This document shows positions 1 through 47,282 of a stretch of DNA of 47,282 bases, one piece after another (the first letter of the stretch is position 1; every line of letters begins with the position of its first letter). The position numbers and the translations under genes are program-made. The stretch is taken from the NCBI GenBank assembly GCA_030426085.1, contig JAUHYW010000077.1, positions 1 to 47,282 of the forward strand, read 5' to 3'. Under the pieces are notes generated by a model that saw nothing but the letters and a program-made list of their open reading frames with translations, made no database searches and was not told the DNA's origin. Source of the stretch: a bacterium. Its GTDB lineage: Bacteria > Myxococcota_A > Bradymonadia > UBA7976 > UBA1532.

Positions 1-1083
1 ACGACGGGGTGAACGAGACCGCCGGGCCTCCGCCCTGCACCGGCGGCGCCACCGAAGCCTGTCGGGACAACTGCGAGTTCACCCGCAACCCCGACCAGTC
101 CGACATCGACGGCGATGGCATCGGCGATGCCTGTGACGATGATATCGACGGCGACACCCTCACCAACGCCCAGGAAGAAGCCTTCACCACGAACCCGGAG
201 CATCCGGATACCGACGGTGATGGTCGTCGGGACGACACCGACAACTGTCGCGTCTCCTTCAACCCCAACCAGACGGACACCGACGATGATGGTCTGGGCG
301 ATGCATGTGACGACGACGACGACGACGACGAGATCGAGGACGTCGGTCCCAACGGTGCTCCGCTCGACAACTGCCCGCTCATCGCCAACGTCGACCAGGC
401 CGACGCCGACGGGGACGGCCTGGGAGACGTATGCGACGAGGACGACGATGACGACGGGATCGTCGAGACCAATGTCCCGCCCCGCCCGCCATGCACCGGC
501 GACCTGCTCGAAGAGTGCCGCGACAATTGCCCGGGGGTCGCCAACCCGCTCCAGGACGATCTCGACGAAGATGGCATCGGAGACGCCTGCGACCGCGACA
601 CTGACGCCGATGGCGTCCGCGATCCCGAGGACGCCGTGCCCCCTGAGGCGAGAGACAACTGCCCCCGCACCCCGAACCGGGATCAGCTCGATCAAGATGG
701 CGACGGCCACGGCCGCGCGTGCGATCCCGATGACGACGACGACGGGGTGAACGAGACCGCCGGGCCTCCGCCCTGCACCGGCGGCGCCACCGAAGCCTGT
801 CGGGACAACTGCGAGTTCACCCGCAACCCCGACCAGTCCGACATCGACGGCGATGGCATCGGCGACGCCTGTGACGAAGACATCGACGGCGACACCCTCA
901 CCAACGCCCAGGAAGAGGTCTTCACCACGAACCCGGAGCACCCGGATACCGACGGTGATGGTGATCGGGACGACACCGACAACTGTCGCGTCTCCTTCAA
1001 CCCCAGCCAGACGGACACTGACGAAGATGGTCTGGGCGACGCGTGCGACGAGGACGACGACAACGATGACGTCGCGGATCGCA
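1..1083 (+). repeat. 738-bp higher-order tandem duplication in the TSP3 region
   Basis: Bases 1 to about 330 recur almost unchanged at 739 to about 1070, an offset of exactly 738 bp (246 codons). The surrounding modules also correspond but are more diverged, so the unit is a block of several TSP3 modules. Because the window begins inside the first copy, further copies may lie upstream. Confidence 0.85.
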
Positions 1084-4000
1084 ACCCCGACGGCACCCCG
1101 CTCGACAACTGCCCGCAGATCGCGAACTTCGATCAAGCTGACGTCGACAATGACGACATTGGTGATGTCTGCGACCCCGATGCCGACGGCGACGGGTATG
1201 GGGAGAGCGCTGCCTTGGAGCCACCATGCCCCACTGGCGGCCTCCCAGGCTGTCGGGACAACTGCCCCACCGTCGCGAACGCTGATCAGGCGGATCTCGA
1301 CGAGGACGGTATTGGCGATGCCTGCGAGGACGACACCGACGGCGATGGCAGGCGTGACGCGGACGACAACTGCGACTGGGTGAGCAACGCCGAGCAGGAC
1401 GATCTGGACCAGGATGATGCGGGCGACGCTTGTGACGAGGACGATGACGGCGACGGCATCGCCGAGAACGAAGGGACGGGCTTGCCTGCATGCAGTCCTG
1501 CTCAGCTACAGGACTGTCGGGACAATTGCCCCCGAACGTCCAACCCGGAGCAGAGAGATGTCGATGAGGATGGCATCGGCGATGCGTGCGACATCGACAC
1601 CGACGGTGATGGCATCCAGGAAGCCGAAGAGGCGGGGCCGGTATGCCGAGGGGGACGTATCGAGGGATGCCGCGACAACTGCCCCGACGATATCAACCCG
1701 AATCAGGCTGACTTGGACGGCGATGGCATCGGGGATGTCTGCGACGACGACAAGGACGGCGACGGCGTATTCCAGGACGTGGAAGATGGCGACAACTGCC
1801 CCGAAGACCCGAACGCCGATCAGGCCGACCAGGATGGCGACGGGGTCGGAAACGTCTGCGATCCCGACCCCGACAACGACGGGCTCGAAGGTGACGATGA
1901 CAACTGTCCGCTTGACCCCGACCCCCAACGCGACACCGACGGCGATGGGCAAGGCGACGGTTGCGACCACGATGACGACGACGATGGCGAACCAGACGGG
2001 TCGGACAATTGCCAGTTCGCGCCCAACCCGGATCAGGACGACCTCGACGGCGACGGCGAGGGCGACGCCTGTGATGATGACTTCGACGGAGACGGCGTCT
2101 ACAACGGCGACGACAACTGCCCGCTCATCCGCAATGGCTTCGGCGAGCCTGCCGACATCGATGGCGACGGTCGCGACGACCACAACCAGTTGGACACGGA
2201 CGGCGATGGTGACGGTGACGCGTGCGACGACGACGATGACAATGACGGCGTCAACGACGAACCCGACGACTGCCCGACCATCGCCAACAGCCCGGGTGAG
2301 AACAACGACGGAGAGGGCAACGGCGACGCTTGCGACCCCAACGACGACTTCGACGACGTCGACGACGCCCTCGAGATCCGGCTGGGCACCAGCACCCTGA
2401 GCGACAACACGGATGGCTCCGGACAGGTCGACGGCGTCGACCTCTGCCCGCTGGTCCGGCCGGGTGAGGGCGAAGACGAGCAGGACGCCGACACCGACTT
2501 CCGCTCCACGGCGTGTGACGCGGACGACGACAACGACGGGGTGCCCGACGCGGACGACAACTGCCCGCGGACCTACAACCCCTGGCAGCCCGACCGCGAC
2601 GCCGATGGCGAGGGCGACGCCTGCGACGGCGATGACGACGAGACCCCGCTGGAGCCGGACACCGACGGGGACGGCGTGATCGATCGGTTCGATACGTGCC
2701 CGGCGATCGCGAACGATCAGGCGATCGACATGGACCGGGACGGGATCGGCGACCCGTGCGATCCCGACGTCGACGGGGACGGCCTCTCCGATGTAGACGA
2801 TACCTGCCCGAACGCCCCCAGCAACCTCAGCCTGCACGAGAGCGCCGCGGGGCTGGTCGACCTCGATGGGCAGCCCCGCGGTGGCGAGTTCTGGGACGCG
2901 CTCGGCCGGCTGAGTTGCACTCTCGATCCCGACGGGGACGGCGTGGGCTGGCTGGTCGATGGTCGCCGGGACAACTGCCGCTTCACACCCAACCGCGATC
3001 AGACCGACGACGACGGCGACGGCGTGGGCGACGCGTGCCAGGTGCCCCCGGGCGAGGATGACCCGACCCGGGACTTCGATGGCGACCGCATCTTCGACGA
3101 GGCCGACAACTGCCCGTACACCGCCAACGTGAGCCAGGGCGACCGCGACCGGGACGGCTTCGGCGACGCCTGCGACCAGGATCGAGACGGCGACGGGCTG
3201 GCCGAGTTCCGGGGGCCGGGGGACGACTTCGAGCGGGATCGGCGGATGTTCGCGGCGGACACGTATGACACCTGCCCCTCGCTCGCGAACGCCGAGAACG
3301 ACGACCTGGACGGCGACGGGTTCGGTGACGCGTGCGACAGCGACGCCGACGACGATGGGATCCTGGATACGCTGGACAACTGCCCGGGGGTCGACAATCC
3401 ACGGCAGGCGGACCTCGACGGGGATGGCATCGGCGACGACTGCGAGTCGGACACCGACGGGGACGGCCAGCCGGATGACGTCGACGCCTGCCCGAGGACC
3501 TGGGACCCGGGGCACTTCGGCGATGATCCCTGCGCCGGTGAGGGGCTGCTCGCACTGCCCGGCTTCGACGTCGGGCACTGCCGGCGCTCCCGCTTCGATC
3601 GCACTCTGCCCGACCTGGACGGGGACGGGATGCCCGACGTGTGTGATCTGGACCAGGACGGGGATGGCATCTTCGACGCCAACGAGGAGCCGGGCTGTGA
3701 GCGCACCCCCGACCACCGCCGGGCAGAGGGGCTGGACGCGCCGGGCACCGTGCAGAACGGCGCGTGCGAGGAGGGCGCCGAGCGGGACTTCGACCGCGAT
3801 GGCATCCCCGACGTCGAAGACGACTGCCGCTTCGAGCCGGTCGGTGAGGCGCCGCCGGGCGACGCCGGGACATGGTGCGACGAGAGCGTGACCCTGTTCT
3901 GCGCGAACGGGACGTCGAGCCACGACTGTGACGGCGACGGACAGCCCAACTACGACGACAACTGCCCCGAGGTGCGCAACGACCCGGGGCGGGACCATGT

Positions 4001-7000
4001 CGACAGCGACCGGGACGGCGTCGGCGATCCGTGCGATCGGGACCGCGACGGGGACGGCCTCCCGAATACGCTGGCGAGCGACCCGGAGGGCGACGTGACG
4101 CCGTGCCAGTTGGGGTGCCATCTGTATGGCGACGCCTTCGTCGCGCTGGGCTGCGCCACCTGCTTCGACAACTGCCCCGCCGTGGCCAACCGCGACCAGC
4201 GGGACACCGACGGCGACGGTAAAGGCGATGCGTGTGACGCCGACGATGACGAAGACGGACACCCGGACACCGACGACCCGTGCCCGTTGCTCCCCGATGC
4301 GGAGAGGGCTGCCGATCAGGACGAGGATGGCCTCGGTGATCCGTGTGACCCGGACACGGACGGCGACGGGGTTCTGGAGGACGGGGACCCGGTGCCGGTC
4401 GAGGCGCGGGCGTCCCGGATCGTGGATGGCGCGCTCGTCGAGGGGCGCCTCGTGTTCGGAGGCGACGCGGATGGGATCGAGCGGAACCCGTGCGACTCCG
4501 GGCAGCGGATGGGCTGCGACGACAACTGCCCGGGGGTCCCCAACCCCAACCAGCGGGACACCGACCACGATGGAATCGGCGACGCCTGCGATGACGACGA
4601 CGACGGAGATGGCTTGGCCGACCCCTTCGACCCGTGCATCGTCCTTGAGGGCTGGCGGCTCGTCGATCCGGCCACGCACGGCACGGTCGACGAGTTCTGC
4701 GAGCCCGACCGGGACGGGGATGAGGTCCCCGACCCCTACGACAACTGTCCGTGGGTCCGCAATGCGGAGGAGCGGCTGTCCCAGTGCGGGGCCGATGGCG
4801 ACGCATCGTGCCCTCCGATCCAGTGGGACGCCGACGCCGATGGCGTAGGGGACATCTGCGAGGCCACGGACGAGGAGGGCTGGGCCGACGTCGACGATGA
4901 CGGAGAGCCCGCGCCGCGCGTGGGCGCTGATGGTTCGGTCGGCGATAACTGCCCCAGCCTGCCCAACCCCCGGCAGGTGGTGGTCCCCGAGACCGAAGAG
5001 CCGGTGGCCTGCACCGACGACGCCGACAGCGACGGGGTCCGCATCGGGCGAGGCGACCCCTGCGATGCCGACGACGTCGCCGACGGCAACCTGGAGTTCT
5101 GCGACGACAACTGCCCGACCGTGCCCAACCCGAGCCAGATCGATCTGGACGGGGACGGCACCGGCGACGCGTGCGATGACGATGACGATGGCGACGAGAT
5201 CGATGACGTCGACGACAACTGCCCCCGTATCGCCAACAAGAACCCGGACGGTCCCCAACTCGACACGGATGGCGACGACAAGGGCGATGCGTGCGATACC
5301 GACGACGATGACGACGGCTTGAGCGACCGCTGCGAGCTGGGCTGTGTGGCCGGCCTGGGCGAGTTGGAGGTGACCCCGGCGGTCGTGTTCGACGAGGCGG
5401 CGGCGTGCGACGACGCCGAGGGTGCAGAAGAGCCATCGGCGGCGCTGCCCGGCTTGCCGACGGGCGCTCAGGACGCCCCCTGCGAAGTGCTCGACGAGCA
5501 GTTCGCGAAGCTGGACGAGGCGGATCGGGTCGAGGCGGAGTGTCCGCTGCCCGAGGGTCTGCTGACCGATCCCTTCGAGGCCGACAGCGACGGCGATGGC
5601 CGGACCGACTTCGAAGAGGTCGACCCCCAGGCCGCGGTCAAGACCAACCCCCGGATGGGTGACACCGACCGGGACGGGCTGTGTGATGGCACCGAGCTGG
5701 CATCGGGCTGGGATCCCGAGCGGGTGGTGCCGGTGGATGACGACGTGCCGGTCTGCGGCGAGTTCACCGGGACGTCTGCGATCCTCGAAGACACCGACGG
5801 GGACGGCATCATCGACGGCGCGGAGGTCGACGGGCTGCGGGCCGACTGCCGGGACACCGACACCGACGGCATCGCCGACGGTGACGAGCAGGAGGTGGGG
5901 ACCGCCCCGCTGATCGCGGACACTGACGGGGACGGGTATCCCGACGGGCAGGAGGTCCAGGTCCTCGAGGACGGGGAGGAGGTCTACACCTCGGACCCGC
6001 TCGACACCGCCGATACGCCGGATCACGCGGCGCAGGGGCGGCTGGTCAGCGGCTCGTGCACCCAGGCGGTCGGATCCGGGGCGCCGGGGGCCGGGTGGCT
6101 GGGGCTGATGCTGCTCGCGCTGGGGCTGCTCCGGCGGCGGGCGGGGGCCGCGACGGCCGCGGTGATGTTGCTGGTGATGCCCGGCGGTGCCGAGGCGCAG
6201 GGTGGGGCGCCCGAGGTCACCGTCACCGACACCCCGAGCGGGGGCTACAACACAGTGAACTTCCGGGAGTGGGCCGCCGACGGAGGCTGGTCGGGCATCC
6301 CCAGCGGGGCGCTGCCGCACCTGTATGCCGAGGTGATGCTGGCGGCGGGCTATACGCCGTCGCCGGTGGAGTTCGAGCGGGCGCCGGGCTTCGTGGCCGA
6401 GGATCCGACGGTCAGCGAGGCCCGGATCGACTCGGCGCTGAGCCTGGGCCTGGGGCTGTTCGACCGGCTCGAGCTGCGGGCGCACCTGCCGCTGCACATG
6501 GACACGGTCGGGTCGAACTACGAGGCGGACTTCGCCGCCGGCGGCGTGGGCGACCGGCTCGGCGACCTGGGGGTGATGCTCAAGGGCACGATCCTCGACG
6601 GGCGGCGGGAGACGGTCGGGGTCGCGGTGGCGGCGGTGGGCAACGTGCCGCTGGGCGACGGGGACTCGCTGCACAGCGACGGCGCCTTCGTGCCCGAGGC
6701 GGTGGTGGTCGTCGACGCGCTGCGGCTGGTGCCGGGGCTGGCGCTGACGGCGAACGTGGGCGGGCGGTGGCGGGCGGACGCGGCGGCGTTCTCCGAGGAG
6801 CCGGTCGGGCCGCAGGTGACCTGGGTCGGCACGGTGGGCTACGACGCCTATCGCAGCGGGTACGGGCTCTTCCGGCGGGCGGCGGTGCTGGCCGAGGCCC
6901 GGGGGGCCGAGGAGGTGGATGGGACCCGCGACCCGCGGCAGCTCGTGGTGGGCGGGCGGGTGCAGGTGGCGTCGGTGCTGGTCGGCGCGGGGCTGGGCAT

Positions 7001-8030
7001 CAACCTCAACCCCGCGGCGCCGGGGGTCGGGCCGTGGTCGGCGCTGCTGGGGGTCGCCTGGCAGAGCCAGCGGGACCGGGACGGGGACGAGCTGGAGGAC
7101 GCGCTGGACATGTGCCCCGACGGGCCGGAGGACTTCGACGGCTTCGAGGACGACGACGGCTGCGCCGACACCGACAACGACGGGGATGGCATCCCCGACG
7201 TCGAGGATGGGATCGAGCCGGGGGCCGAGTTCGGGCGCTGCCGGGACGAGCCGGAGGATCTGGATGGCTTCGAGGATCAGGACGGCTGCCCCGAGCTGGA
7301 CAACGACCGGGATGGCTTGCCGGATGACATCGATCAGTGCAAGTCGGTGCCCGAAGACATGAACGGGGTGGTGGACGACGACGGCTGCCCCGACGCCGAC
7401 TCCGACGGAGACACCTTCCTCGACTATCAGGACGACTGCCCCGGTGTGCCGTGCAAGGCGGGCGAGACCTGCGAGGCGGGCTGCCCCGACACCGACGGGG
7501 ACGGGGTGCTCGATCGCACCGACGAGTGCCCCGCCTCGCCGTGCCTGCCGGGTCAGGGGTGTTATCTGGGCTGCCCCGACGCGGACGACGACGGGGTGCC
7601 CGACACGAAGGACGTCTGCCCCGATCAGATCGAGGACGAGCCGGACGGCAACGCGCCCGATGGCTGCCCGGGCGAGCAGTCGGACCGGGACGGGGACGGG
7701 GTGCCCGATCGCATGGATCGCTGCCCCGATCGCAAGGACTACGTCGGCATCAACTACGCCAACCGGGATGGCTGCCCCAAGCCCGACCGGGACAAGGACG
7801 AGGTGCCCGACGAGGTCGACGCCTGCCCCGACGAGAAGGAGGATCTGTTCACCGGCCAGGTGGACGGGTGCCCCGGCGCGGCGAAGCCGGAGACGCAGTC
7901 GGGCGATCGGTGTCCGCCGGGGGCCGATCTGCCCGACAGCGACGGCGACGGGCTGCCCGATTGCCGCGACAAGTGCCCGGCGATGCCCGAGGACGACGCA
8001 GGCGCCATCGACGGATGCCCGGAGGCCTGA
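1..8030 (+). CDS. Giant TSP3-repeat protein fused to an outer-membrane beta-barrel (5' partial)
   Basis: The reading frame is open from base 3, so the true start lies upstream; the GTG at base 9 is internal to a repeat and is not a credible start. From there the visible part is about 2673 residues. Residues 1 to about 2010 are back-to-back thrombospondin type 3 modules of the form DxDxDGxxDxxDNCP, extremely rich in Asp; in known families these bind calcium and form rigid extracellular stalks. Residues 2017-2045 resemble a MYXO-CTERM sorting signal (Cys, Gly-rich stretch, hydrophobic helix, three Arg). It is followed without a stop by a signal-peptide-like segment ending AEAQ, a beta-barrel-like domain (about 2060-2360) and more TSP3 modules to the end. 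No OmpA domain follows. The layout looks like two proteins joined in frame. The stop overlaps the kinase start (TGATG). Confidence 0.85.
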   Translation, partial: DGVNETAGPPPCTGGATEACRDNCEFTRNPDQSDIDGDGIGDACDDDIDGDTLTNAQEEAFTTNPEHPDTDGDGRRDDTDNCRVSFNPNQTDTDDDGLGDACDDDDDDDEIEDVGPNGAPLDNCPLIANVDQADADGDGLGDVCDEDDDDDGIVETNVPPRPPCTGDLLEECRDNCPGVANPLQDDLDEDGIGDACDRDTDADGVRDPEDAVPPEARDNCPRTPNRDQLDQDGDGHGRACDPDDDDDGVNETAGPPPCTGGATEACRDNCEFTRNPDQSDIDGDGIGDACDEDIDGDTLTNAQEEVFTTNPEHPDTDGDGDRDDTDNCRVSFNPSQTDTDEDGLGDACDEDDDNDDVADRNPDGTPLDNCPQIANFDQADVDNDDIGDVCDPDADGDGYGESAALEPPCPTGGLPGCRDNCPTVANADQADLDEDGIGDACEDDTDGDGRRDADDNCDWVSNAEQDDLDQDDAGDACDEDDDGDGIAENEGTGLPACSPAQLQDCRDNCPRTSNPEQRDVDEDGIGDACDIDTDGDGIQEAEEAGPVCRGGRIEGCRDNCPDDINPNQADLDGDGIGDVCDDDKDGDGVFQDVEDGDNCPEDPNADQADQDGDGVGNVCDPDPDNDGLEGDDDNCPLDPDPQRDTDGDGQGDGCDHDDDDDGEPDGSDNCQFAPNPDQDDLDGDGEGDACDDDFDGDGVYNGDDNCPLIRNGFGEPADIDGDGRDDHNQLDTDGDGDGDACDDDDDNDGVNDEPDDCPTIANSPGENNDGEGNGDACDPNDDFDDVDDALEIRLGTSTLSDNTDGSGQVDGVDLCPLVRPGEGEDEQDADTDFRSTACDADDDNDGVPDADDNCPRTYNPWQPDRDADGEGDACDGDDDETPLEPDTDGDGVIDRFDTCPAIANDQAIDMDRDGIGDPCDPDVDGDGLSDVDDTCPNAPSNLSLHESAAGLVDLDGQPRGGEFWDALGRLSCTLDPDGDGVGWLVDGRRDNCRFTPNRDQTDDDGDGVGDACQVPPGEDDPTRDFDGDRIFDEADNCPYTANVSQGDRDRDGFGDACDQDRDGDGLAEFRGPGDDFERDRRMFAADTYDTCPSLANAENDDLDGDGFGDACDSDADDDGILDTLDNCPGVDNPRQADLDGDGIGDDCESDTDGDGQPDDVDACPRTWDPGHFGDDPCAGEGLLALPGFDVGHCRRSRFDRTLPDLDGDGMPDVCDLDQDGDGIFDANEEPGCERTPDHRRAEGLDAPGTVQNGACEEGAERDFDRDGIPDVEDDCRFEPVGEAPPGDAGTWCDESVTLFCANGTSSHDCDGDGQPNYDDNCPEVRNDPGRDHVDSDRDGVGDPCDRDRDGDGLPNTLASDPEGDVTPCQLGCHLYGDAFVALGCATCFDNCPAVANRDQRDTDGDGKGDACDADDDEDGHPDTDDPCPLLPDAERAADQDEDGLGDPCDPDTDGDGVLEDGDPVPVEARASRIVDGALVEGRLVFGGDADGIERNPCDSGQRMGCDDNCPGVPNPNQRDTDHDGIGDACDDDDDGDGLADPFDPCIVLEGWRLVDPATHGTVDEFCEPDRDGDEVPDPYDNCPWVRNAEERLSQCGADGDASCPPIQWDADADGVGDICEATDEEGWADVDDDGEPAPRVGADGSVGDNCPSLPNPRQVVVPETEEPVACTDDADSDGVRIGRGDPCDADDVADGNLEFCDDNCPTVPNPSQIDLDGDGTGDACDDDDDGDEIDDVDDNCPRIANKNPDGPQLDTDGDDKGDACDTDDDDDGLSDRCELGCVAGLGELEVTPAVVFDEAAACDDAEGAEEPSAALPGLPTGAQDAPCEVLDEQFAKLDEADRVEAECPLPEGLLTDPFEADSDGDGRTDFEEVDPQAAVKTNPRMGDTDRDGLCDGTELASGWDPERVVPVDDDVPVCGEFTGTSAILEDTDGDGIIDGAEVDGLRADCRDTDTDGIADGDEQEVGTAPLIADTDGDGYPDGQEVQVLEDGEEVYTSDPLDTADTPDHAAQGRLVSGSCTQAVGSGAPGAGWLGLMLLALGLLRRRAGAATAAVMLLVMPGGAEAQGGAPEVTVTDTPSGGYNTVNFREWAADGGWSGIPSGALPHLYAEVMLAAGYTPSPVEFERAPGFVAEDPTVSEARIDSALSLGLGLFDRLELRAHLPLHMDTVGSNYEADFAAGGVGDRLGDLGVMLKGTILDGRRETVGVAVAAVGNVPLGDGDSLHSDGAFVPEAVVVVDALRLVPGLALTANVGGRWRADAAAFSEEPVGPQVTWVGTVGYDAYRSGYGLFRRAAVLAEARGAEEVDGTRDPRQLVVGGRVQVASVLVGAGLGINLNPAAPGVGPWSALLGVAWQSQRDRDGDELEDALDMCPDGPEDFDGFEDDDGCADTDNDGDGIPDVEDGIEPGAEFGRCRDEPEDLDGFEDQDGCPELDNDRDGLPDDIDQCKSVPEDMNGVVDDDGCPDADSDGDTFLDYQDDCPGVPCKAGETCEAGCPDTDGDGVLDRTDECPASPCLPGQGCYLGCPDADDDGVPDTKDVCPDQIEDEPDGNAPDGCPGEQSDRDGDGVPDRMDRCPDRKDYVGINYANRDGCPKPDRDKDEVPDEVDACPDEKEDLFTGQVDGCPGAAKPETQSGDRCPPGADLPDSDGDGLPDCRDKCPAMPEDDAGAIDGCPEA
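6054..6196 (+). other. Internal MYXO-CTERM-like signal followed by a signal-peptide-like segment
   Basis: Within the giant gene, codons 2017-2044 encode a Cys (bases 6057-6059), a Gly/Ala-rich linker, the hydrophobic stretch WLGLMLLALGLL and an Arg triplet (bases 6132-6140). Such signals normally end a protein. The frame instead continues into a short hydrophobic run and an AEAQ-type signal peptidase site. An in-frame ATG at 6108-6110 would give a second protein a plausible signal peptide (n-region with RRR, hydrophobic core, cleavage site). Whether the product is one chain or two is not decidable from sequence. Confidence 0.6.
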
Positions 8031-10651
8031 TGGACTTCAGACGCAATCAGACGGAGCGCGGGCCCGCAAGCGCGCCGTCGGGCACCGACGGCGACGACGG
8101 GGACGGGCTGCTCGATCTGTCGGTCCTGGTCTCGGTGCCGCCGGGGCGGGAGTCGGAGCAGCGGGGGCTGCTCGAGGCGATCGAGCCGATCAACGCGATG
8201 GCGAGCTGGCGCTATCTGACCCGGTTCCGGGCCCGGGGCAGCGCGGCGGTCACCGGTCAGATGGACGCGACGCTGCCGGTCGGCATGCTGGGGGGCGACG
8301 CCCGCGGCTTCGACGTGGTGCTGGGGCTGGTGCACGGTGATCCGCCGGTGGCCCTCGCCCGGTTGAGCCGGGCCGAGATCGAGCAGTGGCAGGCCCACGG
8401 GCCGTGGCTGGTGCTCATCGAGGAGCTGCACCCCGAGCCGGCGCGGGACGCGGCGACGATGCGCTATCGCAACGCGCTGCGCTCGCTCATCGACTGGGCG
8501 GCGACCCAGCCCCGGGTCATCGTCACCCACCGCATGCCGAGCGAGGATCTGGGCGCGGCGGCCCGGCACGTACTGGCCGATCTGGCCCGCCGGGTGTGGA
8601 TGGAGCGCAACCGGGTCGACCGGCTGGTGTGCCGTCAGTGCGGGTGGCAGATGCCGTTCGAGCGGTCGACCGGGCGCTGTCAGCGGGACGGATCGGTGAT
8701 GGTTCAGCCGGCGCTGCTCGAGCGGCGGCGGGTGCCGTCGTGGATCGGGGAGTTCCCGATCCACGGCGTGGTCGGGCGGGGCGCCTTCGGGCGGGTCTGG
8801 CTGTCGATGAGTGAGCACCGCGAGTGGGGGGCGCTCAAGACGCTGGTCGACGCGAGCGACGGCCACGCCATCGCCCGGCTGCACCGCGAGCTGGATCTGC
8901 TGTCGGCGATCGAGCACCCCCACATCGTGCGGGTGCTCGATCGGGCCGAGGTCGACGGCACGCCGGTGGGGTTGCTGGAGTATCTGCCGGGGCGCCCGCT
9001 GAAGTTCGTCGTCGACGCGCTGCCGCCGCGGCAGGTGCTCGATCTGATGGTCGATCTGCTGTCGGCCCTGGAGTCGATCCACCGCGGGGGCATCGTTCAC
9101 CGCGACCTGAAGCCGGGCAACATCATGCTGGTGGACGACCCCCGGCGGCCGGCCGATCCCCCGCGGCTGGTGCTGCTCGACTTCGGGCTGGGCAAGCATC
9201 AGGTGCACGCCCAGGAGGGGCTGACCAAGCACGGGATGGTGCTGGGCACGCCGAACTACATGGCGCCGGAGCAGTTCTTGCGGGCGTCGACGGTGGACGC
9301 CCGGGCCGACCTGTACGCGGTGGGCGCGATGCTCTACCTGGCGCTGACCCCCGACAAGCGGCTGCCGGTGCCTCCGCCCGAGCGGCTGGACGATCCGGTG
9401 GCGCTCGTCGACTTCATCACCCGGGTGCAGACGGCGGAGCCGACGCCCATCGGCCGGGGGGACATCCCGGCCGACGTCCAGGCGATCGTGATGCGGGCGC
9501 TGGCCCGGTCGCCGGACGATCGCTTCCCGTCGGCGGGCGATATGCGGCACGCGTTGTTGCAGGCGCTCGACCGGTGGGACGACGCCACCATCGATCAGGC
9601 CGATCGCTCGTGGACCCGGTGGTCCCCGTCGGCGGCGTACGTCGGCTATCACGCGCAGGGGCGCAGCTCGGCGATGTCGGACGTCACGGTGAGCAGCGAG
9701 AGCCTGCCGGTGACGCTGTCGTCCTCGCCCCACCTGCCGATCCAGGCCCGGCCGGGCTCGGCGCCGCGCCTGCCGCCGCCGCCGAGCGGCCCCGGGGCGG
9801 TGTCCGGGGCGTCGAGCCCGTCGGGCGCCGGGCGGGGCGGCTTCACCGCGGTGCTCGACGAGCCGTCGGTCCCGGGCGACGGCGCAGCGCCAGGGCCGTC
9901 GTCGGGGCCGCGCCCGGCGCCGGCCCGCCGGACCGCGGTGGACGACCGGACGCGCCTGTCGCCCCCCGTGCCGGCGTCCGGCGGGCGGCGGGCGGTCGTG
10001 ATCGCCGCGGCGGTCGCGCTGGTGGCGGCGGTCGCCGCGGCGGTGGTGTGGGTCGGCTGGCCCCGGCCGCTGCACGCCGTCGTCGCGGTGCACGCGGCGG
10101 ACGGCTCGGCGCTGGCCGGGGTGCAGGTCACGGTGGGCGGCGGCGCGTCGGCGACCACCGACGACCGCGGGCAGGTCCGCCTCGGCCTGGGCCCGCGGGG
10201 CGACGGGCCGTGGACGGTCACGGTCACCCCGCCCGACGGTCTGGCCGCCCGGGACGCGGCGACCCGGCAGCTCGCCGCCGACGCCGCCGACGAGGCCCGC
10301 GAGATCCGGCTGGCGTTCGAGCTCTTCAACCCCTACGCCGTGCTCAACCCCGGCGGCTCGCTGATCCCGGTCGAGCTGGGGGACGGCTTCCTCGTCACCC
10401 AGCGAGAGGTCACCGTCGGCGCGCTGCTGCCCGCGGGGCGGGCGGGGCTGCTCGTGCTGCCGGCGGGCACCGAGCTGCACGGGTGTCAGGGCGAGCCGTT
10501 CGTCGGCGGGGGCACGACGCCCGACCGCAGGCGGATCGAGCGGGCTCTCGAGCGCTGCATCGAGCGCCACACCCGGTCGCGGGTCGAGCTGCGCCTGCGC
10601 CGCCCGGGGGACGGCGAGCCGGTGACCGAGGTCTTCACGGTCGCGGGCTGA
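8030..10651 (+). CDS. Membrane Ser/Thr protein kinase with extracytoplasmic C-terminal region
   Basis: This 873-residue protein starts at the ATG that overlaps the upstream stop. Residues 1-200 form an N-terminal region I do not recognise, followed by a degenerate zinc-ribbon-like stretch (CRQCGW...CQRDG). The Hanks-type kinase domain spans about 240-510: glycine loop GRGAFG at 249, the lysine in ALK, HRDLKPGN at 357-364, DFG at 384 and APE at 412, all intact, so it should be active. A Pro/Ser-rich juxtamembrane linker leads to one transmembrane helix at about 654-676. The remaining 200 residues are outside the cytoplasm: an Ig-like carboxypeptidase-regulatory-type fold and then a segment resembling a degenerate PDZ domain. 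Position between envelope genes suggests it senses the state of the encoded outer-membrane assembly; that is inference. Confidence 0.9.
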   Translation: MDFRRNQTERGPASAPSGTDGDDGDGLLDLSVLVSVPPGRESEQRGLLEAIEPINAMASWRYLTRFRARGSAAVTGQMDATLPVGMLGGDARGFDVVLGLVHGDPPVALARLSRAEIEQWQAHGPWLVLIEELHPEPARDAATMRYRNALRSLIDWAATQPRVIVTHRMPSEDLGAAARHVLADLARRVWMERNRVDRLVCRQCGWQMPFERSTGRCQRDGSVMVQPALLERRRVPSWIGEFPIHGVVGRGAFGRVWLSMSEHREWGALKTLVDASDGHAIARLHRELDLLSAIEHPHIVRVLDRAEVDGTPVGLLEYLPGRPLKFVVDALPPRQVLDLMVDLLSALESIHRGGIVHRDLKPGNIMLVDDPRRPADPPRLVLLDFGLGKHQVHAQEGLTKHGMVLGTPNYMAPEQFLRASTVDARADLYAVGAMLYLALTPDKRLPVPPPERLDDPVALVDFITRVQTAEPTPIGRGDIPADVQAIVMRALARSPDDRFPSAGDMRHALLQALDRWDDATIDQADRSWTRWSPSAAYVGYHAQGRSSAMSDVTVSSESLPVTLSSSPHLPIQARPGSAPRLPPPPSGPGAVSGASSPSGAGRGGFTAVLDEPSVPGDGAAPGPSSGPRPAPARRTAVDDRTRLSPPVPASGGRRAVVIAAAVALVAAVAAAVVWVGWPRPLHAVVAVHAADGSALAGVQVTVGGGASATTDDRGQVRLGLGPRGDGPWTVTVTPPDGLAARDAATRQLAADAADEAREIRLAFELFNPYAVLNPGGSLIPVELGDGFLVTQREVTVGALLPAGRAGLLVLPAGTELHGCQGEPFVGGGTTPDRRRIERALERCIERHTRSRVELRLRRPGDGEPVTEVFTVAG

Positions 10652-10734
10652 CAGCCGCTCGATACGCTCCGAGACACGGCCGGGTGCGACCTGCGGCACC
10701 CGAAGCGCCATCATGATCGTGCGGGCGCGTCAGG

Positions 10735-10748
10735 GTCGGCGCGCCGAC
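10735..10748. promoter_or_regulatory. Perfect 14-bp palindrome abutting a ribosome binding site
   Basis: The sequence GTCGGCGCGCCGAC is its own reverse complement and ends right next to the AGGA (10749-10752) that serves the ATG at 10758. In RNA it can fold as a 5-bp stem with a four-base loop beside the Shine-Dalgarno; in DNA it could be an operator. It sits in the only sizeable gap (106 bp) of the operon. Confidence 0.4.
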
Positions 10749-10757
10749 AGGACACGC

Positions 10758-12314
10758 ATGATGCGCACGCTCTGCTGCATGGTGGTCGCCCTCGCCGCGG
10801 CCCCGCTCGCCTCGGCCGCGCCGGGCGGGCAGCCCCTCACCGACTTCGAAGCCGGGCCGGTCCCCGATCAGCTCGAGCTGGACGTGACCCCCATCCCGGT
10901 GGGCCTGGGCGCGCTGTTCGTGCCCAGCCTGACCGACGGCGCGCTGGAGCCGCCGGTGACCGTCATGCAGGGCGAGCAGCGGGTCGCCTGGGGCGACACC
11001 GGGCGGCGCATCGTGCTGCCCCCGGGCGAGTATCGGGTGCTGGTGGGTCACGGCGATCTGCGCGAGCGGGCGGCGAGCACGGTGACAGTGCGCGAGGGGC
11101 AGACGGCGGCGGTGCCGGTGACCTGGGGCGCGCTGCGGGTGACCGCGGTGGGCGCGAACCGGGAGCCGGTGGACGTGGACTACGCGCTGCGGGCGGTGGG
11201 CCGGGACGTGGTGCTCGGCGAGGGCGAGACGGCGACGAAGGCCGGGTACGCCGAGACCCGGACGTGGCTGCTGCCGGCCGGCCCGGTCGAGCTGAGCCTG
11301 GACGGGGACGACGGGCCCGATCGCGTCGCGGTGGCCCTGTTCGTCGCTCCGGGGCAGATCGTGCGCCACCGGCTGGTGATGCGCGGCGAGCAGCTCGTGC
11401 GCACCGAGTTCGCGACCCACGCCCCGGTGGTCGAAGAGCGGCTGTGGCGCCTGCGCTGGATCGTGGGCGGGGACGCGAGCTGGACCCACGCCGAGGGGCG
11501 GCTGGGCGGGTTCAACGGCGATTTTCTGCGGGCGGGGGTCTTCACCCGGGCCCAGGTGGGCATCGACCGGGGGGCGCACCTGGCGCTGGTGGACATCGAC
11601 TTCGACCAGTCGTGGCTGGCGCTGACCGAGGGGCCCGACGCCGATCTCGACGTGCGCAAGTTCGACGACGAGCTGCGGCTCGAGGCGCTGTACAACTACC
11701 GCCCGGGGCGGCTCTTCGGGCCCTACGTGCGGGGCAGCCTGCGCACGGCGCTGTTCGAGACGACCCACCGGGCCAGCGAGGGGGCCGACTTCACCGTGGT
11801 CGCCACCGACGGGTCGGAGTCGGGCGGCACCCTGGCCCCGGGCGACGAGCTGACGCTGTTCGAGTCGTTCGAGCCGCTCGACCTGCGGGCGGCGGCCGGG
11901 GGCGCGGTGACGGTGGTCGACAACGACACGGTGACCCTGACCGCGCGGGGCGGGGCGGCGGTCCGGCGGGCGCGCTACGGCGGGGGCCTGTTCCTGGCCG
12001 ACCAGACCCCCGACCGGCTGACCTTCGTGCGGCTGGCGGACGACGACTCGTGGGGGCTCGAGGCCCACGCCGAGCTGACGGTGCGGGCCGCCCGCAGCGT
12101 CTCGCTGGGCGTCGAGGGCATGGCCTACCTGCCGTGGGATCTGATCGACGAGATCGACCACCCGCTGCTGCGGCTCGACGGGCGGCTGGCGTTCAAGGTC
12201 ACCAGCTTCCTGTCGGTGTCGTGCGACGTGCGGCTGCGCCGGGAGGCGTACGAGATCGAAGACGTGCAGCTCTCGACCTACCTCTCGGCCCGGGTGCAGC
12301 ATGCGTTGTTCTGA
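10758..12314 (+). CDS. Secreted outer-membrane beta-barrel-like protein
   Basis: I start this 518-residue protein at the ATG at 10758 because AGGA lies six bases upstream and the next 20 residues form a clean signal peptide ending LASA; an upstream in-frame ATG at 10713 would bury it behind 15 charged residues. Residues about 30-230 look like small beta domains (one stretch on values fixed by a Pro-Gly-Glu-Tyr turn recalls PEGA-type folds). From about 235 the sequence alternates polar and hydrophobic residues as in a transmembrane barrel, and it ends in Phe, typical of barrels inserted by the BAM complex. No family name can be given. It overlaps the next gene by 14 bp. Confidence 0.8.
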   Translation: MMRTLCCMVVALAAAPLASAAPGGQPLTDFEAGPVPDQLELDVTPIPVGLGALFVPSLTDGALEPPVTVMQGEQRVAWGDTGRRIVLPPGEYRVLVGHGDLRERAASTVTVREGQTAAVPVTWGALRVTAVGANREPVDVDYALRAVGRDVVLGEGETATKAGYAETRTWLLPAGPVELSLDGDDGPDRVAVALFVAPGQIVRHRLVMRGEQLVRTEFATHAPVVEERLWRLRWIVGGDASWTHAEGRLGGFNGDFLRAGVFTRAQVGIDRGAHLALVDIDFDQSWLALTEGPDADLDVRKFDDELRLEALYNYRPGRLFGPYVRGSLRTALFETTHRASEGADFTVVATDGSESGGTLAPGDELTLFESFEPLDLRAAAGGAVTVVDNDTVTLTARGGAAVRRARYGGGLFLADQTPDRLTFVRLADDDSWGLEAHAELTVRAARSVSLGVEGMAYLPWDLIDEIDHPLLRLDGRLAFKVTSFLSVSCDVRLRREAYEIEDVQLSTYLSARVQHALF

Positions 12315-12780
12315 GCGGGTGATCGTGCTCGGCGCGCTGCTCGGCGCGCTGCTGCTCGCCGCCTGCGGCGGGGCGCCCCGCGATCCGGAGCGCACGCTGG
12401 GCGACGTGATCCACGACCGGCGGCTGGCGCTGGCCGAGCTGCGGGGGCACCCGCTCGCCGAGCGGCAGGTGCCGGCCTTCGAGCGGGCCGATCAGTGGCT
12501 GAGCCGGGTCGAGGCGATGCGGGCCGACCCCGACGTCGACCCCGAGCGGCTGACGCTGGTGCTGACGGTGCTCGAGGGGCAGCTCGTGCGCATCAAGGCC
12601 ACCTTCGCCCGGCTGGACGCCGAGGCGGCGCTCGAGGCCCGCCAGATCCGCTACGCCGAGCAGGTGGCCCGCATCGAGGCCGCCCGCCGGGAGAACGCGG
12701 CGCTGCGGGGGGATGTGCTGGTCGAGCCGCTGCCGATGACCCGCCCCGAGCGGCGGGCCCCGGCGGGAGGTGGCCGATGA
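12301..12780 (+). CDS. Small coiled-coil lipoprotein
   Basis: This 159-residue protein has a lipoprotein signal peptide with the lipobox LAAC (Cys22). The mature part is almost wholly helical and charged, with heptad-like spacing between residues 35 and 140, so a coiled coil is likely. It shares the last 14 bp of the preceding barrel gene and its stop overlaps the next start (ATGA), so all three are probably translated together. I know no function; as a periplasmic helical lipoprotein it could be a spacer or adaptor for the neighbouring OmpA lipoprotein. Confidence 0.75.
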   Translation: MRCSERVIVLGALLGALLLAACGGAPRDPERTLGDVIHDRRLALAELRGHPLAERQVPAFERADQWLSRVEAMRADPDVDPERLTLVLTVLEGQLVRIKATFARLDAEAALEARQIRYAEQVARIEAARRENAALRGDVLVEPLPMTRPERRAPAGGGR

Positions 12781-15677
12781 GGGCGCTGGCGATGCTGATG
12801 GCGCTGGCCGCGTCCGGGCTGTGGGCCTGCGGCGGCGTGCCGACGCCGACGGTGATCGAGCAGGCCGCCGCGAAGCTCGACAGCCGGGAGGCGACCCACC
12901 TGACCACCGCCCGCCCCAAGCTGATGCGCGAGGCCCGGGAGCACCTGCGCCGGGCCCGGCGGGCGGTGCTCGAAGAGGACGCCGACGCCGCCGAGCTGTA
13001 CGGGCATCTGGCGCTGCAACGCTACGAGACCGCCGCCGGGTTCACCGGCCGCGATCTGGTCTCCGCCCGGCTGGGCGCGATGGACACCGCGCTGGCCCGC
13101 GTCACCGAGAAGGCCGACGCGCTGGCCGCCGAGCGGGCGGCGCTGCTGAAGGTGAAGGCCGCCGAGGACCGGCTGGCGGCGCTGGATCGGGCCGACGTCG
13201 AGGAGACCGCCGAGCGGCGGCGCAGCCGGCTGCGGCTGGTCGAAGCCCGGCGACGGCAGGCGGCGGCGGTGGCGGCGGGCGCGGCGCAGGGGGCGCCGGG
13301 GCCGTTCGGCGCGGGGCAGGCGCTGCTGGAGTCGGGGCTCGAGGCGCTGGAGGGCGACCTGTTCGTCGAGGCCCGTGAGGCGGCGGCCGGCGCGATGGCC
13401 CGGTTCGACGAGGCCATCGCCCGGTCCCGGGACGCCGCGGCGGCCGAGGCCGAGGCGCAGGCCGAAGCCACCACCGTCGGCGCGGCGGCCCGGGACGCGG
13501 TCGACCGGGCCGACCTGGCCCGGGTGGCGGCGATCGGCCGGGGTCTGGATCGCAGCGACCGGGCCCGATTCGAACAGGGGGCCGCGCTGGTGGAGCTGGC
13601 CCGGCGGCAGCTCGCCGACGGGCGCCACGCCGACGCCACGCTGCGGGCCGAAGCGGCGATCACGACGCTGGCCGCGAAGCCCGACGAGGGGACGCCTGCG
13701 CCGGTCGCGGCCGGCGGCGAGACCTCGGCCGCCGAGGCGGCGATCGTCGAGGCCCGCACCCGACGGGCGACGGCGCTGGGCGAGGGCCGCGACCGGCGGT
13801 GCCCCGACGTCTTCCGGGGGGTCGACGCGCTGATCGAGCTGGCGGTGGACCGTCAGAAGGCGGGCGCCTCGGCCGAGGCGCTGACCGCGGCGACCCGGGC
13901 CCAGGAGCGCCTGTCGACGTGTGACGCGGCGCCGCCGGCGACCGCCGAGGCGTTGCAGGCGGTCGATCCGGGCGGGCGACTGGCCGCCGAGCAGGCGATG
14001 AGCGAGGCCCAGGTGGCGCTGGCGAAGGCCCGAGCGTCGCGGGTGGCGGCGGCGCAGATCGAGGCGGGCGCGGGGCTGATCACCGACGCCCGCGGATGGT
14101 ACGCGGCGGGCGCCTGGGGCCGGGCGACGGCGCTGGCCGAGCAGGCCCGGGGCATGCTGACCGGGGCCCTGCCCGCGGCCGGCGCGCCCGACCCGGCGCT
14201 GGCCGAAGCCCGGGCCGCGCTCCAGCGCAGCCGGGCCCTGGGCCAGCGCCACAGCGACCGGTCGGGCGACCCGCTGTACGCCGCGGCGAAGAGCATGGAG
14301 GCCGAGGCCGAGCGCCTGCTGACGGCCGGCCGGGGCGACGAGGCGCTGCGGGTGGCGAATCAGGCGGCGACGACGTGGCAGTCGATCCCGCCCCGGGGGC
14401 CGAAGGACGGGCCGAGCGTCGCCCCGGCGCTGGCCGGCGCGGCGGCGGGCGCGGCGCTGGCCGGGGCGATCGCCGGGGGCGAGGCGCAGGGCGACGACTG
14501 GCGCCCGGCGTACCGCGAGATCCTGGGCACGCTGGCCCTGCGCGACCGGGCCGACGGCATGGCGACGAGCGCCGACGCCCGGGGGCAGGTGGATCGGGGC
14601 AACCGCAACCTCGCCGAGGCCCGCCGGGCTTACCAGGGTCGGGATTATGGCGAGGCCCGCCGGGCGGCGGCGCTGGCGGCGGCCGACTTCCGGGCGGCGA
14701 TGAGCGGGGTGCCCCTGCCCGACGCGCCGCCGACGCCGCCCCCGACGACGGCGGCCGCGCCGGACGATCCGCCGAGCCCGACGCCCGCAGAGCCCGCCGA
14801 GCCCGCCGAGCCGATCGACCGGGCGGCCGAGATGAAGGCGGTCGCCGACGCGGCCGCCCGGGAGGCGCTGGAGAATGCCGCCGCCGAGCGGGCCGCCGCC
14901 GAGCGGGCCGCCCGGCAGGCCGCCGACGCCGAGGCGGCCGAGCGGCGGGTGCAGGCGGCCCGCGACGCCGAGGCCGCCGCCGAGGCCGCGCTGGCCGCCG
15001 CCGAGGCCCGCCGGGCCCGCGAGTCCGAAGAGCGCGCGGCGGCCGACGCCCGGCTGGCCGAGGCCCGGAGCTGGGTGGACGGCGCCCGCAGCCGGCAGAT
15101 CGAGTGCCTCGAGAGCGGCTGCCCCGGCCGCGATCCGGTCGGGTGGGCCCGGGCCGAGGAGGCGCTGCAAGCGGCGGTCGACGCCCTCGATCGGGGCGCG
15201 ACCGACACCGCCGTCTCGTCCGCCGAGCGGGCCATCACGCTGATGGACGCCGCCGCCGCAGCTCCGAGGCCGTTCACCGTGCCCGCCGATCAGGGCGAGG
15301 TGACCCGGGACGGCGACCGCCTGCGCCTGCGCACCCGGCTGCGCTTCGAGATGAGCCGCGACAGCCTGCGCCCCGGGGCCGGCCCGGCGCTGGACGCTCT
15401 GGCCCGGGTGATCGCCGAGAACCGGGCGGCCATCGAGCGGGTGCGGCTGGTGGGCTTCACCGACGATCGGGGCCGGGCCGAGAGCAACCGCGCGCTGTCG
15501 GCCCGGCGGGCCGAGACCGTGCGCCGGGCCCTGATCGAGCGGGGCGTGGCCCCCGAGCTGTTGCTGGCCGAGGGGCGGGGCGAGGCCGAGCCGGCGTTCT
15601 CCAACGACACCGCCGAGGGCCGGCGCAAGAACCGCCGGGTCGAGATCCGGCTCGAGCTGCGGGAGGACGCGCGATGA
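12777..15677 (+). CDS. Large lipoprotein with DUF4398-like region and C-terminal OmpA domain
   Basis: The 966-residue protein begins at the ATG that overlaps the previous stop and has a lipobox LWAC (Cys18). Residues about 20-110 look like DUF4398 (paired helices with regularly spaced Ala, Leu and Arg). The middle is long Ala/Glu/Arg helix, strongest at about 683-765, expected to form coiled coils. The C-terminus (about 845-962) is a textbook OmpA-like peptidoglycan-binding domain: GFTDD at 893-897, LSARRAE and NRRVEIRLE. It should be anchored in a membrane by lipid and hold the cell wall non-covalently. It may supply the OmpA function absent from the giant TSP3/barrel protein. The stop overlaps the next start (ATGA). 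Confidence 0.88.
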   Translation: MRALAMLMALAASGLWACGGVPTPTVIEQAAAKLDSREATHLTTARPKLMREAREHLRRARRAVLEEDADAAELYGHLALQRYETAAGFTGRDLVSARLGAMDTALARVTEKADALAAERAALLKVKAAEDRLAALDRADVEETAERRRSRLRLVEARRRQAAAVAAGAAQGAPGPFGAGQALLESGLEALEGDLFVEAREAAAGAMARFDEAIARSRDAAAAEAEAQAEATTVGAAARDAVDRADLARVAAIGRGLDRSDRARFEQGAALVELARRQLADGRHADATLRAEAAITTLAAKPDEGTPAPVAAGGETSAAEAAIVEARTRRATALGEGRDRRCPDVFRGVDALIELAVDRQKAGASAEALTAATRAQERLSTCDAAPPATAEALQAVDPGGRLAAEQAMSEAQVALAKARASRVAAAQIEAGAGLITDARGWYAAGAWGRATALAEQARGMLTGALPAAGAPDPALAEARAALQRSRALGQRHSDRSGDPLYAAAKSMEAEAERLLTAGRGDEALRVANQAATTWQSIPPRGPKDGPSVAPALAGAAAGAALAGAIAGGEAQGDDWRPAYREILGTLALRDRADGMATSADARGQVDRGNRNLAEARRAYQGRDYGEARRAAALAAADFRAAMSGVPLPDAPPTPPPTTAAAPDDPPSPTPAEPAEPAEPIDRAAEMKAVADAAAREALENAAAERAAAERAARQAADAEAAERRVQAARDAEAAAEAALAAAEARRARESEERAAADARLAEARSWVDGARSRQIECLESGCPGRDPVGWARAEEALQAAVDALDRGATDTAVSSAERAITLMDAAAAAPRPFTVPADQGEVTRDGDRLRLRTRLRFEMSRDSLRPGAGPALDALARVIAENRAAIERVRLVGFTDDRGRAESNRALSARRAETVRRALIERGVAPELLLAEGRGEAEPAFSNDTAEGRRKNRRVEIRLELREDAR

Positions 15678-16381
15678 GGGCGCTCGCGTTGGGACTGCTC
15701 GTGGCGCTGGCGCTGCCGGCCGCCCCCGCGGCGGCGCAGCCCGATCCGTTCGAAGACTACGACGCCGGCCGCCGGGGCGCCCCGGGCGACGCGCCGCCGG
15801 TCGGGGGCGACGCCCGGGTCCTGGCCGGGTCGGGCAGCCTCGTCGTGGGGCTGGCGACCGTCTTCGGCTTCACCCGCAGCGCCGGCGAGGGGCTCGACGG
15901 CGGCGAGCGGGTCGATACGACCTTCTTCACCCGCATCTCGCCCAGCGTGGGCCTGATGATCATCGACGGCTTGGAGGTGGCCTTCGCCCCCGGGCTGGCC
16001 TGGCGCCGGGTCGAGCGGGGCGAGGCCGAGACGACGACCGAGCGGGCCCTGCTGCTGCGGGGGGCGGCGCGCTATCAGGGCGCGCTCGACAGCCGCATCC
16101 TGGGGGTCGTCGGGGTCGAGCTGGGGGGCTACGTCGGCGGCAGCGAGCGGCCGCTGACGACCGACGACGGGCGGGCGGTCGACGAGGCCACCGACACCGC
16201 GGGCTTCTCCGTCGCCGTCGAGTTGGGCCTGGGCTTCGTGCTCGACCCCCGCACGGTGCTCGACGCCGGCCTGACCCTCGACTGGCTCAGCGGCAGCGAA
16301 GACATCGCCAGCGAGGGCGCGTCGTTGGGCTCGTCGCTGCTGCACACCGGGCTGCGGCTGGGGCTGCGCTTCTTCTTCTGA
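15674..16381 (+). CDS. Outer-membrane beta-barrel protein
   Basis: This 235-residue protein has a signal peptide (residues 1-21, cleavage after PAAA), an Asp/Gly-rich linker and then alternating hydrophobic/polar strands with Gly-rich turns, ending FFF. This is the pattern of a small outer-membrane barrel of 8-10 strands. Translation is coupled to the OmpA lipoprotein by a 4-bp ATGA overlap, and it is the last gene of the apparent operon: six bases beyond its stop a convergent gene ends. No substrate or family can be assigned. Confidence 0.8.
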   Translation: MRALALGLLVALALPAAPAAAQPDPFEDYDAGRRGAPGDAPPVGGDARVLAGSGSLVVGLATVFGFTRSAGEGLDGGERVDTTFFTRISPSVGLMIIDGLEVAFAPGLAWRRVERGEAETTTERALLLRGAARYQGALDSRILGVVGVELGGYVGGSERPLTTDDGRAVDEATDTAGFSVAVELGLGFVLDPRTVLDAGLTLDWLSGSEDIASEGASLGSSLLHTGLRLGLRFFF

Positions 16382-16387
16382 GCGCGG

Positions 16388-16855
16388 TCAGATGAAGTAC
16401 ATGTAGCCCGGCGCGCCCTTGCTCAGCCCGGCCTCCTCGGCCCGGCGCACGAGGTCGGCGAGGGTGTACTCCTCGTAGAGCGCCTTGATGCGGGACGAGA
16501 CCTCGCCCCAGATCACCGCCGGGATGCAGCGGGTGTTCTTGGGGCAGGCCCCGTGCAGCGGCTCGCCGTCGTCGTTCTGGCAGAAGCTGACCTCGATGGG
16601 GCCGTCGGTGGCCCGCATGATGTCGCCCAGCGTGATCTCGGACGGGTCGCCCCGCAGGAAGTAGCCCCCGTTGCGCCCCCGCTTGCCGTCGACGAGCTCG
16701 GCCCGCTTGAGGTCCTGGAAGATCTGCTCGAGGAACCGGGCCGGGATGTCCTGCCGCTCGGCGATCTGGCGCACCTGGGTCGGCTCGCCGTCGGCGTGGA
16801 ACGCGATGTCGAACATCGCCAGGGTCGCGTAGCGGCAGCGGGTGGAGAGCTTCAT
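16388..16855 (-). CDS. Rrf2-family transcriptional regulator, probable Fe-S sensor
   Basis: A 155-residue protein starting MKLSTRCRYA, the usual Rrf2 start; the upstream in-frame codons are ignored for that reason. The N-terminal winged helix carries the recognition region (IPARFLEQIFQDLKRAELV) and the wing GKRGRNGGY. Three cysteines at 92, 104 and 110 occupy the place where IscR, RirA and NsrR bind an iron-sulfur cluster, but the spacing is C-X11-C-X5-C rather than IscR's C-X5-C-X5-C. His100 lies between the first two. It is therefore probably a redox, iron, NO or cysteine-status sensor; which one cannot be read. No isc or suf genes are nearby. It lacks a Shine-Dalgarno and may be leaderless. 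Confidence 0.9.
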   Translation of the reverse strand: MKLSTRCRYATLAMFDIAFHADGEPTQVRQIAERQDIPARFLEQIFQDLKRAELVDGKRGRNGGYFLRGDPSEITLGDIMRATDGPIEVSFCQNDDGEPLHGACPKNTRCIPAVIWGEVSSRIKALYEEYTLADLVRRAEEAGLSKGAPGYMYFI

Positions 16856-16861
16856 GGCGTC

Positions 16862-16891
16862 ACTATGGGGCCGCGCCGGGCCCCCGGGCAA
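16862..16891 (-). promoter_or_regulatory. Candidate promoter giving a leaderless Rrf2 transcript
   Basis: Reading the minus strand, TTGCCC (16886-16891) is followed after 18 bp by CATAGT (16862-16867). Six bases separate this hexamer from the ATG, so transcription would begin at or beside the start codon. There is no recognisable ribosome binding site. Confidence 0.35.
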
Positions 16892-16909
16892 GCGGCGTTC
16901 GTGCGGGGC

Positions 16910-17605
16910 CTACTCGGGCCGCGGGATCGCGTGGGGCTCGCGGTCCTTCTGCTCGATGAGCGCCCGCTGGAGCGCGATGATGCCCCGGAACGGCTCGGCG
17001 TCGGCGTAGGGCAGCGCGGCGAGCGCCTCGAAGCGGGCCGTCGCCGCGTCGAACCGCCCCAGGCGCCGCTCGAGCTCGCCGGCGATCAGGCCGACGTTGA
17101 ACCGCTGCTCGAGGTCCATCTCGCCCTCCAGGAAGGCGGTGTAGTGCGTCAGCGCGGCCCGGTGCTGCGCCTCGACGGCCTCCGCGTCGCCCTCGACCTG
17201 CCACGAGGCCCGCAGGTGGGCGAACGCGATCGTGTCGGCCGGCTTCTTCAGGGTCTCGAACAGGTGGGCCAGCACCGCGTAGCTGGGGCCGGCCTTCACC
17301 CGGGCCTTGTAGTCGGCGCCCGCGACGAGCGCCTTCAGGGTCTTCAGCTCGTCGGGGGAGAGCTGCTCGTCGAAGACGATGAAGTGGTCCTTCGGGCACA
17401 CCGGCAGCGGCGGGGTCGAGTCGATGGGGCCGATGCGCTTGAGGTCGAGCCGCTGGCCGAAGCTCGTGCCCGAGCCCATCGCCCGGTAGCTGAAGGTGGT
17501 GCCGTCGAGCGGGCAGGTGACCTCGGCCTGACGGTAGGTCAGGCCGGCGGCGGCGGCCGACGCGAGCAGCGTCAGCCCGGCGGCGAGGGTGAGGGTGCGG
17601 CGCAT
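16910..17605 (-). CDS. Secreted DUF2225-like protein
   Basis: A 231-residue protein preceded by a good ribosome site (AGGAG, seven bases before ATG). It has a signal peptide (residues 1-20). The mature N-terminus has CPLDGTTF (Cys31) and CPKDHF (Cys70), two Cys-Pro turns that could hold a metal or a disulfide, as in DUF2225 proteins. The C-terminal half (about 110-225) is helical with TPR-like spacing, again like that family, though DUF2225 proteins are usually cytoplasmic and this one is exported. It lies 66 bp downstream of the copper monooxygenase gene on the same strand and may be co-transcribed with it. Confidence 0.75.
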   Translation of the reverse strand: MRRTLTLAAGLTLLASAAAAGLTYRQAEVTCPLDGTTFSYRAMGSGTSFGQRLDLKRIGPIDSTPPLPVCPKDHFIVFDEQLSPDELKTLKALVAGADYKARVKAGPSYAVLAHLFETLKKPADTIAFAHLRASWQVEGDAEAVEAQHRAALTHYTAFLEGEMDLEQRFNVGLIAGELERRLGRFDAATARFEALAALPYADAEPFRGIIALQRALIEQKDREPHAIPRPE

Positions 17606-17671
17606 GGCGGACTCCTGGGCGGGGGCGAGGGTTCAACTGTATCGGACCCGCACGGGCGGGGCCACGGTCGG

Positions 17672-19225
17672 TCAGCGGCAGGCGACGGGGATGCACGCGC
17701 TGCCGGCGGCGTCGATGCCGCAGAAGGCGTCCGACCCGCAGTCGACGTCCTCGGCGCAGCCGATGATGGTGCAGTAGGTCCGGTCGGGCACGAAGGCGGC
17801 CAGGCACAGCGAGGCCTCGCCGTCGCAGTCGCCGCTCACGGTGCAGAAGCGGCCGACGCCCAGTTCGTTGCCCGGGTCGCCGGGCTGCACGCAGGCGTCG
17901 GGGTCGACCGGGGTCTCGGTCTCGAACGGGGTGACGATGGTCAGCCCCGAGGCGCACATCTCGTCGTTGGTGCCCTCCCCCCAGCGGACCTCCTGGACCG
18001 GCGTGGCCTCGCCGCCGATGACCGGCTGGTTCTCGGCCGAGTTGTCGAAGACGCAGGTCAGCTCGATGGCGTCGCCCGGCCCGATCTCGGTCCACTGCTC
18101 GAACAGCGCATTCTCCTGCCACTGGAAGTCCCAGTCGGGCACGTCGACGAGGCAGCTCTCCCGCCCGTCCGCGTGCTCGACGTGCATCCGGATGTGGCGC
18201 CCGCGCAGGTGCATGTGGGGCAGCACGCCGATGGCCTGCCACGGGGTCGGGTCGTCGTGGGTCCAGCGGCTGGTGTGGGTCGAGGCCGGCTCGCCGGCGG
18301 GGATGACGATGTCGAGGTCGACGAACGGGATCTGGCGCAGCCGCAGCGCGGGCGGGTCGGGCCGGGTGGCCAGCTCGACGGTGGTCAGATCGGCCGTGGC
18401 GCCCACCGCGGTGTTGTAGTGGACCTGCATCACCACCCGCGCCCCGCGGGGGATGACGTAGGCCGCGTCCTCCGGGAACCGCACCAGATCGCTGCCGGGC
18501 ACCCAGGCCCCGAAGAACTCGGTGGCGTTGACCCCCGGGCCGCCGAAGCAGGGGTAGCCGGTGCCGTCGGCGGCGGCGTCGAGGGCGTTCATCTGCTCGA
18601 GGCCGGCGTCGAAGATGGTGAACAGCGCGACGTGATGCACCAGCCCGTCGACCCCCGGGTGCAGGGCGTAGCCGGTCACGTAGGTGTCGACCTCGAAGTC
18701 GACGTCGAGCGGGAAGCAGCGGTAGTCGTCGGGCGCGGTGTCGTCGGGGGTGTAGGGGGTGGGCGGCGCGGCGGCGATCAGCGGCGGCTCGAGCTCGCCG
18801 GTGCTCGGGGGGTCGGGCAGCGCGGCGGGGGTGCCGAGCGGGGCCTCGCCCTCGGCCCAGGCGAGCAGCGCGTCACGCTCGGCGTCGGTCAGGCGCCGCT
18901 CGCCGAGGTAGCTGCGGCAGTCGGGGTCGAAGCGCCACGGCGGCATGCGCCCGCTGCGCACCGCGTCGGCGATGGCCGGAGCGAGCGTGCGGGCCGCCTC
19001 GCCGTCGGTGAGGTCGAACGGCGCGCTGCCGCCCTCGCGGTGGCAGGCGGCGCACCGCTGACGCACGATGGCGCCGACGCCGCCGTACCAGGTCTCCGCC
19101 CCGGACGGCTCGGACCCGGCGTCGGCCTCGATCGCGGCGTCGGGGGTCGGCTCGTCCCCCTCGGGCGTCGGGGTGCAGGCGGCGAGGGCGATCAGGGCGG
19201 CGAGGGGCCATCGGGCGGTGCGCAT
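17672..19225 (-). CDS. Lipoprotein with cytochrome c motif and PHM-type copper monooxygenase domains
   Basis: The 517-residue protein starts at ATG 19225 (GGAG six to seven bases upstream), giving a lipoprotein signal with Cys17. A short acidic linker leads to a heme-binding CAACH (58-62) in a small cytochrome c-like domain. Then come both halves of a copper type II ascorbate-dependent monooxygenase: His197-His198, His269, His337-x-His339 and Met423, matching in order and spacing the CuH and CuM ligands of peptidylglycine hydroxylating monooxygenase (107/108/172 and 242/244/314). The C-terminal 60 residues are Cys-rich with CxxxxDC-type repeats. It probably hydroxylates an unknown substrate outside the cytoplasm, with the heme domain possibly delivering electrons in place of ascorbate. 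Confidence 0.88.
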   Translation of the reverse strand: MRTARWPLAALIALAACTPTPEGDEPTPDAAIEADAGSEPSGAETWYGGVGAIVRQRCAACHREGGSAPFDLTDGEAARTLAPAIADAVRSGRMPPWRFDPDCRSYLGERRLTDAERDALLAWAEGEAPLGTPAALPDPPSTGELEPPLIAAAPPTPYTPDDTAPDDYRCFPLDVDFEVDTYVTGYALHPGVDGLVHHVALFTIFDAGLEQMNALDAAADGTGYPCFGGPGVNATEFFGAWVPGSDLVRFPEDAAYVIPRGARVVMQVHYNTAVGATADLTTVELATRPDPPALRLRQIPFVDLDIVIPAGEPASTHTSRWTHDDPTPWQAIGVLPHMHLRGRHIRMHVEHADGRESCLVDVPDWDFQWQENALFEQWTEIGPGDAIELTCVFDNSAENQPVIGGEATPVQEVRWGEGTNDEMCASGLTIVTPFETETPVDPDACVQPGDPGNELGVGRFCTVSGDCDGEASLCLAAFVPDRTYCTIIGCAEDVDCGSDAFCGIDAAGSACIPVACR

Positions 19226-19255
19226 GCGGCTCCAGTCGGTGCGGGTGGCCCGCGC

Positions 19256-19284
19256 AGTATCGAGAGCCGCGGGGGCCGGTTCAA
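19256..19284 (-). promoter_or_regulatory. Sigma-70-type promoter for the copper monooxygenase gene
   Basis: On the minus strand TTGAAC (19279-19284) and GATACT (19256-19261) are separated by 17 bp, with the ATG about 30 bases downstream of the -10. The same arrangement is found upstream of the gene starting at 45372. Confidence 0.65.
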
Positions 19285-19371
19285 GCGCCGACGATCGACC
19301 ACGCGTTGCGGGCATCCGGTCGGCGCGATACGCTCTTCGGGTCGACGTCCACCCCCTGACCGAGAGTCCCG

Positions 19372-20451
19372 ATGTCCGACCGGCTCGACCAGCTCGCCGC
19401 CGATCTCGAACTGCTCAAGATCGAGTTCGAGAAGTACTTCATCGGGGTCGAGAAGCGCCTGCCCGGGCGTCAGCGGGGCGAGGTGAGCAAGGCGATCCGG
19501 CGCTACTCGCCGGGCAACGACGCGGTGGAGAAGTTCCGCCATCAGGGGCTCGTGCAGCGGCTGGGGGCCTACGATCGCTATTGGAACCGCATCCTGCGGG
19601 CGATCGAGGAGGGCACCTACGAGCGGGACCGGTTCAAGGCCGACTACCGGGCCCGCAACCGCGAGGTCGAGCAGCAGGAGAAGGCCGCGCCGCAGGACGA
19701 GGCCCGGGCTCGGCAGAAGGCGGCCGCGGTGGGCGACGAGGCGGCGGCCTTCCTCGCCCAGCTCACCGGCGCGCCGGCGGTGGGCATGCGGGGGCAGTCG
19801 ATGGCCGATCGGCCCTCGGGCTCGCGCAGCGCGACGCCGCCGGTGGGCATGCGGGGGCGGGCGGTGACCGATCGACCCTCGCTCGACACCCGGGACATCG
19901 TGCGCAAGTCGCTGACCCCGCCCAGCGGGCTACCGACGGGCGGCCTGCCCCCGGTCGGCCTGCGCGGGCGGCCCAAGTCGGGGGGTCACGCGCCGGTCCG
20001 GCGGCCGTCGGGCCCCCAGGCGCCGATCCAGCGGCCGTCCGGGCCCCAAGCGCCGGCCCCGCCCCCTGCGGGCGGGGGGCCGGGGCGGGGCCTCAGCGGG
20101 CTGACCCGGCGGGGCGGCGGCCTGGTGGGCGGGCTGAGCGGAGGGTCGGGGCCCGGGCGGCCGCCATCGCCGCCCCGACCGCCGGCCGCGCCGGATACCC
20201 AGCCGGCTCCGCCCCGGACCCCGCCGACGCCCCGGACCCCGCCGACGCCCCGGACCCCGCCGACGCCTCGGGGTCGGCCGGCGCCCCGCAGCCGCAACGC
20301 GGAGGATCAGTCGGGGCCCCCCAGCCCGCCGATGCGCGGCGCCCCCAAGGCCCCCCCCGCGCCGATGCGCGGCGCCCCGAAAGCCCCATCGGCCCCGATG
20401 CGCGGCGCGCCGAGGGTCCCCCTGAGAGGGCGCCCCCGCGACGAAGAGTAG
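19372..20451 (+). CDS. Protein with conserved helical N-terminal domain and Pro-rich tail
   Basis: A 359-residue protein without signal peptide, so probably cytoplasmic. Residues 1-100 form a charged helical domain (LDQLAADLELLKIEFEKYF, later RYWNRI-like and EEGTYERDRFK) that resembles the C-terminal domain annotated in myxobacteria as MXAN_5187; I give that tentatively. Residues 130-359 are low-complexity and repeated: two PVGMRG-type units, RPSGPQAP twice, PRTPPT three times (20211-20271) and MRGAPKAP-type units near the end. Such a basic Pro/Arg tail could bind SH3-like, nucleic acid or membrane partners; none is evident. The ribosome site is weak (GAGAG). Confidence 0.75.
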   Translation: MSDRLDQLAADLELLKIEFEKYFIGVEKRLPGRQRGEVSKAIRRYSPGNDAVEKFRHQGLVQRLGAYDRYWNRILRAIEEGTYERDRFKADYRARNREVEQQEKAAPQDEARARQKAAAVGDEAAAFLAQLTGAPAVGMRGQSMADRPSGSRSATPPVGMRGRAVTDRPSLDTRDIVRKSLTPPSGLPTGGLPPVGLRGRPKSGGHAPVRRPSGPQAPIQRPSGPQAPAPPPAGGGPGRGLSGLTRRGGGLVGGLSGGSGPGRPPSPPRPPAAPDTQPAPPRTPPTPRTPPTPRTPPTPRGRPAPRSRNAEDQSGPPSPPMRGAPKAPPAPMRGAPKAPSAPMRGAPRVPLRGRPRDEE

Positions 20452-20488
20452 CCGCCCCGACCGCTCGGGCTTGCCCCCGCCGCGCTCG

Positions 20489-22378
20489 ATGGGCGATGCA
20501 TGGCCGATGCTCGCGCTGCTCATCGCCCTGCTCGCGCCGCCGCCCGATGCGGTCGCCGCCGATCCCACCCCCGAGCCGGAGGTCATCGAGATCCGCGACC
20601 GCCGCGCCCGGCGCGACGCGCGGGACGGCACGCTGGCGGTGGACACGCTGGCGCCGGCCGACGACCCCCGCCCGCTGACCGGCCTCGGTCCGCTGCTCGA
20701 CCGGGCCCCCGGGCTGCGGGTGGTGCGCAGCGGCGACGCCGGGCGGGGGCAGACGGTGCAGCTCCGGGGGGCCGGCGGGCACCAGGTGGGCGTGCTGCTC
20801 GACGGGGTGCCGCTGACCGCGATCCGAGGCGTGGCGGTCGATCTGTCGACCCTGCCGCCGGCCCTGCTCGATCGGGTGGAGGTCATGCGCGGCGCGGCGG
20901 GCGCGGCCTACGGGTCGGGGGCCCAGGGCGGCGTGCTGCGGCTGCACACCCGGGCGGTGCGCGGCCCGGAGGCCGACGCCCGGCTGCGCGGGGGGTCGTT
21001 CGGGCTGCTCCAGGGGGACGGCGCGGTGGCCTACGGCGGCCCGGCGGCCGACGGGCTGCTCGTCGTGAGCGGCTCGCGGGCCGCGGGCGACTTCGACTAC
21101 GCCGACGCCCAGGGGCGGCCGGCGACCCGGCTGAACAACGATCACCAGCGCCTGGGCGGCCTGCTGCGGGGCCGGCTGCGGCTGGGCGGGGTCGAGGCGA
21201 GCGCGCTGGCCCACGGCGTCTGGGAGGAGCGGGGCGAGCCGGGCAGCGACCAGCGCCCCGACTTCGACGCCCGCACCGCCCGCGATCAGGCGCTCGCCGC
21301 GCTGGCCGTCGAGGGGGACGCCGCCGATGGCCGGCTGGTCTGGCGGGGCCAGGGGTGGTGGCTGCGGCGGCGCTCGACGTTCGATGATCCGACCGGGCCG
21401 GTCGAGCGGGTGCCGGCCCGGGTCGACGACCGCAGCGCGGGGGCCCGGCTGTCGGCGGAGTGGCACGGATTCGAGGGGCAGCGGCCGAGCGTGGCGGTCG
21501 AGGGGCACCACGCCCACGCCGAGAGCCGCAGCCCCACCGAAGAGAGCGGCGAGCGCCGGCCGGGCGGGGCGGCCACGGTGGGCTGGGAGGTCGACGCCGT
21601 CGAGGGGCTGCGGGTGGCTCCGATCGTGCGCCTGGACGCCCGGGCGGGGCGGGACGTGATGGTGGTGCCCAAGCTGGGGCTGGCCTGGGCCGCGCTCGAC
21701 CGGCCGGCGCTGCGGGTGACGGCCCGGGCCAACGCCGGGCGGCTCTTCCGCGACCCGGGCTTCGACGAGCTGTACGTCCGGGGGCCAGGCATCCGGGGCG
21801 ACCCGAGCCTGCGCCCGGAGGACGGCTGGGGGGGCGACGTCGGCCTGACGGTGAGGGCCGACGTCGGGCCGCTGCGGGCGACGCTGGACGGCATGCTCTT
21901 CGCCCAGCGCTACGACCGGCTCATCCTCTTCGTGCCGGCCGACGCCTACACCATCGAGGCCCAGGACGACTTCGCCGCGGCGGTGGACGGAGCCGAGCTG
22001 GCGCTGCGGCTGGGCTGGGGTCCGCTGCGCTTCGAGGGGACCTGGCTGGGGCAGGACGCCCGCTTCACGACCGCGCCCCGCGTGGCGCTGCCCGATCGCC
22101 CGAGCCATCGGCTGCTGGGCATGCTGTCGGCCACGCTGGGCCCGGTGCGGCCGTTCGCCCTGGGCCGGTGGCACTCCACGATCCCCGCCGATCGCTTCGG
22201 CAGCCGCACCCGGCCGGGCTACGGGGTGCTCGACGCGGGCCTCGCCGCGGCGCTGCCGGCGGGCTTCTCGGCCTCGGCGGCGGTGGGCAACGTGCTCGAC
22301 GTCCAGGCGTTCGACCTGCTCCAGCGGCCGCTGCCGAGACGCAGCGTGGTGGTCGAGATCGGGTGGAGCAGCCGGTGA
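20489..22378 (+). CDS. TonB-dependent outer-membrane receptor (BtuB-like size)
   Basis: Starting at ATG 20489 gives 629 residues with a signal peptide (to about residue 24); a TTG at 20471 would add six residues. The mature N-terminus has a TonB-box-like EVIEI. The plug domain (about 40-160) shows the usual landmarks: LDRAPGL, VQLRG, VLLDGVPL, IEV-type DRVEVMRGAAGAAYGSGA and GGVL. The rest alternates as in a 22-strand barrel. The length is close to BtuB (vitamin B12 receptor) and shorter than most siderophore receptors, but no cobalamin riboswitch is seen upstream and no transport genes adjoin, so the substrate is open. It starts 37 bp after the previous gene and ends 3 bp from the convergent gene. 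Confidence 0.88.
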   Translation: MGDAWPMLALLIALLAPPPDAVAADPTPEPEVIEIRDRRARRDARDGTLAVDTLAPADDPRPLTGLGPLLDRAPGLRVVRSGDAGRGQTVQLRGAGGHQVGVLLDGVPLTAIRGVAVDLSTLPPALLDRVEVMRGAAGAAYGSGAQGGVLRLHTRAVRGPEADARLRGGSFGLLQGDGAVAYGGPAADGLLVVSGSRAAGDFDYADAQGRPATRLNNDHQRLGGLLRGRLRLGGVEASALAHGVWEERGEPGSDQRPDFDARTARDQALAALAVEGDAADGRLVWRGQGWWLRRRSTFDDPTGPVERVPARVDDRSAGARLSAEWHGFEGQRPSVAVEGHHAHAESRSPTEESGERRPGGAATVGWEVDAVEGLRVAPIVRLDARAGRDVMVVPKLGLAWAALDRPALRVTARANAGRLFRDPGFDELYVRGPGIRGDPSLRPEDGWGGDVGLTVRADVGPLRATLDGMLFAQRYDRLILFVPADAYTIEAQDDFAAAVDGAELALRLGWGPLRFEGTWLGQDARFTTAPRVALPDRPSHRLLGMLSATLGPVRPFALGRWHSTIPADRFGSRTRPGYGVLDAGLAAALPAGFSASAAVGNVLDVQAFDLLQRPLPRRSVVVEIGWSSR

Positions 22379-22381
22379 GGC

Positions 22382-23815
22382 TCAGGCGCGCCGGGCGCGC
22401 AGCCGGCCGCCGGCGAGCCAGGCGCCGAGGGCGGCGAACCACAGCACGAAGGCCAGCAGCGTCCAGCGGTCGTTCAGGCCGCTCGTCTTCACGAACGCCC
22501 GGTCGGCCTGCCCCGGCGGAGTGCGGATGGGTTCGCGGTCGGCGAAGAACGGGTCCAGCGCGCCGGGGGCCAGCGGGTCGGCCAGCCCGGCTTCGAACTC
22601 GGCCTGAGCCGCCCGGAAGGCGCGCCCCCGGGCCCGCTCGTCCTCGTAGGCCGAGCGCAGCTCGTCGGCGGTCTGGCCCAGCGTCTCGGCCAGAGCCTTC
22701 ATCTCCCGCTCGACGAACGGCACCACGTAGGCCCGGGCCGGGCCGAGGCGCTCGGCCATCTCGAGCGCGCGGGCGTAGGCCGCCCAGGCCACGTAGGGCT
22801 GCTCGACCCGCTGCATGAGCCGGCCGAGCGAGAAGGCGAAGTGGGGGTTGGGGCCGCCGCCGTAGAGCCACATCCCGATGATGGCCAGCGCCGGCTCGTC
22901 GAACGGCACCGGATCGCCGGGGTGGCCCACCGCCTCGGCCCACGCCTCGTCGGGCGGGTAGCGCGGCACGCGCTCACGGGCCCGCGCCCGCCCCGGGGGG
23001 TCGAGGCCCGCAGCCAGCTCGGCGTCGGTGGGCAGGGCGCTGGCCACCCCGCCGTGGCGGTCGAGCGGGCCGCCGTCATGGCGCTGGCCGATCAGATCCC
23101 GCTCGGCGAACCACAGCGGGTCCTCGAGCGCGGCCAGGATCCCGGCGACGGCGTAGGCCTGCCACCGCTCGCGGCCGAAGTGGGCCCCGGGGTTGATCGC
23201 GATCGAGCGCCGCACGTCGGCCAGCCCGGCCTCGACCTGCGCCCGGGCCTCGGCGTCGCTCGGATGAGCCATCAATCGGCCGAGCGCGTGGTGGATGCGC
23301 ACCGTGCCCCGGTTGGCCAGCGTGCGGTACCACGCCCGCCGCGCCGGGCTCAGCGGGGGCAGGCCGTCGGGGTCATCGACCGCGCGGGCCGGGGGCGGCT
23401 CGGGCCAGGTGCGGGCCACCCGGGCGGCCTTCCGATCCATGATCGCCAGCGCCTCGGCGGTGCGGCCGAGGCGGTCGAGGGCCACCGCGAGGTCGTCGTG
23501 GGCGTCGAGGGCGTCGGGCGGGACCGGCCCTTCAGCGGGGGCGCCGTCGACGAGGGGCCGAGCGCGGCGCTCCACCGCCCGGTGCCACGCCGCGCCGTGC
23601 TCGGGGTGCAGGCCGTGCACCACGTCGTAGATCATCGCGACGCTCAGCGGGGTCGCGTCGGGCCGGGGCGGCACCCGGTGGGCCGCGGGGCGCTCGATGA
23701 CCCGGGTGGCGGTGGTGCCGTAGAGCACGCCGATCAGCAGCCCGACGAAGCCGCAGATGCCGGTGATGAGCAAGGCGATCAGGAGCCGTCCGATCCGGCG
23801 CCAGTCGGGGGCCAT
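22382..23815 (-). CDS. TPR-like membrane protein with a helix at each end
   Basis: A 477-residue protein with an N-terminal transmembrane helix (about 9-32) and a second near the C-terminus (about 450-468), so the 400-residue helical middle would face outside the cytoplasm. The middle shows TPR/Sel1-like helix pairs (for example ALDAHDDLAVALDRLGRTAEAL and YVAWAAYARALEMAERLG). It is translationally coupled to the small gene upstream: the stop of that gene and this ATG share one base (TGATG). No enzyme motif is visible. It may be a scaffold for the small partner. Confidence 0.7.
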   Translation of the reverse strand: MAPDWRRIGRLLIALLITGICGFVGLLIGVLYGTTATRVIERPAAHRVPPRPDATPLSVAMIYDVVHGLHPEHGAAWHRAVERRARPLVDGAPAEGPVPPDALDAHDDLAVALDRLGRTAEALAIMDRKAARVARTWPEPPPARAVDDPDGLPPLSPARRAWYRTLANRGTVRIHHALGRLMAHPSDAEARAQVEAGLADVRRSIAINPGAHFGRERWQAYAVAGILAALEDPLWFAERDLIGQRHDGGPLDRHGGVASALPTDAELAAGLDPPGRARARERVPRYPPDEAWAEAVGHPGDPVPFDEPALAIIGMWLYGGGPNPHFAFSLGRLMQRVEQPYVAWAAYARALEMAERLGPARAYVVPFVEREMKALAETLGQTADELRSAYEDERARGRAFRAAQAEFEAGLADPLAPGALDPFFADREPIRTPPGQADRAFVKTSGLNDRWTLLAFVLWFAALGAWLAGGRLRARRA

Positions 23816-24045
23816 CAGGCGACCCGCGCGGCGCGGATGAGGCCCCAGACGAGCGCCGCGGCGCCCAGGCCGGCGATGACGGCCGAGGCGGTCACCGACG
23901 ACTCGCCCATCGGCGCGGCGGGCGCGGCGTAGGCCCCCCGGAGCTGCTGCTCGGCGAGCGCGATCTCGAAGTCGTTGAGGCAGGCCCGAGCGACGCCGTC
24001 GGGCCAGAGGGCGGCGAGCAGGGCGGCGAGCGGCGCGATCCTCAT
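23815..24045 (-). CDS. Small secreted, membrane-anchored protein
   Basis: A 76-residue protein. I start at ATG 24045 because GGGAGAA lies about seven bases upstream and the product begins with a signal peptide (MRIAPLAALLAAL...ARA). The mature start is CLNDFE, followed by EQQLRGAY, then a short linker and a C-terminal transmembrane helix (about 50-72). The single Cys directly at the predicted cleavage site is notable, but the preceding residues (VARA) are not a standard lipobox. Coupled by TGATG to the TPR-like gene. I do not recognise the family. Confidence 0.65.
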   Translation of the reverse strand: MRIAPLAALLAALWPDGVARACLNDFEIALAEQQLRGAYAAPAAPMGESSVTASAVIAGLGAAALVWGLIRAARVA

Positions 24046-24119
24046 CGGGCTTCTCCCGGTCGGCGGCGTCGGTTTGCGGTGCTTTTGGCGGCGCCTCCGC
24101 AGCATACGGGATTTTTCCT

Positions 24120-24147
24120 TTGCATCACCGCCTCGAATCCCTATCCT
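24120..24147 (+). promoter_or_regulatory. Candidate promoter for the GEG-repeat lipoprotein
   Basis: TTGCAT (24120-24125) and TATCCT (24142-24147) are 16 bp apart in an unusually A+T-rich patch between two divergent genes. A TATGCT on the opposite strand about 15 bases away could serve the divergent small gene. Confidence 0.4.
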
Positions 24148-24215
24148 CCCGCCGCTTCGGGCCCCGACGGCCCGTTCGAATGCATACGACGCGAATCGAA
24201 TCGAGGGAGGTTTTC

Positions 24216-24803
24216 ATGCGCGCACTCAACACTCTGCTCATCCTGCTCTTCGCGGCCCTGCCGCTCACGCTCGCCGGCTGCGTGCCGGGTGGCTCGGGCG
24301 GCGGCTCCGGGGGTTCCAGCGGCGAGGGCGAGGGCGAAGGCGAAGGCGAGGGCGAGGGCGAGGGTGAGCCCGGCGACTGCAACGACCTGTGCCCCAAGAC
24401 CGTGGAGTGCGGCATCCTGCCCGACGAGGCCACCTGCCAGGCGTTCTGCTCGATGGACCCGCCGACCCAGGGGTGCGTCGACTGCTTCGCCAACAACTCG
24501 TGCGACGACATCACCGGCGGCACCTGCAACGCCGTGTGTGACGGCGGCGGCGAGGGCGAGGGCGAGGGCGAGGGTGAAGGCGAGGGCGAGGGCGAGGGCG
24601 AAGGCGAGGGCGAGGGCCGCGCCATCGGCGAGCAGTGCATGACCGGTGAGCAGTGCGCGGGTATGGCCTGCATCGTGCGCGACGACAACGACGTCGCCGG
24701 CTACTGCTCGGACCGCTGCGAGGACGTCTTCGACTGCCCCGACTTCTGGGAGTGCGAGGAGCTGGCCAACGCCGCCGGCCGCTACTGCATCCAGGGCGAG
24801 TGA
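24216..24803 (+). CDS. Lipoprotein with two GEG-repeat linkers and Cys-rich modules
   Basis: A 195-residue protein; ATG 24216 follows GGGAGG at good spacing and opens a lipoprotein signal (lipobox LAGC, Cys22). After a Gly/Ser stretch come about eight Gly-Glu pairs, a Cys-rich module (10 Cys in about 55 residues), about eleven more Gly-Glu pairs, and a second Cys-rich module (8 Cys). The acidic linkers should be extended and may bind calcium; the Cys modules are probably disulfide-bonded and resemble the Cys-rich repeats common in myxobacterial surface proteins. No catalytic motif is seen. Confidence 0.8.
   Translation: MRALNTLLILLFAALPLTLAGCVPGGSGGGSGGSSGEGEGEGEGEGEGEGEPGDCNDLCPKTVECGILPDEATCQAFCSMDPPTQGCVDCFANNSCDDITGGTCNAVCDGGGEGEGEGEGEGEGEGEGEGEGEGRAIGEQCMTGEQCAGMACIVRDDNDVAGYCSDRCEDVFDCPDFWECEELANAAGRYCIQGE
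24321..24368 (+). repeat. GAGGGC hexanucleotide array 1
   Basis: A run of about eight six-base units (GAGGGC with GAAGGC variants) encoding Gly-Glu pairs. Because the unit is six bases, gain or loss keeps the frame and only changes linker length. Confidence 0.85.
24549..24617 (+). repeat. GAGGGC hexanucleotide array 2
   Basis: A second, longer run of about eleven GAGGGC/GAAGGC/GAGGGT units in the same lipoprotein gene, 180 bp downstream of the first. The two arrays are candidates for slippage or recombination with each other. Confidence 0.85.
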
Positions 24804-24810
24804 GCCCGCC

Positions 24811-24829
24811 GCCGGGCGCTCAGCCCGGC
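24811..24829. terminator. Hairpin between convergent genes
   Basis: GCCGGGC and GCCCGGC form a perfect 7-bp stem with a five-base loop, placed eight bases after the lipoprotein stop and covering the pirin stop codon. There is no T-run on either side, so it would be an atypical bidirectional terminator or a 3' protective hairpin. Confidence 0.35.
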
Positions 24830-25839
24830 ACCTCCTCCCGCCCGTCGGCGTGGATCGCGAACCGGCCCCGCGGCCGGTCGTGCACCGGGCCGTCCGCCTT
24901 CCACGGCCACCCCCCGAACCCCGTGCGCTGATAGTCGAGCATCGCCTGGCGCAGCTCGCCGGGGGTGTTCATCACGAACGGCCCCCGGTGGGCCACCGGC
25001 TCTCCGATGGGCCGCCCCTGCAACATCAGCAGCTCGCCCGGCGCGCCGCCGTTGATCAGCTCGACCGGCGCGTCGGCCTTCACCCGGATCGCGTGGCCGG
25101 TCTCGAGCGTCACCCCGCCCAGCGACAGGCTCTCGCCGGCGAAGGCGTACAGCATGCGGTTGCTGCCCGGCCGGGCCGGGGGCAGGGTCCAGGTCGCGCC
25201 GGGCTGCATGCGCAGGGTCCACACCGCGAGGTCCGACTTCGGGTCGGCGGCCCACGAGTCGGGCGGCGGCGCGGGGGCCTTCGCCCCGTCGAGCGCGCCG
25301 GCGATCATCACCACCTCGGTCTCGCGCCCGTCGCCGTCGCGGAAGACCCGCCGGGGGATGGTCTCGCCCCACAGCATCGTGAAGTGCGGCTTCACCATCT
25401 TGCTGCGGGCCGGCAGGTTCAGCCAGATCTGGAACAGCTCGGTCGGGTTGTCGGCGTCCCGGCGCACGAGGGGGAACATCTCGCTGTGCACGATGCCCCG
25501 GCCGGCGGTCATCCACTGCGCGTCGCCCTTGCCGAAGCGGGCGGTGGCCCCCAGCGAGTCCGAGTGGTCGATGTATCCCCGCCGGGCGAGGGTGATCGTC
25601 TCGAAGCCCCGGTGGGGGTGGCGGGGGAAGCCGGGCACGACGTCGCCGTGGTACATGCGCCAGCCGTCGCGGATTTCGAAGTCCATGCCGATGCGGCGCC
25701 CGGCGAGCAGCCGGGGGTCGGGGCCCATGCGGTCGTTGCCGGCGGGGTAGGCGTCGTCGTGGTGCACGCAGAAGAGGAACGGGTCGACGGTCTGCCAGGG
25801 GAATCCGAGGGGGGCGATGCCCTGCACGATGTCGCTCAT
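24820..25839 (-). CDS. Pirin family protein
   Basis: A 339-residue cupin-fold protein. ATG 25839 is chosen over the ATG ten codons upstream because GGAGG lies five bases before it. The N-terminal pirin domain carries the metal ligands in the usual order: His74 and His76 in HPHRGFET, His118 and Glu120 in HSEM. The C-terminal pirin domain contains NGGAPGELLMLQGRPIGEPV and ends near QRTGFGGW. Pirins bind Fe or similar metals and act as quercetinase-like dioxygenases or redox-sensitive co-regulators; the sequence does not distinguish these. The gene stands alone, with a pair of palindromes upstream. Confidence 0.93.
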   Translation of the reverse strand: MSDIVQGIAPLGFPWQTVDPFLFCVHHDDAYPAGNDRMGPDPRLLAGRRIGMDFEIRDGWRMYHGDVVPGFPRHPHRGFETITLARRGYIDHSDSLGATARFGKGDAQWMTAGRGIVHSEMFPLVRRDADNPTELFQIWLNLPARSKMVKPHFTMLWGETIPRRVFRDGDGRETEVVMIAGALDGAKAPAPPPDSWAADPKSDLAVWTLRMQPGATWTLPPARPGSNRMLYAFAGESLSLGGVTLETGHAIRVKADAPVELINGGAPGELLMLQGRPIGEPVAHRGPFVMNTPGELRQAMLDYQRTGFGGWPWKADGPVHDRPRGRFAIHADGREEVPG

Positions 25840-25919
25840 CGGCGCCTCCGATGTCGGGGGGTTCGTCATGGGGAGACGCCGACGAGGGGGGTGAAGTCGC
25901 GGCGGGGAGAGAGCGCCCG

Positions 25920-25954
25920 GCGCGGATCCGCAGAGTGGGGGCGCGGATCCGCGC
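25920..25954. promoter_or_regulatory. Twin palindromes upstream of the pirin gene
   Basis: The 10-bp palindrome GCGGATCCGC occurs at 25922-25931 and 25943-25952, extended by flanking GC (the second to a perfect 14-bp palindrome, 25941-25954). The two centres are 21 bp apart, two helical turns, so dimers bound there would lie on the same DNA face. They sit 80-115 bases upstream of the pirin start in a 211-bp gap with no gene. This looks like a tandem operator. Confidence 0.5.
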
Positions 25955-26050
25955 CGGGGTCCCGAGGAGTCGGCGCGCCCGGAGTCGGGGCGGCACTCTC
26001 CGGTTGGTGGCCGGGCGGGATGTCTTTTCGGACCGCTCGGCAGGCGAGGG

Positions 26051-27589
26051 TCAGGTGGAGGTGATGCCCCACACGACCAGCGGGCCGGCCCCTTCGAACG
26101 GCGGCGTCTCGACCCGCACGATGCGGTTGCCGGCCGCGAGCCGATCGGCGAGCGCGGTGGGCAGCGGGAAGGGGCGCAGCTCGGCGTCGAAGTCCCGGCT
26201 GGCCGTGGTGGCCTTGGTCTCGTAGGGCACCGCCGCGAGCCGGGTGGTGCCGAGGGCCGCCGCGCCGTCGTCGAGGATGCCGAGCAGCTCGGCGGTCAGC
26301 CCCGGTCGGCCACCCCACGGGGCGAAGGCCCGCTCCAGGCCGACGCCGTCGAAGCCCAGCCGCTCGCACTCCACCGACAGCGCGCAGACGACGCCCAGCA
26401 GCGCCGGGGCCTGGGCGTAGAGCCGCAGCTTGAGGAGGTCGGCCGAGGTGCCCCGGGGCGGGATCGTGGCGTAGACCCGGGCCGCCGACTCCAGCGCGTT
26501 GCACAGGCGGATGTGATCCAGGCCCAGGCGACCGGGGTCGGGCACGGTGCGCCACGCGGCGTTGAGCGCCCGCTGGGGCGAGCCGGCGGTGGCGGCCACC
26601 CACCGGCTCCACAGGCCGGTGACCAGATCGGTGAGGCGCTGGAGCGCGTCGGTGGCCGCCTCGAGCGAGACCGGCGGGGCCGCGGGCGGCGCGCTGGCCG
26701 TCGACGCGGCCCGATCCGGGGCGGGCCGCGTGATGGGCTGCGGCGCGGTGGGCTGCGGCGCGGTGGGCTGCGGCGCGCCGCGCCCGGCGGTCACCGGAGG
26801 CCCGACCGGGGCCCGCTTCGAGCGCCGGCGGGCGATGACGACCCCGGCGATCAGCAGCAGCAGGCCGCCCACCAACAACATGAGCGCGCCCCGCTGGCGG
26901 TTCGCCTCGTCCCCGGCGGCGGGATCGGCCGGTTCGGCGGTGGCCGGAGGGGCGGCCGGCGGGGGGTCGGGCGGGGCGACCCGGCTCGGCGGATCGGGCG
27001 CCGCGTCGAGCGGGGAGGCGCCGTCTCCTGGCGCGGCGTCCGCCGCCGGGGCGGCGCCGTCGAGCGCGGAGACCTCGGCGTCGGGGGCCGCCGCGTCGGG
27101 TGCTGTCGCGTCGGGGGGCGCCGCGTCGGGGGTCGGGGCGCTGGCGTCCGGGGCCGAGGCCGGGTCGCCCACCGAGAACCGGCGGGTGATCAAGGCCCGA
27201 CCGCCGGCGTCGAGCACCTCCAGCGACCACGGGCCGGTCGCCCGGGTCGAGATGCGCTGCCGGGCCCGGGTCCGATAGCCGCCGGGCCGGTGGAACCGGA
27301 TGGCCAGCGTCTGCCGCTGCACCACCTGATCGCCGTTGCGCCAGACCAGCACCACCTCGCCGGCGGTGCCCGGGGGCACGAGCACCGCCAGCAGCGCGTG
27401 CACCTGCCCCACATCGGCCGGGAACTGCGCCCCGCAGCCCACCCCCGCGCGCTCTTCCACGTCCCGGCACAGCTCGAGCGAGACGAGCGACTCCCCGGCG
27501 GCGGCGGCCGGCGGAGCCCATCCGAGGCAGGCGGCGAGCCCGATCAGCGCGGCTCGACGCGCGGCGGTGGCTGAGCGTGACCGATCCAT
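26051..27589 (-). CDS. DUF2914-containing single-pass membrane protein
   Basis: A 512-residue protein; ATG 27589 follows GGGAG by about ten bases and starts a signal peptide. Residues about 55-136 match the DUF2914 pattern (VLVWRNGDQVVQRQTL, then GYRTRARQRI, GPWSLEVLDAGGRAL). A 90-residue linker rich in Pro, Asp and Ala (repeats of PDA) leads to one transmembrane helix at about 234-254, followed by RRRSKR, so the 255-residue C-terminal part is cytoplasmic. That part begins with APQPTAP repeats and continues as a helical domain that I do not recognise. The architecture, an exported sensor-like module tied to a cytoplasmic domain, suggests signalling across the membrane. Confidence 0.78.
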   Translation of the reverse strand: MDRSRSATAARRAALIGLAACLGWAPPAAAAGESLVSLELCRDVEERAGVGCGAQFPADVGQVHALLAVLVPPGTAGEVVLVWRNGDQVVQRQTLAIRFHRPGGYRTRARQRISTRATGPWSLEVLDAGGRALITRRFSVGDPASAPDASAPTPDAAPPDATAPDAAAPDAEVSALDGAAPAADAAPGDGASPLDAAPDPPSRVAPPDPPPAAPPATAEPADPAAGDEANRQRGALMLLVGGLLLLIAGVVIARRRSKRAPVGPPVTAGRGAPQPTAPQPTAPQPITRPAPDRAASTASAPPAAPPVSLEAATDALQRLTDLVTGLWSRWVAATAGSPQRALNAAWRTVPDPGRLGLDHIRLCNALESAARVYATIPPRGTSADLLKLRLYAQAPALLGVVCALSVECERLGFDGVGLERAFAPWGGRPGLTAELLGILDDGAAALGTTRLAAVPYETKATTASRDFDAELRPFPLPTALADRLAAGNRIVRVETPPFEGAGPLVVWGITST

Positions 27590-27701
27590 TCTTCGGCGTC
27601 TCCCAGGCTGTTCATCCCCTACCATCGCTGGCCGCCGGAGGGGAGTTTTCTGCCGCCGGGGCCCCTCGACCACCGCGGGCTGTACCTGTGTTAATCAAGG
27701 C

Positions 27702-27730
27702 TTGAACAGACCGACCCGGGTTTTTACAAT
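27702..27730 (+). promoter_or_regulatory. Strong sigma-70 promoter for the DUF427 gene
   Basis: TTGAAC (27702-27707) and TACAAT (27725-27730) are 17 bp apart, giving a 5' leader of about 55 bases before the GGAGG and ATG at 27795. A short inverted repeat, TCAAG-g-CTTGA (27695-27705), overlaps the -35 and could be an operator. It is the most A+T-rich patch in this region. Confidence 0.7.
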
Positions 27731-27794
27731 CCTTATACGGCAACCTCGGAGACGATACGGTTGCCGCCAAAAAGAACCCGAAGAGGAGGTCGGC

Positions 27795-28325
27795 ATGGCT
27801 CTACTCGGCCTGATGTTCGACGGCCTGCCCGCGACCGCGGGCGAGTCCGTCTGGGCCTACCCCTCCACGCCCCGCGTCGAGCGGTGCCCCCGCGTCCTGC
27901 GGGTGGTGCACAGCGGTCGCACCATCGCCCGGACCGCCCGCGGGCTGCGGGTGCTCGAGACCGGACACCCCCCACGCTACTTCTTCCCGCTCGATGACGT
28001 GGTGACCGACCACCTGGTGATGACCGGGGGCCGCGCGCCCACCGATCACCTCGGTGAGGCGCGCTTCTTCGACGTGCGCATCGCCGGCCGCCGCGCGCCG
28101 CAGGCCGCCTGGACCCACCTCAAGCCACCGGCGGCCTGCGCCGCGCTGCGGGGGCACGTCGCGTTCTTCGCCGGGCGGGTGGACGGGGCCTTCGTCGACG
28201 GTGAGCGGGTCATCCCCCAGCCGGGCGGACGCCTCGGGGGGTGGATCACGTCCGATCTGGTGGGCCCCTACACGGGGTCGAAGCCGAGGGAGCGCGGGCT
28301 CGGCTTCAGGGCAGGACCATCTTGA
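27795..28325 (+). CDS. DUF427 domain protein
   Basis: A 176-residue protein with a strong ribosome site (GAGGAGGT, five bases before ATG). It shows the DUF427 signature: RVLRVVHSGRTIARTARG, LRVLETGHPPRYFFPLDDV, then AWTHLKPP, HVAFFAGRVDG and the C-terminal GGWITSDLVGPYTG. DUF427 is a small beta fold found widely in actinobacteria and proteobacteria with no established reaction. There is no signal peptide. Its last 20 bases overlap the convergent gene's end. Confidence 0.9.
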   Translation: MALLGLMFDGLPATAGESVWAYPSTPRVERCPRVLRVVHSGRTIARTARGLRVLETGHPPRYFFPLDDVVTDHLVMTGGRAPTDHLGEARFFDVRIAGRRAPQAAWTHLKPPAACAALRGHVAFFAGRVDGAFVDGERVIPQPGGRLGGWITSDLVGPYTGSKPRERGLGFRAGPS

Positions 28326-29529
28326 CGATGTAGGCGCCCCGGGGGTCGACCCCGGGCAGGTAGATGGCGCCGTCGGGCCCGACGACGCGCTGGCCGGTGT
28401 CGACCCGGCCCTCGAACCCCAGCAGCTCTTCGCCCTTGCCCTCGAGCGACCCGCTCGCGGTCTGCTCACCGGCCGCGTCGAACGCGTACAGAGTGCCCGC
28501 CTTGAGCGAGCTGCGCCCGGCGATGACCTTGAAGCCGTCGGGCCCGGCCGCGGCGAGCCGGGCGTGGGCCGCCAGCCCGCCGAGCACCACCGCGTCCCCC
28601 GGCTTGCCGTCGCGCCACCGGGTCACGACCAGGCCCTTGTCGGTGCCCAGGCCCACGTAGAGCCCGCCCTCGGCGTCGCGCACGACCCCGGCCAGCGACA
28701 CCGTGCCCGCCGGCTGGCCGTCGGGGCCCATCCGCACCAGCGCCGCCCGGGGCTGCACCAGCGCGCCGCCGTCGGGCAGCGGCGTGGCCCCGACCAGGGC
28801 CCCGGCGAGGGCGCCATCGGGCTCGACCCGGGCGTCGTCGCCGCCGGCCACCGGCCGCCGGATCCAGACGGTCTCCTTCCCTTCGGTCTGCGCCCGGTAC
28901 AGCGTGCCGCCGAGCACCCACGCCGACGGGCTGCGGAACTCGGCCAGGGTCACCGCAGGGGCCGTCGCGCCGCCGGCCGGATCGACCGTGGCCACCACCC
29001 CCGCCTGGCGGGTCGCGTAGAGGTAGACCGTGCCGTCGCCGTCGACCCCCAGCCGCCGCAGCACCCCCTTGAGCGCCGCCGGATCGGCCGCGTCGGCGTC
29101 GAACGGCCCGCTGCGGCGCCACGCGGCCTGCCCGTCGAGGCCCAGCCGGGCCAGGACGTTCTCCCGCCCCTTGCTGCCGAGCGCGACGACCCCGTCCTTC
29201 AGCGGCGCGATGGCCTGCACGTTGGCGTCGAAGGCGTCGAGGGCGACCCGGGTGTAGCCGTCGGGCGCGGCCCGGCCGAGCTGGTCCTTGGTGTGGATCC
29301 ACAGCCCGCCGTCGGGGCCGACGGCGATGGCCGGCACGAAGCGCTTGCGCGCCTTGGGCTTGGCGGTGAGCAGCAGCCCCCCGCCGCCGGACTCGATCGT
29401 CTCGGCGAGGCCGTCGGGCGACCACTCGACCTGGCGGACCAGCTCGAAGCGGGGCTGAATCGACTGACCGTGTGCCGCCCCGGCGAGCAGCAGGGTCGGC
29501 CAGAGGATCGTCAGGAGCCTGTTCGCCAT
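28306..29529 (-). CDS. Secreted beta-propeller-like protein
   Basis: A 407-residue protein from ATG 29529 (CGGAG upstream), with a signal peptide ending AAHG. The mature chain has repeated units of about 45 residues of the type 'VGPDGGLWIHT', 'GVDGDGTVYLYATR', 'VRDAEGGLYVGLGTDKG' and 'VGPDGAIYLPG', as in NHL or SMP30-like propellers. No active-site residues can be assigned. It lies 53 bp downstream of the hydrolase gene on the same strand, so it may be the third gene of a dehydrogenase-hydrolase-propeller unit. Confidence 0.72.
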   Translation of the reverse strand: MANRLLTILWPTLLLAGAAHGQSIQPRFELVRQVEWSPDGLAETIESGGGGLLLTAKPKARKRFVPAIAVGPDGGLWIHTKDQLGRAAPDGYTRVALDAFDANVQAIAPLKDGVVALGSKGRENVLARLGLDGQAAWRRSGPFDADAADPAALKGVLRRLGVDGDGTVYLYATRQAGVVATVDPAGGATAPAVTLAEFRSPSAWVLGGTLYRAQTEGKETVWIRRPVAGGDDARVEPDGALAGALVGATPLPDGGALVQPRAALVRMGPDGQPAGTVSLAGVVRDAEGGLYVGLGTDKGLVVTRWRDGKPGDAVVLGGLAAHARLAAAGPDGFKVIAGRSSLKAGTLYAFDAAGEQTASGSLEGKGEELLGFEGRVDTGQRVVGPDGAIYLPGVDPRGAYIVKMVLP

Positions 29530-29582
29530 GCTCGCTCCGGAGGGGCCGTGAATCGGTTTTGTATAGGATTCAGAGGGTCGCG

Positions 29583-30506
29583 TCACCCCGATGGTGCCTC
29601 ACCTGCCGCCTGCGGACAACTCTCTCCCGCGGACGGGTCGCCCTCGGCGGGCCCCACGCGGTCCACGAAGGCGCAGATCCGATCGACCAGCTCGGCGGTG
29701 TGCTCCAGGTGGGCCGAGTGCCCCCAGCCCGCCGGGCGCTCGATGCGGGCGCTGTCGGGCAGGTGGCGGGCGAACCACTCGAGGCAGCCCTCGGGCAGCA
29801 CCCGCTCCCGCCCGCCCCACAACAGCAGCGTCGGCGGATCGAGCCGGGCGGCCTCGGCCGGGGTCAGGAACGACTCGGGCCCGACCCCCGCCAGCAGCGT
29901 CTGCACCACCGGCCGCCGCAGGCGGTCGCGCACCGCCCGGGAGACCAGCCACCGGGCCGGCGGGCGCCCGGCGAAGAGGCGGTCGACGAAGGCTCGGGCG
30001 TCGGGCAGCGCCTCGACCCGGAACTGCGCCCGCAGCGCGTCGAGGTCGTCGCCTTCGATGGGCGCGCCGGCCGGGCTGCACAGCACCAGGGCCGCCACCC
30101 GCGCCGGGCGGGCCAGCGCGTAGCGCAGGGCCAGCGCGCCGCCCATGCTGGTGCCGACGAGCACCACCGGGTCGAGCGGGTCGAGCAGCGTATCGACGAT
30201 GGAGACGCACTGCTCGGCCAGCGCCTCGGGGTCGACCGGGGGCGCGATGGGGTGGCTGAAGCCATGCCCCGGCAGATCGGGGGCCAGCACCCGCGCGGCG
30301 CGGGGCAGCAAGCCCAGCATCAGCTTGCCGTAGGCAGTCGCGCTCGAGCCGATGCCGTGCAGCAGCAGCACCGGGGGCCGCGGGCCGGACCCCTCGGCGT
30401 CGTAGACGTGGATCGACCCCGCCGGGCCCTCGATCGCCCGCCGGGCGAGGCCGCCGGCCCGCAGGCGCAGGCGGGCCGCCTTCTCCGCCAGATCCCAGAC
30501 GCTCAC
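29583..30506 (-). CDS. Alpha/beta hydrolase
   Basis: A 307-residue cytoplasmic enzyme starting at a GTG that overlaps the upstream stop (GTGA). It has the oxyanion HG motif (LLLLHGIGSS), the nucleophile elbow GTSMGG with Ser120, and the catalytic His263 in GWGHSAHLE. The expected acid position, usually Asp in GxxDxxVP, reads GGRERVLP, so Glu234 may replace Asp. The family covers esterases, lactonases, haloperoxidases and C-C hydrolases. Coupling to a sugar dehydrogenase-like gene makes a lactone-hydrolysing role attractive but unproven, and the two proteins would be in different compartments. Confidence 0.88.
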   Translation of the reverse strand: MSVWDLAEKAARLRLRAGGLARRAIEGPAGSIHVYDAEGSGPRPPVLLLHGIGSSATAYGKLMLGLLPRAARVLAPDLPGHGFSHPIAPPVDPEALAEQCVSIVDTLLDPLDPVVLVGTSMGGALALRYALARPARVAALVLCSPAGAPIEGDDLDALRAQFRVEALPDARAFVDRLFAGRPPARWLVSRAVRDRLRRPVVQTLLAGVGPESFLTPAEAARLDPPTLLLWGGRERVLPEGCLEWFARHLPDSARIERPAGWGHSAHLEHTAELVDRICAFVDRVGPAEGDPSAGESCPQAAGEAPSG

Positions 30507-32986
30507 CGGGCCGGCTCGGGGCACGCGGCCAGCCCGTCGATCCACTGACCGACCCGGGCGACCGCGGCGTCGTCGATCCGGGCCGAGCCGAGGGGCGGCA
30601 TGCCCTGCCCGTCCCGGCGCAGCATGCGCTGGAGCACCACGCTGCGGCCCCGGTCGCCGGGCGCGATCAGGCGGGCGTCGTCGATCCCCAGGTCGCCCTG
30701 CCCCGGCGCGGCGCACAGGCCGGTGTCGACCAGCGGCACCTGCGCCCGCAGGTCGAGCCCGGCGTTGGCCCCCCCGCCCGGCTGGTGGCACGGGGCGCAG
30801 TTCACGTCCAGGGTGGCCCGGGCCGCCGCCTCGAGCGCGGCGCCGTCGAGGGCCCCGTCCACCGGCCGGGGGTGCGCGGCGGGCTGCCCCGGGGCCGCCT
30901 CGAGCACGCCGGCCTCCACCAGCGCCGGGAGCTGGTCGTAGCGCACGCCGTCCAGTTCGAAGACCCCCGCGAGCTGCCGGGTGCGCCAGCCCAGCGCCTC
31001 GCCGGCGGCGGCGGTGTGGCACTGGTTGCACTCGACCCGGGACGGGTGGATCCAGTCGTGGGGGCCGTCGGCCGCCCGATAGGCCGTGCGGGCCGGGCCG
31101 TCGAGCAGCACCCCGTCCCCGAGCGCGTCGTCCCAGCGGTAGACGAAGCCCCGCCAGCCGGTGGCCTGCCGGGTCAGCAGCCGGGTGGCCACGATCGGCG
31201 CCGCCGGCTGGCCGTCGTCGTCGACGGCGTCGAGCGCGAACGACTTGATCAGCACCGCGCCCACCGGGAACCGATAGCCGCCCTCCGGGTCGTCGGGGTC
31301 CACCGTGACCCGGGCGCCCTCGGGCAGCGCCACCGCCCGCAGCTTGTCGGCCCCGTCGCTCCAGAACGGGCGGTTGACCCGGTAGGGCACGACCCCCGGG
31401 GCCAGGGTGTGGGTCGCCACGTCGGCGAAGCAGCCGGTCTCGCTCAGCCGCTCGGGGAAGGGCGACCCGTCGGGCGGCTCGACCGGCACCAGGCGCCCGA
31501 TGGGCAGGTTGGCCGCGAAGCTGGTGAGGTACATCCGCCCGGCGGCGTCGGCCCCGAAGTGGGTCACCTGCCGCCGGTTGCCGACCTCCTCGACCACCGG
31601 CCCGTCGTCCCCCGGGCGCAGGGCCCACAGCCGCCCCGAGACGTAGTCCCCGAAGACGTAGGCCCCCCACAGCTCGGGCAGCCGCGGCCCGCGGTAGATC
31701 AGGCCCCCGGTCACCGACTCGCCGGTCGGGTGGCGGTAGGTCCAGACCGGCGGTTCGAGGCCCTCGGCGTCGCGGCAGGCCTGGATGGGGCCGTAGCAGT
31801 CGTCGCCCTCCATGATGTTCCAGCCGAAGTCGCCCGGCCCGGTGATGCGGTTGATCTCCTCGACCGCGTTCTGGCCCACGTCGGCGGCCCACAGCGCGCC
31901 CGAGAGGTCGTCGAACGCCATGCGCCACACGTTGCGCAGGCCCCAGGCCCAGACCTCGGGGGCCCCGCCGACGCCGTCGGCGAACGGGTTGTCGGGGGGG
32001 ATGGCGTAGCGGCAGCCGGGGCAGGCCGGGTCGTCGGCCGCCCGATCCACGTCGATCCGCAGGATCGAGCCGAGCAGCGTCTCCGGGTTCTGCCCGTTGC
32101 CCTGCGGATCGCCGCCCGACCCGCCGTCGCCCAGGCTGATGTAGAGCAGGCCGTCGGGCCCGAAGCGCAGGTCGCCGCCGTTGTGGTTGCCGTAGGGCTG
32201 GTCCACCCGCAGCAGCACCACCTCGGAGTCGGGGTCGGCGACCCGCTCGTCGGCGCGGGCGAACTCGGCGACGACCGAGCACCGGCGCGATCCGGGGCAG
32301 GCGTTGGTCGAGTAGTTCACGAAGAGCCGCCCGTTGTCGGCATAGTCCGGGTGGAAGGCGAGCCCCAGCAGGCCCTCCTCGTTGTTCGAGCGCAGCACCG
32401 GCAGCTCCAGGACGCGGCTGCGCTCGGCGACGTCCGGATCGTCGTCGAAGGCCCAGATCGTGCCGCCCTGCTCGGCGACGTAGATCGCCTCCGGCTCGCC
32501 GGGCGCGGTGCCCAGCCAGATGGGCCGCTGGAAGGCCAGCCCGGGGAAGGCCCGCTCGACGGCGTAGCGCCCGATGGGCGGCGCCTCGGGCAGCGCGCAG
32601 GTGCGGTTGGGTTCGGCGGGCAGGAGCGGGTTGCCGAGGCCCATATCGGGCGGGGGCGGGGCCATGTCCGGCGGGGGCGGGGCCATGTCCGCCGCGGGCG
32701 GGGCCATATCCGGCGCGGGCGGGGCCATATCCGGCGTGGGCGGAGCCATATCCGGCGCGGGCGGGGCCATATCCGGCGTGGGCGGGGCCATGTCGACGAG
32801 CGGAGGCGCAGCGTCCCGGGGTGCGCCATCCGGGAAGCCGGCGTCCGGGAGGCTGATGTCGGCGGGGTCGACATCCGCGGGGTCGGCATCCGGCGGCGGA
32901 TCACCGGGCGTGGGCTCGGGGGTGCAGGCCCAGGCGACGGCCACCAGGAGCAGCCCCGGCGCGGAGAGGAGGCGTCGGTTCTTCAT
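30503..32986 (-). CDS. PQQ-type sugar dehydrogenase-like diheme lipoprotein
   Basis: The 827-residue protein begins at MKNRR and has a lipoprotein signal (Cys21). Residues about 25-120 are a linker of DADPADVDPAD and then seven PPxPDMA heptads. From about 155 to 510 it matches the glucose/sorbosone dehydrogenase propeller (NNEEGLLGLAFHPDY, GGDLRFGPDGLLYISLGDGG, WAWGLRNVWRMAFD, WAADVGQNAVEEIN), which uses PQQ. The C-terminal third carries two heme c sites, CNQCH at 653 and CAPCH at 730, in domains of the type found in myxobacterial and planctomycete cytochromes. It probably oxidises a sugar-like substrate in the periplasm or at the surface and passes electrons through its own hemes. No Shine-Dalgarno is visible. 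Confidence 0.88.
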   Translation of the reverse strand: MKNRRLLSAPGLLLVAVAWACTPEPTPGDPPPDADPADVDPADISLPDAGFPDGAPRDAAPPLVDMAPPTPDMAPPAPDMAPPTPDMAPPAPDMAPPAADMAPPPPDMAPPPPDMGLGNPLLPAEPNRTCALPEAPPIGRYAVERAFPGLAFQRPIWLGTAPGEPEAIYVAEQGGTIWAFDDDPDVAERSRVLELPVLRSNNEEGLLGLAFHPDYADNGRLFVNYSTNACPGSRRCSVVAEFARADERVADPDSEVVLLRVDQPYGNHNGGDLRFGPDGLLYISLGDGGSGGDPQGNGQNPETLLGSILRIDVDRAADDPACPGCRYAIPPDNPFADGVGGAPEVWAWGLRNVWRMAFDDLSGALWAADVGQNAVEEINRITGPGDFGWNIMEGDDCYGPIQACRDAEGLEPPVWTYRHPTGESVTGGLIYRGPRLPELWGAYVFGDYVSGRLWALRPGDDGPVVEEVGNRRQVTHFGADAAGRMYLTSFAANLPIGRLVPVEPPDGSPFPERLSETGCFADVATHTLAPGVVPYRVNRPFWSDGADKLRAVALPEGARVTVDPDDPEGGYRFPVGAVLIKSFALDAVDDDGQPAAPIVATRLLTRQATGWRGFVYRWDDALGDGVLLDGPARTAYRAADGPHDWIHPSRVECNQCHTAAAGEALGWRTRQLAGVFELDGVRYDQLPALVEAGVLEAAPGQPAAHPRPVDGALDGAALEAAARATLDVNCAPCHQPGGGANAGLDLRAQVPLVDTGLCAAPGQGDLGIDDARLIAPGDRGRSVVLQRMLRRDGQGMPPLGSARIDDAAVARVGQWIDGLAACPEPAR
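32641..32793 (-). repeat. 21-bp repeats encoding PDMAPPxP heptads
   Basis: About seven tandem 21-bp units in the dehydrogenase gene encode a Pro-rich linker between the lipidated Cys and the propeller. The units differ by one or two bases, so the array is recent or kept homogeneous. Confidence 0.8.
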
Positions 32987-32992
32987 CGGCCC

Positions 32993-32998
32993 ACGGTA
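32993..32998 (-). promoter_or_regulatory. Extended -10-like hexamer, possible leaderless start
   Basis: On the minus strand TGC precedes TACCGT, an extended -10 form, and six bases separate it from the dehydrogenase ATG. A -35 is not recognisable. The sequence around it (TAGCAGATCGGG on the plus strand, 32997-33009) resembles the ends of the nearby palindromic element. Confidence 0.3.
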
Positions 32999-33055
32999 GC
33001 AGATCGGGTCCACCCGCCGTCCGCCACAAGCGGGTGAATCGACCGGACCTTTTCG

Positions 33056-33218
33056 CTAGCAGAAACCGGGGAAAGTCGCCGTCGCGAGCCGAGCGAGAGG
33101 CCGTGGCCGGCAAGGCGCGACGCCGAAGGCTTGCTGGAGGCAAGTCGAGAAGGAGCAACGCAGCAGGACGCGGCCTCTCGTTCGGCGCAGCAGGTGTACT
33201 TTCCCCGGGATCTGCTAG
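33056..33218. repeat. 163-bp near-palindromic intergenic element
   Basis: The left end (CTAGCAGA..CCGGGGAAAGT, 33056-33076) is matched by the reverse complement of the right end (33198-33218) with two mismatches in 21. A second block (33088-33103, GCCGAGCGAGAGGCCG) is matched at 33171-33186 with one mismatch. At the exact centre is a hairpin, GGCTTGC/GCAAGTC with a five-base loop (33128-33146). Over 79 bp per arm about 50 positions pair. It lies in the gap between two divergent genes and has no ORF. It could be a MITE or REP-like element, a structured RNA, or a divergent control region; no target-site duplication is obvious. Confidence 0.7.
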
Positions 33219-33244
33219 ATTGTCCCGTCTCGCGAGGAGCGCCC

Positions 33245-34315
33245 ATGCAGACCCGGTTCGTCGGCCCCCTCTCCGCCCTCGTCGCGCTGCTGTTCGCGGT
33301 CGGCGCCTGCGTGCCCGCCGGGACCGGCGGCGGCAGCGGCAGCGGTGGATCCGGCGGTCTGCCTCCCCTGCCCGACATGGCGTCCCCGACCGACGACGGA
33401 TCCGCCGAGCCCGAGCCCGAGCCCGACGCCGCACCCGAGCCCGAGCCCGACGCCGCCCCCGACCCCGAACCGGACGCCGCCCCCGACCCCGAGCCGGACC
33501 CCGAGACCGTCACCGTGGCCACCTTCAACGTGCGCCGCTTCTTCGACACCGTCTGCGACTCGGGCCGCTGCGGCTTCGACGAGTACGAGCGGCAGTACCC
33601 CCAGGCCGAGTTCGACGCCCGGGCCGAGACGGTGGCCTATGGCGTGCGCACCCTCGACGCCGACATCGTGCTGCTCCAGGAGATCGAGAGCGAGGCCTGC
33701 CTCGACGCACTCACCGAGCGGCTCGGCGACCGCTACCCGGTGGCCGTCATCGGCGAGCTGGGCTTCGCCGCCTCGCTGGACGTGGTGGTGCTCGCCCGGG
33801 GCGGCCTGGTGCGGGTGGTGCGCAACGCCGACGAGCGCATCCCCCGCCCGAGCGGCGGCACGACGACGTTCTCCCGGGAGCTGCTCGAGGTGCACCTCGA
33901 CGTCGACGGCCGCTCGGTGATCGTGGTCAACGGGCACTACAAGGCCAAGAACAACGACGACCCCGACCGCCGGCTGGCCGAGGCCCAGGCGACCCGGCGC
34001 ATCCTCGACGACGTCGCCGAGCGCCGCCCCGATTCGCTCATCGTCTTCGGCGGCGACCTCAACGACACCCCCGGATCGCCGCCCCTCGACGCGCTCGAGA
34101 GCGGCGGCGACTGGCTGCGGGTGGCCGCCGAGCTGGGCGACGACGCGGCGACCTACGAGTGGAACGGCCGGATGCAGGCCATCGACCACCTCTACCTGCT
34201 CGAGGCGGCCGCGGGACGCTACGTGCCGGGCAGCGCCGAGGTGGTGCGGGACAACGCCGGGGGCCTCGCCCGCTCGGACCACGCCGGGCTGCGGGCGACG
34301 TTCGAGCTGCCGTGA
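33245..34315 (+). CDS. Endonuclease/exonuclease/phosphatase-family lipoprotein
   Basis: A 356-residue protein; ATG 33245 follows GAGGAG and starts a lipoprotein signal (Cys22). A Gly/Ser stretch and repeats of EPEPDAAP (to about residue 88) form a linker. The EEP domain then shows the metal and catalytic residues of the DNase I/sphingomyelinase fold: Asn95 in TFNVRR, Glu146 in LQEIES, His231 in NGHYKAKN, Asp271 and Asn273 in GDLND, and Asp345-His346 near the end. It should be a secreted Mg-dependent phosphodiesterase (nuclease, phosphatase or lipase); the substrate is not readable. Confidence 0.9.
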   Translation: MQTRFVGPLSALVALLFAVGACVPAGTGGGSGSGGSGGLPPLPDMASPTDDGSAEPEPEPDAAPEPEPDAAPDPEPDAAPDPEPDPETVTVATFNVRRFFDTVCDSGRCGFDEYERQYPQAEFDARAETVAYGVRTLDADIVLLQEIESEACLDALTERLGDRYPVAVIGELGFAASLDVVVLARGGLVRVVRNADERIPRPSGGTTTFSRELLEVHLDVDGRSVIVVNGHYKAKNNDDPDRRLAEAQATRRILDDVAERRPDSLIVFGGDLNDTPGSPPLDALESGGDWLRVAAELGDDAATYEWNGRMQAIDHLYLLEAAAGRYVPGSAEVVRDNAGGLARSDHAGLRATFELP

Positions 34316-34319
34316 GGCC

Positions 34320-35168
34320 TCACAGCGCGTAGCGCAGGTACAGCCCGCCCGCGATGAAGCGGTCGTGGGTCCGGGCCCCGGTGACCCCCGCGGTGCGGGT
34401 GCCGTCGCCGGTGAACTCCAGCGACTCGTCCTGGAAGTCGCCGGCGAGCTGGGCGTACCACCCGCCGACCACCCGGATCGCGATGTCCACATGGGCCCCG
34501 TAGGCCAGCCCGCCGGCGACCTGCCCCGAGTCGGTGTCCGGCTCGCGCACGAAGAAGGGCATGCCCGCCCGCCCCGACAGCCGGATCCAGACCCGGTCGG
34601 AGACGATGGGCCAGGCGAAGCCCAGCCCGGCCTCGGGCCCGGCGATGACCCGGTCGATGAGCAGCGAGGCCGGCGCCAGCTCGCGCGCGGTCTGCCACCG
34701 GCCGCGCAGCCCGGCCCGCAGCATCACGGAGGGTGCGCCGCTGCGCGGACCGAAGTACCATCGGTAGCGCGCGCCGGCTTCGAAGCGGTAGAGGTTGTAG
34801 TCGACGTCGACCCCGCCGAAGTCCGGCGGCATGCGGATGGCGGCGCCGGTCCCGATCTCGGCCCCGAGCGCGATCCCGATCGCCGGATCGGGCCACAGCT
34901 CGGCCCCGAGGGCCACCGCGGGCAGGAAGGTCACCGCGGTGTCGGCGTTGGTGCCGTCGGTGCGGAGCTGGAGCAGGCCGTTGATCACCGATGGCCCGAC
35001 CCAGACCCCGGCCCGGGTCCGCTCGCGATCGAGCGTCGCCGCGGCGTCGGCCGCGACGGCGGGCGCGGCGAGGGCCGAGAGGCCGACGAAACAGAGGCCG
35101 ACGAGCAGGCCACGAACCGGGCCGCCCCCGGGGGCGCCCGACCGACGACGGAGTCCGAGCGTATGCAT
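34320..35168 (-). CDS. Outer-membrane beta-barrel-like protein
   Basis: A 282-residue protein with an Arg-rich n-region and signal peptide (to about residue 40, cleavage after AVAA). The mature part alternates hydrophobic and polar residues with aromatic-girdle positions (YNLYRFEAGARYRWYFG) and ends YLRYAL, typical of small barrels. Function unknown. It diverges from the next gene with start codons only about 30 bp apart or overlapping, and no ribosome site is seen in front of it. Confidence 0.75.
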   Translation of the reverse strand: MHTLGLRRRSGAPGGGPVRGLLVGLCFVGLSALAAPAVAADAAATLDRERTRAGVWVGPSVINGLLQLRTDGTNADTAVTFLPAVALGAELWPDPAIGIALGAEIGTGAAIRMPPDFGGVDVDYNLYRFEAGARYRWYFGPRSGAPSVMLRAGLRGRWQTARELAPASLLIDRVIAGPEAGLGFAWPIVSDRVWIRLSGRAGMPFFVREPDTDSGQVAGGLAYGAHVDIAIRVVGGWYAQLAGDFQDESLEFTGDGTRTAGVTGARTHDRFIAGGLYLRYAL

Positions 35169-35174
35169 GCCCCG

Positions 35175-35203
35175 ATGCTACCCCGATTGGCCGAGCGCGT
35201 CAT
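35175..35203 (-). promoter_or_regulatory. Candidate leaderless promoter for the barrel gene
   Basis: On the minus strand ATGACG (35198-35203) and TAGCAT (35175-35180) are 17 bp apart, and six bases separate the -10 from the ATG at 35168. It overlaps the start region of the divergent gene. Confidence 0.35.
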
Positions 35204-35741
35204 GCCCCGCGCGCCCGCGGCGCTGGCGCTGGCCCTGGCGGCCCTCGCGCTGAGCGCCCCGCCGGCCGACGCCGCCCCCGACCGGGAGCTGCTCGCGGCG
35301 GTGCAGAAGCACCTCGGCATCTACACCGCGCTCGGCGCGCAGCGCGACCCCACCGAGCGGGTCGTGGTGCAGCAGCAGGCGGTCGAGGTGTGGTTCATGC
35401 GGCCCATCGCGCCCGCCGAGCAGGACGCAGCCGTCTGCGAGGGCGCCCGCTGGCTGCTCACCGGCCGGCTGGCGGCCAGCGCCGGGGCCGGCGCGCTCTT
35501 CGCCGCCCGCCCCGACCTGAAGCGGGTGGGCCTCGTCTTCTACGAGCTCGACACGGAGGTCGACCGCAACCGCCGCGGGCGCTACGACCAGAAGCGCACC
35601 GCCACCCCCCACGCCCGGTTCACCATCACCCGCGAGCGGGCCCGGCAGCTCGACCCCGCGGCGCTCGAGCAGACCCTGACCGGCACCCGCTGCGGGTCGC
35701 TGGCCGAGTCGCTGCTCGACGAGCTGTGGGTCCGTCGGTAG
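35202..35741 (+). CDS. Small secreted protein of unknown function
   Basis: I start at the third in-frame ATG (35202) because it opens directly on a signal peptide (MPRAPAALALALAALALSAPPADA); ATGs at 35163 and 35175 would add an n-region and, for the first, overlap the divergent start. The 179-residue product has a mature part of about 155 residues with two Cys (near residues 83 and 164) that could pair, and a central strand-rich region (KRVGLVFYELDTEVDRNRRG). No family recognised. Confidence 0.65.
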   Translation: MPRAPAALALALAALALSAPPADAAPDRELLAAVQKHLGIYTALGAQRDPTERVVVQQQAVEVWFMRPIAPAEQDAAVCEGARWLLTGRLAASAGAGALFAARPDLKRVGLVFYELDTEVDRNRRGRYDQKRTATPHARFTITRERARQLDPAALEQTLTGTRCGSLAESLLDELWVRR

Positions 35742-35825
35742 CGGGTCTGTCGGTCGCCGGTCGGGCGGGTCGGTCCCCGGGCGGGGCGAGAGGCGGGGAG
35801 GCGGTGGCCGGGTGGCCCGAGCCGC

Positions 35826-36575
35826 TCAGGCGGCCCGCAGCAGGCCCTGGTGCCCGCCGGCCCGCTCGAGCAGCAGCTCGACCGCGTCGGCGAACAGCTC
35901 GGTGAGCAGGTCGGGCTCGGGGTGGGCCAGCGCCTGGTAGTAGGCGTCGCGCTGATCGCAGGTGATGACCAGCGGCGGGTAGCCCCGGGAGAGCAGCAGC
36001 AGGTTGGTGAACAGCCGGGCGGTGGTGCCCGGGTTCCGCCGGAACGGGTAGACGTGCATCAGCTTGTGGTGCACCTCGGCGGCGAAGCGCACCGGATCGC
36101 AGGCCTCGTCGCACTCGCTGCCGATCTGGTCGAACAGCTTGCGCAGGTGATAGGGCACCTTGTCGGCGCTGCAGATCTTCTGGAAGTAGTCCCGGTGCAC
36201 CGGCGAGGTCCGCCGATACAGCCCGCCCCGATCCTTGGCCGCCGGGGTCAGCCGCCGGTGGATCTCCTTGAGCGTCTCGAGGTCGACCGCCTCCGGCCCC
36301 TCGTGGGCCCGGGTCCAGACGTAGTCGATGTTGTCCCGATAGCGCCGGATCCGCCGCATCAGCGGGTGCAGGTACTTGTCGAGGCGATCGTCGTCCTCGC
36401 GCAGCGCCTGCACGATCTCAGCGGGGCGGAACAGCTTGCCCTCGAGCATGTTGTCGTGGTGGATCCAGGAGAGGATGAGGCGAGGCGAGAGCGGCGCGGG
36501 CTCGGGCTGGCGGTGGGCCAGCATCTGGGTTCGATGGTTCTCGAGAGCGCGGATGAACTCGGTTCCTCGCGGCAC
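35826..36575 (-). CDS. Fic-fold protein with a degenerate active-site motif
   Basis: A 249-residue protein from GTG 36575, preceded by GAGGAGG. The fold is clearly Fic: an N-terminal segment like the inhibitory helix (HHDNMLEGK), LETLKEIHRRL, GGLYRR, DPVRFAAEVHHKLM and the helix ARLFTNLLLLSRGYPPLVI. But where active Fic enzymes have HPFxDGNGRxxR, this reads VYPFRRNPGTTAR: Tyr176 replaces the catalytic His, and the Asp, Asn and Arg that hold ATP phosphates are also changed. AMP transfer is therefore unlikely; it is either a pseudoenzyme or works by other chemistry. The frame is intact and the surrounding fold well kept, so it is not simply a decaying gene. It lies 78 bp downstream of ilvE on the same strand. 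Confidence 0.85.
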   Translation of the reverse strand: MPRGTEFIRALENHRTQMLAHRQPEPAPLSPRLILSWIHHDNMLEGKLFRPAEIVQALREDDDRLDKYLHPLMRRIRRYRDNIDYVWTRAHEGPEAVDLETLKEIHRRLTPAAKDRGGLYRRTSPVHRDYFQKICSADKVPYHLRKLFDQIGSECDEACDPVRFAAEVHHKLMHVYPFRRNPGTTARLFTNLLLLSRGYPPLVITCDQRDAYYQALAHPEPDLLTELFADAVELLLERAGGHQGLLRAA

Positions 36576-36653
36576 GGTCGCCTCCTCGGTTCGGCGGGGT
36601 GGTGGGCGCCGAGAGGGTATGCAGCATCCGTACCGGGGGCCGGCCGCGACCGC

Positions 36654-37595
36654 TCAGCGCCCCCGGACGGGGTCGAGGTAGGTCTGGCGCCACTCGGGGT
36701 GCCGGGTCGAACGGCCGCGCACCACGTCGAAGAAAGCCTCGGAAATCCGGGATGTTATCTCGCCCGGCCGGCCATTTCCGATGCGCCGGTCGTCCACCTC
36801 GCGCACCGGGGTCACCTCGGCCGCGGTGCCGCAGAGGAAGATCTCGTCGGCCACGTACAGCTCGTCGCGGGTGAAGAGGCGCTCCTCGACCACGACATCG
36901 AGGTCAGCCGCCAGGGCGAGCACGGTGTCGCGGGTGATGCCGCCGAGGATGCTCGCCCCGTAGGGGGCGGTGATGACCCGCCCGTTCTTGACCATGAACA
37001 GGTTCTCGCCGGTGCATTCCGACACATACCCGTGGGTGTCGAGCATGATCGCCTCGTCGTAGCCGGCCTTCATGACCTCGCGCTTGGCTATGACAGAGTT
37101 GACATACTGCCCGCAGATCTTTCCCTTCACCATGTTCACGTTGACGTGTATCCGGCTGAAGCTGCTGATCTTGCAGCGGATCCCGTTCTTGAGCCCCTCC
37201 TCGCCGAGGTAGGCGCCCCACTTCCAGGTGGCGATGGCGACCCGCACCCGGTTGCCGAGCGCGCCGAGCCCGAGCTGCTCGTCGCCGAGGAAGGCGATCG
37301 GCCGCAGGTAGGCCTCGTCGAAGCTGTTGGCCTTGAGGGTCTCGATGCACGCCTCGGCGATCTCGCTGCGCCCGTAGGGGATCTCGAGGCCCAGGATGTG
37401 GGCGCTCTCGAAGAGCCGGTCGACGTGCTCTTTGAGCCGGAAGACGTGGCTCTCGCCCGACGCCCGTTTGTAGGCCCGGATGCCCTCGAAGACGCCATAG
37501 CCATAGTGCAGGGTATGGGTCAGGACGTGGACCCGGGCCTGCTCGAAGGGGATGATCTCCCCGTCCATCCACAGCTTGTCGGCGTTGAGTGACAT
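36654..37595 (-). CDS. ilvE: Branched-chain amino acid aminotransferase
   Basis: A 313-residue class IV PLP enzyme that transfers the amino group between glutamate and the keto acids of leucine, isoleucine and valine. ATG 37595 follows GGAGGAG. Landmarks are FEGIRAY, the PLP-binding Lys159 in VKGKICGQY (matching E. coli Lys159), the EAIMLD..GYVSECTGENLF signature and GGITRDTVLALA. Codons such as TTT, AAA, TAT and TCT are more frequent than in the neighbours, especially around 37080-37150. Transcribed divergently from glmU. Confidence 0.95.
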   Translation of the reverse strand: MSLNADKLWMDGEIIPFEQARVHVLTHTLHYGYGVFEGIRAYKRASGESHVFRLKEHVDRLFESAHILGLEIPYGRSEIAEACIETLKANSFDEAYLRPIAFLGDEQLGLGALGNRVRVAIATWKWGAYLGEEGLKNGIRCKISSFSRIHVNVNMVKGKICGQYVNSVIAKREVMKAGYDEAIMLDTHGYVSECTGENLFMVKNGRVITAPYGASILGGITRDTVLALAADLDVVVEERLFTRDELYVADEIFLCGTAAEVTPVREVDDRRIGNGRPGEITSRISEAFFDVVRGRSTRHPEWRQTYLDPVRGR

Positions 37596-37651
37596 TCGGC
37601 TCCTCCTCTCGCACATCCGGGGATCGGCGCCGGTCGCCTCGTGCCCGCAAC

Positions 37652-37694
37652 TCGAGGAATGTGCCGACGCTCCGTGTCGGATTGTACTCCTCGA
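37652..37694. promoter_or_regulatory. Nested inverted repeats over the ilvE transcription start
   Basis: An outer pair TCGAGGA (37652-37658) / TCCTCGA (37688-37694) and an inner pair CCGAC (37664-37668) / GTCGG (37676-37680) are centred within one base of each other. The outer right arm overlaps the spacer next to the ilvE -10 and the centre falls at the predicted start site, so a bound protein would block the promoter. In RNA the inner pair can form a 5' hairpin. Confidence 0.5.
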
Positions 37695-37710
37695 ACGCCA
37701 TGCCGGGCAA
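37681..37710 (-). promoter_or_regulatory. Sigma-70-type promoter for ilvE
   Basis: On the minus strand TTGCCC (37705-37710) and TACAAT (37681-37686) are 18 bp apart. Transcription would start near 37674, about 80 bases before the ATG. Confidence 0.6.
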
Positions 37711-37802
37711 CGTGGTGGATCCGGCGGGCATGGGATGCCCCGGCGCCGCCGAGGGTCGCCCCCGACCCGCCGACGGGCCGCGCGCCCGATCGGGCGGGAC
37801 CA

Positions 37803-37832
37803 TTGACAGGTCTTCGGCGGATTGGCGATACA
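37803..37832 (+). promoter_or_regulatory. Sigma-70-type promoter for glmU
   Basis: A perfect TTGACA (37803-37808) is followed after 18 bp by GATACA (37827-37832), with the GTG start at 37863 and GGAGG at 37853-37857. The short leader fits a housekeeping gene. Confidence 0.6.
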
Positions 37833-37862
37833 CCACCGGACGAACGTTCAGCGGAGGCGGCG

Positions 37863-39368
37863 GTGGCGCGACCGGAAGAGACGGGGTCCGAACGGGCCGG
37901 GGCGGAGCGGACCGGGGCCGATCGGGACGCATCCGGGCAGAGCGGGGCGGGGCGATCCCGGGCGGTGGTGATCATGGCCGCCGGGCTCGGCACCCGCATG
38001 CGCTCGGCGACGATCAAGGTGCTGCACCCGGTCGCCGGGCGGCCGATGATCCACTACCCGGTGCAGAGCGCGCTCGAGCTCGGCGCCGAGCGGGTGGTGG
38101 TCGTGCTCGGCCACCAGCGCGATCGGGTCGAGGCGGCGCTGCGGGCGGCCTTCCCCGAGGCCCCGATCGAGGTCGCGGTGCAGGCCGAGCAGCTCGGCAC
38201 GGCCCACGCGGTGCTCTGCGCCCGCCCGGCGCTCGCCGACTTCGACGGCGACGTCTTCATCCTCTCGGGCGACGTGCCCACCCTGCCCACCGCCACGATC
38301 CAGGCCCTCGACACGGTCACCGGCGAGGCCGCGGTGGGGGTGCTCGGCATGCGCCTCGACGACCCGGGGACCTACGGCCGGCTGGTGAGCGAGGGCGGCC
38401 GGCTGGCCCGCATCACCGAGTTCCGCGACGCCGACGACCGGGTCCGGGCCATCCGCGAGGTCAACGCCGGGGTCTACCGGGCCGACGCCCGCTTCCTCTT
38501 CGAGACCCTGGGCCACCTCGACAGCGACAACGCCCAGGGCGAGTACTACCTCACTGATATCGTCGCCGCCGCCGCCGAGCAGGGGCGGGGCACCGCGGCC
38601 CTGATCCTCGACGGCGAGGCGGCGGCCGACGCCGAAGGGGTCAACGATCGCCTCGACCTCGCCGCCGCCGAGCGCCGGATGCAGACGCGGCTGCGCACCC
38701 ACCTCATGCAGACCGGGGTCACCCTGCTCGACCCGGCGCGCACCACCCTGCACGCGGGGGTCGAGGTGGGCCCCGACACGGTCATCGAGCCCGACGTGGC
38801 CCTGCTCGGCCACACGGTCGTCGGGCCCGGCTGCCACATCGAGCAGGGCTGCCGCATCGCCGACAGCCACATCGGCCACGGGGCGCACATCAAGGGCCAG
38901 AGCCACATCGAGGCCGCCCGCATCGGCGACGGGTGTCAGGTGGGGCCGTTCGCCCGTCTGCGCACCGGCACCGTGCTCCACGAGAAGGTGAAGGTGGGCA
39001 ACTTCGTCGAGACCAAGAAGACCGTGCTCGAGGCGGGGGCCAAGGCCAGCCACCTCAGCTACCTCGGCGACGCGCACGTCGGGGCCGGGGCCAACATCGG
39101 CGCCGGCACCATCACCTGCAATTACGACGGGGTGAACAAGTTCCGCACGACCATCGGCGCGGGCGCGTTCATCGGCTCCGACACCCAGCTCGTCGCCCCG
39201 GTCTCGGTGGGCGACGGCGCGTTCGTGGGCGCGGGCAGCACCATCACCCAGGACGTGCCCCCCGACGCGTTGGCCCTCAGCCGGGGGCGGCAGGCCAACG
39301 TCGACGGCTGGGCGAAGCGGCGTCGGGCGCGGCTGGCCGAAGAGGCCGCCGACCGGCGGAAGGACTGA
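37863..39368 (+). CDS. glmU: Bifunctional UDP-GlcNAc pyrophosphorylase / GlcN-1-P acetyltransferase
   Basis: A 501-residue enzyme. I choose GTG 37863 for its GGAGG five bases upstream; it gives about 35 residues of charged extension before the conserved core. The nucleotidyltransferase domain starts MAAGLGTRM...KVLHPVAGRPM, and the C-terminal half is a left-handed beta helix of hexapeptides with the acetyltransferase signature LSYLGDAHVGAGANIGAGTITCNYDG. It makes UDP-N-acetylglucosamine for peptidoglycan and LPS. It is followed three bases later by glmS, so the two precursor steps are co-expressed. Confidence 0.97.
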   Translation: MARPEETGSERAGAERTGADRDASGQSGAGRSRAVVIMAAGLGTRMRSATIKVLHPVAGRPMIHYPVQSALELGAERVVVVLGHQRDRVEAALRAAFPEAPIEVAVQAEQLGTAHAVLCARPALADFDGDVFILSGDVPTLPTATIQALDTVTGEAAVGVLGMRLDDPGTYGRLVSEGGRLARITEFRDADDRVRAIREVNAGVYRADARFLFETLGHLDSDNAQGEYYLTDIVAAAAEQGRGTAALILDGEAAADAEGVNDRLDLAAAERRMQTRLRTHLMQTGVTLLDPARTTLHAGVEVGPDTVIEPDVALLGHTVVGPGCHIEQGCRIADSHIGHGAHIKGQSHIEAARIGDGCQVGPFARLRTGTVLHEKVKVGNFVETKKTVLEAGAKASHLSYLGDAHVGAGANIGAGTITCNYDGVNKFRTTIGAGAFIGSDTQLVAPVSVGDGAFVGAGSTITQDVPPDALALSRGRQANVDGWAKRRRARLAEEAADRRKD

Positions 39369-39371
39369 ACC

Positions 39372-41201
<1,830 letters not shown>

Positions 41202-41205
41202 GCCC

Positions 41206-43587
41206 GTGAAGCGACCCCCCACCGCCCGGGGCGAGGCCCCGCCGCCCGGCCGGCTGCCCGACGCGCTGGCCGACCTCAACCCCATCCAGCGGGAGGCCGT
41301 GCTGCACGACGAGGGCCCGCTGCTGCTGCTCGCCGGGGCGGGCAGCGGCAAGACCCGGGTCGTCACCCGGCGCATCGCCCGGCTGCTCGGCGAGGGCGCC
41401 GACCCCGAGAGCATCCTGGCGCTGACGTTCACCAACCGCGCCGCCCGCGAGATGCGGGAGCGGGTGGGCGGGCTGCTGCGCCTCGACCGCCCGCCGCCGC
41501 TCCAGATCTCGACCTTCCACGCGCTGGGGGCCCGGTTCCTGCGGCGGCACGCCGAGTGGTTCGGCCGCAGCCGGGGCTTCACGATCTACGACGACGCCGA
41601 CCAGATCGCGATGATCCGGGAGGCGGCGGCGATCCAGCGGGTCGACCTCAAGGTGGCCGAGGCCAAGGTGGTGCGGCGGGCGCTGGACGAGGCCAAGAAC
41701 GCCGGCGAGGGGGCCGCGGCGGCGGTGCTGCCGGTGGACTTCGCCAGCCGCCTCGACGGCACCCGGCTCGGGGCCGACTACGACGACCTGCTCGAGCGGG
41801 CCGACGCCTTCGACTTCGGCGACCTCATCGTGCGCCCGGCCGAGCTGATGGGCCAGGAGCCGCACGTCGCCGACCTGTACCGCCGCCGCTGGCGGTGGCT
41901 GCTCGTCGATGAGTTCCAGGACACCAACGCCGCGCAGTACCGCTGGCTCAAGCACCTCGCCCCGCCCGGCAGCCGGGCCAACCTCTTCGTCGTCGGCGAC
42001 GACGACCAGTCGATCTACGGCTGGCGGGGGGCCGAGGTGGAGAACATCCTCAGGTTCCCCGAGGAGTACCCCTCGGCCCGGGTGGTGCGCCTCGAGCAGA
42101 ACTACCGCAGCCACCGGCACATCCTCGACGCGGCCAACGAGGTCATCGCCCACAACCGCCGCCGGCTGGGCAAGAACCTGTGGACCGAGGCCACCGACGG
42201 CATGCGGCTCGAGCTGCACGAGGCCGCCGAGGGCCGGGGCGAGGCCCGGTGGGTCGCCGGCCGCATCACCCAGCTCTGCCGCACCGAGGGCGTCGCCCCG
42301 GGCGAGATCGCGGTGCTGATGCGGGCCAATCACCTCTCGCTGGGCGTCGAGGAGAACCTGCGGCTGATGGGCGTGCCCCACACCGTCGTGCGGGGGCGCT
42401 CGTTCTACGACCGGGCCGAGGTGCGCGACGCGCTGGCCTACGTGCGGCTGCTGGTCAACCCCCACGACGAGGTCGCCTTCCGCCGGGCGGTCAATACGCC
42501 CTCCCGGGGCATCGGGCCCAAGAGCCTGGAGAAGCTGTCCAACTTCGCCGCGGGGCGCGACGGCTCGCTGTGGGAGTCGGTGCGCCCGGCGCTCGACCGG
42601 GGCAAGCTGCGGGGCAAGGCCGCCGCGGGGCTGCGGGCCTTCCTCGACGTGCTCGACGCGCACCGCGAAGAGCTGGACGAGGCGGGGCACCCGACCGACA
42701 GCCGGGGCCCCGCCGAGCGGGTCGAGGCGGCGCTGAAGGCGAGCGGCTTCCTCGGCGACCTCGAGGTCGGGGCGGGGGCCGGCGAGCAGGACCGCCAGCG
42801 CTTCGAGAACGTGCATCGGCTGCTGCAGGCGCTGGCCGACTTCGAGCAGTCCGGCGGCCCGACGGGCATCCTGTCGGCCGGGCTCGACGGCGGGCCCCGG
42901 CCGGCGAGCCTCGCGGCCTACATGGAGCAGGTCAAGCTCATCAGCGAGGTCGACGTCGCCGACCCCGGCCTGGGCGCGGTCTCGCTGATGACGGTGCACG
43001 CCGCCAAGGGCCTGGAGTTCCCGGTGGTGTTCCTGATGGGGCTCGAAGAGGGCCTCTTCCCCCACCACCGCTCGCTGGACGACGACGACAAGATCGAAGA
43101 GGAGCGCCGGCTGGCCTACGTGGCCATCACCCGGGCCCGCCAGCGGCTGTTCCTCACCTGGGCCCGCGAGCGGCGCTCGTTCGCCGAGACCCGGCGCAAC
43201 AAGCCCAGCCGGTTCCTCAAGGAGCTGCCCGCCGACGCCGTCGAGGCCCGGTTCCAGCCCGAGCCGCCGCCCATGCGCCGCCGGCGCTCGAGCAGCCGCT
43301 TCGGCGGCGGGGGCTACGCGACCGGCCGCCGCTCGGGCCGGGCCGAGGCCGCCCGGGAGGCCTACGAGCGCGACCGTGAAGAGGCCCTGTACAGCGACCC
43401 GCCCGCGCCGGACCACATCGGCGGCGGCGGGCAGTGGCGCGCGGGCATGAAGGTCTACCACGCCAACTTCGGGGTCGGCACCGTCACCGACATCCGCCGG
43501 GGCTCGACCCCCCGGCTGGTGATCGACTTCCCCGACATCGGCACCAAGACCATCGGCGCCGCCTGGGTCTCGCCCTACGAGGGCTGA
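41206..43587 (+). CDS. uvrD: UvrD/PcrA-family superfamily 1 DNA helicase
   Basis: A 793-residue helicase from GTG 41206. All SF1A motifs are present: Q motif LNPIQREAV, Walker A AGAGSGKT (Lys49), LTFTNRAAREMRER, DEFQDTN, GDDDQSIYGWRGA, EQNYRSH, TVHAAKGLEFPVVF and RLAYVAITRAR. The C-terminus (about 745-793) is the tudor-like PcrA tail (VYHANFGVGTVTDI), which in PcrA/UvrD contacts RNA polymerase. An Arg/Ser-rich basic insert (about 685-710) precedes it. It unwinds 3'-5' during excision and mismatch repair. The name uvrD rather than pcrA is a choice; Rep is less likely because of the tail. Confidence 0.93.
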   Translation: MKRPPTARGEAPPPGRLPDALADLNPIQREAVLHDEGPLLLLAGAGSGKTRVVTRRIARLLGEGADPESILALTFTNRAAREMRERVGGLLRLDRPPPLQISTFHALGARFLRRHAEWFGRSRGFTIYDDADQIAMIREAAAIQRVDLKVAEAKVVRRALDEAKNAGEGAAAAVLPVDFASRLDGTRLGADYDDLLERADAFDFGDLIVRPAELMGQEPHVADLYRRRWRWLLVDEFQDTNAAQYRWLKHLAPPGSRANLFVVGDDDQSIYGWRGAEVENILRFPEEYPSARVVRLEQNYRSHRHILDAANEVIAHNRRRLGKNLWTEATDGMRLELHEAAEGRGEARWVAGRITQLCRTEGVAPGEIAVLMRANHLSLGVEENLRLMGVPHTVVRGRSFYDRAEVRDALAYVRLLVNPHDEVAFRRAVNTPSRGIGPKSLEKLSNFAAGRDGSLWESVRPALDRGKLRGKAAAGLRAFLDVLDAHREELDEAGHPTDSRGPAERVEAALKASGFLGDLEVGAGAGEQDRQRFENVHRLLQALADFEQSGGPTGILSAGLDGGPRPASLAAYMEQVKLISEVDVADPGLGAVSLMTVHAAKGLEFPVVFLMGLEEGLFPHHRSLDDDDKIEEERRLAYVAITRARQRLFLTWARERRSFAETRRNKPSRFLKELPADAVEARFQPEPPPMRRRRSSSRFGGGGYATGRRSGRAEAAREAYERDREEALYSDPPAPDHIGGGGQWRAGMKVYHANFGVGTVTDIRRGSTPRLVIDFPDIGTKTIGAAWVSPYEG

Positions 43588-43596
43588 GGCGGGCCC

Positions 43597-43932
43597 ATGA
43601 CCCAGCCCGTCGCGCTGCTGCTGACCCTGCTCACCGAAGGGCTCGTCGTCGTCGCGCTCGTGCGCGCCGCCCGCTGGCGCCCGCCGACCCTCGCCCGTTG
43701 GATCACGGCCGCCGCCTGCGCCTCGCTGCTCACCCACCCGGTCGCGTGGTGGGCCAACGGCGCGCTGCCTCTGCCCCTCTGGCCCCGGGCGCTGCTCATC
43801 GAGGCCGCCGTCGTGCTCGCCGAGGCCGGGCTCTACCGGGCGCTGGCCCCCACCGATCTGCGGCGCGCGTTCGCCGCGGCCGCGCTGGCCAACGGGGCCT
43901 CGTTCGGGCTGGGGGTCCTGCTCACGATCTGA
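43597..43932 (+). CDS. Small polytopic membrane protein
   Basis: A 111-residue protein, ten bases after the helicase stop, with GAGGCGGG as ribosome site. It has about four hydrophobic helices (roughly 5-20, 34-54, 64-84 and 92-110) and conserved-looking polar residues inside them (TEGLVV, THPVAWW, EAAVVLAEAGLY, NGASFGLG). The pattern suggests a compact four-helix bundle; I do not know its role. Its last 11 bases overlap the convergent gene. Confidence 0.7.
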   Translation: MTQPVALLLTLLTEGLVVVALVRAARWRPPTLARWITAAACASLLTHPVAWWANGALPLPLWPRALLIEAAVVLAEAGLYRALAPTDLRRAFAAAALANGASFGLGVLLTI

Positions 43933-44872
43933 CCGCGGCCGGCGCGGACGCCGATCGCGCTCTGCCGAGCAGCGCCGCGAGCAGCACCGGCACCTCGACC
44001 CAGGCGTGCACCGCGGCGATGACCCCGTACAGCCGCCGGCTGCCGCCGAAGTCGTGGGTGAAGGCGATCAGCGTGGCCCCGCCGACCGCCATCCACAGCG
44101 CCGCGAGCCACGGCGACGGCCGACCCCCGGCCAGCCGGGGCAGCAGGTGCAGCACCGCCGCGTAGTGCATGCACTGGGCGAAGACGAGCGCCGAGAAGAG
44201 GTGCACCGCCGCCGGCCGATCGAGCCACGGGCGGGGCACGTAGACCGGCAGGTGATCGGCCAGCGCGCCCGCGCCGAGCGGGGACCACTCCAGGGCATGG
44301 GCCCCGATCGCCTGGGCGGCGGCCAGCGGCCAGCCGGTCGCGATGAGCGCGGGCGCCAGCACGAAGGCGGCCACGGCCCCCACCAGCAGCCGGCGGTCGC
44401 CGGGGGCGGCCTCGGCGACGAAGCCCAGCGGGGTCAGGTTGTGCAGCCCGGCGAGCAGCACCGCGGTCAGCAGCGGATCGGCGATGGCCCCCAGCCCCAC
44501 CGCCAGGACGACCAGCGCGCCCGTCGCCGCCGCGCCGGCCCCCCGGCGCCACAGCAGCGGCAGAGTCGAGGCGGCGAGCGCGGCGACGGCCAGCAGCTCC
44601 AGGGGGCGCAGGGTGGACGCCGACGCCCGGCCCGACAGCGCCGCGACGCGCAGGCCGACCACGGCGAGCAACAGCACGCCGGTCACCGCCACCGCCGGCC
44701 ACGGCCAGCGGCCACCGAAGCGTCGGCGCACATAGCCCAGCTCGGCGAGCACATGGGGCAGCCCCAGCGCGGCGAGGCTGACGGTGTAGGTGGCGAGGGG
44801 GGCGGCGACGGCGGCGACGGCGAGCCCCAGCCCGGCGCCCGCCGCGGCGCCGGCCCGACGGGCGCGGCTCAC
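43922..44872 (-). CDS. Polytopic integral membrane protein
   Basis: A 316-residue protein starting at a GTG whose first bases overlap the upstream stop (GTGA). It has about eight or nine hydrophobic helices. Candidate functional residues lie near membrane boundaries: GLPHVLAELGYV after the first helix, LLAGLHNLTPLGFV in the middle and CMHYAAVLHLLPRL later, together giving several His that might bind a metal, quinone or carotenoid. I cannot place it in a family. Coupled translation with the upstream MYXO-CTERM-like gene suggests a shared process. Confidence 0.72.
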   Translation of the reverse strand: MSRARRAGAAAGAGLGLAVAAVAAPLATYTVSLAALGLPHVLAELGYVRRRFGGRWPWPAVAVTGVLLLAVVGLRVAALSGRASASTLRPLELLAVAALAASTLPLLWRRGAGAAATGALVVLAVGLGAIADPLLTAVLLAGLHNLTPLGFVAEAAPGDRRLLVGAVAAFVLAPALIATGWPLAAAQAIGAHALEWSPLGAGALADHLPVYVPRPWLDRPAAVHLFSALVFAQCMHYAAVLHLLPRLAGGRPSPWLAALWMAVGGATLIAFTHDFGGSRRLYGVIAAVHAWVEVPVLLAALLGRARSASAPAAVRS

Positions 44873-45372
44873 CGGCGCGTGCGGCGCAGGCCGATGGCCA
44901 GCAGGAGCCCCAGCGCCAGCGCACCCGCGCCGAACGGGCCGCCGGCGACGCCGGCGTCGCAGCCGCCCTTCCCCTCGGGCGCGGCCTGCGCCGGTTCGGG
45001 GGCCTTCTCGGCGGGGGCCTTCTCGGCGGGCGCCTCCTCCGGGGCGGTCTTCTCGGCGGGCGCCTTCTCCGGGGTCTTCTCGGCGGGCGCCTCGGCCTTC
45101 TCCGGGGCGGCGGCCGCCTCCCCCGGATGGCACTTCAGGCAGACGCGGCACTTCGTCTTCGGCGGCGTGCCCCCGCTGTAGTCGAGGCGGCAGCAGCGAT
45201 CGGGCTGACAGGTGCCCGGCCCGGTGTCCCCCTCGCACGGCGCGCCCTTCTCGGCGCCGCGGCAGCTCGCCTCGCTCATCGTGATCAGATCGGCGTGGGC
45301 GGCCCCCGAGCCGAGCAAAGCCAGCCCCCCGAAGCCGAGCAACAGCACACTCACCAGACCGACGCGCGCCAT
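44869..45372 (-). CDS. Secreted Cys-rich protein with MYXO-CTERM-like tail
   Basis: A 167-residue protein; ATG 45372 follows GGAGGG. A signal peptide (to about residue 27, AHA) precedes a module with nine Cys between residues about 35 and 80. Residues about 85-130 are repeats of EKAPAEK-type, a charged spacer. The end is a MYXO-CTERM-like signal: GGC, a Gly-rich stretch, the hydrophobic ALALGLLLAIGL and RRTRR. In myxobacteria such tails are cut and lipid-modified at the Cys, leading to surface display. It has its own good promoter. Confidence 0.78.
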   Translation of the reverse strand: MARVGLVSVLLLGFGGLALLGSGAAHADLITMSEASCRGAEKGAPCEGDTGPGTCQPDRCCRLDYSGGTPPKTKCRVCLKCHPGEAAAAPEKAEAPAEKTPEKAPAEKTAPEEAPAEKAPAEKAPEPAQAAPEGKGGCDAGVAGGPFGAGALALGLLLAIGLRRTRR

Positions 45373-45399
45373 GATCCCTCCCCGGCCGACGGCGACCCG

Positions 45400-45428
45400 A
45401 GTATCGGACGCGACCCCGCGCCGGTCAA
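45400..45428 (-). promoter_or_regulatory. Sigma-70-type promoter for the MYXO-CTERM-like gene
   Basis: On the minus strand TTGACC (45423-45428) and GATACT (45400-45405) are 17 bp apart, 27 bases before the ATG. The -10 is identical to that of the copper monooxygenase gene. Confidence 0.68.
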
Positions 45429-45443
45429 ATGGGCACAGCGGGC

Positions 45444-46112
45444 TCAGGGCGCCTCGATCACCACCCGACACAGGACCGTATTGTCCGCCTCGAGATCGGC
45501 GCCCCAGATCAGGGCCGCCGCGCTGTCCCAGCCGATGGCGTCGTAGCCGTCCTTGGGCCCGACCGCCGCCGCGCTGTGCACCGTCGCCGCGTCCCAGCCG
45601 CCCACGTCGAACGACGGCGCCTTCCACCCGGCCGGCTCCTCGGTGATCGCCCACTCGCAGGCGGTCAGCGGATCGGCCGCCCGCTCGCAGCTCTTGTCGA
45701 GCGGCGCTGCGTGCACCACCAGGCAGCGCCACGACCCGTCGCTGACCCCCACCACCGCCCCGGTGCGGGTGTCGGTGATCTGGGCGATGAAGCCCCCATC
45801 CCCCATCTGCTGGCGGTCGCTGCCGATGTACTCCAGCCCGGAGTCGTTCTCCTTGAAGTCCTTCAGCACGAAGTTGAGCACCAGGGGGTAGTCGCCCTCG
45901 AAGCTCACCCGCTCGGCGTTGAACGACCGCTCGGTGGTGATCGAGACCGAGTCCTCGGCGATGAGCGTCTCGCCGAGGTAGGCGGCGAACCAGTTGTCGG
46001 CCCACGCTTCGAGCAGGAAGCGGTCGCCGGCCTGGATGTCTTCGTTGACGGCACCCTCGTCCCCGCCGCAAGCGGCGAAGGCGACGGCGAGCAGGATCAG
46101 GATGCGGCGCAT
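45444..46112 (-). CDS. Lipoprotein with beta-sandwich-like domain
   Basis: A 222-residue protein from ATG 46112 (GGAG about eight bases upstream) with lipobox FAAC (Cys15). The mature part is strand-rich, with distinctive segments TTERSFNAERVSFEG, NDSGLEYIGSDRQQMGDGG, GSWRCLVVHAAPL and a final W..P.FD..GWD..T...AIGWD module that recalls galactose-binding-like jelly rolls. Four Cys in the mature chain could pair. I do not recognise a named family; a carbohydrate-binding or adhesive role is only a guess. Confidence 0.72.
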   Translation of the reverse strand: MRRILILLAVAFAACGGDEGAVNEDIQAGDRFLLEAWADNWFAAYLGETLIAEDSVSITTERSFNAERVSFEGDYPLVLNFVLKDFKENDSGLEYIGSDRQQMGDGGFIAQITDTRTGAVVGVSDGSWRCLVVHAAPLDKSCERAADPLTACEWAITEEPAGWKAPSFDVGGWDAATVHSAAAVGPKDGYDAIGWDSAAALIWGADLEADNTVLCRVVIEAP

Positions 46113-46250
46113 GGGCACACTCCGGTGATGGGGCTCGTCGGATCACGCGCCGTTCCCCGGCCGGGACCGCAATCGGCAGCCAACCGGATTCCGGCTACTG
46201 TACAGAGGCACCGGCCCGTATCGTCCTCCTGCACCGTCGTCGAGGAGCCC

Positions 46251-47282
46251 ATGAACGACGCCCCCGGGCAGGCCGCGCCCCGCCCCGCTCGGCGCCCGTG
46301 GCGCGTCGCGCTCGCCGAGCACGCCCGGCGGTTCGCGCGCGGCCGCCCGGTGGAGCCCGAGGTGCAGCGGGCGTTCGAGGCCTACTGCGACGACCTCATG
46401 GGGCGGGCCTCCCCCTGGCTCCTCACCTTCTTCATCGTCGTGGTCGTTGCGTGGTGGCCGACCGACGCGCTCCTCTACGCCGGGCAGCCCCGCGCCCAGC
46501 GCGCTCTGTTCACGATCCGGGCCCTGATCGTGATCGCCCACGTCTTCTGGCTCACGCTCGGCCGCCGCGCGCTGCGGCGGCGGCCGGCGCGCTGGGGCAC
46601 CTTCATCGCCGTCAGCGAGGCGTGGATGCTCGGGGCCATGGCGGGGGTCGTCGGCGGCCTCGACACCCCCTGGGGCTACTACCTCTTCATCTGGCCCCTG
46701 GCCTCGGTGGGCCTGGCCCGCCCGCTGTGGGATCGGATGGCCCGGGTGACGGTGCTCGGCATGGGCGCGCTGGCGTGCTACGTCGTCGCCTCGGGCACGC
46801 CCCTCGACGACCCCCGCCTGCCGCCGGCCGTCAGCTACATGCTGTTCTGCTGCCTCTTCTGCGGGCTGGTCGGCCACGGCATGTGGCTGCTGCTGCGGGA
46901 GAACTTCGTGCAGCGGCGGCTCATCGAGTCGCAGCGGCAGCGCCTCGACGGCTTCCGGCAGGAGCTCGAGCAGCAGGTCGCCGCCCAGACCAGCGACCTG
47001 CAAGTGCTCAGCCGGCGGCTCGAGACGCTGCGCGAAGAAGAGCGGGGCTGGATGGCCCGCGAGCTGCACGACGCGCTGGGGCAGGAGCTGACCGCCGCCC
47101 GCTACGCGCTCGACCTGGTGCGCACCCGCCTGTCGGGCGCCGACGCCCGGGTCGACGGGGCCCTGGTCGACATCCACCGCCGGCTGGGGCTGGCCCACGA
47201 GAGCGTCCGCCGCATCCTGCAGCGGCTGCGCCCCCGGGTGCTCGACGAGCTGGGGCTGTCGGCGGCGCTGTCGTGGCTGGCC
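46251..47282 (+). CDS. NarL-type sensor histidine kinase (3' end beyond window)
   Basis: The frame opens at ATG 46251 behind GAGGAG and stays open to the last base: 344 codons, no stop. Residues about 50-225 hold five to six transmembrane helices with no large extracytoplasmic loop, so the sensing part is in the membrane. A coiled coil (about 232-262) leads to the dimerisation/phosphorylation helix of the HisKA_3 type, REEERGWMARELHDALGQEL, with the phospho-accepting His273. The HATPase domain is mostly outside the window. A LuxR/NarL-type response regulator would be expected just downstream. Confidence 0.9.
   Translation, partial: MNDAPGQAAPRPARRPWRVALAEHARRFARGRPVEPEVQRAFEAYCDDLMGRASPWLLTFFIVVVVAWWPTDALLYAGQPRAQRALFTIRALIVIAHVFWLTLGRRALRRRPARWGTFIAVSEAWMLGAMAGVVGGLDTPWGYYLFIWPLASVGLARPLWDRMARVTVLGMGALACYVVASGTPLDDPRLPPAVSYMLFCCLFCGLVGHGMWLLLRENFVQRRLIESQRQRLDGFRQELEQQVAAQTSDLQVLSRRLETLREEERGWMARELHDALGQELTAARYALDLVRTRLSGADARVDGALVDIHRRLGLAHESVRRILQRLRPRVLDELGLSAALSWLA

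Follow-up and report, generated by a model that had tools for sequence, protein, structure and literature searches.

The giant open reading frame at the beginning of the window (the whole 47,282 bp stretch that was analysed, which makes up all of contig 6 of genome G000) is best understood as an example of an envelope polyprotein layout that recurs in Myxococcota. In a single frame, a stalk of TSP3 repeats is followed by an internal MYXO-CTERM sorting tag, a second signal peptide and an outer-membrane beta-barrel domain related to TraB. We put the probability that this gene encodes a polyprotein of the TraA/TraB type, read through as one chain and cut twice, at about 0.8, the two cuts being those predicted from its sorting signals.

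Parts of the gene and its junction

The frame (positions 3–8030, forward strand, 2,675 codons) runs across the junction without a stop. Its 5′ end is open and coincides with the end of the window, which is also the end of the contig, so the N-terminus and first signal peptide lie outside the view. G000 is a genome of 10.1 Mb in 178 contigs. The features of this region are as follows.

3–6047, forward: N-terminal TSP3-repeat stalk (32 stretches matching Pfam TSP_3, E = 3.6e-156; open frame)
6048–6140, forward: internal MYXO-CTERM tag (TIGR03901, 21.2 bits against a cut-off of 20, match at 6057–6140)
6057–6059, about 6096–6131 and 6132–6140, forward: elements of the tag, namely the Cys of SGS-Cys, the hydrophobic helix and RRR (read from the sequence)
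6108–6110, forward: ATG suggested earlier to be an internal start and rejected as such (within the tag helix; missing in G001)
6132–6197, forward: second signal peptide, with the RRR of the tag as its n-region (read from the sequence; predicted signal peptidase I cut at 6197/6198, between AEA and Q)
6198–7079, forward: TraB-related outer-membrane beta-barrel domain (NF033763, 19.5 bits; low-confidence model with about 12 strands, closest to the FapF fold)
7080–8030, forward: C-terminal TSP3 repeats and stop codon (only TSP_3 and TSP3_bac found in a Pfam scan of 5904–8030)
8030–10651, forward: downstream serine/threonine-kinase-like gene (66% identity to G001 over residues 41–545)

The junction reads, in order, RLVSGS, Cys (6057), TQAVGSGAPGAG, WLGLMLLALGLL, RRR and AGAATAAVMLLVMPGGAEA, followed by Q (6198), and the translation around it in the frame of the window is RLVSGSCTQAVGSGAPGAGWLGLMLLALGLLRRRAGAATAAVMLLVMPGGAEAQGGAPEV. 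The TIGR03901 score is only just above the curated cut-off. The Cys, the hydrophobic helix WLGLMLLALGLL and the Arg cluster are all present, and the 18 aligned junctions have this Cys without exception. MYXO-CTERM tags are normally C-terminal, whereas 629 in-frame residues follow this one. The initial annotation had described a MYXO-CTERM-like signal in the middle of a protein with a second signal peptide behind it, and this is confirmed by the profile match, the open frame and the same junction in G001, a genome of the same genus. A further tag, a terminal one, is found at 44872–44967 on the reverse strand of the window (19.5 bits, or 20.4 when the neighbours in the frame are included); its gene overlaps the next by four bases, and the latter has a signal-peptide-like start.

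The barrel domain falls far short of the curated equivalence cut-off of NF033763 (TraB), which is 700 bits. The same profile matches 13 of 14 aligned related barrels, the best with an E value of 2e-39, and the family thus appears to be related to TraB at large rather than to be TraB itself. Structure prediction for 6033–7121 from six sequences gave a poor model (mean pLDDT 49, pTM 0.51), in which two short helices flank the RRR and about 12 strands follow. The domain is read as a beta-barrel on the basis of the family's homology to TraB together with this low-confidence model, and the in-frame read-through into a barrel noted earlier is borne out to that extent. A Foldseek search with the model ranked FapF first, and a barrel profile (A2) gave a weak profile match to FapF that agrees with it. 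Among solved folds, that of FapF, a polypeptide-secreting barrel, is closest to the TraB-like barrel; the two routes agree, although the resemblance is weak.

An OmpA domain, present in most of the fully read fused relatives, was absent from the window protein in the Pfam scan of 5904–8030. The orthologue in G001 likewise ends in TSP3 repeats without OmpA, while the relatives in G047 and G036 carry it. The ATG of the downstream gene, which we take to be that of a kinase from sequence motifs and general knowledge, overlaps the stop of the giant frame by one base (TGATG). The same gene also adjoins the orthologue in G001, and it is perhaps co-translated with the giant frame.

Matches to TIGR03901 were found at 92 places in G000. 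The distance to the next stop was read for 73 of these (19 were left out), and 61 proved to be terminal and 12 internal. By one simple rule, applied together with inspection by eye and not with SignalP, an in-frame signal peptide follows all 12 internal tags, compared with 3 of the 61 terminal tags when these are read through the stop. Seven of the 12 lead into TraB-like barrels (the window, C31 twice, C70, C44, C173 and C17) and one (C34) into a small protein resembling another barrel. Three (C155, C150 and C5) are followed by lipoprotein-type second signals; a search for relatives of the downstream lipoprotein of C150 was swamped by repeat matches. The remaining tag (C47) is followed by a second DUF2330 protein that itself ends in MYXO-CTERM. 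At this last locus (L097, C47:86800–91700), two DUF2330 proteins, each with a MYXO-CTERM tag, lie in one frame with a signal peptide between them; it is a tandem duplication read as a double tag protein.

Conservation and recurrence in other genomes

The orthologue in G001 (contig C72) is an open frame of 3,415 amino acids with 58% identity over the query. It contains no stop and shares the Cys, the helix and the second signal peptide, with RRRR as its basic cluster. By the terms of the initial annotation, a stop near the junction or a missing tag in orthologues would have counted against its reading, and G001, with its open frame and conserved tag, showed the opposite. Four fused proteins were found in G047, a single-contig genome from another family of the same class, and one each in G036 and G019.

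Relatives detected with the barrel profile are present in all 57 genomes of the class and in 214 of 286 genomes of the phylum. Among the long-frame matches whose junctions were read, 40 fused barrels were found in 21 genomes, and 13 further fused junctions were read in five more (G125, G201, G209, G260 and G270), giving 53 junctions of stalk, tag, signal and barrel in 26 Myxococcota genomes from 13 families. As this sample was picked by frame length, it shows occurrence and not frequency. The N-terminal adhesins of the fused relatives vary (TSP3, bacterial Ig-like or DUF11), while the layout of Cys, hydrophobic helix, basic cluster, hydrophobic stretch, AxA and barrel is constant. One locus in G001 (L139, C81:135000–154900) holds an open frame of 7,322 amino acids with TSP3-type repeats, MYXO-CTERM, a second signal and a TraB-like barrel.

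These data bear on whether the long frame could stem from an assembly or sequencing error, or from recent loss of a stop codon in one strain. The genome is a draft of 178 contigs and this contig breaks off within the TSP3 repeats, but G001 shares the fusion and different genes show it in another 25 genomes, some of which consist of a single contig; such an origin is very improbable. Fusion of two genes, as put forward in the initial annotation, does not hold as a recent loss of a stop because the fused state is conserved; as an evolutionary origin it is supported by overlapping gene pairs beside fused sisters, described below.

Most genomes of the family carry the tag/lipoprotein pair of the C5 type (L071, L177–L182) as a fusion: reading of the frames showed it to be fused in G003, G006, G010 and G012, and full-length stop-free matches suggest that it is also fused in G004, G005, G009 and G011. 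In G001, the nearest relative, this pair is split, with the tag gene ending in RRRRRGEDQ and a stop ahead of a separate lipoprotein gene.

Start codons and the origin of the fused frame

If the barrel had a start of its own, a start codon would be required before or within the n-region of its signal peptide. Junctions were scanned for ATG, GTG and TTG, rare starts such as CTG being left out. In at least 14 of 39 junctions, that of the window included, none of the three occurs in the stretch that begins three codons ahead of the basic cluster and extends to the h-region, and at one of these junctions (C31:59304) none occurs over 70 codons. They are present in other fused junctions. It had been proposed that translation might begin internally in the window, at ATG 6108, and initiation there or at GTG, ATG or TTG at about 6162–6170 would give two products and make the long frame incidental. 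The window does hold this ATG and several start codons at about 6162–6176, and some fused relatives retain a Met near the junction, as in C51 of G001. However, ATG 6108 sits in the membrane helix of the tag, eight codons upstream of RRR, and has no counterpart in the G001 orthologue, while the later codons lie beyond the n-region of the second signal, and beginning at 6162 or after would leave a signal peptide that is too short and lacks an n-region. Together with the startless junctions, this makes internal starts a quite unlikely account of the window gene, and internal initiation is not the general explanation of fused junctions.

When 94 barrels were placed in a maximum-likelihood tree, 14 changes between the fused and the separate state were required, at least 10 of which are forced by well-supported branches. 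One such set links an unfused pair to fused sisters. In G007, the tag gene ends in ALWRRRRA and a stop, and the barrel gene MRTLTQALVLLAATVAAHPAAAQ starts within the same ATGA. The sister barrels in G000 and G001 are fused in frame; support is 100/100 for the three together and 100/99 for the two fused ones. The G001 sister (C51) retains its Met near the junction (RRRAYMAAATAALLL), and no start is left in that of G000 (RRRLLLPALLIAFAAPADAQ).

Exact four-base overlaps between a gene with a terminal tag and a gene with a signal-peptide-like start were found in eight cases in G000, and the raw material for fusions of the tag/barrel type is therefore plentiful. The gene immediately after a terminal-tag gene of G000 often has a signal-peptide-like start, several of these followers being lipoprotein-like, and a tag protein with a lipoprotein may be a common operon pair. 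From these sequences, the fused frames would have arisen when two adjacent genes, of a sort frequently found with a four-base overlap, were joined in frame. The reverse change, splitting of a fused frame, may also occur, as the split C5-type pair in G001 indicates.

Proposed processing, known systems and meaning

During Sec-dependent export, transfer halts at a hydrophobic helix with a basic cluster behind it, the basic side remaining in the cytoplasm. When such a cluster precedes a hydrophobic stretch and AxA, transfer begins again. Applied to the window, one mRNA and one frame would give a single precursor whose TSP3 stalk would leave via Sec. The MYXO-CTERM helix would act as a stop-transfer sequence that keeps RRR in the cytoplasm, and the next hydrophobic stretch, with the same RRR as its n-region, would re-start export. 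Since the two signals share one RRR, this topology closes without strain. Signal peptidase I would then cleave after AEA (6197/6198) and release the barrel to the outer membrane, and a myxosortase would cleave just past Cys 6057, which is probably lipidated, freeing the stalk for anchoring at the surface. A two-helix hairpin would remain after both cuts, stalk and barrel would be made 1:1, and the gene would have been retained as one frame after the in-frame joining of its two neighbours.

The MYXO-CTERM of TraA from Myxococcus xanthus is cut by MrtX, cleavage depends on conserved Cys residues, and lipidation of the Cys before cutting has been proposed (PMC11980579). Among the proteins of G000 is a MrtP-type myxosortase (357.6 bits, cut-off 250). 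MrtX was considered as an identity for this protein and rejected, its score being below the MrtX cut-off. By analogy with the TraA system, MrtP is the putative enzyme for the window tag, which has more chain behind it.

The helix pair might instead be a mere membrane hairpin that is not cut at the tag, in which case the stalk would remain attached to the barrel or the barrel alone would be set free. The marginal profile score of the tag is compatible with this, as is the linker of about 40 residues from AEA to the first strand of the window protein, and cleavage is something we infer. The invariant Cys is, in contrast, as expected of a processed tag, a myxosortase is encoded in the genome, and the shorter linkers of other fused members would make a tether from inner to outer membrane unlikely. 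If the cut after AEA failed, the barrel would have little chance of reaching the outer membrane, particularly where the linker is short. We consider an uncut tag unlikely. The earlier suggestion that one chain is cut into a stalk and a barrel is the best supported, on the grounds of anatomy, expected topology, conservation and the myxosortase gene.

Internal MYXO-CTERM motifs are known in rare cases, among them MXAN_5598 of M. xanthus, a large adhesin with an internal MYXO-CTERM, an outer-membrane barrel and OmpA, which was described as atypical; its authors suggested that two genes may have fused, drew a parallel with TraA plus TraB and proposed processing (PMC11980579). Compared by description only, the window protein resembles it in combining adhesin, internal tag and barrel in one frame, and differs in lacking OmpA and in its second signal peptide, a part not mentioned for MXAN_5598. 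Its downstream neighbour is the kinase-like gene; an ftsA/ftsZ neighbourhood would be expected of MXAN_5598, and none was recognised in G201.

The traA and traB genes of M. xanthus overlap by four bases, as do those of the unfused pair in G007, and they too encode a surface stalk with MYXO-CTERM just upstream of a barrel of the TraB family (PMC3325183). They are two genes in two frames, unlike the single frame of the window; TraA has PA14 and Cys-rich repeats where the window stalk has TSP3, and the barrel of the window scores far under the cut-off for TraB. MtsC, a cell-cell cohesion protein (NF047638), also combines TSP3 repeats with MYXO-CTERM, but the window tag is internal and followed by a barrel. 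The NF047638 score of the window protein (818, cut-off 350) is summed over 19 repeat stretches and is weak evidence of orthology.

To our knowledge, bacterial polyproteins are few. In FbcH of Bradyrhizobium, a cytochrome b/c1 polyprotein, signal peptidase cleaves at an internal signal peptide, and two exported proteins result. It shares with the window protein the single chain and the internal signal peptide, and differs in comprising inner-membrane respiratory subunits, with no sorting tag and no second, sortase-like cut. The literature searched, with incomplete coverage, yielded no account of junctions that include a second signal peptide, of recurrence over many families, of lipoprotein or double-tag versions, of startless junctions or of fused beside overlapping sisters. 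The recurrence, the second signal and the lipoprotein partners thus appear to be new, the kind itself being on record through one example, MXAN_5598.

With less confidence than for the window gene itself, we favour the broader reading that Myxococcota have a general envelope polyprotein route, in which a tag (stop-transfer) followed by a signal peptide (re-start) yields two exported proteins per frame. The partners would be a tag protein with a barrel or a lipoprotein, or two tag proteins, fixed at 1:1 and processed by myxosortase and signal peptidase I or II. Such frames would have evolved repeatedly, probably from four-base overlaps.

If the cuts occur, surface-sorting tags serve as junctions as well as protein ends, and the annotation assumption that a tag marks the C-terminus and a signal peptide the N-terminus fails for about one-sixth of the G000 tags read. 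The passage from a two-gene operon to a single reading frame can be traced between close relatives. Fused pairs also name likely partners, matching each surface stalk to the barrel or lipoprotein that it works with, and this offers a direct route into the TraA/TraB-like adhesion systems of uncultured Myxococcota.
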